Assembly: GCA_018907035.1 (NCBI GenBank)
Contig: JACCIC010000362.1
Span: 82,001 to 146,000, forward strand
DNA from: Sycobia sp. Sy_11
Lineage: Eukaryota > Arthropoda > Insecta > Hymenoptera > Epichrysomallidae
Length of the DNA stretch: 64,000 nt
Reading direction: 5' to 3'
The translations under genes were made by a program, and so were the position numbers. The stretch's first letter is position 1. Every line of letters starts with the position of its first letter. Positions 1 through 64,000 of the stretch are shown here, in pieces. The notes below the pieces were generated by a model, which was not told the origin of the DNA, searched no databases, and saw nothing but the letters and a program-made list of their open reading frames with translations.

Positions 1-486
1 GTGCCTGTCGGAGGATTGTGGCCGTTTTTCTCGCAGTGCGCGGCTCAAACGCATCAATTGTCGTCGATAGACCTCGCCTGTGATCCTTTCATTCGGTTTC
101 AGAAGCTCATAGTAAACCATACCTAGCTGGTCCCACCATATACAGAGCATGAGCTTGGCGCCATGAATATTTGGCTTGGCCGTCGATGATGATGCATGGC
201 CGGGTAGTCCCCATGATTTTCTTCGCTTCGGATTATCGTAACGTATCCACTTTCCATCGCCAGTCACGATACGATGCAGAAAACCCTTTCTTTTATGTCG
301 CTGAAGCAGCTGTTCGCAAGTGAAAAAACGCCGTTCGACGTCTCTCAGCTTTAGTTCGTACGGCACCCAATTTCCTTGGGTGCCGTACGAATAAGCTTTG
401 ATTATGACATATGTAACCATTGAATACTCGCACAGTATTGGTGGCGCCATCTCTTACAAAAAACGGGAAAGACTTATTCACACTCC
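1..486 (-). mobile_element. Internally deleted mariner (runs off the left edge)
   Basis: Reading the minus strand, this matches the full-length mariner at 14749-16027 with only a few differences. The 5' terminus (GGAGTGTGAATAAG, positions 473-486) is followed outward by a TA target dinucleotide at 487-488. The first ~100 bp are joined directly to the middle of the transposase (from the WVPYEL region onward), so roughly 430 bp covering the N-terminal helix-turn-helix region are lost. The deletion junction carries a perfect 16-bp inverted repeat (355-370 and 376-391). No functional transposase is possible; the copy could only move in trans. The 3' end lies outside the window. Confidence 0.9.
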
Positions 487-792
487 TAATAGTTATGTAA
501 ATGTTCGCCACTCTCAAATTTATAGAATACGTATTTCACCGATTTTCAATGTGCGCGGCTTTTTCGGTTTGTGAGATATTCATGTGGGAAGTTAAATCAA
601 GCGCTCCTTATAGATCCGACATATTACTTCTACCACTTTCGATTTTCATTTTTATGACAGAAACGAGTTCAGAAACCTAAAAAATCTTAAGGATCCACTT
701 AGTTGTGCTTGATTCATGAAAAGATAAATGACGACTTAGGCACTGTTACATTGCACTTGAGAATTTTGATCTTAATTTTGTGGCAGTTATTA

Positions 793-2124
793 GGTATACA
801 AATGAACTTCCGCCGTTTTGAAAAGATGGCGCCACCGATGAGAGAACATTGAAATTGTCAGCTGTAAAAAGTCGTATAGTATGTGTTGACATTAGGAACC
901 AGTATCACCTTTTCAAACCTATGAATTTTTGCTAGCATCACTTAGTTTTCATTGTGTTAAGATGTCAAGTTTTGAGTCAAGTTAGCGTCATTTACGGTTT
1001 ATTAGTTTTATTAGTTTATTAGTTTTATCAAATTAGCGTCATTTACAGTTAAATTGTTAATTTACTTCTTTCATTTAAAGCAATCTGCAATGAAGCACAT
1101 CGTCTACTCATAGAAGTATATGGTGATGTTAATTTGAGTGAGAGAAGTATCGGGAGGGGTTCCAAAAATTCAAAAGTGGTGATTTTGACGTGGGACACAA
1201 AATACGCAGTGGAAGGCCCAAAGTGTATGGTGACACAAAATTGGAAGCTTTACTGGAGGAACATCCGTACCAAACGCAAGAAGAACTTGCATAGGAGTTA
1301 GAAGTGACTCAGCAAGCTATTTCACAACGTTTCAAAATCCTGGGTGTGGTCCAAAGCAAGGAAATTGAGTTTATTACGAACTGTAGCTAAGAGACGTCGA
1401 GTGTCGCTTATTCATTTGCGAACAATTGCTCAAAAGGCAAAATCGCAAAGGATTTCTACATCGAATCTTGACGGGTGACCAAAAGTGGATTCACTACGAC
1501 CACCTGAAGCGTAGGAAGTCATGGATTAAGCCCAGATTAATACCTCTACTTGGATGGCTAAGTCAAACATTCATGGCAAGAAGCTAATGCTGTGCATTTG
1601 GTGGGATCAGCTTGGGGTAATCAATTACGAACTACTGGAACACAATAAAACCGTCACCGGGGAGCGTTACCAATAACAGCTGATGCAATTGAGCCGAGCA
1701 TTACAGATTAAACGTCCACAATATGCCAAAAGGCACGATAAAGTCATTTTTCAGCATGACAACGTTCGGCCACATATTGCAAAGATTGTAAAGAAAACGT
1801 TAGAAGGACTGAACTTGCGCGTCCTATCCCACCCACCGTATTCACCAGATATTGCTCCTTCAGACTACCACCTAATCTGGTCGATGACTCATGGTCTGGC
1901 TGAGCCGCACGTCACTTCTTATGAGGAATTGAAGAAATTGGTCGATTCGTAAATCGTCTGAAAAGACAAGGAATCTTTAGACGGAGTATCCACTTGTTGC
2001 CCGAAAGATGATCAAAAGTAGCAGAAAGTGATGGACAATATTTTGAATGACATCATTTGTACTTTTTTTTACAAGAAATTCTTATTTCGTTATAAAATAA
2101 CGGCAGAAACTTATTTGGACATCC
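793..2124 (+). mobile_element. Degenerate mariner with its own terminal repeats
   Basis: Imperfect terminal inverted repeats bound this copy: GGTATACAAATGAACTTC at the left and, inverted, GGATGTCCAAATAAG at the right, with TA at 791-792. A transposase relic starts at ATG 961 (MSSFES, like the MSKFEP start of the better copy at 14918) and runs to about 2010. It is broken by stops, frameshifts and a local duplication of AGCGTCATTTAC near 985 and 1035. The clearest part is 1683-1952, with FQHDNVRPH and YSPDIAPSDYHL, the second and third catalytic aspartates of the DD34D mariner transposase. It differs from the 14749 copy in both terminal repeats and sequence, so it is a different, older family. 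Inactive. Confidence 0.85.
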
Positions 2125-2439
2125 AATATTTTCATTCTATGCAGTGTTGTTTTAAAAGCTTTATACGAAGATGAACCAGAAAGGTACCTCCGAGCCTCAC
2201 CTGATTGGTCAGTGCATAGAAAGCACTTCCCCATATCCATACATTCCTTATGGGAATGTCCCTCGTGATCGCTTTGCCAACAGCAATTACGTTTACGTAT
2301 ATAATTATATATTTAAATATAAATATTACTTGTAGAAGAAAAACACACTGAGTTTTTATTAGCCCAAACTAGATCGCAATAATTATATTCACATATATAT
2401 TTATATACATATACATTTATACACAAGGGCGAAAATAAA

Positions 2440-3576
2440 ATTATCTATTATTATCAAGCAATTACGTCTGTCTAATCCAATACAGTCATACTTTATGTGC
2501 CTATTTCCCAAACATTTATGGTATTACTGTACATTTATCCTGGCTGCTATCCAAGATATAACCCATCATTTTAATCCGACCGTTTTTAAGGAGGTCTCTG
2601 GGTTCTTTTATCTCAAATTCACAAACAACTACACTCATTCTCCAAATGTTTGCTTCGAACGGGTAGGTGTTAGTTTTTCATTGCCGTTCCGCGATTTCGC
2701 ATGTCCAACGTCTTTTGCTGTTGTGACACAGTCCAAGCCTAAAAATTCCAGTATCACTCTGAAAGTGAGATCTGTCACTAGTGCAGTATGTCCCACATCG
2801 TCTTGTATAAGTCATTGAAAGGATGTGTTATCGTTCGTTTTTGCCAGATGTACAGGTACTGCGCCGTTGTTGGTCTTTCTAATATTTTTGACCTCTATAT
2901 CCACTTTTTCACCTACGATTCTTATACGTTTGTCCCTCAGTCGGTTTGATCATGAACGCACTTCCTTTCGAATTGAGGTTCGAGCGATCGGATTCACAGT
3001 TTTGGAATTTTCTGTCAAACGTCTCTGTCATTTGTTCTGTCGAAATTGTAATTTCCGTTCCAGTCCTTTTCTGTCTTCTGCGACTAAGACCGTCGTCACC
3101 CAATATTTAGTCTGCGTCGTCCTTCGCTTGGATCTCTGTTCCGGAGTAGGATCCTGACGGTTTTTTTTCCTTTTCTCAGATTTTGCTTCCTCGTATTCCC
3201 TTCGTCTTTTGTCCTCTTCAATCTGCCGGAGCACTCTCCCATGCTTCAGTTCATAGTGTCTGTTTTCCACTGCTTCGTTAATTTCATTTAAGCCATTCTT
3301 AATAACTTGATTAACGTTTTTCTGTAATACCAGCTATTTCCATCCTTTTACTTAGGACTCTGCTTATTGTGTGAAATTGTTCTTACAATTTTATCTCAGC
3401 AGCATCGACAGTTATCGGCGATGTATATGCGTGCGTATATCTTCATTTTCTAATGTACATTCATTGGCACTGCTAACAGTCGCAGATTTTGGCGTGCTAG
3501 AAGAGCCGTGAAGCTCCATTGAATCGACTGAGGCGGTTGCAGGTGACACTTCTGTCTTAAATTTATTAACTTTCAT
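2440..3576 (-). pseudogene. R1-clade LINE ORF1 (gag-like) remnant
   Basis: On the minus strand an ATG at 3576 opens a reading path broken by frameshifts and stops. The N-terminal part is Ser/Thr-rich. The middle is a charged, probably coiled-coil segment (3028-3290, many K/E/R). Then comes a block with VKNIRKTNNGAV and VILEFLGLDCVTTAKDV, which resembles the central region of R1/TRAS-type ORF1 proteins. Near 2460-2500 a zinc-knuckle relic reads YHKCLGNRHIKYDC, keeping CX4HX4C but with the first Cys changed to Tyr. In intact elements this protein coats the retrotransposon RNA. Assignment rests on the knuckle and the flanking blocks; ORF2 is not adjacent. The R1-like ORF2 end at 21.7 kb could be the same or a related family. 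Confidence 0.5.
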
Positions 3577-4110
3577 ATTTTTGAATGTTGTTTATATTTT
3601 TAGTATAATCTCAATATATAATCCATATTAAGTATAATTAATAATAATGTAGTGGTAAGGAGGCTGAATGTTTAGGGCTTTATGGTTGGGCGTCCTGGAT
3701 CTTCTCATTATCTAAGTCCTTCTACAACCCAATGTCCAAGATCATCCCGTGCAACTTGTAGCAGGAACTCACTCATAAGCCATAGGGCACTACTACAAGA
3801 AGCGAGATTTGCGGAGGAGTTTTATCTAGTTTTAAGTCTGTACCCTGCAGGTGGAGGAGCGCAGATAGATAGTCTCCGTCTCCACTATTCATAGGTGTTA
3901 CCCGTTTTACTGTTACCCGTTACCCGTTACTCGGCTCCTCGATACATTCAACAGGCCAACTACGGAAAAAAACTTACAGAGTATAAATTTGTGAGTGATG
4001 AATGGATGAATAGTCGAACGGATAGCATTATTTCCATTCGGAGTTGTTGTACGCGGTTGCTTAATTGTCGCTCTTGCGCGCGCTTATTTCGAAAATCGAT
4101 ACAAGCCCCC
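3577..4110. other. No gene seen; short heptamer tandem near 3900
   Basis: I see no convincing coding sequence. Around 3898-3930 an ACCCGTT-type heptamer repeats three times. The open frame at 3682-3894 has no recognisable motif. Confidence 0.4.
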
Positions 4111-4114
4111 ACAA

Positions 4115-4165
4115 TTATTATTATTATTATTATTATTGTTATTGTTGTTATTGTTATTATTCTCA
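4115..4165. repeat. (ATT)n microsatellite
   Basis: About 17 near-perfect ATT/GTT triplets. It truncates the Tc1-like relic that follows, so the transposase reading frame runs into a poly-Asn artefact on the minus strand. Confidence 0.9.
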
Positions 4166-4199
4166 TTCATTGTTTGGTCTTCTTGAAGATCGACTGATT

Positions 4200-4594
4200 T
4201 ACTATCTTCGTAGGCATTCGGATTTGTCACACGTTTTTCAGTAAACAGAGGCTTCTTCATGGTGTTGCGCCATTTCAGGCAATGAGTATAAAGATGGGTT
4301 CGGATAGTTTCGTAGGATATATCTGAAACTTTTGTCATTAATTTTACTGTTCCTGCGAAAATAGATTCACCATTCTTCCTTCAACCTTTTTGTCCATTTT
4401 TCCTATCGAGCCATGTTCTGGTAAATCATCGATAATTTTAGCCATTTTACATTGCTGTACCGCTTCTGCACAAATACCTTTGAATTTCTCATATATTTAG
4501 GAGCCGCTGATTGTGACATTTTGGGATAGTTAGGGTGGATGCAAAAGAACACAGCCTCATAACACGACGCGAAATTAGGATTCATGGTGTTCAA
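4200..4594 (-). pseudogene. Tc1-like transposase N-terminal remnant
   Basis: Reading from 4594 downward, MNPNFASCYEAVFFCIHPN, then MSQSAAPKYMRNSKVFVQK, then (after damage) ISYETIRTHLYTHCLKWR and KKPLFTEK match the paired-like helix-turn-helix DNA-binding region of Tc1-type transposases, in the right order. The catalytic DDE domain is absent: the copy ends in the ATT microsatellite. Stops and a frameshift separate the two halves. The family assignment comes from the SYETIRxxL and KWR..KKPLxTEK pattern; no terminal repeats were located. Confidence 0.55.
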
Positions 4595-4599
4595 CGTGA

Positions 4600-5100
4600 T
4601 TCTCTTTCAAAGGATCAACCACAACTGAATTTTAGTTGATAATAGATCGGTGACAAAGCTTCTCTCCATTGGCTCGATAAGGAAATAGAGGGAAGTCTTT
4701 CATTACCTGTCTGCAAAGTCTACCACGCTCTTGATTCACTGTCTGCATGTCATGCGCATCCTGAAATACTGATATCATAAACTTGCCGGTCGACTGTTGC
4801 GTCTTTTCCCACTTTGCATTCGGTTCATCGCGTTAAAAACATTCGGCAGACTGTCGCTTGGACACTGGAGTGTGGTGATGGTCACCGTGTTTCATTGATT
4901 TTATTGCTTTTAATCGATTGTGAGTAGGCGACACCCTCTTTGCACGCATTATTCACATATCTAAATTTGAAATAAGAAAATATTAATATTTTAATAGTTT
5001 AGTTTATTAATTCAGTTTTTTTACGTATATATTGCTTATTCGATGTGGTATGTGTGATCTGAATTTAGCGGTGCATTAACGGCTCAAAATTTATTTAAGC
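4600..5100. other. No gene seen
   Basis: Ordinary AT-rich sequence with no recognisable coding, RNA or repeat feature apart from the end of the neighbouring mariner. Confidence 0.4.
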
Positions 5101-5151
5101 AATTTTTTTTTATTTTTCAATATAGTCCCCTCCTAATCTGATACATTTATT

Positions 5152-5812
5152 TTAGCGGTATTCAATCTTTTTTAAACTTTCCAAAAAGTAACTTTTCTCA
5201 AAATCCTCAAAATAATCATTTGTGGCAATCTTAATCTCTTCATTCGATGAAGATCTTTTACCACCAAGTGAAGTTTTCATGTTTGGAAATAGAAAATAAT
5301 CGGACGGTACTAAATCTAGAGAATAAGGTGGGTGAGGAAGTAATTCGTAACGTAATTCTGCTAATTTGACTATTGCTATAGCACGCATGCGAGCTGGTGC
5401 GTTGTCGTGGTGGAAGAGCACTTTTTTCTTCACCAGATAGGGTCGCTTTTCCTTCAGTATGGATTCAAATCTATCCAATAATGAAACATAATACTGTCTG
5501 GTAAGTGTTTTTCCTTTCTGTAGGTAATCGATTAGTATTATACTCCGTGAGTCCCAAAAAACTATGGCCATGACTTTACCGGCTGCTGGAACAGTTGATT
5601 GAAACAACACGGTACCCATCTCACAGATAGTTTTCTCATATTCAAAATTTCATGCAAAATATGAAATACACGTTCAGTCAAAACTGTTACTAATCTCGCG
5701 TATCTTTAATCGACGATCTTCGAGTAGCATATCATGGATTTTATTGGCCATTTCTTGATTAGTCACCTCTTTTGGGGGGCCAGAACGCTCAGCATCACTT
5801 GCATTCATACTA
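5152..5812 (-). pseudogene. Mariner transposase with central deletion
   Basis: The minus strand starts with a diverged N-terminal part (GPPKEV, then MLLEDRRLKIREIS, the second helix-turn-helix), then jumps to an open 155-codon C-terminal part beginning just before GKVMAIVFWDSR. The segment normally holding WVPRLL and the first catalytic Asp is missing. FHHDNAPARM and PSDYFLFPN keep the second and third aspartates at DD34D spacing. The C-terminus (SSSNEEIKIA, YFEDFEKSYFLESLKKIEYR) is nearly full length. This lineage resembles the copy at 47429-48550, not the one at 14749. Without the first Asp it is inactive. Confidence 0.85.
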
Positions 5813-6246
5813 TTCCTATCGTTCTAATATAAAAAAAACTTTTCCCTGTAGAAGTCGATTAATATAAGTATATATATTTTAATCTCTCAAATTAGTAGTC
5901 GCGTACTTATGCATTATCAAAACTGCGAGTGATAGCACGCGATCGTGAAAACTTCACCTACGAATCGCGAGAGTACGTGTTGAATGGAAGAAGGGGGCAA
6001 GGAACGACGAAAGGAGCGAACGCTCCTTCTCCTCCAGCAAACCTCAGAGCAATTGACACATCTCTTCCGATCATCAGCTTAATATATACATCAGCCCCGG
6101 AAGTGTCTCGAGAGGACACCACTCTCCAACTCACTAATACCTTACTGTAGAGTCCCAGCCAAGAGACAACCGACCATTACCAGGCCAGTGCGACGAAGCA
6201 TTTGCGTCCCCTATCGCCTGGGCTGTCAGTCTACAGCGACCACAAG

Positions 6247-6287
6247 TGCGAGGGAGAGAGAGAGAGAGCGAGAGTAGCGTAAGGCCA

Positions 6288-6333
<46 letters not shown>
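6247..6333. repeat. (GA)n microsatellite
   Basis: Two GA tracts separated by a short spacer. A 221-codon antisense open frame over this area is mostly low-complexity Leu/Ser plus the shadow of the gypsy pol relic. Confidence 0.9.
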
Positions 6334-6335
<2 letters not shown>

Positions 6336-6484
6336 AGAGACAGAGGAAGATGAATGGCGAAAACATCATCAACGGCAAGTAGCTTGCTATGCTTCCTTAT
6401 AATAGAGCTTAGAATTTTTCCACTGGCCCACCGCCGCGCTACAGTGCAATAGCACGCCCACTCCATGACTAAAAGGGTCTCTTT

Positions 6485-8115
6485 TAGTACAGACGGATAT
6501 ATTGTGGATGGAAACGACTTGTGCACCGACTCGAAGAACACACGCACAGTGAGTGAATATTCGAAGCCTACCAATTTACGATAGTTACGGTCCTTTCTAG
6601 ACCTGGTCGGGCGGTATACCCCGTTCATACAGGATCTGACAAAGATCAAGCTCACACTTACAAAACTCTTGAAAAAAGCGTAAAATGACACTAGGAACAA
6701 GCTCAGCAGAAAGCTTTCGACAAGGTCTGGATCATGCTGATGAAAGCACCAATACAGGCACATCCTGTACAAAACCAACCATATTTTTTGCAGACTCACG
6801 TTTGTAATTATGTCCTAGGCGCAGTGTTGAGCCAAAACTATCAATGATCACCATTAAAGACCCGACAGGCCGCCTGGCAAGAAAGGCAACCGCACTACAG
6901 GCACACCACATGGAGATCGTCCACGAAAAAGGAGCCTTGCATCACGTACCAGATGACCTCTCAAGTCCTTCTTAAGCTGCGGAATCCCTTATTGCTATCT
7001 TCACCACCATTGGACGCGACAAGTGGTACGATGAGAAAGCTAAAAAGGTTCAAAAACAACCTGAGCGATACAACGATTGGACAGTCAAATATGACCGAAT
7101 TTATAAACGTTGTCCTAACTTACTCACCGAGACAATGGGAAATAGTTAAGAAGAATGCAATCTGGTAGTCCCATTAAATGATCGAGAACGAGTACTCCAC
7201 AAATTTCATAACACACAAACGTCAGGATATTTCAGTATAGAAAAAACAACGTACAAAGGTAGCTAAAATTACTACTAACCAGGTATGAGGTGAGACGATC
7301 ACAAGTACATAAAACATTGCCCGAAGTGTCAGATACACAAAGTATCCTAAAGAGGGACCGGAATCAATCACCACATCGAAGGGCCCTGGACGATCATTGC
7401 AGTAGACATCATAGAACCCTTTCCGGCCAGTAAAGGATATTATAAATTTCTCTTTGTTTTCGAAGACCTTTTTACAAAATATCTAAGATAAATCCACTAA
7501 GAAAATCCAATGGCCGACAATCGCCAAAGGATTGGACGAGCAAATTAATTTTAAATGGGCCCAAAATATATAATAACTGATAATGGAACGGAATTTATCA
7601 ATAGCTCGCTAAAGGGCAGACTGGCAGAATTAGGAATCGTGCACCAATTGATTGCGCCCTATCATGCTCATGCGAATCCAGTTGAACGACTTAATAAGGT
7701 AATTGAGACGATGATCGACATCTTTGTTAAGAACGATCACAAGGACTGGGATCTCTATCTCGCAGAGCTTGCATTTGTGGTCAACACTGCCATGAAAACT
7801 AACAGACAGGTGTTGCCGGTCTTTTTCAATTTCGGTCGTCACCCGGGTGAAATGCTTACGTACCGACACACCCAAAGAATGGCACCACAAATGAAAAGCT
7901 TAATACCAACGGATTGGCTTAACTGGATGAATGATTACCTGTCATACACAACCTGATGAGGGAACATCTGAGCAACGCTAGCCAGAGACGGGTAGAATAG
8001 TATAACAAAATCAGGAGACAGGAAATCTTCAAAATAGATGACATGGTGTGTGGACGCCATCATGTCTTATTCTAAGTTCCAGATAAATTTGCCGCTTATA
8101 TAATTCCGAAATCTG
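6485..8115 (+). pseudogene. Ty3/gypsy pol remnant (RT end, RNase H, integrase)
   Basis: Read in three frames, the order is: end of reverse transcriptase (SEYSKPTNLR, LVGRYTPFIQDLTKI), the RNase H connection (FLQT...NYVLGAVLSQ), the RNase H tail (DPTGRLARKA, KGALHHVPDDLS), the integrase zinc finger (RVLHKFH...KHCPKCQ), and the integrase core. Integrase D1 is in TIIAVDIIEPF, D2 in ITDNGTEF and the Glu in HANPVERLNK, so all three catalytic acids survive. The longest open stretch is 7555-7956. Many stops and frameshifts make it dead. It is older than element D (55.8-60.7 kb). No LTR was found beside it. The C-terminal tail (SNASQRRVE..NK) ends near 8115. Confidence 0.85.
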
Positions 8116-8139
8116 TAGCCCCATTACGACGACTACACC

Positions 8140-8740
8140 TATGCAGGCCATAGAAAGAGACCGAGTTTTACGTCGGCTGACGATGATTGACAAGCCACTT
8201 CGACCAGCGGATATAAATATCCCGTAGATTTGCGGTTCCGAGCACGAAAAGGCGCGGGGATTCACCCCAATCGACGTGACGGCACTGTATGTGCAAGCAA
8301 TTGATGGTTCGCCGACGCACTCGTGCCTGAACCTTGATATGAACGAGATAGCGTGAGCATTAAGACAGCACCACCAGGAGCAAGCAAACCTTAACAATTT
8401 CAGCCCGGACTCGACGCAAGAGGTCGTCGAACACCTTGGAAAGACGGCGAAAAAGAGATTTGTGGACCAATCATTCTTTAGCTCGTTCTCAAAAGAAAAG
8501 CTCAAGATGAGAGCCTTGCCAAAGAGACGGATCTAATTCATAACTATTGCAGAGATATGAGGATCTTGGAGAAAAGATCGAGGTGAACTATACCTTCGAC
8601 AGCGGAGATTTCCATATGACGGGACCGTTCGAGGCATTCGGTCAGAAGTTGATAGTTCGTCGGAATCCGAAAGACGCGAACTCATATATGTTCGGACTGC
8701 ATATCCGATCTGTAAGCATGTAGGTCAATACAACCGAGGA
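8140..8740 (+). pseudogene. Unidentified coding remnant between pol and gag pieces
   Basis: A mostly open frame from 8140 to about 8508 has two in-frame stops and reads MQAIERDRVLRRLTMIDKPL and, later, RGFTPIDVTALYVQAIDG. A further piece at about 8570-8710 has EKIEVNYTFDSGDFHM. I do not recognise either. Position and codon texture suggest they belong to the same LTR-element family as the following zinc-knuckle ORF. They could be the N-terminal part of gag or a separate ORF. Confidence 0.3.
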
Positions 8741-8758
8741 CATCGATGTCCGTTTTTA

Positions 8759-9250
8759 TTGCAGCGATCTTTACACCTTCATGCGTTCACGACACAAAAG
8801 TCTGGAGATGGAACACTTGCTTATAGATGCAGGGTGGTCATGACACACAGAAGTATGAGACCAGCACCAACAGAGGCGAACGGTTTCGCCGCTAACAAAG
8901 CAACGCCATCAAACGGCTGCTGCAACTGCGGCACGAAGGGGCATCGTTATGCTGCCTGTCCACACCCTCGGAACAAAAAGTTCTACTACAGGTGTGGCAG
9001 AGTGACCCACGATATAGACACCTGCTCATCTTGTCCGGAGCGATCGACCCTTGCTGTATCGTCTTGCAAGGGGGAGAACGACTGCGGGGCGCAATCAGAG
9101 CAGAAGGCGAAGATGCTACACCAGGTCTCCACGCAAAGTTTGGCAGAGAGAGAAGAGGTGCAACAGAGAGACGAGAGCCTCAAAGTGGTGCAGTCAGTAC
9201 AGGAAGTCACAGGCACAGTAGGAAAATCTAAACTTATCTCTCAAAGGTAA
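8759..9250 (+). pseudogene. Gag-type zinc-knuckle protein (LTR retrotransposon)
   Basis: Open for 163 codons. It has a classic knuckle, CCNCGTKGHRYAAC (CX2CX4HX4C), directly followed by a second, FYYRCGRVTHDIDTC, whose first Cys is Tyr. The same double arrangement and linker occur in the gag of element AB (CWTCKKTGHWADRC, then FCYQCGRDAYDVLSC), including the following PERSTLAVSSCKGE / PRRYTPDVSSWKGE stretch. It is therefore the 3' end of a gag from a related LTR family. Knuckles bind the genomic RNA of the element. The tail is Gln/Glu-rich. It lies downstream of a pol relic, the reverse of normal order, so these are probably pieces of different copies. Confidence 0.6.
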
Positions 9251-9272
9251 GCTTCCTCGGAAACTCGACAAA

Positions 9273-9722
9273 TCAAAGGTCACATCCAAGTACGATTCCA
9301 TTACTCGCCGCATCGCCGTCCTGAGTTTCCCTCCATCCATCAGTATGTAACCGGAAGCATTCTTTTTCTCTGATTCCGACAATGCTTCCGACATCCGGCA
9401 TACATGCTGGAGACCTCATACATGTCGTCTTCGTTGTTACAGAAGGTATAGGTAGCCACCTTTCCCGCATTCGTACTCAGTAGTGTTGAGTATTTCCTTC
9501 CTCTTTCTCTTTTTTTCGCGACTACCCTTTGGTGGCATATCTTCGGATGGAATTAGAGTTTTTCTCAGGCGGCGTAACTTAGCACGCATATCTATCACCA
9601 TTGTCAGTGGTCCTTTTTGCCCTTTAGTATTCGTATCTTTGACAGAAGCAGCTCGTCATAAGGCGTCAATAAGTGTACCAGTTATAGCTCCGCCCAGTCT
9701 TGCCCTGATGGGCTTTCATTGA
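9273..9722 (-). other. Unidentified coding-like stretch
   Basis: The minus strand reads ARLGGAITGTLIDAL, a basic segment (GSREKKRKRKEIL) and, after a shift, SEALSESEKKNASGYI. Composition looks like protein, with one stop and at least one frameshift. No family recognised; a LINE or LTR gag-like origin is possible. Confidence 0.2.
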
Positions 9723-10084
9723 CCTTATGTCCCTCGAGTGTTTCGATAGAGGTGTTTCGACGAATAACACCCCTGTAGAATACGCATATACCGCTCCTAG
9801 CGTCTCATATTACAACCCCTTTTTCTGATGTCTAAAAAATCAATTTCTCAATAGCATATTATTCGGAAACCAATCGATAACAGAAAAATAAGAACAAAAA
9901 TCTCCTCAGTATCAGTTCCAATATTAATTTCTTGAAATGAAATTCACTAATATAGAATAGAATGTATGGAATTTTCATAGGACACGGTATATAATAATGG
10001 TATATATTTGGAGGCGAACTCAGTTTCCGACATGTTTTTACGGAAAAAGGACATTTATGATGGAAAATATATACACATTAGCTT

Positions 10085-10690
10085 AATCAAAATATTTTCC
10101 GTCATTTTCTACTACCTTTTCCCATTTTCTGCCAATATGGTGATAGCGTGATGAAAGAACGAAATGCTTTAATCATTTTTAGGTTTCGAGGCAATCTGAA
10201 CAGCCATAAATTCTCAAGCTTCTTGAACATATCGGAAGTGCGTATCACCGAGGTCATGCTACATCAATCTGAATAGGTCTGGTGATTACGCTGGGTGCGG
10301 CAACACTTTCCATTCGAGCTCCAACAGGGTGTTTTTGACGGCTTTCACAACATGTGGCCAAGCGTTGTCATGCAAGAGAATCCCTTTCCGCATATTGCTC
10401 GCGAATGCTGATCTATGTTCGATCAATTTCTGTTAGAGATCATTGAGTTGGCATTTGCGTACCTCGGTAGTGACGGTTTCATTTGGTTTTAGCAGCTCGT
10501 AGTGTAGCACATCCTGTTGGTTCCACCAAATGTATAGCAATACCTTTTGGCCGTAGGTGATCCGTTTTGGTGTTGATGTGGACGGTTGTCCAGGGTCCAC
10601 CCATGACTTTTTGCACTAAGAATTGTCACAGTAGATCCACTTTTCATCACTAGTCACAATACACCACAGAAAATCCTTCTTTTTTGCCAG
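10085..10690 (-). pseudogene. Mariner transposase remnant, C-terminal two thirds
   Basis: From 10690 downward the minus strand reads WCIVTSDEKWIYCDNS (first catalytic Asp region), KKSWVDPGQPSTS, IWWNQQDVLHYELLKPNETV, LLHDNAWPHVVKAVKNTL (second Asp) and VLPHPA.SPDL. Several stops and one shift follow before the C-terminus (ITILAENGKR). The N-terminal DNA-binding half is absent. Close in type to the 793-2124 and 14749-16027 copies but clearly diverged. Confidence 0.8.
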
Positions 10691-10829
10691 GCAGAAAAAG
10701 ACAGTGTGATGTTGTATCAATGCATAATTGCACTTTCGGTCAAATCGTATGGTTTAAGAATGAATTGTATTTTTTAGAATGGATTGTATTTTTGGGCTAA
10801 ATTGTACTTTTACATCATATCATATCATA

Positions 10830-11480
10830 TACAAGATATTCATATCATACCAATTTATAAGATAAAGCGTGTTTTTGTTTGTACACGATAAACAAAAAAC
10901 TACTGAACCGATTGCTTTGAAATTTGATATATAGATTCTATATTATTGTCGAAAGGACGTAGACTATGTTTTTTATTGAAAAAAATTTTGCTTTCATCAA
11001 TAAATTGAGTGAACGGTCTTAGCAGTTAGTTTCACCAGCGGCTAGTAGGTGACGCCTTGAATCACGAATATCAACTCAAAGTAGTCCGCTTAAACTATTA
11101 ATACCAGTCCAGCTCAGTTGAATAGTCATATCCAACTTTGCAATTCATATTCTAAAGAAGATGTGATTTTAGTCAGTATTACCCTTTTTGTTCTTCAGGT
11201 TAATCAGACACTACTCCACACCTTATGGACATCTTTTGATTTTTGTCAATTTTATGTTCAATTACGTGGAAAAATCTCTCTCTCTCACTCCCTCTCTCTT
11301 TCTCCGTGTTCTCTTATAAAATGGCTGTTGATGCCAAATCAAAACGAACATAATTTGTCACGATAAATTATGTTTTTGTTTTTATACTTTATATTAACTT
11401 CAGAAGTGACTTTTTTTTTATTGAATATTTAATTTAATATTTTAAGATTGAATAAAAGAACTGACGGTAAAATATGGTTC
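10830..11480 (+). repeat. Dispersed non-coding repeat, copy 1
   Basis: This shares most of its length with the inverse of 37940-38590. Matching blocks include the ACTGAACCGATTG-type stretch, the TAGTCCGCTTAAA block, and the TTGTCACGATAAATTATG end. The left end carries (CATAT)n, as the other copy carries (ATATG)n. It contains a CT-rich patch where copy 2 has a long (GA)n. No coding potential; perhaps a non-autonomous DNA element. Superfamily not identified. Confidence 0.75.
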
Positions 11481-11675
11481 TTTACCAACAACTTCGAAAC
11501 TATGTATAATATATATATAATACATGGTCACTGTTCCATAAAAAGAGAATATCTAGCGTCTGCTTAAAATGTTATTTGCGAACTATCATTTTACTTTCAT
11601 TTCAGTTGGCACCAATACTAAAGTATTCACGGTATTGAATTTAAAATATGGAAATATACGAAATATATATATACT

Positions 11676-11712
11676 GTAACGAGCATCGATCTATATACTG
11701 ATGGTGCTCGTT
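11676..11712 (+). repeat. Possible LTR 5' terminus fragment
   Basis: TGTAAC follows an AT run and is immediately part of a perfect 8-bp inverted repeat (AACGAGCA / TGCTCGTT). The same layout, TGTRAC followed at once by a hairpin, is seen at the starts of LTRs C, A and B and at 30289. No matching end was found. Confidence 0.3.
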
Positions 11713-11929
11713 CACGAAGTAGAGAGAGACAGACGACAGGCTATAGTCTCTCTTACTTCAGCAAATATCAGGGATTGGAGGTATAAGAGTTTACAGTTTT
11801 ACCTGATCGCTTCAAGCAAGATAGTTAGACTTCTTCTTTGCAATTATTTTCGCTCTTATTTTATGAAATTTGAAGATTGTGCACATTTACCCAGTTTTCG
11901 TGTAATTCGACTACAAAACCAATATCTCA

Positions 11930-12235
11930 GTCATACCACAGCCTGCATATTCACCAGATTTGGCACTCAGTGATTTTTTTCCGAAAATTGAGAAGACCGA
12001 TTAAAGGACATTGATTTTCCATGATTGAGGAGATAAAAACTACATCGATGAAAGAATTCAAGTCTATACCAAAAAATGATTACCTGAAGTGCTTCGATGC
12101 TTGGAAAAAGCGTTGGCACGAGTGTATATCTGAATAGTGTTACTTTGAAGGGAACAATATAAGTATTGATTTTATAAATAAATATTTTTTGACAAAACTA
12201 AAAAGTCACCTTATTATCTGAACACACCTCATATG
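11930..12235 (+). pseudogene. Mariner 3' end (C-terminal remnant)
   Basis: PAYSPDLALSDFFPK carries the third catalytic Asp region. LEKALARVYI in one frame is WKKRWHECI in another, and FEGNNISID follows. The 3' terminus reads, inverted, TGAGGTGTGTTCAGATAATA. This matches the lineage of the copy at 44200-45482, with the same CFEDWKKRWHKC and YFEGD ending. 5' truncated and frameshifted. Confidence 0.75.
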
Positions 12236-12239
12236 TATT

Positions 12240-14060
12240 TATACATACCGTAATAAAATTTCTTTTTGATCGCTGCCAGTATAAGTTGTTCATCTTTCAT
12301 TGCATCTGAAAAATCGTACGAAATGGGCAGTACCTCACTTTGACCATCAGAAGCCCCCCTTTTCAATCGAAAAATTATAGTTCAGTCTCGTCCACAAACG
12401 TTGACGATCTCTCCTTATTATCTTTGATAATATATTATTGTAGAACTACTGTCAGACTGATAAAAATATGAACTAATTATATGTGAAGGGGACATCTCAT
12501 ATTCACATTCTGTCGAAATTTTATGATATTTGCATCAATAGAAGACAAGTTATTACGCCTTAAATGAGAGGGTGTTTTATTAGTTGTCTCTGTCCCTCTC
12601 TGTTTCTCTCTTTCTTTCTTTCTTCTTCGACTTCCTTGATGATTGGCCCCTTTTGCTGCTCCTCTTCTTTCGCATATACTCACTCTCTCTCTTCCTTGAT
12701 ACATCTAGACACAAAGAAATCGGCACAATCCTCCGCCGCACACAAGACTCACCCACGCAAAAGAAAAGAGTTCCTTTCAAAGTCGAAGACAAAATGGTCC
12801 TTTTTCAAAGACGGAAATGCACAGTCACTTCGAAATTCAATCTCCTCACATAAGTATTCTGAGAATTTTCAAATACATCGATAAAAAGTAATACATCTGT
12901 TTTTAAATATTAATCTTAATAGTTATCAATTGTTTTAATATTAAATTATTGCTAAATTCGTTAAACTTTCTTATAAACTTATTCTACTGCTGATATTTAA
13001 ATTCTTATAAAATACATTTAGATCGTAGTTGTTTTTCTCGTAGTATATCACACGAGGAAATATACTCTTTAAAAAATACATCTTTCTTAACAGATAAACA
13101 GTAACAGTTAGTAATGAGATAATCGCTTTCAATGTTTCTTTATAAATCGTCATTTCTCTGAAAACATGTACTTAGTTTTTTAATAAATATTTATAAGTAT
13201 CTTTTCAATAACATCGTAACACCTGAATTCAAGATTAAAAAATTTTCATTTATCCACTGTCCTGTCAGAGAACAATAGTCTCTTACCTTTTTATCAGTAC
13301 TGAGAAATTCTTGAATTTATACACGAAAATTTGCGCTCTTTCATACATTATAAACTATTCATCAGCAAAATCGTTTATTTTTTTCGGATTATTGTATATT
13401 CCATTTATTTCTACTGATAATGATTGTAATTTACACATTCACTATTGGGTTGGTATCTCTTTAATTTGTTAATCTTTTTGACTGTAATTGATATACTGTG
13501 ATGAGCTATCGCTGTAACTTACAACTCGAGTAATGATCCACGATTAAAGGCTTTATTTGGTTGATAAGCATATTTATTTTCAGCTATCTGTAATATATCT
13601 TCAAAATCAGCGTATATCACAAACGGGACTCAATTCATTAAATGCAAAACTCTAAAATATTATTTTTCTCCTTTGGAAACGTATCTTTAAAACTATGTAA
13701 CATTACATAACTGTATGTTTTTTAATGCAATCAATACTATGTGCAACTAATTTATTTTTCGAGATAAAATACAAACAACGAACACATTGATGTATTTTTT
13801 GTTATCTTTCGATACTTGTGAATTACTTAACATAATGATTTAAGGTGGTACATTTTTATTACTTTTATTAAAATTCTCTTCATCGATATATTTATCTGTT
13901 ATCAGCATAAAATTTATATTTTTTTCTTTATTCATAGTTATAGTTATTCATAATGTCATAATTATATTTTTTCTTTTTCAATAAATACCAATTGATTCAA
14001 GTCCATTTAGGTTTTTCAAATTTATGTATATATTGTAAACTTTATAGAAAATTATTTATT
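12240..14060. other. No gene seen; AT-rich spacer
   Basis: Low-GC sequence with a pyrimidine-rich patch at 12590-12700. The small open frames there are low-complexity Arg/Glu or Ser/Leu runs and are not supported as genes. Confidence 0.4.
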
Positions 14061-14138
14061 TTGAAATTTAATTAATCATAGTAAACAGAGAGCTCAACAT
14101 GATACATGTTACGTAGTATCTTGCTATATTTCTGAGCT

Positions 14139-14510
14139 TCAATAGCCTTTCCTCAGTACGGAAACCACCTCCGTGGCCCACGGGAATCTGACGGCGATGT
14201 GAACAGCTCCAAAAATAAGTAACCCTGGTGACCAGGCATGCCACAGTTCGATTAAGCATGATATGTAGAAAAGCCCACATCGAAGCAGGCGATTCTCACC
14301 GCCAGTAACACCTAAGTCTTGGGCTTCATATGGTAAGTACCACATGCTATACCACATGAGTCTTTCTCGCACCTTATGTTTACCATCAATGCCGTCCGCG
14401 TCGTCCTTTAGATACACCATCCCTGAAAGTTGGATACCTGCAATTTTTTTTCTGCTGGACCCAGCATACATAAAAATAACAGCCGGCATAAATATAGATC
14501 GAGCATGCAT
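14139..14510 (-). CDS. Unidentified 123-codon open frame
   Basis: An unbroken minus-strand frame with mixed composition and a hydrophobic C-terminal half (CGLFYISCLIELWHAW and LLIFGAVHIAV could be membrane segments). GC is higher than in the surrounding AT-rich DNA, which argues for origin as coding or element sequence. I recognise no family. There is no splice context I can defend, and chance is a real possibility. Confidence 0.2.
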   Translation of the reverse strand: MHARSIFMPAVIFMYAGSSRKKIAGIQLSGMVYLKDDADGIDGKHKVRERLMWYSMWYLPYEAQDLGVTGGENRLLRCGLFYISCLIELWHAWSPGLLIFGAVHIAVRFPWATEVVSVLRKGY

Positions 14511-14697
14511 TTCTGTTTTAATAGTTTCATATTGTAACTAAGAGTTTAATTGTTATTACAGTTCCCCTTTAGTTTCTTTCTTTTCATCCATTTTCTTCTA
14601 CTAGCTTAAAATTGCTGATCACCAAGTCGCCAAGAACAGTCAGTCTGTATTTAACAACACCAAAACTGAGTGAAAGTGAGTGCTCGCAAATGCGCTC

Positions 14698-14698
<1 letters not shown>

Positions 14699-14748
<50 letters not shown>
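14699..14748. repeat. (AT)n microsatellite, mariner target
   Basis: About 24 TA units; the mariner at 14749 is inserted at its right edge, consistent with TA target choice. Confidence 0.95.
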
Positions 14749-14749
<1 letters not shown>

Positions 14750-16027
14750 GAGTGTGAATAAGTCTTTCCCGTTTTTTGTAAGAGATGGCGCCACCAATAC
14801 TGTGCGAGTATTCAATGGTTACATATGTCATAATCAAAGCTTATTCATATGTCAACAATTCCATACTAACACATTAGTTAAAATTTTTTCGCATCATAAA
14901 TTTTTGATATCGTGAAAATGTCGAAATTTGAGCCGAGTCGACGTCATTTGCGGGAAATTTCACTTTATTGGTTCAATTTGAAGAAATCTGCTGCCGAGAC
15001 GCATCGATTGCTTCAGGAGGCTTATGGAGAAGGTTGTGTCGATGATTCAAGTGTTCGCGGATGGTTTCGACGCTTCAAAAGCGGTGATTTCGACGTGGAA
15101 GACAAGGAGCGTTCCGGGCGGCCGCAAATCTCTGAAGATTGAGAATTGTTGTCTTTGCTTGATGAAAATTCTTGTCAAACGCAAGAAGAACTTGCTGAAG
15201 CATTGGGAGTTGACCGAACAACCATTTCCAAGCGTTTGAAAGCCATGGGAATGATCCAAAAGCCAGGAAATTGGGTGCCGTACGAACTGAAGCTGAGAGA
15301 CGTCGAACGGCGTTTTTTCACTTGCGAACAGCTGCTTCAGCGACATAAAAGAAATGGTTTTCTGCATCGTATCGTGACTGGCGATGAAAAGTGGATACGT
15401 TATGATAATCCGAAGCGAAGAAAATCATGGGGACTACCCGGCCATGCATCATCATCGACGGCCAAGCCAAATATTCATGGCGCCAAGCTCATGCTCTGTA
15501 TATGGTGGGACCAGCTAGGTGTGGTTTACTATGAGCTTCTGAAACCGAATGAAAGGATCACAGGCGAGGTCTATCGACGACAATTGATGCGTTTGAGCCG
15601 CGCACTGCGAGAAAAACGGCCACAATACTCCGACAGGCACGACAAAGTTATTTTGCAACATGACAATGCTCGTCCACATGTTGCACCGCCGGTGAAAACA
15701 TACTTAGAAACGCTCAAATGGGAAGTCCTACCCCACCCGCTGTATAGTCCAGACGTTGCTCCGTCTGATTACCATCTCTTCAGATCGATGACGCATGGCC
15801 TGGCTGACCAGCACTTCCATTCCTACGAGGAAGCCAAAAAATGGGTGGATGACTGGATAGAGGCCAAACCGGTCGAATTTTTTCGCAACGGGATTCGTAT
15901 GTTGCCAGAAAGATGGAAAAAGTTGTAGCTAGCGATGGCTAATACTTTCAATAATTCATTTGTAACCATTTTTTCATAATAAAGGCTCAAAATTTGAATA
16001 AAAACGGGAAAGACTTATTCACATACC
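14749..16027 (+). mobile_element. Full-length mariner, nearly intact
   Basis: 1279 bp, the usual size for mariner. Terminal inverted repeats: GGAGTGTGAATAAGTCTTTC at the left and, inverted, GGTATGTGAATAAGTCTTTC at the right, continuing with CCGTTTTT in both. TA precedes the left end (14747-14748); the right flank reads TGATA, so one base of the duplicated TA has probably mutated. The copy at 1-486 is nearly identical, so this family was active recently. Confidence 0.95.
14918..15928 (+). pseudogene. Mariner transposase with a single stop codon
   Basis: ATG 14918 (MSKFEP) gives a 336-codon frame ending at TAG 15926-15928, close to the ~345 residues usual for mariner. An upstream in-frame GTG at 14912 is less likely as start. 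The only lesion is TGA at 15140-15142 inside SED*ELLSLL, probably a CGA-to-TGA change. Domains in order: first helix-turn-helix (residues ~1-55), second helix-turn-helix (ALGVDRTTISKRLKAMG), WVPYEL linker, then catalytic GDEKWI, HDNARPH and PSDYH with exactly 34 residues between the second and third Asp (DD34D). The enzyme cuts and pastes the element at TA sites in the nucleus. Confidence 0.95.
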
Positions 16028-16031
16028 TGAT

Positions 16032-17165
16032 ATATAAAGTTGTCAAATATCTCCCTTCCACTTTTTTGTCTTATTAATTTCGCGGCTATCTACAAAGCGC
16101 TACACAGATCGTATCTGGCAATACTATACATCATTTGAAAGGTTTTGACATACCGTACAAAACGATGCTATGCATGATTAGTTTGGCTATTGCATTCAAA
16201 AGTTCTAGACGTGTAAACGTGGAGTTCACTAATACCGACATTCGCGCTATTTTAAATTTTTCCTTCGTCAAAGGCAAATCCGCTAAAGAAACGTTCCGCG
16301 AGATTAATGGTGTTTTGGGGGATGGCACGCTATCACTGCGTACCGCAGAGGAATGGTTTCGACGATTCAAAGCCGGTGAAAACGACACCATGGATATGCC
16401 AACCGGCGGAAGACCTGTGCCTGTGAATGCCGATCAAATCATAGAATTCATCGAATAGACCGGCATGTGACATCTCGTGACATTGCCCAGGAGATGAGAG
16501 TTAGTCACCAAATTATTTTAAACCATCTACAGAAGGCTGGATGATTTGACGCAAAAAACCTTCTGGACCGAATCAACACCTGCGGTGTGCTGCTGAAACG
16601 GAACGATCTCGACCCATTTTTGAAGCGGATGGTGACTGGCGATGAAAAATGAATCACATGCGACAATATCAAGCGAAAACGGTCATGATCCAAGCCCGGT
16701 GGACCGTCCCAAACAGTGGCCAAGCCGGGATTGTCGGTCAGGAAGGTTTTGCTGTGTGTTTGGTGGAATTGGAAGGGAATCATCCACTATGAGCTGCTCC
16801 CATATGGCCAGACGCTTAATTCTACCATTTACTGTGAACAACTGGACCGCTTGAAGCCGCCTATGGACCAGAAGCGTCCACAATTGGGCAACAGAAAGGG
16901 TGTAGTATTCTACCAGGACAACGCCAGACCACACACTTCGTTTATGACTCGCCAGAAGCTACGGGAGTTCGGATGGGAGATTTTTTCGTATCCACCATAT
17001 ATCCCGGATATAGCGCCAAATGATTACCACCTGATCTAGTCCATATCGAACGCCCTTGGTAGTGTAAAGTTGGACTCAAAAGCTGCTTGTGGAAAATGAC
17101 TGTCTCAGTTCTTCGCAAATAAGGAGAGGAGTATCTCCGAGAGGGGTATTATGAAGTTGCTTCCT
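16032..17165 (+). mobile_element. Second mariner lineage (Hsmar/cecropia-like), 3' truncated
   Basis: It begins a few bases after the previous mariner. The left end reads TTGTCAAATATCTCCCTTCC. The transposase start codon is GTG at 16219 (VEFTNTDIRAIL, ATG lost). The HTH block (FVKGKSAKETFREIN, EEWFRRFKAGEND) is open to 16458. Damaged parts follow: MVTGDEK, VLLCVWWNWKGIIHYELLPY, YQDNARPHTSFMTRQKL and APNDYHL, with DD34D spacing kept. The C-terminal RGIMKL is cut at the junction with LTR C near 17166, so the 3' terminal repeat is missing. The sequence pattern resembles the mariner branch related to vertebrate SETMAR/Hsmar1. Inactive. Confidence 0.85.
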
Positions 17166-17166
17166 T

Positions 17167-17277
17167 CGAAAGAAGCCCACTGTAGTCATTTCAGTTTACC
17201 GTTCCCCGTCTGCAGTTTCATTGACGCCAACGCCACCAAAGATCTTCAAGGTAAGCGCCCGCAAAAGTCGGGTTACA
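17167..17277 (+). repeat. Partial 5' LTR of element C
   Basis: Matches 25353-25465 closely (TTCGAAAGAA...CCCACTGTAGTCATTTCAG, and CAAGGTAAGCGCCCGC before the end), ending in GTTACA. Its left part was lost at the junction with the truncated mariner. Confidence 0.8.
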
Positions 17278-17279
17278 AA

Positions 17280-17297
17280 TGGCGCCCGACACGTGAG
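17280..17297 (+). promoter_or_regulatory. Primer binding site of element C
   Basis: TGGCGCCCGACACGTGAG starts two bases after the LTR end. The TGGCGCCCGA core is the kind used by tRNA-Lys-type primers; the exact tRNA is not determined here. Confidence 0.65.
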
Positions 17298-17459
17298 ACG
17301 TGATGGACATATATAAAACTATATTATTCCAGCCAGCCCCAGTCATAAACTACGAAAGAAATCATAAACTACGAGAGAGAATCTAGGTGGGAAAACACGA
17401 CGCGAAGACAAAAAGCTAAAAACGTACCGTTTAAGGCACACGTGGCAGACACGTACGGC

Positions 17460-18752
17460 CATATTGGAGCGCGGCGCATGAATATGCGCAGTATCTTCTT
17501 TTTTCTGCTATTATCGTTAATGTACCATATTTATCAATAATTTTTAAGATATGCTTCGCTGAAATTATTTTATTGTTATCTGTTATTTTGCTGAATCTTA
17601 TGAAATTTGAATGCATATCTCTGACATAAAATACATTTTTCATATTAATTTCATTTTTATTACCAAACGCATCAAAATCATTCACGACATTTCCTATTTT
17701 GGTAGCTTTTACAATCCTATTATCCCCTAATTAAACGTTAATAGGCTTTTACAAAACTTCAAAATGTTCAAAATAAGTGTCATTATTGATGATATGGTCA
17801 GTACCACCGCTATCTAAAATCCATTCAATTACCATACATTTATTATTAGTTATTTGAATATTGTCAGCTTTTGTTGCAGTATGCTCGAACGTTGCTACCC
17901 AGGCACCTCTCTCTTGCTCATAGCTGGATCTGTTTGCAGGCAATTTTTCTTGTAAGGAATTTTTGTGAAATTGAGAACGATGCGCGCATACTCCATGTTC
18001 GTAATGACCACGCCCACGACTATAACCTCTCATTCCTGCCCCTTGGCCTCGTACTGATCGTCATGTTGGGTGATTTCTTGACGCTTGTCCGCCATTTTTG
18101 CAGTCTTTCTGTATGTAACCAAATTTTCCACACTTATAACAACCGTGTTGACTTTTATCGACGTGAAAGCATTTGATTCTCTGTTGTAATATTTTTCCTT
18201 ATGATTCTTCATTTCAGCCATTTGTATTTTATTTTTCACATATTCAGCCGTTTGCTCTTCTTCTTTTAACGTATCAATCAAGTCCCCTATGTAGCTATAT
18301 GAGTCTGGCAATATATTTAACATATAATTTAATTTTTTTTCTGACACATGAGCGCCCGCGCTTTTTAACTCGTTGATACACTTTTCAAAATCAAGAAGAA
18401 AATGTGCCAATTCACTATAATTTGTCAATTTTATTCTCTCCAATTTATTTCTATACACAATTTGCATAGCCGTTCATTCTTTTAAATATAAATTGTCAAA
18501 CTTTTTTATCATATCATACACCGTCGTTTTATCTTCAATAAATTCCATTTTTTTGTCCGAAACACAACTGTATATATAGTATATTGCTTTCAAATCATTA
18601 TCGTCTCACGAATCTTGATCATTTGTATTTTATGTTTTTCTTATATTAACATCGCATTTTTTCTTTTTCAAAAATATTGTAATGCGTTTTTTCCACATTT
18701 TATAGTTTTCACCGTCACATACTGGTATTTTAAATTCATTATCATTACCCAT
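17460..18752 (-). pseudogene. Ty1/copia gag-protease remnant
   Basis: Minus strand. ATG at 18752 (MGNDNEFKIPV, then CDGENYKMWKKRITIFL) opens the copia gag. It continues through DDNDLKAIYYIYSCVS, NYSELAHFLLDFEKCINEL and NYMLNILPDSYSYIGDLID (the gag 'UBN2' type pattern). In a shifted frame comes a knuckle, CYKCGKFGYIQKDC, with its His changed to Tyr. Protease follows at EWILDSGGTDHIINN (active-site DSG). The pre-integrase part (GNKNEINMKNVFYVRD) is cut off near 17460. Several stops and frameshifts. Nested in the leader of element C in reverse orientation. Confidence 0.85.
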
Positions 18753-18855
18753 TTCTATCGCTCACGTATCTTCAGTAAGGCACCTTTATTTTATACAATA
18801 ATCTTCAATAAAGTTTTTCTTCTAAGCGAACAATGAACAAACCACGCTCTACTAC

Positions 18856-19135
18856 CATGTTAGGACAATTTAGTTTTAAATAAATAGACTATCACTATTT
18901 ATTTAAGAACTAAACATTTATTTAGTATATAAGATTCATTTGTGGTAAATTCATTGTCATAGTATCGCTTCCTAGTCAAACGACTTATTTCGTAAACAGC
19001 GCGGACTCGACTGACTGTATATATTCGTGCACAAGCAGTTAAGGTTACATTCTTAAGTAATATAATATAAGTGTATGCCCTTGCGTACTAAATACATGAT
19101 ATTCCATGTACACAATAATGTATACATACTGAACA
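18856..19135 (-). repeat. Copia LTR and adjacent PBS (candidate)
   Basis: On the minus strand the stretch starts TGTTCAGTATG and ends CCTAACA, about 280 bp. It is followed directly by TGGTAGTAGAGCGTGG, a copia-style primer binding site, then the gag ATG about 100 bp on. The 3' LTR of this copy is missing, so the LTR start is inferred from TG...CA only. Confidence 0.55.
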
Positions 19136-19139
19136 ATAT

Positions 19140-20688
19140 GTAAAAATGCGTTTCTACTATGAGTTAAGAATTTTTTAAAAATGAATGTGGTAATCAAGAT
19201 TTAGTGAGAACACGAGACAATTATAATATTAATAAATTTTCAAGAAACAAGATAATAAATAATTAAACAGGTGAATAAACAATTTTTTTTAACAACCACA
19301 ATTTTGGTATTAGATTCTTATTCATTTTTTTCAAACGATTGAAAGCCCAGGAGCAGACATAGATGGTAAACTATTTACAACTAAAAACTTTCTTTTATGT
19401 AAATAAATAAATATACATATAGATATATAAGAAATAACAAGGTGCGCTTATACGAGATGAACTAACTTGAACAGCTATGAGACCATAGAAGAAATATCCA
19501 GATAATATAAAACTATAATAACAACAATTTAAAACCAACAATAGTATAAATAAAATTTTTTTTAACAAACAAAGTTCTTAAATAATTTAAAATTAAAACG
19601 GCAAACACTTTTCTTCTGTCAACGAAGAACGTTAGAGAACGTTCCAGCTTGGTATTCAATGTACAGGTATTAATTAAATAATTAGCAGCTGATGGAATAA
19701 TAAATAATTTAAATAATAATTAATAATAAATGACAAAAATCAAAATATAACTACAAGGAAAATAGTTGAGAAGGAGCAAAACCAAATGACACAGAAGTAA
19801 TAGAGGATTATTGAAAGTACAAACAACCTAAATAATTAATAATAATAGATCAATAATTAAATAAATAAATAAATAACATACAACTTGGAAAAAGGATTCG
19901 ACAGTAAATTTCACATCTAAAATAACCAGTTAAGAAGGCTAACCAGGATATAAATCTCATTTATTTAATAACTAAAAAATTAATAAACAATTCTTTTGCA
20001 TAAACAATCCAAAAAAAACTTTTTTGAAAATTTCTCTGCTTTCATGAACATGCCTTGACACAAAAAGCATTCTAAATTAAATTATTTCAACTTCAACAAT
20101 TTTTTTTGAAAATTTTTCTTAATTTTTTTTCTCTTTCTGTCATTGTAGGCTACTGAAAACAATTACATTTTTTCTCTCAACCTCAAAAAAAAAAAAAATT
20201 TTCGATGACTTTTACAACTTTTTCACTACAAAAAAGGATAATAAACTATATAATAGAAACAGTAATAACATTATTTAATAAACAAAAGAAAGAGGAAAGA
20301 AGATACTTACCAGAGATAACAATATCTTTAGAATTCGGATTAAAATCTAAATTATACAAGCAAATAAAAACAAAGTAAAGTTTGATTGAAAAAGAATAAA
20401 GATTGAAAATACAATATTTTAATAAAATAAACTAACTGTAAACTAAAAAAGACTAATAATTATAAGTTGTGAATAAGTCTAAGTATAGGTAGTAAAATTT
20501 TTATCAAATTTATAAATTTTAGAATAGACGTGGGTATTAACGAATACAACATTAAGTTATAATATACAAAATTTTAATCCATAATTATATAGTAAATTGT
20601 ATATAAATTAGATATATATAATTATATGAAAAATACCTAAATAATATATAAAGAAAAAAAAATTATTGGCATATATACTTGAGTAAAA
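19140..20688 (+). other. AT-rich leader of element C, non-coding
   Basis: Very A/T-rich, with many AATAAT and oligo-A/T runs and no open frame of note. It occupies the place between PBS and gag, like the even longer leader of element AB. Confidence 0.5.
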
Positions 20689-21194
20689 TGGAAGCAAAGC
20701 CATCAACAAGTCAGGCACTGGCCGACCAGGAAAGAAAGTTAAATAGTCTTTTCACAGAGATGACACCAGAACAACTTACTCAAGAAGCAAGACAACATAA
20801 CATCGATATACAAGATAATATCGAGGCTCTTCAGGACAGACTGGTCTGATTTGAGCTACGACGACTTTTTGGAAAGAGTGCTGCTGGATGGAATGAGATG
20901 AACGACGAAATTCATCCAGATATTTCGGAAATATCCAAAGTATTAAACTCCACAAAACTGAAGTCGATAGACGAGATAAAAACCAACAAAATAACAGTTG
21001 TTAATGTGAAGGCACAAAAGGCTGCTGCTCAGCAGAGCTCCCTACCAAAAATAATTACGACAACACCACCATGGTGTTTCCCCATTAATACCACGTTCGG
21101 AGGGTATAATATGGGTCAATGGCCATCACCACCGGCCCACAGTACAAATCTGCCCAGTGCAGAGAAAATACTGGCAACCATGGCAAACCCGTAA
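20689..21194 (+). pseudogene. Gag N-terminal remnant of element C
   Basis: ATG 20689 opens MEAKPSTSQALADQERKLN and SLFTEMTPEQLTQEA, then a TGA at about 20848 in RLV*FELRRLF, then a 98-codon open frame to 21194. It aligns with the AB gag start at 33725: SLFEEMSYRQLAQEA, RLIRFELRRLF, LSEISEMLSST. The helical pattern with a ...L..RL..FELRR end resembles a SAP-type nucleic-acid binding motif. The coding sequence stops where the R1-like LINE begins. The in-frame stop sits at a conserved Arg (CGA to TGA). Confidence 0.7.
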
Positions 21195-21707
21195 CCTACG
21201 GATTAAGGAAAAAAAAAGGTCGCTCAGTTATGCTTTGTTGCACATAAACATTCCCGGCCGCACCTAGATTTCACTTTATCGGCCGGTGGTGCTCCAGAGC
21301 TTTGCAGTAGTGCTGATCTTTTCAATGGTGCAGATCTGTACATCATTGCCACTTTTGTGGACTTACAGTTTATAGTGAGTTCCGAACCACTTTTATTGCA
21401 CCTTGTAAATTCAGACTAGAGTTGGTTGCCAGTGTATAGGCTGGCTTTGCTTAATTGCTAATAATTTATTGCACTTTGTAGACCAGTGTATAGTGCTGGT
21501 CTACTTATTTAGGAAACATAATATGTTTATGTATATGATTATATTGTCTTATTATTTAGTTGCAGTTAGTATTTTACAGTTTTGTGAACCGGTGTATGGC
21601 GCCGGTCCACTATATTAGCGTATATGCCTTACGTTTGTATAAATTTTTGTATATTTGTATATGATTCTTTTAATATTTTCCGTTTCAATTGTCAGGTCCC
21701 TACCTAC
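21195..21707 (-). other. 3' UTR of R1-like LINE with three hairpins
   Basis: Sequence downstream of the LINE ORF2 stop on the minus strand. It contains three short hairpins of the same form (21428-21445, 21479-21503, 21584-21610) whose stems differ but remain paired around a TATACACTGG-like core, plus a CCGGCC/GGCCGG inverted pair near 21254-21286. Such 3' UTRs are normally read by the element's own reverse transcriptase. Confidence 0.6.
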
Positions 21708-22334
21708 CTATTCAGATTCCGATATTACATCTGCTTCAAGCAGATATTCTATCGCTTCAGGAGACGTCTTTGTTTGCAGGAGCTCTTTGACTAGACTTTC
21801 GAAGGCATTATAATTTGCCTGGCTCAATAGAGTTCTAACCTCAATGGAGGTGTTGTTTTCTCTCTGGAACCTGATCCTAATTTCATTGTATTTGGGACAG
21901 ACAGTCAACACGTGCTCTGATGTGTCCACCTCCCCACATGTGCATGTATCGCTCTTTCTCAGATAAAAGCGAGAGAGATATGACTTAAAGTCCCCATGCC
22001 CAGTGAGGAACTGGATTAACCATCGCGACGGCCCAATCCAGTCTGCCTTTATCCTATCTCTGACATTAGGAAGGTAGGAATATGTCAGCCTACCTTTTGT
22101 CGAATTATTCCAGATTTCCTGCCAGTCATCGAGATATCTTTCAGATATCTCTCTCGCGGCACGACGTTGGTCCTCAGGTGACGCTGCATTTTTACGGTTC
22201 ACGTACAGTTCCGCTCTACGCCTGCATTCTATCAGGATGGGGAGTTTTCCCGCTATCACTGCTAGGGCGTCTGTTGAGGTGGTTCTGTACGCGCCGGTGA
22301 CTCTAATGAGCGCGTGTCTTTGAGTACTTGCCAA
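21708..22334 (-). pseudogene. R1-clade LINE ORF2, C-terminal part (5' truncated)
   Basis: An unbroken frame of 208 codons on the minus strand. RVTGAYRTTSTDALAVIAG is typical of the region after reverse transcriptase in R1/Jockey-type ORF2. WLIQFLTGHGDFKSYLSRF and the Cys/His cluster CTCGEVDTSEHVLTVC match the conserved C-terminal zinc-binding motif. The RT and endonuclease domains are absent, so this is a 5' truncation typical of LINE insertion. The lack of stops suggests a fairly recent insertion into element C. The start codon offered by the frame is an artefact of the truncation. Confidence 0.85.
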
Positions 22335-24599
22335 CTTGCGTTGCGGTTCTACTCACACCTATGGATGCAGCAGTATACTATGAGCATGCGGCATCCACAA
22401 CCAGAGCTACCTACCGCCGCGGCCCAAGATCACAACAGACACGCAGAAGATCTAACACCACCACTACCGCATACATCAAACGGAGCTCCGTTAAGCCAGA
22501 GACATATAATGGTCTATCGCAAAGCACGAGACGCAGCACCATATTTGACACGTCAGCAAATACGGTCCATTAGCTCCTTACATTACCGACAAGGCCCCAA
22601 CTGCCATAGAAGAATTATACCAAAGCAACCACCGAAAGTCGGAAGGCCATCGCCTATCGTCTACGTAAGCACCCTGGAAGACGGTGAAGTCCATCTCTAC
22701 CACGGAGATCGCTGCGCATTCATTCGCTCCGTGGGGACACAGCGATCCGACGAACGAAAGAAGCGCCAGAAATCCCCGAACAGTGAAGACGAGAAGATGT
22801 AAGGCAAAGTGATAATCCGGACAAAGTTGAAGGAGAATCACGGTCTCTATGAAGAAGGAGTCTGTGCCGGTAAAGTGTCCAAGATCTCCCTATCGCGCCT
22901 AGACAATTCGACCAACAGCCAGAATAACATTTATAGGTTGGAATACAAGAAGGGTTGTAATCCCGTCAGAATTCAAGAAAAAATCAGCCCCGCCGCCAGC
23001 CTATATCGCTCCGTCATGCAGTAAGCGATGCAAAATTCCGCTTCAGCAACCCCTAAGATACCAGCGCTTATAACGATGGCAGTCACCCCTCCCCCCCAGA
23101 GAATTTCGTAACCCCAAGCGACCGCATCCATCCTATCCCGCAAGGCCGTTCTCGAAGCAGTAACTGCGGTGAAGACGGTCATAGGTACTTCACGTGCCCT
23201 CAAGCGCGGAGTAGCAAATTTTCCGGACCCTGCCGATTCATCCTGAAAGGGGGAGGGGGGTAGGCGACAGCACGAGGCAATCGCCAGGTGAAGGCGATAA
23301 GACGCCGCGGCAGATGTCCGAAGAAGTGGCAGAGAAAGATAAGGCGCTAGAAAAGATCGAGTCCTCGACAATCGCGCAACCAAGAGCGCAAGAGGACTGG
23401 GCTATGGCACACAGCCGGTTCTGATCGTCATACCGAGTGCCAATGTCTACATCACGAAGTAGATACTAAATAGACACCGTACAGCTGTTTCCCTTTGTTT
23501 TCCACAGATAGTTACCATAGAAATTCTCCCATGTCCCCATACCGCGACACTAGCAAAGGTAGCAGAATACACCGTTTAAGAGTGACTAAAACGATGAAAT
23601 ATGGCATGTTACGGGATATTATAACGAAGAATAATAAATGGTAAAATACACGCAAGCGCGGCAATATAGCGATGGCGCAGTGTTGATGGACGAGAAGTGG
23701 CACTAGAAAAAAGCATACAATGACTCCATCTAGAAAGAATCTAGAAAGAAGTCTACTTGCCCGGTCTCCCAACACTGCCCAACGATAGTTGAGAGGAAAT
23801 CAGTAAAACCGAGAAACCTCATTTACAGAAAACTCCATCGCAGAAAGAGCCAATGCATTGTAGAGAAACCCGAGTAGATGGCTGAAGCCGGCCCCGAGCG
23901 AAAAAGAGTGACAAACAAGAGTCACGCATTATGAAACATAGACATTACCTAGATAATAGATTAGAGTAGTTAAATTATAAGTTTCATATTTTTATTATAC
24001 TCGTTTTAGTTTTAGCTTAGTTTTACTAACGCAGTACAAGATATACCTTTTTTTTATTTTCTTAAAAAAATTAATAACAAAACATAAACAAAAAAAAAAA
24101 AAAATTAAAATTGGCTAGGTTAGATATTCATAAATATAAGCATCTTTTGTTTTCGGCGCACAATGTATTTGGTTAAATTTATAAAAGTTTCAAACAGTAG
24201 CCAAAAACTGCTGATACTGTATTCGTTAGAACCAGCGCAAAGTCCTTATATTTTATTTTCTTTTTATATATCCGAGTAAGATAGAACCCAACCATTAGTA
24301 TCTATGATTATAGCATTATATAGAGCCACCACCTAGACGACAACACCGAGAGATCACCGATAGATACAGTTATATTAATATAGTCACAACAATAGATACA
24401 GTTTTTATTTTCGTTATTCAGAAAAATTATTAGTTTGATTTAGTAATAAATAGCAAATTACATGTGAGCGGTTCCGATTTCCATATATATACAATTCTTA
24501 TCTCCAATAACATCCTTACCAGACGACTTCGAACATAGGTGCGTGAATAATTAGACCGAGAATAACCGCGCCTCACACGTCGGTTTGGAAGGGGGAGTT
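22335..24599 (+). other. 3' internal part of element C
   Basis: An open stretch to 22802 (with APLSQRHIMVYRKARD and YVSTLEDGEVHLYHGD) has no recognised family and is followed by frameshifted pieces to about 23030. From 23690 the sequence parallels the 3' region of AB (SLLARSPNTAQ). The last bases (24587-24599) are the purine tract. No pol motifs seen. The rest is AT-rich. Confidence 0.4.
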
Positions 24600-25465
24600 T
24601 GTGACCGTCCAACTGCCGGTCCACGGTTGCGAAACTGAATGTTCGCGCGTGAAGGCGAAAATGCGCAAAGCGCAAGCCGCAAGAGTTCGCGACGTACACA
24701 CACGAAGGAGGAAGTTGAGAGAAGAATCCTTCTTCTCTTCCGAGCTGCCGAGGAAGACAGTTGCGTCGGGAAGAGAAACACCCGAAATAATATAACACTC
24801 TCTCGAGTTCTTTCCTGTCGCCCACTGACATAATCAGCATTCAGAGCATACCGACGCCCCCATCTGCGTTTACATTGGCACGTTCCGGGCAGTCACACCT
24901 GATCTAGCGACGATCCTCACGGTCGTCCTCCGAAAGTCATCCGAGCTACAAAAGTTGATCAAGAGCACGGGACAGAAGAAAGAAATGAAGGAAGGAAGGA
25001 AGGAAGCTCTACCGAAAGAGAGAGAGAGAGAGACAGCGAGCAAGAAGATCAAGAATCGAGAAAAGGTACATCACGAGAGGAAGTAGCGGCGTCGAGGACT
25101 CATCGGCAAGTAGCCTCTGAATTTATTAATATGTGGAGTGCGCGTCCCGGTATGAGCGCGTGCCATTATTGTATGGCCGTGCTCGCGAGCGTCCCGTCTT
25201 GAAGCCACTACATGTCGCATCCATTCATGTCCGCGGAACTCGCTTCGCTGTATTTGTCGTGCAGACAACGGATTCATGTAGTTCGCGAAATTGCAATGCC
25301 GAGTAAAGTGATATGAATTGTTCGCGAGTGTGGATAATAAATTGTTAGTAATTTCGAAAGAAACCCACTGTAGTCATTTCAGTTCCCCGTCCCCCGTCGC
25401 CAGTTCCAGCGACGCCAACACCACCAGAGTTCTTCAAGGTAAGCGCCCGCAAAAGTTGGGTTACA
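24600..25465 (+). repeat. 3' LTR of element C
   Basis: 866 bp, TGTGACCG...GTTACA. A hairpin (GACCG / CGGTC) lies at the very start, and a CCCG / TGGG stem (one G.U) lies just before the end. CAAGGTAAGC near the end is a good splice donor. A (GA)n patch lies at 25018. The right end abuts ATATATATATA. Confidence 0.8.
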
Positions 25466-25473
25466 ATATATAT

Positions 25474-26605
25474 ATACGACGTGCTGTCGTGCGCATATTG
25501 CCCAAGACGTTATACGCCTGACGTATCGTCTTCGGAGGGGGATGTTCCTGCCGACACTGAGGCGAAGACGACACGACAGGCGTCTGAAAAGACAGATACG
25601 GGAGTTACGGCGCAGCAGAGAAGCAAGCAGCCAGCAAACCCAAATATGATGGCACAATTTATGCAACAGGTCGCTGGCACCTTCGGTAATGGCCAGCAGC
25701 CAATAATGATAGTGCTGCCATTCTACATGAACAAGTAGGTTAATGTAACGAATCACCACAAAAGGCCCCGAAGAGGCAGTTTAACCGAAAAACTTTCCCC
25801 TACCGAAATCCCCTTGATCTACCCCTTCCGCGAAAATGAAAACACGTCCCGACTATCCCCATGGGAATGAGATAGAGTGACGAACAATACCACTCAGCGG
25901 GAACGTTGTAATCGCGACGTACATAGAATCCAGCCACGGGATTCACGGGAAAGAGAAGCAAACGATGCTTAAAACACGCGAATAACTTTTTTTTTCTTTT
26001 CATCACACCCAATCATTCGACGACTATATCGTGACAATAACTACTCAACATATCGAATCAAAAAGGGCACAGGCCTGCACGCAGGTAAAAAACAAACACT
26101 GAACTACTACAGATCCCACTGTTTCAGCAACACCTACTAAACCACCTAAAACCAAGAAGCCACGGCTCATCATGACGAAACACCGATCAGCGACATAACC
26201 CATCCACGATTTTCCTTCCCTATTTTTTGTATTTCTTAACCTATATTATATCTAGTATTAATTATATATTTATACTCTACTATATCATATTATATTCTAT
26301 TATATTATATTATTATATTATTTTCATATCTTAGGATTATATCGAGCCACCGCAAACCGCTACGACTCGTGTGAGCATCAGCGGGTATCTCGTGTAGGTT
26401 AAGAAAAAAAAGTCGTTTTGTCCATTAGTATGATAGTATCGAAAGTGCTTCACTTCCACGAGCGACAGAGTCCCTATGTAATATGTCATAAAGATATATC
26501 AATTTCTTTTCTTCCCTATCGTGTGTCGTCCGTCTCCCTTCAACGTTACCAGACCTAGTTTGTATTTGTCCCCGCGCGCCCACGTCGGTTTTGGTAGGGG
26601 GAATT
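25474..26605 (+). mobile_element. Truncated second copy of element AB (gag end to PPT)
   Basis: Collinear with 35495-36722: the gag C-terminus (TPDVSS...KTDTGVTAQQRS), the NMMAQFMQQVAG end, the non-coding tail and the purine tract AGGGGGAA. It runs directly into LTR A, so LTR A serves as its 3' LTR. Its left end is cut inside gag at an ATATA motif next to LTR C. Confidence 0.85.
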
Positions 26606-27143
26606 TGTAACCGTCCCGATCGACGGTCCCAGTTTTTCAAAACCGCGTGCACGCGTCAGCACGAATAGTGCATTCGCGCTACCAAAAGGGGGCGCGCGAA
26701 GCGCCGAGCAACGCGACGCGCGAAGGAGAGAGAAGCGAAGCCTTCTTCTCTGTCGAGACACGATGAAAGACTAACGCATTTGTCACCCCGTTCGTACGTC
26801 GCCTCAAGCTCCGTTGTAACCTTCGAGGATAGTCAGCCCCGCACTGTGAGTGGCTCGTGTGTGTGCTTTAACGCATCAACTAGAGGACGACTTGAAAAAG
26901 ACAGAGAGGACCTCGCAAACACTGTGTTCCAAGCCCCGGCGATTCTCGTTGCAGCATGTGTTCGCATCAGGAGAGCGACTAGCTCCCTGACCGCCATTAC
27001 ACCACCAACACCACCGCAGCCGCGGCCGCCTGCACGACCGGAGTCGTGTGCGATCTGCCGCCAGAGAGCCCCTGCTCTTCTCATCTCCACCACCAACTAG
27101 CCGACGGCTCAGCAGCAGCAGCATCTCCAACGGCCTGCCGGAC

Positions 27144-27188
<45 letters not shown>

Positions 27189-27760
27189 GGCCCGGCACCG
27201 CCGCCGCCACTGCCTGCCTGACTGGTGTCAAGCGGGAGAGAGAGAGAGAGCGACGGCTACCACGTTTAGCAGCCCGTTCCGGATGAAGATCAAGATTGCC
27301 CCGCAATACCCGACGAAGGCAAGTACTTGACCGCTTAGTGGGCTAAGAAGTAGGTTTGCCGCGTCCGCGTTCGCCGCCGCCGAGCCCGCGCCGTGTTTAA
27401 CTTAGCGTTGTAATGTGTGTTCGTTCGTATGTGTCCCTATCGCGGGTCCCCGTCCCCCCGTGTATCGTGCTAGCGTGTAATCGTAACAGTCGGAAGTGTC
27501 GCGGAATCTGCGCAGCTAATTACGTGTGAGAGTGTGTGTGTGAGACGAGTACATGTGCGTGCGAAGTATTAGTGTAACGCGTATGTGAGAATGTGTGTGT
27601 GTACATAAATTAATAAATAACGCGTTGTGATCCTCATAGATTGTTTTTCATGTTTTACTATCCCCTGCCGACTTCCCCATTCCGCTACAGGTAGACGCGG
27701 AGTATCTGCACGTATCTGCACCACCTCGTGGTAAGTGAACGGCGAGAAAACGCCGTTACA
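26606..27760 (+). repeat. LTR A
   Basis: TGTAACCG...CGTTACA. Perfect terminal hairpins: ACCGTC/GACGGT at the start and ACGGCG/CGCCGT just before GTTACA. (GA)~22 at 27144-27187 is missing from LTR B and explains most of the length difference. AATAAATAAC near 27610 is a likely poly(A) signal. GTGGTAAGTG at 27729 is a splice-donor match. Confidence 0.9.
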
Positions 27761-27762
27761 AA

Positions 27763-27776
27763 TGGCGCCCACAGCG
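27763..27776 (+). promoter_or_regulatory. Primer binding site of element AB
   Basis: TGGCGCCCACAGCG, two bases after the LTR end; complementary to a tRNA 3' end CGCTGTGGGCGCCA. It shares TGGCGCCC with element C and TGGCGC with element D. Confidence 0.65.
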
Positions 27777-28530
27777 TAAGGCCCGCGACACATACATGCG
27801 TGTCTGAAAAGTGCACGCGCGTCGAATCCAGCGGATACTTTGCTCGCCGATATTGTGCGCGTGAAAAAGTAAATCTCTGTCAAAAAGAAAATCCCCGGGG
27901 GAATTATGAAAAAGAAGCAGAGAACAACTGCCCGCCTGACTACGTAGTCAGATGGCCATTTTGAATCGTGCGTGCAACCCGAAGCAAGCGGCTGCTACAG
28001 CGCCACTGAACTGTGAAATATATATCATATTTCACAGACATTTTTTTTTCATGTTATTTTTCTTTCTCGCCTTCCCTCCCGGTTAACACTAAACCCCGTA
28101 TGGAAAATGCGGCAGCAGGAGTCACTTAGTGATCATAACAAGCATGTAATAATATTATAGCTTATTATATAATTTAGCATATAATAAGGTGTAATATTAA
28201 AGTCACAGAACTTCAAATATTGAGTTTAGGAGGATGATAAACAATTAGCAGAATTAATAGTAAATAACACTAAGTCTGTGTTATTATATTTGTGCAAAAG
28301 CTATTCTGAGAGGTAATTAACCTTTAGCATTAGCAGTAAGTAATCACTTACTTAATAACAAGAAGCAATTATCTCTTGTGTTTATCGTCCTGAGCTTAGG
28401 TATATTAATATTAATATTAGTTACATGCTATGTTATGTATATCCAATGTAAATGTGTATATGGGCTCGCTTTTATGTTGTACATGACTACATTTGTTTTA
28501 CGTACATTTAATATTTATCATATGTGTATA

Positions 28531-28562
<32 letters not shown>

Positions 28563-29451
28563 ACACAGTGGTTATACGTGCATATATATATGATTTTCTT
28601 TTACCTGATTATATACACATGAATCTTCCTCGTATACTCATTTACATATGTATAATAGGAAAGATGATTAAATCAAACGCACTTGAATGGAGTGACTTTG
28701 TTAGAAATATGATGGACGGTTTGAGTTATGAAACCAATTTGAGGTTAACCCTCATATGAAGTATTGTTGTTAGGTGCAAGATTTCTTTCCGATGATATAC
28801 TAGAGATGCGCGATGAAATAACACACATACTAATCACATATAATGTGCGAGTTGCGCAGTAGTGGAGAGCGAACGGAAAAAGGACTACCGGAATGTCACG
28901 AATGCATAGAATATGCATTTCAGGCATTAAAGAAAAAAAAAGAGATGTATAGAAATGTCGTTGCGCGACTCTTACCTATTTTCTTCTTACGACTTCTTAC
29001 CGACTCCAAATGAATTAATTACATTCGCGCGCGAAATTCAAATGAATAATTGAAAGGGCAGATTAATTGCTCCAATCAGGAGTTATAGGAAGGAAACGGT
29101 ACCGGATTAAGATTTAAGTAGTAAAGATGGCAACCAATACCTGTTTGATAAAGTAATAAATTAGAGTGTTTAATAAATTTAATAAGGTAATTGGTGCCCG
29201 CCAAGAAATAATAAATTGGCGGTATTTGAAGTAAGAGGGGATATTAATTTTTGTGGACAGAGCAGTTGATTTCTGACTCTTGTAGAGATTAGAAGAAATT
29301 AAAGTTCTTTCTGTCGTGAGGTTCTCTCTTAGTTTTTCTCTTTTTGAGAATTTTCAAGTTTTGGGGTGTTATTTAAATAGCGGTGGTGAGTGGGGATTAA
29401 TAGGAAATTATTGTATAAAAGAAAAGTGAAATTCTAGTAGTAGTGTGGAAG

Positions 29452-29482
<31 letters not shown>

Positions 29483-30288
29483 AAGAAAAATTCAGAAGTG
29501 AGGAAGTAAGATTTGGAAAATAAGATTGAGGAAGTAAAGTGGAAATAAATATAAGGAACAAGATCAAATGGAGATATAGAAATATATTCATGAATATAAT
29601 AATTATTATGGAAATTAAGGTCCAGACTATCAGTCTATATTTATTGAGGTGATATAAGTATTAATCATTATTATATTATTAATTATATCGAATGGCAGAA
29701 TGGTAAGTTTTTTATTATTATTATTTAAATTAAAATTTTATTAAGGCATATATAGAGTAGTGGTGACTAAATTAAATAAAATTACTTGAATAAAGTTTTG
29801 GTGGAATGTAATATTTCCACTCAATTTCGGAGTTAATCCTGCGGCTCCAGACTCGGGAAGAATTCCCCTTGGTTGAGTGAAATTAGTGCAGTTGGATAAT
29901 ATTGGTGAAGAAAGAATGAAAAAAAAAATATTTGATTATACAGTGCGGGATTTGCGTTTCGTATTTGGTACGCTAAATACTGTGTGACAATCTTTGCACT
30001 TTCTTCCTCATGTTGTTATTTATATGTCTGATATTCATTCTTTTATATTTATATACACAACATATATTTGACGCATATTCATTATATATGCATATATTCA
30101 CCTTTTCTATTCAGCATTTGATTATATAAATTTCACATATACCATATATTTACTTAGTCATACATAGTATTTATATTTTTACAATATTATCCATTATATA
30201 TATATATATATCTTATATTCATTTTATATTCTTTAAATTATATATAACATACATACGTATCTGACACATAACTATTCTACATACATAT

Positions 30289-31476
30289 TGTAACATGAGC
30301 ACTTTGGTGAGAGCTAGTTCGTGCTCCGGCTCAACGCGCCTCGGCCCCGATTGCTCAGCACGCCATCGGGTTCTTTTCACCCCACCAAAGGCTATGTTCG
30401 ATTCGTTTTAACTTGCCTAAACGAGTGGCTCCGGCTCAACCCGCCTCGACCCCTAGTCGCTCAACGCGCCACTAGGTTCGTTTGTGCAAGATAATTCGTT
30501 TTAAATTTTTACGGTGTGTACTATACTTTGGCCCACGCTCAACACGCCTAGGCCCTTGGTCGCTCAACCCGCCACCAAGTTTGTTCTAGTACACGCCGAA
30601 CCCGCGACATCCAATTCTCACTCTCGCTCAACCCGCCAGAGTTTGAATTGAAATTTTATTTAATTTATTTGCTATTTTTAATTTTTTTTGCTTTTTGTTG
30701 CTGGATTTCGGATCTAAATAAGTTTTAATTTATTAAATAATAAACAAATTTATTTAACAAAATTTAATAAAAATAATCAACAAAATTAAATAATAATAAA
30801 CTAATAAACTATCTTATTTGTCAGCCATTTGATAGCTTAGCCGCTATTCTGACACCCGTTTTATCGCGCCATTATCCGCTGTAACAAAAATAAAAAATAT
30901 CATAAAATATATTTATTTTATGATGTACAAAACTTAAATAATTTATTCTAACTTAAATTTAACGCTCCGCATGAGCGTAATTACAAAATTTTATTTATTA
31001 TCTATTTCGTGTTCGCGTCTCGCCCCGAGTGTGCTGAGACTTGTCGCCCGCTATCGCGCCGACGACAGGTCCCCCTCGAAAAGCCAGTTTCGAGGTCGCT
31101 GGCACACTGAATTTTCGCAGTCAGTTATACCGCACTGTACCGCGCCTTAGTATTAGGCAGCGCCTGCGGCCCGAGAGCGCTCGCTCATCCTCGCCGCTGC
31201 CGGCGCTTTATCCCCGCGCCGCGCCGCGCCACGAAGCCTTCGGCGCTCCCCCTTCGCCGCGCCGCGCCGCTCGCGACTTCGCGACTTATTACAATATTAT
31301 ATTTTCTGCGCGAGACTATTGTCTTGTCGCAATATATATATATATATATTATATATATATATATATTCTTTCCTTTTCTGTGTATTACACGTTTGATTGT
31401 ATTATCTACTTATTTACATATATTGCTAATATATATTTATGTAACCATATCTATTAATATATATATGTGTGTTACA
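30289..31476 (+). mobile_element. Hairpin-rich candidate solo LTR
   Basis: Starts TGTAAC after an AT run and may end at GTTACA (31471-31476), the termini used by the other LTRs here; 1188 bp, similar to LTR A. GAGCAC/GTGCTC forms a hairpin right at the start, as in LTRs A-C. It holds the hairpin array at 30302-30650, more perfect stems at 30819-30854, 30962-30978 and 31038-31071, and a CpG-rich block (31140-31280) in AT-rich surroundings. No target duplication is evident, so the right end is uncertain. Confidence 0.45.
30302..30650 (+). other. Hairpin array 1: conserved loop, variable stems
   Basis: Seven copies of GCTCARCNCGCC occur at 30329, 30353, 30434, 30459, 30537, 30562 and 30626. Four of them are loops closed by different perfect stems: CCCGAT/ATCGGG, CCTAGT/ACTAGG, CTTGGT/ACCAAG, ACTCT/AGAGT. 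Each unit also has its own outer stem: CTTTGGTG/CACCAAAG (30302/30383), CTTGCCTAAACGA with TCGTTTGTGCAAG (30412/30478, one mismatch and one U.G), GTGTACTA/TAGTACAC (30516/30587), CAATTC/GAATTG (30612/30645). Confidence 0.8.
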
Positions 31477-33724
31477 TTGCCCCTTCCGATGTTCATGTCC
31501 CCTATATTAAAATCATCCTGGCCCCTTACACTACTATTAACATATATATTCATAGTAGTATTGTTCCTTACTGTATTCCCATATTCTGCACTGTGCCAGC
31601 TGACAGCTGTAACAGAATAGAATCTTCCTTTTTGTTAAGAAAAGAAAAATAGCGTACATTTTTAAACAAGTTCCAGTATCAGCATTAAACAGATGCTGAT
31701 GACATATAATAATAATAATAACAACATATGATGAGGAGAAAGGAGTAATACTGAAGACTTGTATAGAATGTTGTAATAGAATAAATACAACTCCATCACA
31801 TCAGTTATCGACAATTATATTATATTTCCCCAGTATTCGAAGAAGACAGATAATCATCGCTCAATGTTATATCATTCTAACACTAGGGACATATAGCTCA
31901 TGAATATAAAAAAAAAATATAGACATAACCAAAATACGTATAAATCTTAGACTAATATTATAACAAAATATATAGCTGATACATGTAAAATATAGATATA
32001 ACCAAAATATGTATAAATCTCAGAATAATATTATAACAGAATAAACATGCGTATACAAATAACGTATACAATAACAATATATTTATAATAATAAGAAGAA
32101 CAAAGTAAATATAACTGAATCAATTAATTTCAATTCTACATAAATATAAGTAAAATATATACAAGTATAAAACATAAAGGTAACCACAATAGATGTAAAT
32201 ATAAGATATGAATATAGATAAAACCAATATAAATACAAAATATAAATGTAGCTGAAATAGATATAAATCAAAGATATAAATATAAGAGATAAATATAAAT
32301 AAAATAGATATAAATAATAAGGTAGAGATAAATATCAATAGAAATATATTCAGGAATACTAGACCATGACACACATAAATATGTAAATTGCCAAATTGGT
32401 GAGCATAATCACCAAGCAAAGGAAGAATTAAACAAGGCATCACCAGGATATGTAATAAATAAATAAGGATAGAAATAGAAGAGAAGACCATACAATAAAT
32501 AGGTAAGTTGTGTTATTATAATAGCAACTCGAGGAGACAAACGACTATTACAATTATACTGCTTTATTTGTAATTTACAACTATACTGCTGTAGCTGTAT
32601 TAACATATTCTGATATAAGGATACCAATGGAGATAACCTCCAAAGTGAGTGGCTGAAACATAAGACAGATGTATGAGTAACAGGATTACTCATGCAATTA
32701 TATAACAAAGCAACCGTATTAATAAATAATTTTTAATTGTTTATAATAAATAAGATCTTTTTGAAAATTATTAGAAATTATTAAGTTTTATTTGGAAAAT
32801 TAATATATTATGGGAAGTTATTAGTTTTTGTGTGAAAATAGTTGAACAAACTTTCTATTACAGGGAAGAAAATTCCAGTAATATTATAAAAAAAAACAAA
32901 TCAAGACTCTTTTTTACAAAAAAAAAAAAAAAAAAAGAAAAAGATACCAAAATTAAAATTGCAATAACAGAAATAACAATATTGACCAATTGAACGTCTA
33001 GTGAATATTTATCTATTAATAGTTTATACCTTAATAAACGTACAGTCATGGTTTTCAACTAAATAATTTAAAAATAGATGGGCTGTTGCTAATAAAATGT
33101 TGCTAATTATACACTAATTATACACAATAATATGAGCACTTCATAGATGCGTATATAAGCTTGCAAACAAAACACATAAACTATATATGTGACATCACCA
33201 AACTAACAATAGTATATCAATATAAATTATACACTATAATTTCCTCTCGCTGTTTGTGTGTTGGTCTTCCTGAATGTTGATTTTGTTTGTATTTAACTAA
33301 TTTTAATATAATTTTAATAAGTAATTTTAATAATTAATAACTAATAACTAATTTTAATAATTAAAATAAAGTCCTTAATTAACGAATGGAATGGAAATAA
33401 GTTAAAAATAGAATGAATGTTTAAGTAACAAATACAGTAATTACCCACATCTATTCAGCAACCACAATGTAATAAATGATAATTACAACTAAAATTGATA
33501 AATAAATAGTAAACCAGCATTTTTTTTTATTTTTAATGGAATAAACAAATAATTGGAAATGGACGTGTGAACCACCGAACCTGGACATAAGTTACAATTG
33601 TTTTAAGCGACATTAGGTGTTGCAATAACTATATTTAACAATTTTTGTTTTCGTGACGCAAAGAAAAAATAGCAAGTTAACTGGACATTTATACACTATT
33701 TATAGTGATCAATAATATAAAACC

Positions 33725-35757
33725 ATGGATCCTAAACTGACCACCGAAGTAAAGACCTCCAACTCCAGATTAATGGAAGAAACAGAACGACTCACCAGCC
33801 TCTTTGAGGAAATGTCGTATAGGCAACTAGCACAGGAAGCCAATCGACTAAACATACGAGGCGATAGTGATCCGGCAACGCTCAGGAACCGATTAATTCG
33901 TTTCGAGCTGCGGCGCCTGTTTGATCCCGAAACAACACCATGGCAGGCAGACGTAGACGAGCTGCGACTGCCAGAAGGACATTCAGAGCTAAGCGAAATC
34001 TCAGAAATGCTAAGTTCGACTGCGCTAGAAAATAACAAAAGAAAAGCAATATCAACGGTCGTACATCGGAATACTGAGACACCTGAACAAGGTCATACTG
34101 CCGCAGCGAGACCAACCGCAACACCCAACTGGCAGCATCCCGTTATGTACATGCCAGGTGCTGCACTGCCAGTCAACGGCAACCTGCTAAACACCACCGG
34201 GCGGTCTCTAGAGAACACATACCTCAAGGCGACCCGGACAGGTACTCCGCCAATGGCGAGTACAGTTCTCAGGAGGTCCTAAAGAGAACGTTGAGGAATT
34301 CATAGATCGACTGGAGGAGACGATGGGTAGTCTTGACATCCCAGCGTCAGAGATATTAAAATTGATACCGGGCATCCTGAGCGGTACAGCGCGGATATGG
34401 GCGCGGCCAATTCATAAAACCTGGAGATCGCTCAATGATTTCAAGTCGGCATTACGTCGCCAATTCAGGCCGATTGATTACATCCTACGGTTAGAAGAGG
34501 AGCTGAGAGACCGAACACAAGGCTCAAAAGAGCCAATCAGCTCATATTTACAAGGAATGCGAGTGCTGCTTGACAAGATATCACCAGCGCTAACCCTCGA
34601 GTCCCAACTGGACAGAATATACAGAAACCTAAACCTCGACTACTTAAATAAAATCGACCGAGAAGATTTTAAATCAATCAACGACCTACAGCTGCTAGGA
34701 CAGTGCCTTGAACTAAAGAAGGAATTAACTCGACGGTACAAAGAACCACCTGCAGCAGAAGACTGTATGGCAAGTACGGCAGCATGCACACCATCAGAGA
34801 GATGTAGCTGACGTTTTCGAGGTTAGCCGCACTAGCCAGCGAAAAAGTACTAGATACGCAGAAGCACGTGACGCTGGTCGAACCGTTAGCGTCAATACTG
34901 ACTAATTCAGATAAAAAACCACGGCACTACAGCCCAGTAGCTCGTAGCACACGTACACCATCACCAGAGTCACAAGGGTGAAACGCGATTCGACAACGGA
35001 CCTCACCAGCAAGACAACTATCATCACCCTAGCGTAACCGTACACCCCCACCATCCACCAGATACAGATCCCATTCACCATACCGAAATAGCTACAGCGC
35101 CAAACGCCCCTACCGAAGCCCCTCACGTAATCACAGCTCCGATCGACATAACTATGACAGGAGCCGAGGAGGTCGGTCACAAACACCAGAATACCGGCGC
35201 GAATGACCAAGCCGTGAAGATTACAAAGAATGACCCTCGTATCACCCAGATCGGCGATCACCGAACTGACAAAAATACATAAACGCGAGCGTGGCGTATT
35301 CCAGAGACCGACAATCCCCTGATCGTGACTCGCGTACATCGTACAGCAGAGATAGAAGTGATAGCATGTCAAGTAGACGTGAGGACAATAGGCCCTGCTG
35401 GACATGTAAGAAAACGGGACATTGGGCAGATAGATGCCTAATCTAATGCTAAAGCGCAGCAGACGCTTCTGCTACCAGTGCGGCAGAGATGCATACGACG
35501 TGCTGTCGTGCACATATTGCCCAAGACGTTATACGCCTGACGTATCGTCTTGGAAGGGGGAAGTTCCTGCGGACACTGAGGCAAAGACGACACGACAGGC
35601 GTCTGAAAAGACAGATACGGGAGTTACGGCGCAGCAGAGAAGCGCGCAGCCAGCGGACCCAAATATGATGGCACAAGTCATGCAACAGGTCACTGGCATC
35701 TTCGGTAATGGCCAGCAGCCAATAATGATAGAGCTGCCATTCTACATGAACAAATAG
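33725..35757 (+). pseudogene. Gag of element AB (frameshifted)
   Basis: ATG 33725 has a good Kozak context (AAAACCATGG). Residues ~20-65 form a SAP-like helical motif (SLFEEMSYRQLAQEANRLNI...LRNRLIRFELRRLF). After a frameshift near 34230 the capsid-like part follows (QFSGGPKENVEEFIDRLEE, IPGILSGTARIWARP, SYLQGMRVLLDKIS), open to a TAG at 34809. A degraded Ser/Arg-rich stretch lies around 35060-35390. Then come a perfect zinc knuckle CWTCKKTGHWADRC (35398-35437) and, in another frame (35434-35757), a second knuckle-like CYQCGRDAYDVLSC with Tyr for His. It packages element RNA in intact relatives. No pol follows. Confidence 0.8.
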
Positions 35758-36722
35758 ATTAGTGTAGCGAATCACCACAAATGGCCCCGAAGAGGCGGTT
35801 TAACCGAAAAACTTTCCCCTTACCGAAATCCCCTTGATCTACCCCTTCCTCGAAAATGAAAACACGTCCCGATTATCCCCATGGGAAGCAGATAGAGTGA
35901 TGAACAATGCCACTCAGCGGGAACGTTGTAATCGCGACGTACATAGAATCAAGCCACGTGATTCACGGGAAAGAGAAGCAAACGATGTTTCAAACACGCG
36001 AATACCTTTTTTTTCTTTTCATCACACCCAATCATTCGACGACTATGTCGTGACAATAACTAATCAATATATCGAATCAAAAAGGGCACAGCGTCGGCGG
36101 GCGCGGACATTAACGGCAGAGTACCGATTGAAGTGAGCATGCTATGGATCCTGAAAAAGGTCGATTACTTGCCCGCTTCTCCAACGCTGCATTCACGTAA
36201 AAAGAAACACTCAACCACTACAGATCCCACTGTTTCAGCAATACCTACTGAAGACCACCGAAAAAACCAAGAAGCCGCGGCTCATCATGACGAAACACCG
36301 ATCAGCGACATAACCCATCTACGATTTTCCTTCCCTATTTTTTGTATTTCTTATATTATATTATATCTAGTATTAATAATATATATTTATAATCTACTAT
36401 ATCATATTATATTCTATTATATTATTTTATTATATTATTATCATATCTTAGGATTATATCGAGCCACCGCAAACCGCTACGACTCCTGTGAGCATCAGCG
36501 TGTGTATCGTGTAAGTTAAGAAAAAAAAATCGTTTTATCCATTAGTATGATAGTATCGAAAGTGCCTCACTTCCACGAGCGACCGAGTCCCTATGTAATA
36601 TGTCATAAAGATGTATCACTTTCTTTTCTTCGCTATCGTGTGTCGTCCGTCTCCCTTCAACGTTACCAGACCTAGTTTGTATTTGTCTCCGCGCGCCCAC
36701 GTCGGTTTTGGGAGGGGGAATT
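35758..36722 (+). other. Non-coding tail and polypurine tract of AB
   Basis: Follows gag directly where pol would be expected. Collinear with 25739-26605 in the other copy. It contains an AT-rich (TATTA)n-like patch at 36350-36440. GGAGGGGGAA at 36711-36720 just before LTR B is the plus-strand primer. Confidence 0.7.
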
Positions 36723-37832
36723 TGTAACCGTCTCGATCGACGGTCCCAGCTTTTCAAAACCGCGTGCGCGCGTCAGCACGAATAGTGCAGTCGCGCTGCC
36801 AAAAGGGCGCGCGCGAAGCGCCTAGCAACGCGACGCGCGAAGGAGAGAGAAGCGAAGCCTTCTTCTCTGTCGAAACACGATGAAAGACTGACGCATTTGT
36901 CACCCCGTTCGTACGTCGCCTCAAGCTCCGTTGTAATCTTCGAGGATAGTCAGCCCCGCACTGTGAGTGGCTCGTGTGTGTGCTTTAACGCATCAACTAG
37001 AGGACGACTTGAAAAAGACAGAGAGGACCTCGCGAACACTGTGTTCCAAGCTCCGGCGATTCTCGCCGCAGCAAGTGTTCGCATCAGGAGAGCGAGTAGC
37101 TCCCTGACCGCCATTACACCACCAATGGCCGCCTGCACGACCGGAGTCGTGTGCGATCTGCCGCCAGAGAGCCCCTGCTCTCCTCCACCTCCACCACCAA
37201 CTAGCCGACGACCCTGCAGCAGCAGCAGCATCTCCAACGGCCTGCCCGACGGGAGCCGAGCATCGCGAGAGAGCGGGCCCCGCACCGCCGCCGCGACTGC
37301 CTGCCTGACCGATGTAAAGCGGGAGAGAGATAGAGAGAGCGACGGCCACCACGTCCAGCAGCCCGTTCCGGAGGAAGATCAAGATCGCCCCGCAGTACCC
37401 GACGAAGGCAAGTACTTGACCGCTTCTGTGCTAAGATATAGGTTTGTCGTGTCCGCCGTCTCCCCGCCCGCGCCGTGTTTAACTTAGCGTTCTAATGTGT
37501 GTTCGTTCATATATGTCCCTATCGCGTGTCCCCGTCTCTCCGTGTATCGTGCTAGCATTTAATCGTAACAGTCTGAAGTGTCGCGGAATTTACGCCGCTA
37601 ATTACGTGTGAGAGTGTGTGTGTGTGAGACGAGTGCGTGTGCGTGCGAAGTATTAGTGTCACGCGTTTGTGAGAATGTGTGTGTGTACATAAATAAATAA
37701 ATAACGCGTGGTGATCCTCATAGATTGTTTTTCGTGTTTTGCTATCCCCTACCATTCCGCTACAGGTAGACGCGGAGTATCTGCACGTATCTGCACCGCC
37801 TCGAGGTAAGTGAACGGCGGGAAAACGCCGTT

Positions 37833-37835
<3 letters not shown>
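36723..37835 (+). repeat. LTR B (3' LTR of element AB)
   Basis: 1113 bp, TGTAACCG...CGTTACA, same terminal hairpins and same GAGGTAAGTG donor-like site as LTR A. Its right end abuts (AT)n. Confidence 0.9.

Positions 37836-37880
<45 letters not shown>
37836..37880. repeat. (AT)n microsatellite at LTR B edge
   Basis: About 22 units beginning at the last base of the LTR; probable insertion target. Confidence 0.9.
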
Positions 37881-37884
<4 letters not shown>

Positions 37885-37939
37885 GTTTCGAAGTGTTGCT
37901 AATCGATCCCTATTTTGCCATCATTTCCTTTGTTCGAAC

Positions 37940-38091
37940 TAAAAAAAACATAGTCTCTTGTCACAATGTTGAAGGTAATATAATGTATAAAAACAAAAAT
38001 ATAATTTGTCGTCACAAACTATATTCAGTATGATTTGGCATACCGAACCATTTTATCAGAGAAGGAGAAAGAAAGACAGAGAGACAGAGAA

Positions 38092-38163
<72 letters not shown>

Positions 38164-38590
38164 CCCACGTAAGAGAAAATAAAATTTACAAAAATCAAAA
38201 GATACCCATAAGGTGTGAGAATAGTGTCACATTAACCTGAAGAATAAAAAAGGTAATACCGACTAACGCCACACCTTCTTTAGGATACGAATGCTAGCTA
38301 GCCTGGCCTCAGGACTTTAAGCGGACTACTTTAGTTGATATCCAAGTTTCAAGACGCCACCTAGTGGCCGCTGGTGAAACTGATTGTTAAAACCATTAAC
38401 TTAATTTAATGATGAAAGTAAAATGATTTTCAATAAAAAACATAGCCTATGTCCTTCCCAAGATAATATAAAATCTATATGTCCAATTTCAGAACAATCA
38501 GTTCAGTAGTTTTCTCGGTTATCATATACAAACAAAAACATGCTTTGTCTTTATAAATTAGTATGATATGATATGATATGATATGATATG
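37940..38590 (-). repeat. Dispersed non-coding repeat, copy 2, with (GA)n
   Basis: Inverted relative to copy 1 at 10830-11480 and similar throughout. A GA run of about 60 bp (38097-38158) has expanded where copy 1 has a short CT patch. The right end carries (ATATG)n after CTTTGTCTTTATAAATTAG. Confidence 0.75.
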
Positions 38591-38899
38591 ATATAATTAT
38601 TTTCATTATAATTTATTCATGATATCATTATAATCTTCGAAAAATAATTAAGATACGATTGATTTATGAATATGGTTTTCCATTTTTTCAAACATCTATG
38701 AATAAGGCATCTTATTTTCAATTGCACTCTCGTAAAAACTAATACTAAAACATGTTAAAGTTCTGATATTCAAATGGCTCATCGACAAAAGTTTTACCAT
38801 CAACGAGGATTATAATTTTGACAAAGAATTTCTTATGCATTCAATAACGGCATCACGTAAGCCACCTTATTAATGAAACTCTTCCTCATAAGATTATTT

Positions 38900-40055
38900 G
38901 TTTGACTTATTTTGCATGGTTAAGTTGTGGCATTTCATTGAACGAATCATATTTCTGATATGCACTCCAGCAGCATTGGAGCGATAAAGAAAGCGGGAAA
39001 TTTTTCATAACTTCTTCATTGATATTTTTACAGCAAATTTGTATCGCCCTGAGAGTAGTCACCTTTGAGCAAAACGCAATTGTGCAAAGGTTGCTTCTAT
39101 TGTTTGAAACATTTCTTAAATTCATTGATGACAATGTTCTTCAGCACTTCCTCTATTTTTTATTTACCTCTTCCACAGTGATAAAAGGATTTCCTCTCAC
39201 GTACTTTTTAAGTTTTATGCACACAAAGAAATCACAGGGGGCCAGATCCACCGGAAGTACGGGGTAAACGACTGGTTTCATCTTTTTAGTGAACAACTAC
39301 TTTACGGCGGGAGCGATGTGGGCCAATGCGTTGTGATGATGGAAGAATCATTTATGTGGTAGCCAAAGATCTGGTCTTTCCCTTCGGTTATTTTCATTTA
39401 ATCTTTTCAAAACTTTTCAGTAAATGTTGTGATTCGCAGTTTGACCCGGGAGAATTAACTCCGAATGCACAACACTTCTGAATCCGAAGAAACACATGAT
39501 CATTATCTTGATGTATAACTTCGCTGGACGGCTATTGTGCAACGTAGACAGCCAGATGATTTTCACTGGCTTGATTACTGCTTCGTTCTGGGGTCATATT
39601 GATAAGACCATTATTCAGTACCAGTATTAACCTTGAAAAAAATGGGTCTTCTTCGAGCCGAATTAGAAGCTCCAAACATGCGCGAACTCGCCGCTCCCAT
39701 TGCTCGTTTGTGAGAAATCGAAGGATACATTTGGCTGCAACTCTTTCCATGTGTAAAATTTCAGATAATATCGTCTGAACTGAACATAATATTTCACTCA
39801 TCTTACTGAGTTGATGAATGGTTCACCGATGATTTTCACATATGAGAGCATTGTTTTTGTCAACGTTTTCGTCACTTCTAGACGTTGTAGAGCTTTCTGA
39901 ACAGGGTGCGTCTTCAACTGACATTTCTTAATTTTTAAAACGTTACAACTACTCATGCAATCTAATTTTACTGAGGGTACCATCTCAATAAGCAGACTTA
40001 GCATTACAATAGCTTTCGCGATAGATTTCTCCCACAGAATACAAATTTTCACAGC
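38900..40055 (-). pseudogene. Mariner transposase remnant (nearly full length)
   Basis: Minus strand, several frames. An N-terminal HTH part lies at 39798-40052. The second HTH and linker follow (EILHMERVAAKCILRFLTN, at 39532-39801). The catalytic core is degraded: SEXILPGQTANHNIY, RRERPDLW, FHHHNALAHIA (Asp changed to His/Asn context), VDLAPCDFFVCIKLK. The C-terminus (INEFKKCF) lies near 39100. The AAKC/FVP-type linker and APCDFF motif place it with the 44200 and 52150 copies. Inactive. Confidence 0.75.
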
Positions 40056-40732
40056 CGCACATTACTCTCGATCATCGGCCATCACATTTTCGCCAAAATG
40101 GAAAAAGATATTTCACTACAAATATTTCTACGGATGTAGCAAAACACTGACAACAACAGAACTTTACAACGAATTCAGAAAACGTTTTTCTAATGCATAC
40201 TTGGTTTAACAATGACATTCCTCACCTTCTCTCGCCACCATAGCTTGATTCCCGTTACTTTTGGATCCCCGTACGTATATCCAATGCACGAAAAAACTGG
40301 TACATATATCCATTCATATGATAGATATATAGAATTCTTATTGTATGTGAGCTGAAATTTCCAGTTTGGCTATTAGATATCGCTAACAAAATATAATTTC
40401 TATGATTTATTATATAAGTCAATTTTTTCTATTTACATTAACCTTCAAAATTACACAAGTCATATTTCACCAAAGTAATAACGTAATAGATGTTTATTTT
40501 AGCGAATATGTCGGTTTTCGTAGAAGCAAATCGTATTTGTAGCATTTGTTGTATTTCTTATCTCATCAAAATAAAAAAGCACTTGTAATACATTGGTCAT
40601 TCGTAGAAACTTATAGTAAACGTATTCCAGTGATTACATTATATGAGGTATAGTATCGTTCATTAGAAAATGGAAATTCCCATTTCACAGGCAATTAACA
40701 TCCTAGTACAACAAAAATAAATTGAAGATGGG

Positions 40733-41093
40733 GAATTGCAGACGTGGTAAAAACACAATCTAATTACAACAATAATTGGCATAAACACTTAATCTGAGCC
40801 GCGAAGTAATTTTCCAATCTTTAAAAGCTATGGGAAAGATACAGAAGTATAGAAAATAGGTATCCCGGCAAGTAACAGATGGAAAATCGAAAAACTGTTT
40901 CTGAAATGCTGATTCACTGTTTCCAACAAAATCTTTTTTGTATCGAATTGCCAAGAGGGATGAAAAAGACTTCCTTTGAGAACTCAAAACGAAGATTTTC
41001 ATGGCTCTTAAATAATTAAGCGAGCTCATCGACTGCAAGGACAAAAAGTTTAGTGGTATCAACGTAGTATGTTGTACTATTGCGACGGCCAAA
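40733..41093 (+). pseudogene. Mariner, left part (split by an insertion)
   Basis: EDGELQ, then VIFQSLKAMGKIQKYRK (second helix-turn-helix), FLYRIAKRDEKDFL (first Asp region) and, shifted, ENSKRRFSWLL and MLYYCDGQK, the position of MLCIWWDQK in intact copies. The relic stops here and resumes at about 42641 with HYELLK. Confidence 0.6.
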
Positions 41094-42640
41094 AACATGG
41101 CCGCGCAAATTCATTTCGAACAGAGAATTTATTACACGCATTAAAATTTAAATGCTTAAGATGGTGTTACATCTAATTTAGTGGATGTATTTTACATACA
41201 TACATGGACTTAGATGTATAAACGCCACAAGAAATAATATCGAATATCATTAGAAATAATATATTAAATATATTATTTCTACAATTATAAAGTTAAAACT
41301 CGCGTATACACCGAATAAACACCGAAAACCGGGCAAAGGTCGCGACGACTACTGGAGAACGTAGTCGTCGCAACTGCCGAAACTCGAACAAATAGAGAGA
41401 GAACGCGATATCTAGTCTCTCTCTCTACCACTAAGTTAAGTACAGAGTATGCCGTAGAGGGGATACACTGCGCGCGGCAAGAGAGAGCGCGTTCAATGTA
41501 TTAGACCGGCGGCCGCTATCCCCTCTAATACGTGCCGCACGCACACTACTGCACGCTCTCACTAAACAGCCTGAGCCGCAACGAATGTGGCGAACGCGCG
41601 AATTCCAGTATATACAACGGGTGTCCGAAAACGAATGCACCCGCTCTATTTAATTAAATTCATTAATACAAACGACTTAATGTACGCATGATATATAAAT
41701 ATATGTATATAAATGTTAAACTTGTATACATGTATATTATTACTGTGCACAGCACACCGGCTGCAAATAATAACAAAATATAAAGCAATAATTATTATAA
41801 TTATTATCGATTATTATTATTATTGTAATTATTATTATTGTTAATATAATTATTATAATTCGGCGCCTCGTCCGAAATTAAACGAGTGGCCACGAAATTA
41901 TCCGATTATTTTATTATAAAAGGGCCTGCAAAAGGCAAAATCGACAGTTCGCCCGGTGAACCAACTGCCCCGAAGTTGTTTCACACGAACTCCTCCCGGA
42001 GCTAGAACCTTTCCAGAGCTCGAATTAATCTTGACTTTTAAAAATCCTCTCCGAAATTATTAACTTGATCTCTGTTGCGAGGCGCTTCTCAAAAGACAGA
42101 CGGTTAATAATTTTACCTTTCCTAAGTAAACGTGATCCTGGTTGCGAGGCGCTCCTCAAAAGACCAGCAGTTTACTTATCCCGACTAGAAACTCTCCCGT
42201 TAGCTCTTGATACTGGTTGCGAGGCGCTCCTCAAAAGACCAGCGGAGTTAAGTTCTCCTTATTTTTTATACCATTTAAAATCAACCTGTCTCGTTTCATT
42301 AGGAAAATAACATCGGTTATTCATGCAGTAATTAGCGCCGAATATTAGAGACATTGCGGAAAATAGCGCAAAATTAGTTAAAATAAATATATAGATCTAG
42401 CTATAGATTACCGTTATTAATTATTTTTGTGTTTATATTTATTTGTTACAGAATCCTGTAGATAGAGGAACTGGCTTATTTTCACAAATAAATTAATATT
42501 TTTGTTATAAAAAATTATACTGTGTTCTTGTAAAATTATTTTCCTGAAATCGCCGTCCGATCCCGAAAAACTTCCTCCCCACTCAAACTACCCTGGGAAG
42601 ATACCGCGTAGGCTATCCCGAGGGGGTCAGGAACGTTACA
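41094..42640 (+). mobile_element. Hairpin-rich insertion inside a mariner
   Basis: About 1.55 kb separates two adjacent halves of one mariner transposase. It ends GTTACA, like the LTRs here, has AATAAATTAAT near 42487 (poly(A)-like) and a GC-richer left part. No open frame is convincing. Perfect stems: GCGACGACTAC/GTAGTCGTCGC (41342/41361), TAGAGGGGATA/TATCCCCTCTA (41455/41517), CTCGT/ACGAG (41867/41882), GTTCG/CGAAC enclosing GTGAACCAACT/AGTTGTTTCAC with one mismatch (41947-41990), and array 2. Solo LTR is the favoured reading; the left end is not defined by TGTAAC. Confidence 0.5.
42054..42251 (+). other. Hairpin array 2: conserved 20-nt loop, variable stems
   Basis: Three units. The loop TGCGAGGCGCTYCTCAAAAG (42076, 42143, 42218) is closed by TCTGT/ACAGA, CTGGT/ACCAG and CTGGT/ACCAG. 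Outer stems are all different: AAATTATTAAC/GTTAATAATTT (42054/42103), TAAGTAAAC/GTTTACTTA (42123/42170), TTAGCTC/GAGTTAA with one G.U (42200/42245). A (T/G)TGAT(C/A) linker and a C(G/A) spacer are also conserved. Confidence 0.85.
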
Positions 42641-43085
42641 CTATGAATTATTAAAACTTGCTGAAACGGTAAATAAGGATTGCTAGCAATAATAAATTAA
42701 TAATTTGAATCATACGTTGATTGAAGAATGGCAGCAATAGCTCGAAGACATGGTAAAGTTGTACTGTAGCATGACAACGTATCGTCCGATACCTGTAAAC
42801 CGAAAAAGAATACATTGAAAGCAGTTAATTAGGAAGTGTCATTACAGTTGCCCTAATCTCCAGACCTTGACCTGTCCGAATATTACTTCTTCGCATCGAT
42901 GGGACAATCACTTGTAGAGCACTGTTTCGCACATTTTGAAGAAGTCGAAAAATAGAATGTTTTGCCTCGACAGAGAAATGTTTTTATGAAATGTTATCTA
43001 GAAATATGAGCGAAATGTGTAAAATCCAATAGTTAATACTTTTAGGAAAAAACTACGAGAGTCAACTAGAAACTAACTACTTTGC
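42641..43085 (+). pseudogene. Mariner, right part (split by an insertion)
   Basis: Starts with CACTATGAATTATTAAAAC (HYELLK) and continues through LEDMVKLYCSMTTYRP (in place of HGKVVLLHDN) and, shifted, a PNLQTLTCPNIT / SPDL region and a WDNHL stretch. Heavily decayed. Together with 40733-41093 it forms one mariner interrupted by the hairpin-rich insertion. Confidence 0.6.
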
Positions 43086-44150
43086 TTCTTAAAAGAACAG
43101 CAAATTTCAACTTATAAATCTGGTACATACTTATGATATGAAACTATATGCATAAGAATTGACTTGAATTCAGAGGTAAACTTTTTGAGTAAATATTCGA
43201 ATAAAAATAGTAAGTTGTTATTGAAATTTTTAAATAGATGATCGAATAAGAAGTAATTGTTGATTCTGATTGATGTTTTTATAAAAGTATGGATAGAGAA
43301 GAAAGATAGAGAAACTCCTATAAGCTACTTATTTAACTTGTTTCAGCGATGCATGATTTATTAAAATATGAAAAGACAAACATTGTTAGTAACGCCTTTG
43401 ACAGTCAGTGAATACACAAAGTGTTCAGAAAGAAACAAAATACAAATATTTTTCAGTTTAGAATATTTTTATAAATATTGAAAGTCACTTTTATACTATA
43501 ATTCAACGAGGAGCTAACAGTAATCTTTGATTTGAGCTTCAGCTTGATTTTTTTACATCATTTTAAAGTCATTTCCTTAAATGGGAACCCCTATTTGGAG
43601 AACAGAAATCAAAAGATCAAGAAATTTTCGTCCAAACATGTGCTCAAGTTATAAATCAAGGATAATCTTGACGTTCATTTGAAGGTCAGTGAAACTTAAC
43701 ACTGGTCTGAAGTTCTGTCAAAAATTTATCATTTTGAAGAAGATTGTTTTTTTAGTAACTTGACAGGATGAATCCAATGGTAACCTTGACATTATGTTTA
43801 AGGGTTATGCCAAGGTGATATTTGTTTGCATTCAGCGTTAATCAGGAACAACGGCGTGGACGTAGTAAAAATTATTCAGTTCGGGGTGCGTCTTCATGTG
43901 ATTCACCTCGCCTCTTATATTTAATTTTTTTAAACTATAACATTTTATTTTAAGTGCTCGAATTGTTCTTTATTCATTTTTTGAAAGTAATCTAATTGAT
44001 GGTAAAAAGTATTCATAACATCATGGATCATTTGAATTGATTTGTAGTGAATATTCTATTAAATCAGTAGTATATTTATTGAAACGGATGTTTTGATTAT
44101 AACATGATCTTCAAAGTTACAGAATGAAAGAATGGTTTAATTCTGAGAGT
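43086..44150. other. No gene seen
   Basis: AT-rich spacer. Nothing recognisable besides the (AT)n that follows. Confidence 0.4.
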
Positions 44151-44151
44151 A

Positions 44152-44153
<2 letters not shown>

Positions 44154-44199
<46 letters not shown>
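44154..44199. repeat. (AT)n microsatellite at mariner edge
   Basis: About 22 units, directly left of the next mariner. Confidence 0.9.
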
Positions 44200-44201
<2 letters not shown>

Positions 44202-45482
44202 TAGGTACGCAAATACAAGGAGATGGGAGATAATAAGGATAAAATTTTGAACCTGATTACAAAGTTTTTGCAACTCGCAATCACGATAAAATAAGAAAAT
44301 TTTTTATATAGTTCATCACGTTTTCGCTTTTAAATAACGCTTTATTTATTTCAAGAATTTCTAGATGAGCTGATTTCTTACCTTTTTGAAGCTGTGTAAT
44401 AATAATTCTCAGCGATTTTGATTTTTGAAATCAAATGGAGCACAGAATTTGTATTCAATTTTACGTAAAAAATGAAATGAAGTGTAGTGAAGTTTGTAAA
44501 ATGTTAACATAGGCATATGGTGAGTCTGCAATGAGTAAAGCAAGGATTCACGAGTGGTAGAAGCTTTCCAAGATGGCCGCGAAAACGTTAAAGATGACGA
44601 ACAACCCGGACGCCCAAACACAGCAACAACCAATGAAAACGTGAAAAAAGTGAAAGAAATGGTTATGAATGATCGCCGAATCACAATCAAGGAAGTCGCT
44701 GGTGATGTTGGCAGATCAGTTTGCTCATGCCATAGAATTTTTTCGGGTGTTTTAGATATGAAACCAGTAGCAGCAAAATTTGTTCCAAAATTGTTGAATT
44801 TCGAACAAAAACAGCGGCGAATGGAACTTGCTTAGGAGTCACTAAATGAAATTAATAACGATGCAAAACTGCTAAAACGTGTTATAACAGATGACAAAAC
44901 ATGTCGTCCCAGTGGAGGCATTCTGGATTGACAAGACCGAAGAAGGCTTGACAAGTGCGGTCGAGTGTGAAGGTTATGCTCACGGTGTTCTTCGATTTTA
45001 ATAGCATAGTGTATCATGAGTTTTTGCCACAAGGTCAAACAATTATAAAGAGTACTATCTATAAGTTCAACGTCATTTGCGTGAAGCAATCCGAAAAAAA
45101 CGCCTAGATTTTTAGCAAAACAATTCATGGCTTTTGCACCACAATTATGCACCTGCTCACATTTCATTGCTTATTTGTGAATTTTTGACCAAAAACAAAA
45201 CTTTAACGATGCCTCAGCCTCCATATTCGCTAAAGATAAAGAGAATATCAAAAGTCCGTCGTTTTACAAGCGTAGATGACATTAGAAGCGAATCGCTGAC
45301 AGAGCTAAAAGCTATTACAAAGATCGAGTTTCAAAAGTGTTTCGAGGATTGGAAAAAGCGTTGGCACAAGTGCATTATATCTGAGGGGGATTACTTTGAA
45401 GGGGACAAAATAGATATTAATGAATAAATAAATATTTTGTTCATAAAACAAAAATTTTCGTTATTTTTTTAATACACCTCAT
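44200..45482 (+). mobile_element. Mariner with AAKFVPKLLN-type transposase, broken
   Basis: The transposase relic starts at ATG 44435 (MEHRICIQFYVKNEMKC) with a stop near 44510. It continues in a shifted frame at 44554-44835 (ENVKKVKEMV, ITIKEVAGDVG, VAAKFVPKLLNFEQKQ), then broken pieces (LLKRVITDDKTC, the first Asp region; VKVMLTVFFDF). At 45134 comes HHNYAPAHISLLI, in which the second catalytic Asp is Asn, and a degraded YSLKIKRI where the third should be. The C-terminus QKCFEDWKKRWHKCIISEGD is intact to TAA 45425. The 3' end (inverted: TGAGGTGTATTAAAAA) matches the copy at 12235. Dead. Confidence 0.85.
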
Positions 45483-46333
45483 ATACTATCAGAAAACTTG
45501 TTTGATGAAGCAGAATAGACTGAAGTAATCCGAAATCATCTTTCTGACAAATCATACGTATTTCTACATTGTGGATTTATGTCATTTTATTTTATTAGTA
45601 GTGATTCATTTGCAAATATAATTTGCGATTACACAGTATTATATTTTTATTAGAACAAATTAATGACAATGAAAATGTTGAAATTTACCGCACATATTGA
45701 AACTTACCTTATTTTTTATTTTTCAAAATTGTTAATAGAACAATAAGTGGCTCTAATTAAGGCGTGAGAAGCGGAATTATAAATAGTTTTTGGTACAGCG
45801 AAGAAAGCTGCTTTTCATCAGCTGCTATCGCAAAATTATAGTAGAAACTTCTAAGAGTAGTGGCAAGAACATCAGAAGAACAGCAGAGAGCATATTAACC
45901 AATACAACAGGAGAAGCCACCGATACTATAAAAATACCTAAAATCTCATTTCAAGTGTTTAGAAAGATTCAAATATATGAGAAAACTCCATAAATTGAAG
46001 GGTGTGGTGACCAGTGTTCGCTATCGAATTTAACTAAGCCACGGTAGTTAAAAAATGCATGGCACAAATTAAGCATGAGAAAAAATCTTATACTTCAAAT
46101 AACGACATTTTTATTTTTGCTTAGTTACACGTATTTATCTTATTTATATTGTTTAATTATTTAGTTTATTTATATTGTTTATTTATTTTATTTATTTATT
46201 TCTTTTTAGGTTATGTCTTTGTTTGATTTTATTTTAATTGATTATTTCATTAATTTCTAATTTAATTTTTTCTCTATTTATTTCTTTATATATTAAATTA
46301 TTCATTTATATATTTAATTTTCTTTAATTTCAG

Positions 46334-46491
46334 TTCCAGATTATCAATACTGGCCAAATTTATTGCCGAGACCACCTAAAAGAATCAAGGACGGATCAAA
46401 ATCTCTCCTACAATGCAGTAGAAGTAGTAACAGCAACAGCAGCAAAGTCAGTATCAATCATACAGAATTTGAGGTGGAGGAACGAGAGTAG
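46334..46491 (+). CDS. Candidate terminal coding exon of a host gene
   Basis: A strong acceptor (pyrimidine-rich TTTAATTTTCTTTAATTTCAG, 46313-46333) is followed by 51 open codons starting at CCA 46336 (PDYQYWPNLLPRPPKRIKDG; later SSNSNSSKVSINHTE) and a stop TAG 46489-46491. An AATAAATATAATAG poly(A)-like site lies near 46545. Residue use looks protein-like and there is no transposon motif. Splice phase would be 1. No partner exon is identified; the open frame at 45790-45993 is too weak. I do not recognise the family. Chance or an element-derived exon cannot be excluded. Confidence 0.35.
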
Positions 46492-46499
46492 TATCGAGA

Positions 46500-47425
46500 C
46501 AAAACACGATCTCTTCGACAGATTCTTAGTGATTCAATTATTAAAAAATAAATATAATAGAATAAGGAAAATAAGATATATAGTAATTATGTAAGGAAAA
46601 TATAATATTATATAAAAATTGTTTTTGAATAATTCTAAACACTAAAAGTAGATAAATCACATTTGAATAAATACTGAATAAGGGCAATCCATCTGTTGCC
46701 GAAACGTTGTAAATTTGAAATAAAATGTTTTACTCATTTCTCATCGAAAAGATAAGAATTTAATATACATTACATCACATGACATTACATTGCACACCTA
46801 AAAAATTAATAGAAATATAAAAGTAATAAATTTATCACTTATTAACTAATTATCTACTAATTATTTTATATATCGAAATACTATTAGAAAAACTATTTAA
46901 AATAATTTTCACAATTTAATTGATTAAACTTTGAAATAAGATTAATTTATTCTTGTATTTTTTAATGAATATGTATTTTTTATAATATAGATTTTTTATA
47001 TTTCTAAACAATTTATTCAGAAATTATCCTGCTGTTCTTTATCCAATTTCGTCATACCCATAGTTTTAACTCTAATAATTTAGCAGCGATGTACGTATAT
47101 CAAGACCTTTGGCATCACACATATAGGTTTTCTACATAAACTATGATTATTACAGTGCACAGTTTAACATTCACTTTGTCTTAATTTGCGTAAAGAAGAG
47201 CTCCTTAATATCGGTTATAATTCTGGAGTTAAAGAACAAAGCATTAATAAATAATGAATCAAGTATGAAAATGCATGAAAAAATAGCAAAAACGTATCAA
47301 AAAGTATAAAAAAATATGAGAAAAATAAGAAAATATTTTTTATTGTATTAAAGACATATGTAACGTACAATGAATTCCAAAAAGTATGAAAAGCAGTTAC
47401 AAGGATAGTCCATTATATTGGGGTC
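46500..47425. other. No gene seen; AT-rich
   Basis: Possible 3' UTR of the candidate exon at its left, otherwise ordinary AT-rich spacer. Confidence 0.4.
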
Positions 47426-47428
47426 ATG

Positions 47429-48550
47429 AATACGAGGGCGGTCTCAGAAGTACCTGGGCTGACCTAGAGGTGGCGGTAGCTGCTCAAAAAATATTATTGT
47501 TTTAGAAAATATACAATCTATAAAGCATGTGTCTTAAGTTTAAAGACGCCATGATGTTTATTATTTGTTTAACAGCAATCAATAGTGAACGTTTTCAGTG
47601 AATTTGTAAACATGGAAAAAATTGGTCATCGTTATGTGATATAATACTTTTATTTGAAAGGTCTCAGCCCATCCAATATAAAAGCTGAACTAGACTTTGC
47701 CCTGTATGAGACTGCTCCTTCGTTTGCAACAGTAAAATATTGGGTAACAGAGTTTTCACGAGGCCGTACGAGCTGCCAAGACGAGCATCGCAGTAGTTGA
47801 CCAAACGAGGTGACGGTTCCAGCAATATTGAAGAAAACCCACAAAGCGGTACTGGATGATCGTCGGCTGCAAGTGCGCGAGGTAGCATATATGGTAGGCA
47901 TTTCAAAAAGTGCGATACATCGCATATTAACTGATAATTTGTAGATAACAAAGCTGTTCGCAAGATGGGTGACGCGTTTGCTCACAATGGAACAAAAGCA
48001 GCGTCGAGAAGATGTTTCATTTGAGTATTTGGCAATGTTTCGCAAAAATAAAGCCAAATTTTTGCGCCGTTTTATAACCATGGATGGAAAATGGCTCCAC
48101 AACTTCACCCACGAAACAAAAGAACAATCAAAACAATGAACTCAAAAAGAAGAACCGGCTTGAAGGAAGGCAAAGACCGTTCCATCTGCAGGCAAGGTTA
48201 TGGCGTCGGTTTTTTGGGATGCGTGTGCAATAATTTTCATTGACTATCTTGAAAAAGGAAAAACTATCAACGGTGAATATTATATGAACTTATCGCAACG
48301 TTTGACCAAAAAAATCAACCGAAAACGGCCTCATTTGGCTAAGAAGAAGGCGTTGTTCCATTAAGACAATGCACCAGCTAACATATCCGTCATTGCAATC
48401 GCCAAAATTAATGAATTAAAATTCGAATTGCTACCTCATGGACTCTATTCGCCAGATTTAGCTCCCTCCGATTATTTTCTGTTCACAGAAATTAAAAAAT
48501 GGCTCGCTTATCAAAGGTTGGGCCAAGTACTTCTGAGACCACCCTCGTAC
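47429..48550 (+). mobile_element. Mariner with both ends and a C-terminal deletion
   Basis: Left end ACGAGGGCGGTCTCAGAAGT and, inverted at the right, ACGAGGGTGGTCTCAGAAGT, flanked by TA. The transposase starts at ATG 47612 (MEKIGHRYVI), stops in frame at once, and carries further stops. Blocks: GLSPSNIKAELDFAL, DDRRLQVREVAYMVGISKS, RWVTRLLTMEQKQRRED, a first-Asp region FITMDGKW, GKVMASVFWDACAIIFIDYL, LFH*DNAPANIS, YSPDLAPSDYFLF. After KKWLAYQR the coding sequence jumps straight into the 3' terminal repeat, so ~60 residues are deleted. The same lineage as the 5152-5812 relic. Confidence 0.9.
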
Positions 48551-48654
48551 GACTCAAACAAAATCATTGAGATATCTCTAATTACTTCATCGATGACTCC
48601 TGCACATTTGTAACACTCAACATTATTTAAAAATAATGTATAACTAAAATAAAC

Positions 48655-49060
48655 TCAAGGTGCTGATTCCGACGGCAAGTAGCATTCTGTATTAGGTAAA
48701 AATACAATGTGTGCTCCGTCTACCCGCCGGCGGCGTTCTCGTTGCATGTTCCCCGACGTATATATAGTATATGCGCTTTCCCCGTGTTCCGCTCCCTGCC
48801 GTGTTCTTCCGTATAATTCGTAATAGAACACGTATATATATAGAAAAGCCGTCGCAATTAGAGTATATTCTAGGGTGTATAAGGGTCCGTCGGTTTTGTA
48901 CATAATGCAATAAGAGTTTAATAATAAATGTGTTCGAAACGATCTATTTCGTGTTCTCGTTATATGTATTTATTTCTTCTCCATTTCCCGTTTCTTTGAG
49001 CAACCGCCGACGGATTGCGATGCCACTTTACACTTAGAAACGTTTACGTGCTAACATATA
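48655..49060. other. Promoter-like or LTR-like segment
   Basis: Contains TATATATAG motifs, a GC-richer block and AATAATAAATG near 48930 followed by a CGTTATATG stretch, an arrangement seen in LTRs. No PBS, PPT or paired copy was found, so this is weak. Confidence 0.2.
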
Positions 49061-49067
49061 GGTTCCA

Positions 49068-49070
<3 letters not shown>

Positions 49071-49114
<44 letters not shown>

Positions 49115-49805
49115 GATGCGGTAACATTCTTTAAAAAAAATTTAAATTGTTTTTCGCGCACACAAACAAAATTTCAGCTTCCACTCACCTGGAGATGAAG
49201 GTAGTCGACCTGTAAATGATGCAACGATGCATGCAGGAAAAAGAAGGAGAAGGGAAGAGGAAAAGAAAACACTGACCGAACAAATAAGTAACCCTGGCCA
49301 TCCGCATTATTGCCGATTCACAGTAGCTGCAATTTTATATACGCGAATCATCGCGCAATTTTCACGCTCGAAGCGTCCCGACACCGCGACTGCAGACGCG
49401 ACCGTTTGCCGAGGAATGCCAACCCAACGTGCAGACAGCTGGGGCGCGCAACGCGCACTCACGTCGTTGCTGATGGAGGGTCGGTGATAGTGACGGGCCC
49501 ATGGGTGGAAGGAAATGCGGCGACACCACCACAGGGATCCGAAGGTGCGGCATCGCCTTCGTCGGCCTCTTCTCCACTACCTACCGCGTCTCTACTCTCT
49601 CCTTTACTTTTGGCTCCTTTTTCTTCCTTTCATGCCTCTGTTTCTACCGTGCCTTCAGCTTATGCCTCGTCTCCCTCGCTCGAGTCTTCCTTGTATTTCT
49701 ACTCTCTTTCCTTCTGACACCCAAAATACTCTTCTTCTACGCACTACTCACTCTCTCTTCTTTTCTTCACTACACTCTGCCTCAGCGCTCCCTTTACTCT
49801 CTCTT

Positions 49806-49853
<48 letters not shown>

Positions 49854-49915
49854 TGACCCTTCAAACCCTCCTCTAAATGCATATTCGTAAGGAATAATAA
49901 AGACGCAGTGATTTA
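49071..49915 (-). repeat. (AT)n plus dispersed repeat, copy 1 (LTR-like)
   Basis: An (AT)n tract (49071-49111) is followed by TTGTGATGCGG, a CGCGCACACAAA block, a purine-rich block, a GC-rich block around a GACGGGCCC-like motif, and a (CT)n run at 49800-49850. The same succession follows the (AT)n at 61147-61207, diverged. Read on the minus strand it would end CCGCATCACA against (AT)n, which resembles an LTR end. Frames at 49310-49890 are low-complexity Ser/Leu. Confidence 0.45.
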
Positions 49916-50039
49916 CAATTAAGACAATATCTATTTACTCATATTAATACCAACCAGACGTACTGGCTCCGGGCGGGGTCCACGTCGTAGATCATTACGA
50001 TACGCACTTGTACATTTGAGATAATAAATTTTTATAACA

Positions 50040-52140
50040 GGGTGTGGTAGATATGTTAGGGATAAAGGGCTTCGACAAATTTTCAGTTGTCTTCAACTGG
50101 CTTACTACTGCATGGCACTGCATATACATACACGGCAATACGTACAAGGATTCGATAAAAAATTATGAACAAAAAGATTTGGCAACGTCGCATTTCGAAA
50201 ACGAGCAAAATTGACCATGCCAAGCATAATCAAGGATGCACAGTTTATTAGGGTATTTTATTATAGCTATTGAGAGGGTACAGTTTTTGTCCCTATCATG
50301 AACACTCTCTTCAAAATCCTAGACTAATTAGGTAACAAAAACTTTAGTATACGTCCAGTTTTTGTGACATTTACATCGATATATTTTTTTATTTTTTCAC
50401 CCAATATATTCTTTTTACCGTTTAATTAATTTAATTTTTTTGTTTTTGTGTGTGTGTATCTATAATTATCAACGATTAAAGTTGCTTTTTATTTTGAATT
50501 TTTTTTAATCAATAAGAATGCAGTAGTAATGGTCAATTTGCGAATAAAAGAAAAGAAGTATACAAGAAAAGGAAAGAAGAAACACATACCAGAATGAAAC
50601 AGATGAATGCAGTCAGAACTAAATGTGCAGAACGTTGCATAAAAAATAATTTGTTTTGTCAATCCTATTTTGTAAAAAGGTATTTATATTGTAGTTTAGA
50701 TTACTAGCAATATATTTATATAAAAAATTTCGAAGTTGTTTAAAAAAATGCACTGCTTCATTACACTATGCATGTGCGTGCGAATAGCAGGAGTAGTTGT
50801 ATATCAGTTACCACTGTAATATAATTACATAAGAATGCATTTTAATTTCAAGTACTTTAATATAGATACCTTTTTTGTAATGGAATTGCCTTTCGAACCT
50901 TATTTAATTATGATGTATTTTTTGTGTAACTGTTGTTTTACGCATAAGACCGAAGGAAATCTTACCGAAAAAGTCTCATTCTACAACAAAATGCTATCTG
51001 ATGGCTGTATACATCGTTCTGCCTTGTCACGTAGTGAGTCATTTCGCTGAGTAATTTGTCAAAAACCATAAAAACTATACTTTTCAGATCAAATTTATTC
51101 AAACACTGTTCGGTCGATTTTAATTTTTTTAACATAAATATTTTGCCTTTATCCTACAGTATAATAAATTAGTTTTTCAAACAAATGCGTCGAACAGTTT
51201 CTTTACTATGCACAGAAAACCTTCAAATTTCTCATTCAAATTCAAAATTAAATGTTAAAATCTATAAGAGTAATTTATCTTAGTATTTTAAAAAGTATTT
51301 TATCTTAGTGGTATTCTTCAGCTTATTGTATCAGGAGCATGGGTGGACAATGTAAGTAGCTCTCTTTATAAAAGGCCAATTTTGCTCACTTCGAAGGATT
51401 TTTACCGTAATTGTTCTTGCCCACGGACTTTGTGCCATTGCAAGATTTTCGTTATTATATGGAAAAGTGGAGTTGAACAATCGATATCGCGTTTGTCCTA
51501 TAGGGCGATTCTTCATTTACTTTGTAATTTGATTCCTTTCCCTTTTAAATAGTATTTTTAATTATACATTAAATCCTATGGAGATTTTTTCCTCTTTCCA
51601 TAATGCTGGTTAGAGCTGATGAAATCTGTAAAAGAAATTGGAGAAGAGTTAACAGAGTAGTTTTTAGGTCTGAAATACGTGCTCTCATTTTTCTACTGTC
51701 TTTTCTACATGGTGAATAACTATGTTGTCGATACGGTGAGGGAGATTGTTGCCTTGAAGAGTTGTAGTACTGGATATGTAGTTAAGGGTGGTGGTGATCG
51801 ATATCGATATGATAATAACGGAGTTGCATATCTTGGTAACGTGTTTCAGCACCATCTTATGCTCCTGTCTACTCCTTATGGAGATCTGCCCCGTGGTTAT
51901 GAACGGTGACTTTGAGTTTCTCGCCATGGGTCACAAATATCTGTTTTCTCATTTGTAAGTCTTTGTCTCATCTAAAATCGACAAAGATGTTTCAATTACT
52001 GTCACTTGTTTCGATGTTAGTTTTGGTTTTTCGTCATCTAGCGCCGTCAGCCTGGATCATCCACTGCTTCTTTCTGATGAGAGGCAAGCTGCCGTGTTCA
52101 CCATGAACTGTTCGAATGGGGCGGTTCCTTGTAACGGAGC
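50040..52140. other. No gene recognised
   Basis: AT-rich. The minus-strand frame at 51685-51927 and its upstream continuation look weakly protein-like but match nothing I know. Confidence 0.35.
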
Positions 52141-52149
52141 TAAAATTCT

Positions 52150-52560
52150 CTTTTCAACTCAATATGCTAACCTACTACTGTGTACAAATACAAGTGAGAC
52201 TTTATAACTTTTGAAATCTTTATTTATTCTTCTAAATCTAAACATTTTTCATACTCGTATTTCGGAATGGCCATCAGTTCCTTCGATTCGGCATTTATTT
52301 CTTCAATCGAATCAAAACCATGTCACCGAAGTGGTCTTTTGAATTTTCTGAATAGCCAGAAGTCACATGGTACTAAATCAGGCGAGTGCGGTAGTTGCAG
52401 AACAATAGTTGAATTTTTACCGAAGTGTTCACGGAAAATCAATGCAGTGTAAGTTGGTGCATTATCGTGATGCAAAAACCAAGTGTTATCTTTCCATAAA
52501 TCTGGTCTTTTGAGACTAATAGCTTCAAACACTCGAATAATATTCTTTATTAAAGCAGTA
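52150..52560 (-). pseudogene. Mariner transposase fragment
   Basis: Minus strand: LKRPDLWKDNTWFLHHDNAP, ALIFREHFGKN, SPDLVPCDFWLFRKFKRPLR, then EEINAESKELMAIPK and a broken C-terminus. The second and third catalytic Asp are present but with 33 residues between them, one short of DD34D, so a codon has been lost. The N-terminal half is absent. Confidence 0.8.
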
Positions 52561-53435
52561 TTCTACTTTAGACCCTCGAAAAAATGCTATTTTTGTGAAA
52601 ATTTTCTGAGAATGCTATTGAAGATACAGATGTAGGATTTGAAATGCTTAATAAATATACTCTTGAAGTTCATAAAAAAATTTTTTTCTATTTATTTTAC
52701 ACATTTTGTATACATGTAAAGTATGGTCAAAGTCAACACCTCAAAAAGTAGGTACCGTTGTCGTGGTTGTAAAATCTTGCCGACGGATGCTCTGAAACAA
52801 AAAAATCAAATAGTTGCATGTTCAGTATGACTCCGGAAACCAATCTAACTAGAATATTTTATGTACGTGCAAAATCAAAACAATAACGGCTAAAATGCGA
52901 AAGAAAAAAATAGTTTTTTTCCCGTCTTTTTTTCCAATAAAAATATAGTTAGAATTAAAATTTTAAGTTGATCATAGTTAGGTCGGTTCATACATACATA
53001 TAGAATATGTGTTCAAAATGTCATAAGGATCGGTTCAATAGTTTTCTAGTTTTCACGACCACGGTACTTGAAAAAATGTTCTTGTAAGTGAAAAATTCGT
53101 TTGGCCTATTTTCAGGCCCATAATTTCCATTATTTTCAAAAGTGGGCTGAATTCTTCATTAAAAATACAAGTAACTATGAGACATACAATTTTACCGATT
53201 TTTTTATACAATTTTACCGATTTTTGATACATGTGTTACGTCGCAATTAAATTAAAAAAAAAGAAAAAAAAAAGGTCGAAGCAGGTCGTAAGCCGAGCCA
53301 GGCCGATGCTATGATCTTTGATGTCGCGGCTCTGCGCGGCGAGGCAGAGTGTTAAAACCCATACGGAAAATAAAAATTTTCCATAAGATACCGCAGGGCA
53401 TCGCGGCGACGAGTTGCTTCACACTGCTTTTTCAG

Positions 53436-53617
53436 GTGAAGTTTCTGGCAAAGCTACTGATATTTCTGCCTGTACAATGCATCCTTATCTCTCCCACATA
53501 TTTTCGGACAAAGTCAACACATTAGAGAGGTTCCAACGAACTTTCTCTCATCTTTTGACTCTAAATAAGAAGCTACAAAATAAAATAGAATTCAAAAATG
53601 GTAAATATACAATTTAA
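53436..53617 (+). CDS. Possible exon or element fragment, unidentified
   Basis: CACTGCTTTTTCAG precedes an open stretch of 60 codons (GKATDISACTMHPYLS; ERFQRTFSHLLTLNKKLQ) ending at TAA. Could be a terminal exon or a piece of a THAP/P-type element; no catalytic motif is seen. Confidence 0.15.
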
Positions 53618-53739
53618 AATGTGTTTTATAAATGAATAATGTGTACCTTGAGAATAAATAAAAGGTTAACAAAAATATGAGTAAGAAATAACGTATATAC
53701 ACATTAAAAATGTATATTACATTTAATTAAAAATATATA

Positions 53740-53758
53740 TCTTTATATATATATATAT

Positions 53759-53801
<43 letters not shown>

Positions 53802-53980
53802 TGTCTGTGTGTGTGTGTGTGTGTGTATAAATGATAAAAATACACATGTGGTATATACATTTTTATAAACAAATCTAAATATTATATACGTATTTCTACA
53901 TTGATATATGCGTAGGTATGTAGTAAAATGGGCGTATTTATGTTGGACTTATATCTAAAATCTATAAATATATTACTATG

Positions 53981-54030
<50 letters not shown>
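53740..54030. repeat. (AT)n and (GT)n microsatellites
   Basis: (AT)n at 53745-53798, (GT)n at 53806-53826 and (AT)n at 53988-54016. Confidence 0.9.
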
Positions 54031-54031
<1 letters not shown>

Positions 54032-54459
54032 TATTATAAATAAGATATATAAAATAAATATGTACTGTAATTATCTGTCGGATGAATGAAATATGCACAA
54101 TATAATATATCATAATTATATATAAACATCATATAAAATTATAACTTGTTTCTCAAAGGCACATAACCTTCATGTTGCAAATATAAGTAGTACATATACT
54201 ATAAACGTATATAATATAAAAGTAATATTGATATACGATCCATAAAATATACAAACAAATATCATCTAAAACATGAACAATCATCGAATTGCAGTAGGTA
54301 GAAACAACTGTACCATTAATAAAATAATTATACGAATGCACGACTAAATAAATGTACATAACAGAAAAATTGTGTTAAAAAAAGGTATACAAATATAAGA
54401 ATTGTTATAATATTATAAACTTAAAATGTAAGTTTTTAATACTCCTCATGCCATCGTTG

Positions 54460-54777
54460 AGAGAATGAGAGAGATAACATTCTTATCGGTCGACCACTTG
54501 CAGCGGGAAATACAAGCCCCCAAATTTTACGGGCCAATCACAGGAGTGGAAACTCCGAACAATAGAGGATATCCACGCTTCTCCTATAAAAGAGCAGGTT
54601 TCCATGGTCACCGTCTACTCCTACGTCTACTTCTACTCGATTTTCACAACCTGCGTTACTTTTCCACATCACTGTTTACTCTACGCTCCACACTCTTCAC
54701 TCCATTCCTCTCGTCCAACTCCACGTACGATTCCACCAATGACAACAACAGCAAAAGCAGCAGCCAGGAAGAACAGC

Positions 54778-54823
<46 letters not shown>

Positions 54824-54890
54824 AGTGGGTTAGGGATATCTGCGCCAATAAAAAAAATAAAGTGATTAAAAAAAAATAATAACGATCAAT
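54460..54890 (+). promoter_or_regulatory. TATA-containing, LTR-like promoter segment
   Basis: CTATAAAAGAGCAGG near 54590 is a good TATA box. A (CT)n run (54782-54823) and AATAAAAAAAATAAAG (54848) follow within 260 bp, the order expected of U3-R in an LTR. Ends were not found. Confidence 0.3.
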
Positions 54891-54922
54891 TTTTCGGAAA
54901 TTCATTTTCCTCGCTCTATCTT

Positions 54923-55150
54923 TCACAAATTAGACCTTACCGAGGAAGTGATGGAGTCCCCTTGCAAAAGGCTGGGACTATACAAATCCCAAATCCTTTC
55001 CACTACATTTCTATAATCTTTACTAACAATAGGGAAATAGTTAGATTGGAAGGCTAAGGCGGATAAGGACGTCATCTTGTAATAGAAGGAGCCCATATCC
55101 ACCAGAAGTTCCTTGGCCTCCTATTGATATTCAAGAAGGCTAGGTTTTCT
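54923..55150 (-). pseudogene. Coding remnant of an unidentified element
   Basis: The minus strand is open for ~62 codons after a TAG: EAKELLVDMGSFYYKMTSLS, QSNYFPIVSKDYRNVVERIW, DLYSP and ITSSVRSNL, ending at TGA 54923. Composition is clearly protein-like and helical, with no Met start, so it is a fragment. It may come from a gag or accessory ORF of an LTR element. Not identified. Confidence 0.35.
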
Positions 55151-55827
55151 TCTTCCTCCCTTATATATTTTTATTATATATATATAAATATTACATCAGG
55201 GCACGAGGGTGAAGAACTAGTGGAGGCAAGTCCAGGCTCAAAAGCCAAGTCCTGATGAGGCATACATGTATATATCTATAGTAACATGTATTGGTTACCT
55301 TACCCTATACCTGTTAATTACTACAACAAATAGGAAAAAAAGAGGAAAAAAGGGAAAAAGAGTGAGAAAGAACGAGAATAAATTCTAAATTTATTATAGC
55401 TAATTTATAGTTAATCTATAGTTGAGAAATAATTAACAGATATAGTTTTTGAATAGATTAGAAATTGGTGGTGCAGTTGAAAAAATAGCAATTAGAGATA
55501 TTGATAAATACCTTTGAAAAGTAAAAAAATACAAGATTTCTATTGTTTTACCCAGTGGAAGTAAATTTTCGTAGAAGTTTCTACGAAATGATTAAAAAGA
55601 TTAGTAAACCGACCGGTGATTAGTACGTCCATTAGTACGGACGGAATCCAGGATTGCAGTGATTGACCATCATTGGGTTGTAATTTTCAAGCGTCGTTCA
55701 ATAAGGTTGGTGAATTTTTCTTTGATATTTATATCTTCGGGTTCTATTAAATCATAGCTTTTCTTTGCTGATTTCAATTATTATATTTATTAGAAAATCA
55801 AAGAGAGACAGAGAGACACAGACATAG

Positions 55828-56357
55828 AATATAAATTATAAGAGTAACAAGCGCTTACACAGCTTTCTGTAGTAGTTCCTCTTGATCTTTGTAAGGTGGC
55901 GCCCTTGTTACTTTGTCTCTCTGGTATACTTATAAATTTTTCTCTCTCACATCCTGTGTGAACAGAATCGTGCATTAACATATCGCGGGTGCATATTAGA
56001 TGGAGGTATTATATTATTTTTAATAATTTTATATAATTTAATAAATCTAAAATTTCTTTTTTTATTTAACTAAATAGATTTTCTTTTTATTTTTTATTAG
56101 TAATAGAAAATATAAAAATATTTCCCCCTGTACCTGATAATTAACCCGTCCTTTGCTGGATTATTCATAATCTATTAATCTATATATTATTATTTAAATA
56201 AATTCCAGGATAAAAAGCTAAATCTGAGGCAGAAATATCCGTAAAGAACCTACGGTCCAAATAAATTGTATTAAACAATTTAATCCGTTCGGGATTCTTT
56301 ACACCTCTGTTAATGGGTACTTCTACCGGGTGTTTCTTAAATAAGTACCCCGTTACA
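55828..56357 (+). repeat. 5' LTR of element D
   Basis: Ends GTACCCCGTTACA. GGGTAC/GTACCC (56322/56345 region) forms a stem just before the end, as in LTRs A-C. AT-rich middle. Confidence 0.9.
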
Positions 56358-56361
56358 GAAA

Positions 56362-56376
56362 TGGCGCTTAACGTGC
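56362..56376 (+). promoter_or_regulatory. Primer binding site of element D
   Basis: TGGCGCTTAACGTGC, four bases after the LTR end. Confidence 0.6.
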
Positions 56377-57267
56377 TTTAGACATTTTAGAGGAAATCGT
56401 TTTTTTTTCTCTCTTTTCTCTCTCTGTTATACAGTTTTTTCGTCAAAACACTTGGCGAACGTAAATACACCAATTTTGAACCCACGAGGGAAAAATTTTC
56501 TTTTATATTTTTAAAGAAATTTTTTTTTCTTATTAATAAGAAAGAAAATTTTTTTTCCCCTCCTTCCTCAGACTGCCTTTAAGGACGTTATTAAAAGATA
56601 AAATTTTTTTTATATTAGGATCTCTTTTATTATATCAGGATATAAAAGGTCTACCCTCATTACCACATTAGGTCGTTAACGACCAGGTGTTGCACCCGTA
56701 GACTGCAGAAAGCTAAGGAAATAAAAATAGTTTTAATTTTTTTTTGTTGAAACTCTTAAGCAGAGCCTGAGCCTATTTTCATCTTGTAAAAGTGGAATAG
56801 GCAAAAGTGTTGTTTCTTCCTGGGCTTAAAATATATTTTGTAATTATCATATTCGCTTTTGATTTTATTTATTTCATAACTTTTTGGTTAATTGTTATTT
56901 ATTCTATTTGATCAGATTAATAATATATCAAATATTAGCAATTAATATCTTTCAAGCGAGGGAGATATCAGTTCCTACTAATAATAAACAAATACAATAA
57001 AATCAAAGCCCAGGATAACACCTCAGGCTTGCCATATAAGGAAGTAAAGTTAATATAAAATTTCCCCAGAGAGTGAGGCATCTCACTAACACTGAGGAGC
57101 TCAACTTGTGTTAAGTAAGGAATATTTTATATTGAATTCTTATTTTTCTTTAGATTATAGGTCGCACGCGTTTTTTTAGTAGGTCCCTCTCTAAAAAGAA
57201 AAGAAACACATTTTGAGTTATCCTCCGCATTTGTCACTGTAAGTAGGTATCTCGCTTTTTCTACAAC

Positions 57268-58479
57268 ATGGCCAAAAGGTCAATATCTCCCTACTTTAAA
57301 ACACCGTCGATTCCGATCGACCAGTGGTGTTTATATCTAGCTGAAGGTGAAGTTCACGATTACCTCCATCAGCTGTCTGTGCAAGAGATGGTACTATTTT
57401 TGAGCGGCTTGCTCTTGAATAAAATCCTGCCGGCGGGAGAAGTACCACTGGGACGTACAACGTGGGTGGAACATATTATAGATGCAGGAGATGCTCGCCC
57501 TATACATCAAAAGGCATGTCCAATCTCTATGAACATATAAGAAGTGATGCATTCTCAAGTTAGAGAAATGCTAGAGAGTGGAGTAGTCGAACTGTCCACA
57601 ACTCGATGGTCGAGCCCAGTGGTGATGGTACTTAAAAGCAACGGGAAATATAGATTTTACATGGACTTTCGAAAAGTTAATTTAGTTTCGAAACCTAATG
57701 TATACTCGTTACCTAACATGGACCAGATTCTAAGGAAGCTACAATCAGCTAGATATATTTCTACCTTAGATCTGAGTAGTGCGTACCATCAAATACCATT
57801 TCATCTGGAATCCAAACCGATAATGACAATTACGGTACCTGTAATGGGATTATCCCAGTTTACCAGGAAGCTCTTCGGTCTATTTAACGCTGGAGCGTCG
57901 AGCCGAATGCCTTCTCATATCTTGACGATATTATCATCGCCACAGAGACATTCGCAGAACACTTAGACTGGATATGTCGTGTTCTTGCTCGAGTACATGA
58001 AGCTCGACTCACGATCAATCGAGAAAAGAGTGTCTTCGGACAACCCGAAGTCAAGTATTTAGGTGTTCTCGTGAATCGTGAGAGATTTCGTTTCGATCCT
58101 GACAAGATCGAACCAGTGATGCGTTACACGGAACCGAGAAACCTGAAGCAACTTAGACGTTTTCTCGGGATGGGATCGTGGTATAGGAAATTTCTAAAAG
58201 ATTTCGCTACCATCGCCGAACCACTCACACGCCTAACTAGAAAGGACTGTCGTTATGAGTAGACCGAGGAATAACAAGCCTCTTTTGATAAGATCAAATC
58301 AATGATCGCTTCGGCACCCGTCCTGCATAGACCGCCGTTTGATATCCAGTTTACCGTACAAACAGATGCAAGTTATACTGGTATCGGAGCGGTCCTTACA
58401 CAGGAAATCGCAGGACAAGAACCGGTGTTGGAGTTCGCGAGTAGAACACTCTCCCATGCTGAAAGAAACTATTCTGTAG

Positions 58480-58516
<37 letters not shown>

Positions 58517-58793
58517 CTTAGCTGTCATATGGGCTATTGATAAGTTCCGTCCTTATATAGATGGATATCATTTCCGTGTCATTATGGACCACAGCAGTTT
58601 AAAGTGGATTCATACGATGCACAACCCAACTGGCAGACTCGCACGATGGACTCTAAGATTGCAAGGGCAAAGTTTCGATGTAGAGCATCGTAAAGGGACT
58701 TTGAACAACGTGCCAGACGCCCTTTCTAGGATGTCCGAAGGAGATGATCTATCTTGCTCAATTTTGAACATGGGTAAGAGATACCCAGGATGA
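57268..58793 (+). pseudogene. Element D pol: reverse transcriptase and RNase H
   Basis: Frame 1 (57268-57966) has GRTTWVEHIIDAGDARP, an in-frame TAA at 57538, then RT: SPVVMVLKSNGKYRFYMDFR, motif A YISTLDLSSAYHQIP, motif B relic LFGLFNAGAS. A frameshift near 57900 leads to SYLDDIIIAT (catalytic YxDD) and KYLGVLV, LRRFLGMGSWYRKFLKDF in frame 3, with stops at 58260 and 58272. RNase H follows at 58302: QTDASYTGIGAVLTQ, then AERERERERERECLAVIWAI, where a GA microsatellite has added ~4 Glu-Arg pairs next to the active-site Glu, and VIMDHSSLKWI. It ends KGTLNNVPDALSRM. Confidence 0.9.
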
Positions 58794-59961
58794 ATGGTAT
58801 CTACAATGGTTCAAGAACGTCTAAGACCGTTTTCGGTCTTCAACGATTATCCGAAATGGAAAATAATCGGGGGGACAATTATACTGTTATCGTCAAGATG
58901 AAGTCCTCGAAGTCATCATGGGCGATGAGGACGCTTGGAAGATCGTCGTTCCTTAAGAAAGTCGTGATACAGTTCTTAAAGAATGTCACAATAATCCTAC
59001 AGCCGGACATCCAGGACATGAGAAAACTTTCGCTAGAGTCAGCAAATACTATTACTGGACTGGATTTTATAAGACGGTTCAAGAATATGTGAAAAACTCT
59101 CTTATAGGCCAGCAGTCCAAGGTGCACTAAAGACCACCTGCGGGATTAATAGGTCGGAGGGTTTTAGAGAGACCTTAGCAAATGGTCGCCGGTAATGATA
59201 CCGGACCATTTGTAAAAAGTTGCCATGGGTTTGAGTATATTCTGGTATTTCAAGACTTATTTACTCGGTGGATCGAATGTATCCCCATCCGTAAAGCGAA
59301 TGGCAGGACGATCCTCAAAGAATTTAAAGAGAGGATCGTACTCAAATTCGGCGCGCCAGAGGTCTTCCTGTCGAATAATGGTACCGAATTTAAAAATCGT
59401 ACGATTGATTAATACTTAATGGACGCGGGTATACTTCATACATTTACTCCACTGTACCATCCGCAGGCTAATCCGGTGGAGCGGGTCAAGAGGTCACTGA
59501 AAACTCGTATTATTGTGTTCGTGGAAGAATCCCATAATATGTGGGGCGAGAAACTCGTTGAGTTAAATTTCTTGCTCTACACGACGCCACATAGTTCCAC
59601 TGGATACTCTCTGGCTCTATTTAATTTCGGACGAGAGCTAACTCCGCCAGGAACTCTCCGTCACAGCCAGGATCAAGTTACGGCGGAAACTAAAAAAAAT
59701 GAAAGAGAGAGTTCCTGGCTAGCGAAAATGAGTAAGTTGAGAGAACTCCAAAAGGCTGCTAAGATACGATCTCAAGGACAGCAGCGTCGCCAAGCAGAAT
59801 ATTATAATGCCAAGAGATGTCCTTCGCTATTGCTGGGGTTCACGACCCAGGAATACAGGGGACATCAAAACCACAATCTGATGATTGTGGTCACTCGTCT
59901 CTTCCCCCGGAAGCAGGAGTTTCGGATACCGGAAAAGGCGAGAAATCTCCTCTTCGTCTGA
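58794..59961 (+). pseudogene. Element D integrase, catalytic residues lost
   Basis: Several frames. The zinc finger keeps HNNPTAGHPGHEKTF, but the Cys pair is gone (KNSLIGQQSK where CxxC is expected). Core: D1 lies in GNDTGPFVKS; D2 is mutated to Asn (FLSNNGTEF at ~59374); the Glu is kept in HPQANPVERVKRS (59419-59961 open frame). Stops lie at ~59130 and 59410. C-terminal region: SSTGYSLALFNFGRELTPPG and QQRRQAEYYNAKRC. An enzyme with D2 changed cannot cut or join DNA. Confidence 0.85.
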
Positions 59962-60198
59962 CTCCGCGCCAACGAATGTAGCAACGTCTCTTGCATGCCC
60001 TAGCCGATTTTAAAGCCATGGCAGAAGTATCCAAGAAGGCTCAATCCAGAGTCATTGACCTCTGGGGAGAGTTACGGGGTCAGCTTAGTGGTAGAAAGTA
60101 GGTTGGTAACGTCTTAATCCAGGAGCTCGATGGCTTGGCGGAGTCAGCGAGAGCTCAGGAAGCATCCCTGAGTTTACACTGTCAACGCCGTGAATGAC

Positions 60199-60216
60199 AA
60201 AGGGTGGAGGAGTATA
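60199..60216 (+). promoter_or_regulatory. Polypurine tract of element D
   Basis: AAAGGGTGGAGGAG just left of the 3' LTR; plus-strand DNA primer in gypsy elements. Confidence 0.65.
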
Positions 60217-60218
60217 AT

Positions 60219-60748
60219 AATATAAATTATAAGAGTAACAAGCGCTTACACAGCTTTCTGTAGTAGTTCCTCTTGATCTTTGTAAGGTGGCGCCCTTGTT
60301 ACTTTGTCTCTCTGGTATACTTATAAATTTTTCTCTCTCACATCCTGTGTGAACAGAATCGTGCATTAACATATCGCGGGTGCATATTAGATGGAGTTAT
60401 TATATTATTTTTAATAATTTTATATAATTTAATAAATCTAAAATTTCTTTTTTTATTTAACTAAATAGATTTTCTTTTTATTTTTTATTAGTAATAGAAA
60501 ATATAAAAATATTTCCCCCTGTACCTGATAATTAACCCGTCCTTTCCTGGATTATTGATAATCTCTTAATATATATATTATTATTTAAATAAATTCCAGG
60601 ATAAAAAGCTAAATCTGAGGAAGAAATATCCGTAAAGAACCTACGGTCCAAATCAATTGTATTAAACAATTTAATCCGTTCGGGGTTCTTTACACCTCTG
60701 TTAACGGGTACTTCTACCGGGTGTTTCATAAATAAGTACCCCATTACA
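60219..60748 (+). repeat. 3' LTR of element D
   Basis: Gap-free match to the 5' LTR; ends CCCCATTACA and then ACATATATAAATATAT. Confidence 0.9.
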
Positions 60749-60756
60749 ACATATAT

Positions 60757-60766
60757 AAATATATAT

Positions 60767-60811
<45 letters not shown>
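60757..60811. repeat. (AT)n microsatellite right of element D
   Basis: Interrupted AT repeats starting within 10 bp of the LTR end. Confidence 0.9.
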
Positions 60812-60812
<1 letters not shown>

Positions 60813-61104
60813 TAATTTCTTGTATTTTAAATTGAATACTGCGAATATTTATTTACTGGCAACGAACAAAATTGAAGCATACAGAAATTTGCGAAACAGC
60901 ATCTTTCTATACGTAAGGGATGATAGGCAAAATTATTTATAGGTATAAAGATATATACATAGAGTATTTTATACATAGATAATATTGAACCGTTTAATAA
61001 ATCGGTTATATTATTATGTGTAGCGAAACAGTGACAGGGAATGCTAGATATGTAGAATATATATCTCGAAGTTTAGAGCGATAGATTCAGTAATCTTTTT
61101 ATAC

Positions 61105-61146
61105 AAAGTATATAAACAAAAAAATGCTTTGTCTTTATAAATTAGC
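61105..61146 (-). repeat. Dispersed repeat, copy 3 (end fragment)
   Basis: ACAAAAAAATGCTTTGTCTT and TATAAATTAGCAG match the end of copy 2 (38530-38565). The rest is absent; (AT)n follows. Confidence 0.6.
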
Positions 61147-61206
<60 letters not shown>

Positions 61207-61990
61207 TGTGATGCGGCGAATTCGAGGCGAAAAAATTTAAGATTTAATTTAATTACCAATTATTCGCGCGCGCACAAAAAAAATAAATTTTACACTTCTT
61301 CACACTCTTACCTCAATCCTTTAGAGAGGGTTCCGCTGGTCTGAAAAAAAAGAAAGAGATTTCGGGAAAGGGAAAGACAGGAACAAAAAAAAATTAATTT
61401 CTCGCGATGTGACGACCTTTATGGTACACGGGATTTATTCAAGTCAAAGAATCCACTACAGTCTACACTTCACGCATTCTCCCGACTGCGCGCCTATGTA
61501 ACTCCGGGTCCACGCACCCGCCGCGTCCCGACCACGATCCGCTACCCGGCACGTTCGCCGGACCTGGGGAATTATGTACGGGGAAAGGAAAGGGAAGGGA
61601 GTGGATTCCGACTGTCATGTACGCGCGGGGACCCGCTGACGGTCGGGGCCCGCTGTAGCCGTGGGGATTACTCACATTGCGACGATTCTTCTTCTCTCCT
61701 TCATTTCTTGCAACTCTTCTCGTCTCCACTCGGCGACTCTGCACCCTGCTGTCCTCTTGGGCCCTCCTACTGTCGTGCTCTCTCTATCTCACTCCCTCGA
61801 TGACCGACTTGTTCGGTGGCCGACAGCGGAGTCGCACGTATCTCGCTGTTCGCAGGGAAGAAGGATGGAATCAGGGGGGGGGGAAGTTCGGCGGCGGTCG
61901 ACGACGGCCGATCGCGGTCGTGACGCGCCGAACACGGCCCTCGCGTGTAACAATGATAATAAGTTTCGGCCTAATATTAACAATAGTTCG
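61147..61990 (-). repeat. (AT)n plus dispersed repeat, copy 2 (LTR-like)
   Basis: (AT)n at 61147-61207, then TTGTGATGCGG, a CGCGCGCACAAAAA block, a purine-rich block and a GC-rich block with a GACGGTCGGGGCCC motif: the same order as 49071-49915, well diverged. Short frames over the GC-rich part are not supported as genes. Confidence 0.4.
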
Positions 61991-62049
61991 CCAACTTGTA
62001 AAACTTATAGAAGGCCCATATCAAGACAAATAAAATTTTTTCTTTTAGA

Positions 62050-63190
62050 TAAATCAAGTGCAGATGAAATAAAATCTCAGTTTAAAATTTAATGTCAATA
62101 AATAAAAAAAAACTTTTTTTTGCTATAATAAACTATTAAATACAAGGTTCTCGTATTATTCAGTAAAAAAATTTTTTTATTCAACTTCATAAAGATTAAT
62201 AATGTTTGAATTTATCTTGATATTTTTCCTCTTCGCAGCACAAGTATGATACCAATTATGTCAAATTTATATAGCTCAATCATCTTCATTTATGTGAATA
62301 TCGCTTTTGTTCACATTTTCCGCATATAGTTAATAGTAGCACTGCTCTCCGTAATTATGTTCATTTAACATTCATACAAAACAAAAAAATTCGAGTTCAA
62401 AAGTCCGTAGCGCAGAGACTTCCTATGAATGAACCGAAGGTGCCTCAGTGTGAATTTTAAATAACATTGTAAACGCAATCATGGTTTTAGAAATAAATTT
62501 CGTTTTCAATTAGCAATACGTTTTTAATGAATTCCTGTAAATAATGACTGTTAATTATGATTTTGACTTGTGCTGGTTTCGTTACTGGTGATAAAGATGT
62601 ACTTCGAATGATGGACTAACTTCGATATGATTGTGAAAAAGAAAATTTATTTATTGAGTTTAATTAGTTTGTATGCTATTTTAGGATAACTAAATACTTT
62701 GGTTTGTTAATCCATCAAAGTATTATAAATTTTGGGCTTGTCATCAAGAACTCGATATTAATTAATTTAATATGCATAAAAAGTACATCATAGCCATAAT
62801 AAAAAAATTAATATTATTTAAATGCTTAATGATAACTTAATTTATTTAGATCTGCTATATTTTTATATCTGCTAAATTTTTAGGATTTTTTTAGATCTGC
62901 TATACTAGTAGCCGCACTCACATCAACTCTCATTCGCATCACTCCACTTAACTTATTCATGCCACTAGTTACTCATTCCCTTTCTTCCATCACCTGTTAT
63001 TTCTATTATCTCTATATCTTCTATTGTTTCTTATTATCTATGTTATTCTATATACTATTATCTTCTATTATTTATGATTCACTATCTTATTCTGGTATAT
63101 ATTATAGTCGTATATACAATTATCTCATTTTATTTCCATCATCTCTATATCCTCTATTTTTTCTTATTATCTAATTATTTCGATTATTTC
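62050..63190. other. No gene seen; AT-rich spacer
   Basis: Very low GC, T-rich stretches such as TTCTATTAT near 63000-63180; nothing recognisable. Confidence 0.4.
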
Positions 63191-63195
63191 TATCG

Positions 63196-63960
63196 ATGTG
63201 GCGGACGACAAGGTCTCTTAATGCGTCTCATCGCCGCATACGGTCCTTCCATACCTCGGGATCGATCCTCGAAAACAAATTGCGTCCCTCAACCTCACTT
63301 CTCAAGCTTTTGACCGGTTGCGGATGCCGGCCGAAATTTAAAAACGCTGGTGACACTCTAGTTGATGTTTGCGTCGCCGTATTCATGGCGTGTCGTAGTT
63401 CGCACAGATGCAGGTCCTAATCGCGGTGGTCCGGTCGCACGAATATAGAAATCATGGTCTGTAATAGGACTAAATCCTCGAAAGCCTTGGCGACCGCCTT
63501 GCCGTCGGCTTTCTTCAACGTCTTTAATTCGACCTATCGGTTGAAGAGGTCCTGGAATACCTGTATATACTTGTATTGCCCCTTGCTCGGGGGAAGCTCG
63601 ACGACATCGGCAGCCACAACGACTCAAGGTTTCTCCACGATGCGATGACCCATTAGTCCTTGTGGTCCTGTTTGCGTGGGCTTATGCCGCTGGCACTCGG
63701 GGCACTGGCGAACGTAGGTGTTCGTATGTTCGTGTCCGAGTATGATAGATACTCGGCCAGTCGTAGTCTCTCATGATTCTCTCGTACGTCTTCTTCACGC
63801 CCAGGTGACCAGCTGACGGTTCCTCGTGTGCCTCACGTAACACTCTCTCTCGGTGGTCCGTTGGTACGACGAGTTTACAATTCTCTTGGTCCTCTGTCAC
63901 GTTCTTCAAAATAGGGTCCACTCTGCGCCTGTATAACATACAGCGAACTTGTATGGGAAT
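63196..63960 (-). pseudogene. Ty3/gypsy integrase remnant
   Basis: Read downward from 63960: DHRERVLREAHEEPSAGHLG (His pair of the zinc finger), YERIMRDYDWPSIYH, CPECQRHKPTQTGPQGL (Cys pair), VVVAADVVELPPSKGQYKYI (D1), FEDLVLLQTMISIFVRPDHR, MNTATQTSTRVSPAFLNFGR. The part with D2 and the catalytic Glu is deleted between FEDLVL and MISIFV. Stops replace Trp at three places (TGG to TAG/TGA). It probably extends beyond the window. It is a different gypsy family from element D. Confidence 0.85.
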
Positions 63961-64000
63961 TCTATGAATTCCTGAACCCTCTGGGTGTACCAGTTATAAT

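Follow-up and report, generated by a model that had tools for sequence, protein, structure and literature searches.

A tandem array of hairpins with a constant core in the LTR of a Ty3/gypsy retrotransposon of Sycobia sp., a candidate packaging signal of the leader RNA

Results

A solo LTR of a Ty3/gypsy retrotransposon

We analysed a stretch of 64,000 nucleotides from Sycobia sp. Sy_11 (contig JACCIC010000362.1, positions 82,001 to 146,000), here called the window; positions are counted from its first letter. The organism's own genome (621 Mb in 472 contigs) was searched at the DNA level, and the best 40 of 1444 first-look candidates were 94–100% identical. Among 30 fetched loci, the common stretch mostly ended at 41081 and 42640, with TG...CA ends. 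A perfect 4-bp target-site duplication was present in 14 of these 30 copies, the window copy among them. The element and its borders are:

41081..42640, plus strand: solo LTR of a Ty3/gypsy retrotransposon, 1560 bp, TG...CA ends, boundaries taken from 30 copies
41077..41080, no strand: left target-site duplication, CTAT, read from the sequence
42641..42644, no strand: right target-site duplication, CTAT, read from the sequence

A primer binding site (PBS), TGGCGCCCGAACAGGGAC with at most one change, lay directly 3' of the LTR in four of the 30 copies (L002, L008, L027 and L028), and in L021 the PBS was cut. A polypurine tract, AAAGGAGGGAGA with at most one change, lay directly 5' of the LTR in four copies (L010, L014, L021 and L025). 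Pieces of one copy encoded reverse transcriptase (RT), RNase H and the zinc-binding and core domains of integrase, and pieces of another encoded Retrotrans_gag and an aspartyl protease (Pfam). Gag, protease, RT, RNase H and integrase followed each other in the expected order, as judged from the coordinates of separate pieces of two copies. Because of the LTR ends, the duplication, the PBS, the polypurine tract and the gag-to-integrase domains, we conclude that the window element is a solo LTR of a Ty3/gypsy retrotransposon. Three of the 26 protein matches of the integrase were named relatives, from Trichogramma kaykai (56%), Formica exsecta (46%) and Drosophila kikkawai (37%). The LTR had no match among plasmids and the RNase H no relative among viral contigs.

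Elsewhere in the window, a Pfam scan of 10 of the 49 listed open reading frames found Transposase_1 at 15146-15925 (plus strand), which we take to be mariner-type, a retrotransposon gag at 34323-34808 (plus strand) and an RT RNase H fragment at 58302-58790 (plus strand).

Three hairpin units with a common core

Inside the LTR lies a tandem array of three hairpins, whose coordinates and letters (42054..42251), as given by an earlier sequence-only reading, were correct when the sequence was read again. Its units are as follows, with scores under model R1 (see below), which was built from 12 units that include all three:

42054..42113, plus strand: hairpin unit 1, with 11-bp outer stem, 6/2 linker, inner stem TCTGT/ACAGA and core; 75.1 bits (42058-42109)
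42123..42178, plus strand: hairpin unit 2, with 9-bp outer stem, inner stem CTGGT/ACCAG and core; 79.0 bits (42125-42176)
42200..42251, plus strand: hairpin unit 3, with 7-bp outer stem including one G.U, inner stem CTGGT/ACCAG and core; 76.7 bits

Each unit runs through an outer stem, a 5' linker, a 5-bp inner stem, the 20-nt core TGCGAGGCGCTYCTCAAAAG, the inner stem, a 3' linker and the outer stem. The common 20-mer GCGAGGCGCTYCTCAAAAG occurred three times in the window (at most three mismatches), against a mean of 0.00 in 100 shuffles, and the three cores were present in all 30 fetched loci (at most four substitutions allowed). The inner stems pair as first read, and the TTGATC-like linker reported earlier was borne out as a 6-nt K-TGAT-M on the 5' side; linker lengths are constant, the 3' side having 2 nt (CR). 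The outer stems also pair as claimed, with 11 bp (AAATTATTAAC/GTTAATAATTT), 9 bp (TAAGTAAAC/GTTTACTTA) and 7 bp (TTAGCTC/GAGTTAA, one G.U). They are unrelated in sequence among the three kinds of unit, yet pair at the same register.

The sequence-only reading described the core as a 20-nt loop and proposed that unpaired parts are constant and paired parts free to vary. The conservation of the core was confirmed, but it is not single-stranded throughout: GAGG/CYYC is predicted to pair inside it as a 4-bp helix, with a CGCU tetraloop and an asymmetric UGC/AAAAG internal loop. The rule that unpaired parts are constant is therefore only partly right, because this constant helix lies within the loop.

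Position of the array in the predicted leader

The placement of the array inside the LTR, on the sense strand and downstream of a predicted promoter, was absent from the sequence-only reading. It depends on the following features:

41915..41922, plus strand: TATAAAAG, presumably a TATA box; TTATAAAAG (41914-41922) intact in 23 of 30 copies; start of R predicted at ~41945
42382..42387, plus strand: AATAAA, possible poly(A) signal, intact in 25 of 30 copies
42487..42492, plus strand: AATAAA, likely poly(A) signal, intact in 27 of 30 copies and followed by a GT-rich stretch (42521-42531)

The position of the PBS makes the plus strand the sense strand. Since the array lies between the predicted start and the likely poly(A) signal at 42487-42492, it is probably part of R; the transcription start near 41945, its exact position and the poly(A)/cleavage site are predictions from the sequence. 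The array would thus lie in the 5' leader of the genomic RNA and again in the 3' UTR. Upstream of the TATA box, the conserved U3 of the same LTR holds inverted repeats at 41339-41374 (from a computed search) and at 41394-41426 and 41455-41527 (both found by eye), which would be transcribed within the 3' UTR.

In U3, the number of ATGs was 15, against 15.2 expected, and thus showed no depletion. From 41945 to the end of the LTR, the window copy has a single ATG (42323), against ~6.8 expected. Fixed-length slices were free of any ATG in 17 of the 30 copies, some slices overrunning a cut LTR or the contig end. The gag start lay 377–379 nt past the LTR in four of four copies, and given the predicted start the array would occupy the location of a psi-type signal, in the 5' leader upstream of gag. 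In these four copies, the leader of ~1.08 kb from the predicted start to gag held 1–3 ATGs, against 10.8–12.7 expected; ATGs between PBS and gag were present in L002 and L028. In 27 related arrays with their near flanks, which are not independent copies, we counted 15 ATGs (four of them in L060 alone), against 117 expected.

This AUG-poor stretch leads us to read the leader as scanned by ribosomes from a start near 41945. A predicted leader that is long, hairpin-bearing and AUG-poor could also suggest translation control by the hairpins, as a ribosome shunt, an internal entry site or a scanning brake. We consider this very unlikely, since the loss of AUGs across the whole leader points to ordinary scanning, whereas internal entry would be expected to tolerate upstream AUGs.

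Related units and covariation

A search of the same genome with the integrase piece listed 152 matches (100–56% identity) of 6210 first-look candidates. As relatives, we sampled the 4 kb downstream of 40 integrase matches, chosen across the identity range. Model R1, built on 12 units of the window's family, found 88 units in 27 of these 40 loci (E up to 0.01), in arrays of two to five. When a script assigned each unit to the nearest kind, the arrays had the forms 1-2-3, 1-2-1-2-3 and others. Similarity to the LTR was seen in all 12 unit-bearing loci among the first 20. Of the eight loci without units in this set, six lacked LTR similarity at the limit used, L039 matched only to the end of the locus, and L048 matched LTR positions 41316-41714 and then departed, so that part of the LTR was kept and no unit. 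Among the second 20 loci, R1 found no units in L054, L057, L058, L068 and L070 (E up to 0.01). L051 has its array and its integrase match on different strands, and we treat this array as a separate insertion.

The 88 units were aligned (alignment A4; 69 distinct rows, all from one genome, many from decayed copies). In this alignment, 91.9% of the 1087 base-pair cells paired, against 72.4% after shuffling; as A4 was fitted to the model, it leans towards structure. Double-change cells numbered 219 (shuffled mean 79.9), and the covariation score was 0.483 (0.170 shuffled; 0.036–0.147 with slid partners), values that kinship of the sequences can inflate relative to shuffles. Ten of the 16 pairs in A4 showed a double change and 26 further pair types were counted, neither figure being above shuffles, so that three of five measures (paired cells, double-change cells and score) exceeded the shuffles and two did not.

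Loop columns were 94–100% one letter over the 88 units, and stem columns differed among the kinds of unit. Part of the covariation signal is this difference among kinds, and further paired changes occurred within them. At pair 6 of unit 1, A-U was exchanged for G-C (TATTAAC/GTTAATA in nine and TATTAGC/GCTAATA in 11 intact stems), and at pair 4 of unit 2 a paired change from A-U to G-C was found. Five copies of unit 2 had the 3' arm GTTCTCT; one of them paired perfectly (AGAGAAC), three had one or two mismatches and one had a gap. Leaving L071 aside, we compared ten of the eleven arrays of the form 1-2-3 with the window: loops were 90–98% identical, inner stems 97–100%, linkers 83–96%, outer stems 81–100% and spacers 74–97%, and the units were without gaps.

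These results support the earlier proposal of a structured RNA. Homologous units with broken stems, or with loops drifting as fast as stems, would speak against it, and the 88 units taken together displayed neither. The same proposal had named a protein-bound hairpin as an option, and protein-binding sites at the DNA level in the transcribed LTR, with incidental stems, would account for a conserved 20-mer near the promoter at fairly regular spacing (mostly 66–83 nt). We give such sites very little credence, because neither the pairing of unrelated stems at a fixed register nor paired substitutions in inner and outer stems are expected of duplex DNA.

Constraint among close copies

Among the 30 close copies, private substitutions amounted to 0.17–0.39 per site in every class, both within the array and in the flanks near it. 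They were similar across classes, as expected of decay after insertion. Inherited substitutions, defined as present in at least two copies, were seen at 18 of the 155 sites in flanks and spacers, compared with five of the 156 unit sites (p 0.005) and none of the 60 loop sites (p 0.004), in copies that were selected by similarity over 41990-42300, with the compared flanks inside the same query. Three of the five inherited unit changes are single events, since they were found only in L002 and L005, which are LTRs of the same element; this correction was considered for unit sites only. Indels affected 0 of 156 unit positions, against 16 of 155 flank and spacer positions.

A tandem repeat without function, its stems inherited by descent, would be compatible with the varying number of units, which looks like gain and loss of the 1-2 pair. 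The little variation of U3 at 41160-41640 also means that low variation is not special to the array. We nevertheless regard lack of function as scarcely credible: the outer stems of the three kinds pair in register despite their unrelated sequences, and units have fewer inherited changes and indels than flanks, with private mutations at similar levels in both.

A second type of array in a sister family

The window contains another hairpin array, probably the first one to which the title of the sequence-only reading alludes. We call it type-1, the array described above being type-2:

30329-30637, minus strand: type-1 hairpin array of a sister Ty3/gypsy family, seven cores GGCGNGYTGAGC on varying stems
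L074 996-1306, L052 767-1077 and L051 2939-3247 (minus strand): type-1 array in other copies

In a simple test, five of the seven type-1 hairpins of the window had stems of 5–6 bp and two had only 3 bp. The same seven hairpins were found in L074, in a terminal repeat common with the 3' end of L052 (1118 nt, 99.4%). This repeat ends at GTTACA, directly before TGGCGCCCGAACAGG. The type-1 array resembles type-2 in that its hairpins set a conserved loop on stems that vary, and in its place in the LTR, shortly before a PBS that is nearly identical; unlike type-2, it has an unrelated loop, and its hairpins mostly stand in close pairs. R1 did not match the type-1 array. We conclude from the seven type-1 hairpins in the L074/L052 terminal repeat that the LTR part of the leader carries hairpin arrays of unrelated kinds in sister families.

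The window's own family carries a type-1 hairpin pair between PBS and gag (L008 2325-2361, L002 2318-2354 and L027 956-992, the last on the minus strand). In L002, the pair is enclosed by an outer stem, TTTCGATTTGT/ACAAATCGAAA, found by eye. Type-1-like cores also occur in L015 at 439-655, two of which differ in their first letter (CGCGAGTTGAGC); they stand on new stems, outside the LTR and on its other strand, and are perhaps from a third family.

Predicted folding

Folded alone, units 1 and 2 (z −2.99 and −3.77) were more stable than their shuffles, but unit 3, taken together with its flank, was not (z +0.08; 95 of 200 shuffles folded as well). In folds of the whole region of six hand-picked arrays, the outer stem had a probability above 0.5 in 13 of 24 units. 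The minus strand folded worse, with 0.00 for the inner and apical helices of all three units and 0.74 for the outer stem of one. Wobble pairs were rejected as a strand test: among distinct rows, departures to G.U and to A.C were equal (36 each, excluding 15 G.U at one mostly inherited pair), which leaves wobble uninformative about the strand.

When 566 nt of the window copy were folded, pairing of unit 2 with unit 3 was favoured by ~6 kcal/mol of 130, with an exchange of strands of 22 nt each. This prediction would suit a function in dimerisation or genome cyclisation, in which identical hairpins would make kissing contacts or open to form inter-unit duplexes, either inside one RNA or across two. 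The core has GCGC at its centre, and palindromic leader sequences start dimers in Ty3 and retroviruses (PMC11381356 and PMC5874298). A dimerisation initiation site has a 6-nt apical palindrome, and in the core we found GCGC only, 4 nt that overlap the closing pair; self-complementarity of the core was ordinary among shuffles. Matches of at least 5 nt between the core and the type-1 loop arose in ~10% of 5000 shuffles. Kissing through the GCGC palindrome or between type-1 and type-2 loops was thus rejected as not above shuffles. The inner stems of units 1 and 2 also differ, and we judge dimerisation or cyclisation a distinctly improbable function of the array.

Discussion

We are highly confident of the structure and place of the array. 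Related copies keep the hairpin shape and the letters of the core, and the array is therefore probably a docking signal on the element RNA. A constant core on free stems, in several copies and in the leader upstream of gag, fits a protein-read tag. The best explanation in our view, tentatively preferred, is a cis-acting, multi-copy, protein-read RNA element of R and the 5' leader, most likely a packaging signal for Gag; the packaging function itself we put forward with reserve.

Each unit would display one recognition surface, made of the UGAU/CR internal loop, two fixed pairs, the UGC/AAAAG internal loop and the GAGG-CGCU-CYYC cap, and would carry it on freely changeable stems. Tandem units may bind several copies of one protein. 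The element's own Gag would be the simplest and most likely reader, and the array would then label the RNA as one to be packaged and perhaps also to form dimers. A zinc-knuckle-like motif, C-x2-C-x4-H-x4-C, is visible by eye in the gag frame, in which Pfam reports no CCHC knuckle family (E up to 1). Against packaging, hairpins located in R would also mark any spliced RNA.

Alternatively, a host RNA-binding protein might bind the hairpins so that unspliced RNA is exported from the nucleus, stabilised or localised, a role filled in some retroviruses by constitutive transport elements, whose internal loops bind NXF1. The same conserved structure and multi-copy form would serve such a protein, the location in R would put hairpins at both ends of the RNA, 3' UTR included, and the AAAAGAC strand, judged by eye, loosely resembles AAGACA, a motif of transport elements. 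AAGACA is found only in unit 1, however, units 2 and 3 having AAGACC, and the array is without an Rfam match; we hold a host reader to be unlikely. In Rfam searches, 40900-43000 gave two weak matches, both below gathering scores and off the array, and the whole window gave none at gathering scores. The type-2 core had no exact match in viral contigs. Readings as ribozyme, SECIS or K-turn were dropped for want of matching core letters, weighed from recall and with Rfam as the tool test.

The Ty3/gypsy families of this genome may carry interchangeable tandem hairpin arrays as multivalent recognition tags: type-2 in R with a type-1 pair after the PBS in one family, and seven type-1 hairpins in the LTR of its sister. 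The loop would be the code and the stems free, array length would change by gain and loss of unit pairs, and each family would have its own RNA-protein address. We offer this generalization as a possibility of which we are doubtful. Sister families with two unrelated hairpin arrays in their LTR leaders would reveal how signals of this kind turn over. To our knowledge, packaging sequences of animal Ty3/gypsy elements are known even less well than those of Ty3, and the short, repeated, covarying unit is a concrete RNA for testing.

Comparison with known systems

The Drosophila gypsy element has an array of Su(Hw) insulator sites, bound as duplex DNA, in its transcribed 5' region. Ours is similar in that an insect Ty3/gypsy element carries a number of conserved sites in the 5' part that is transcribed; it differs in having paired stems with compensating changes. 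HIV-1 SL1 has a purine-rich internal loop, and the units share this feature as well as a GC palindrome at the cap. The palindrome of SL1 is 6 nt long and lies in the apical loop (PMC5874298), whereas the units have one of 4 nt, which overlaps the closing pair and shows no enrichment relative to shuffles.

A literature search outside which most subscription papers fell brought up no account of tandem hairpins in the LTR of an insect element, so that absence is not proven; the accessible part of PMC12992720 contained no mention of 'leader' or 'RNA structure'. Localisation and packaging of yeast Ty3 RNA depend on UTR or POL sequence, and which sequences packaging requires is said not to be defined precisely (PMC4974528 and PMC11381356, in the parts available). 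The Sycobia element resembles Ty1 and Ty3, as far as these parts describe them, in a cis-acting structured 5' end of LTR-retrotransposon RNA, but they describe palindromes and no tandem hairpin array (PMC4974528, PMC11381356). The primer also differs, being initiator tRNA-Met in Ty1/Ty3, and the PBS here is TGGCGCCCGAACAGGGAC.

In murine leukaemia virus, the GACG hairpin pair of psi lies downstream of the LTR, whereas the present array, a candidate Gag signal judged by its sequence, lies inside the LTR. That pair, SL-C and SL-D with their GACG tetraloops (PMC5874298), is like our array in that hairpins with the same apical loop recur within the 5' part of the RNA of an LTR element. Unlike that pair, the Sycobia array has another loop, a larger structured core with two internal loops, and two to five units.
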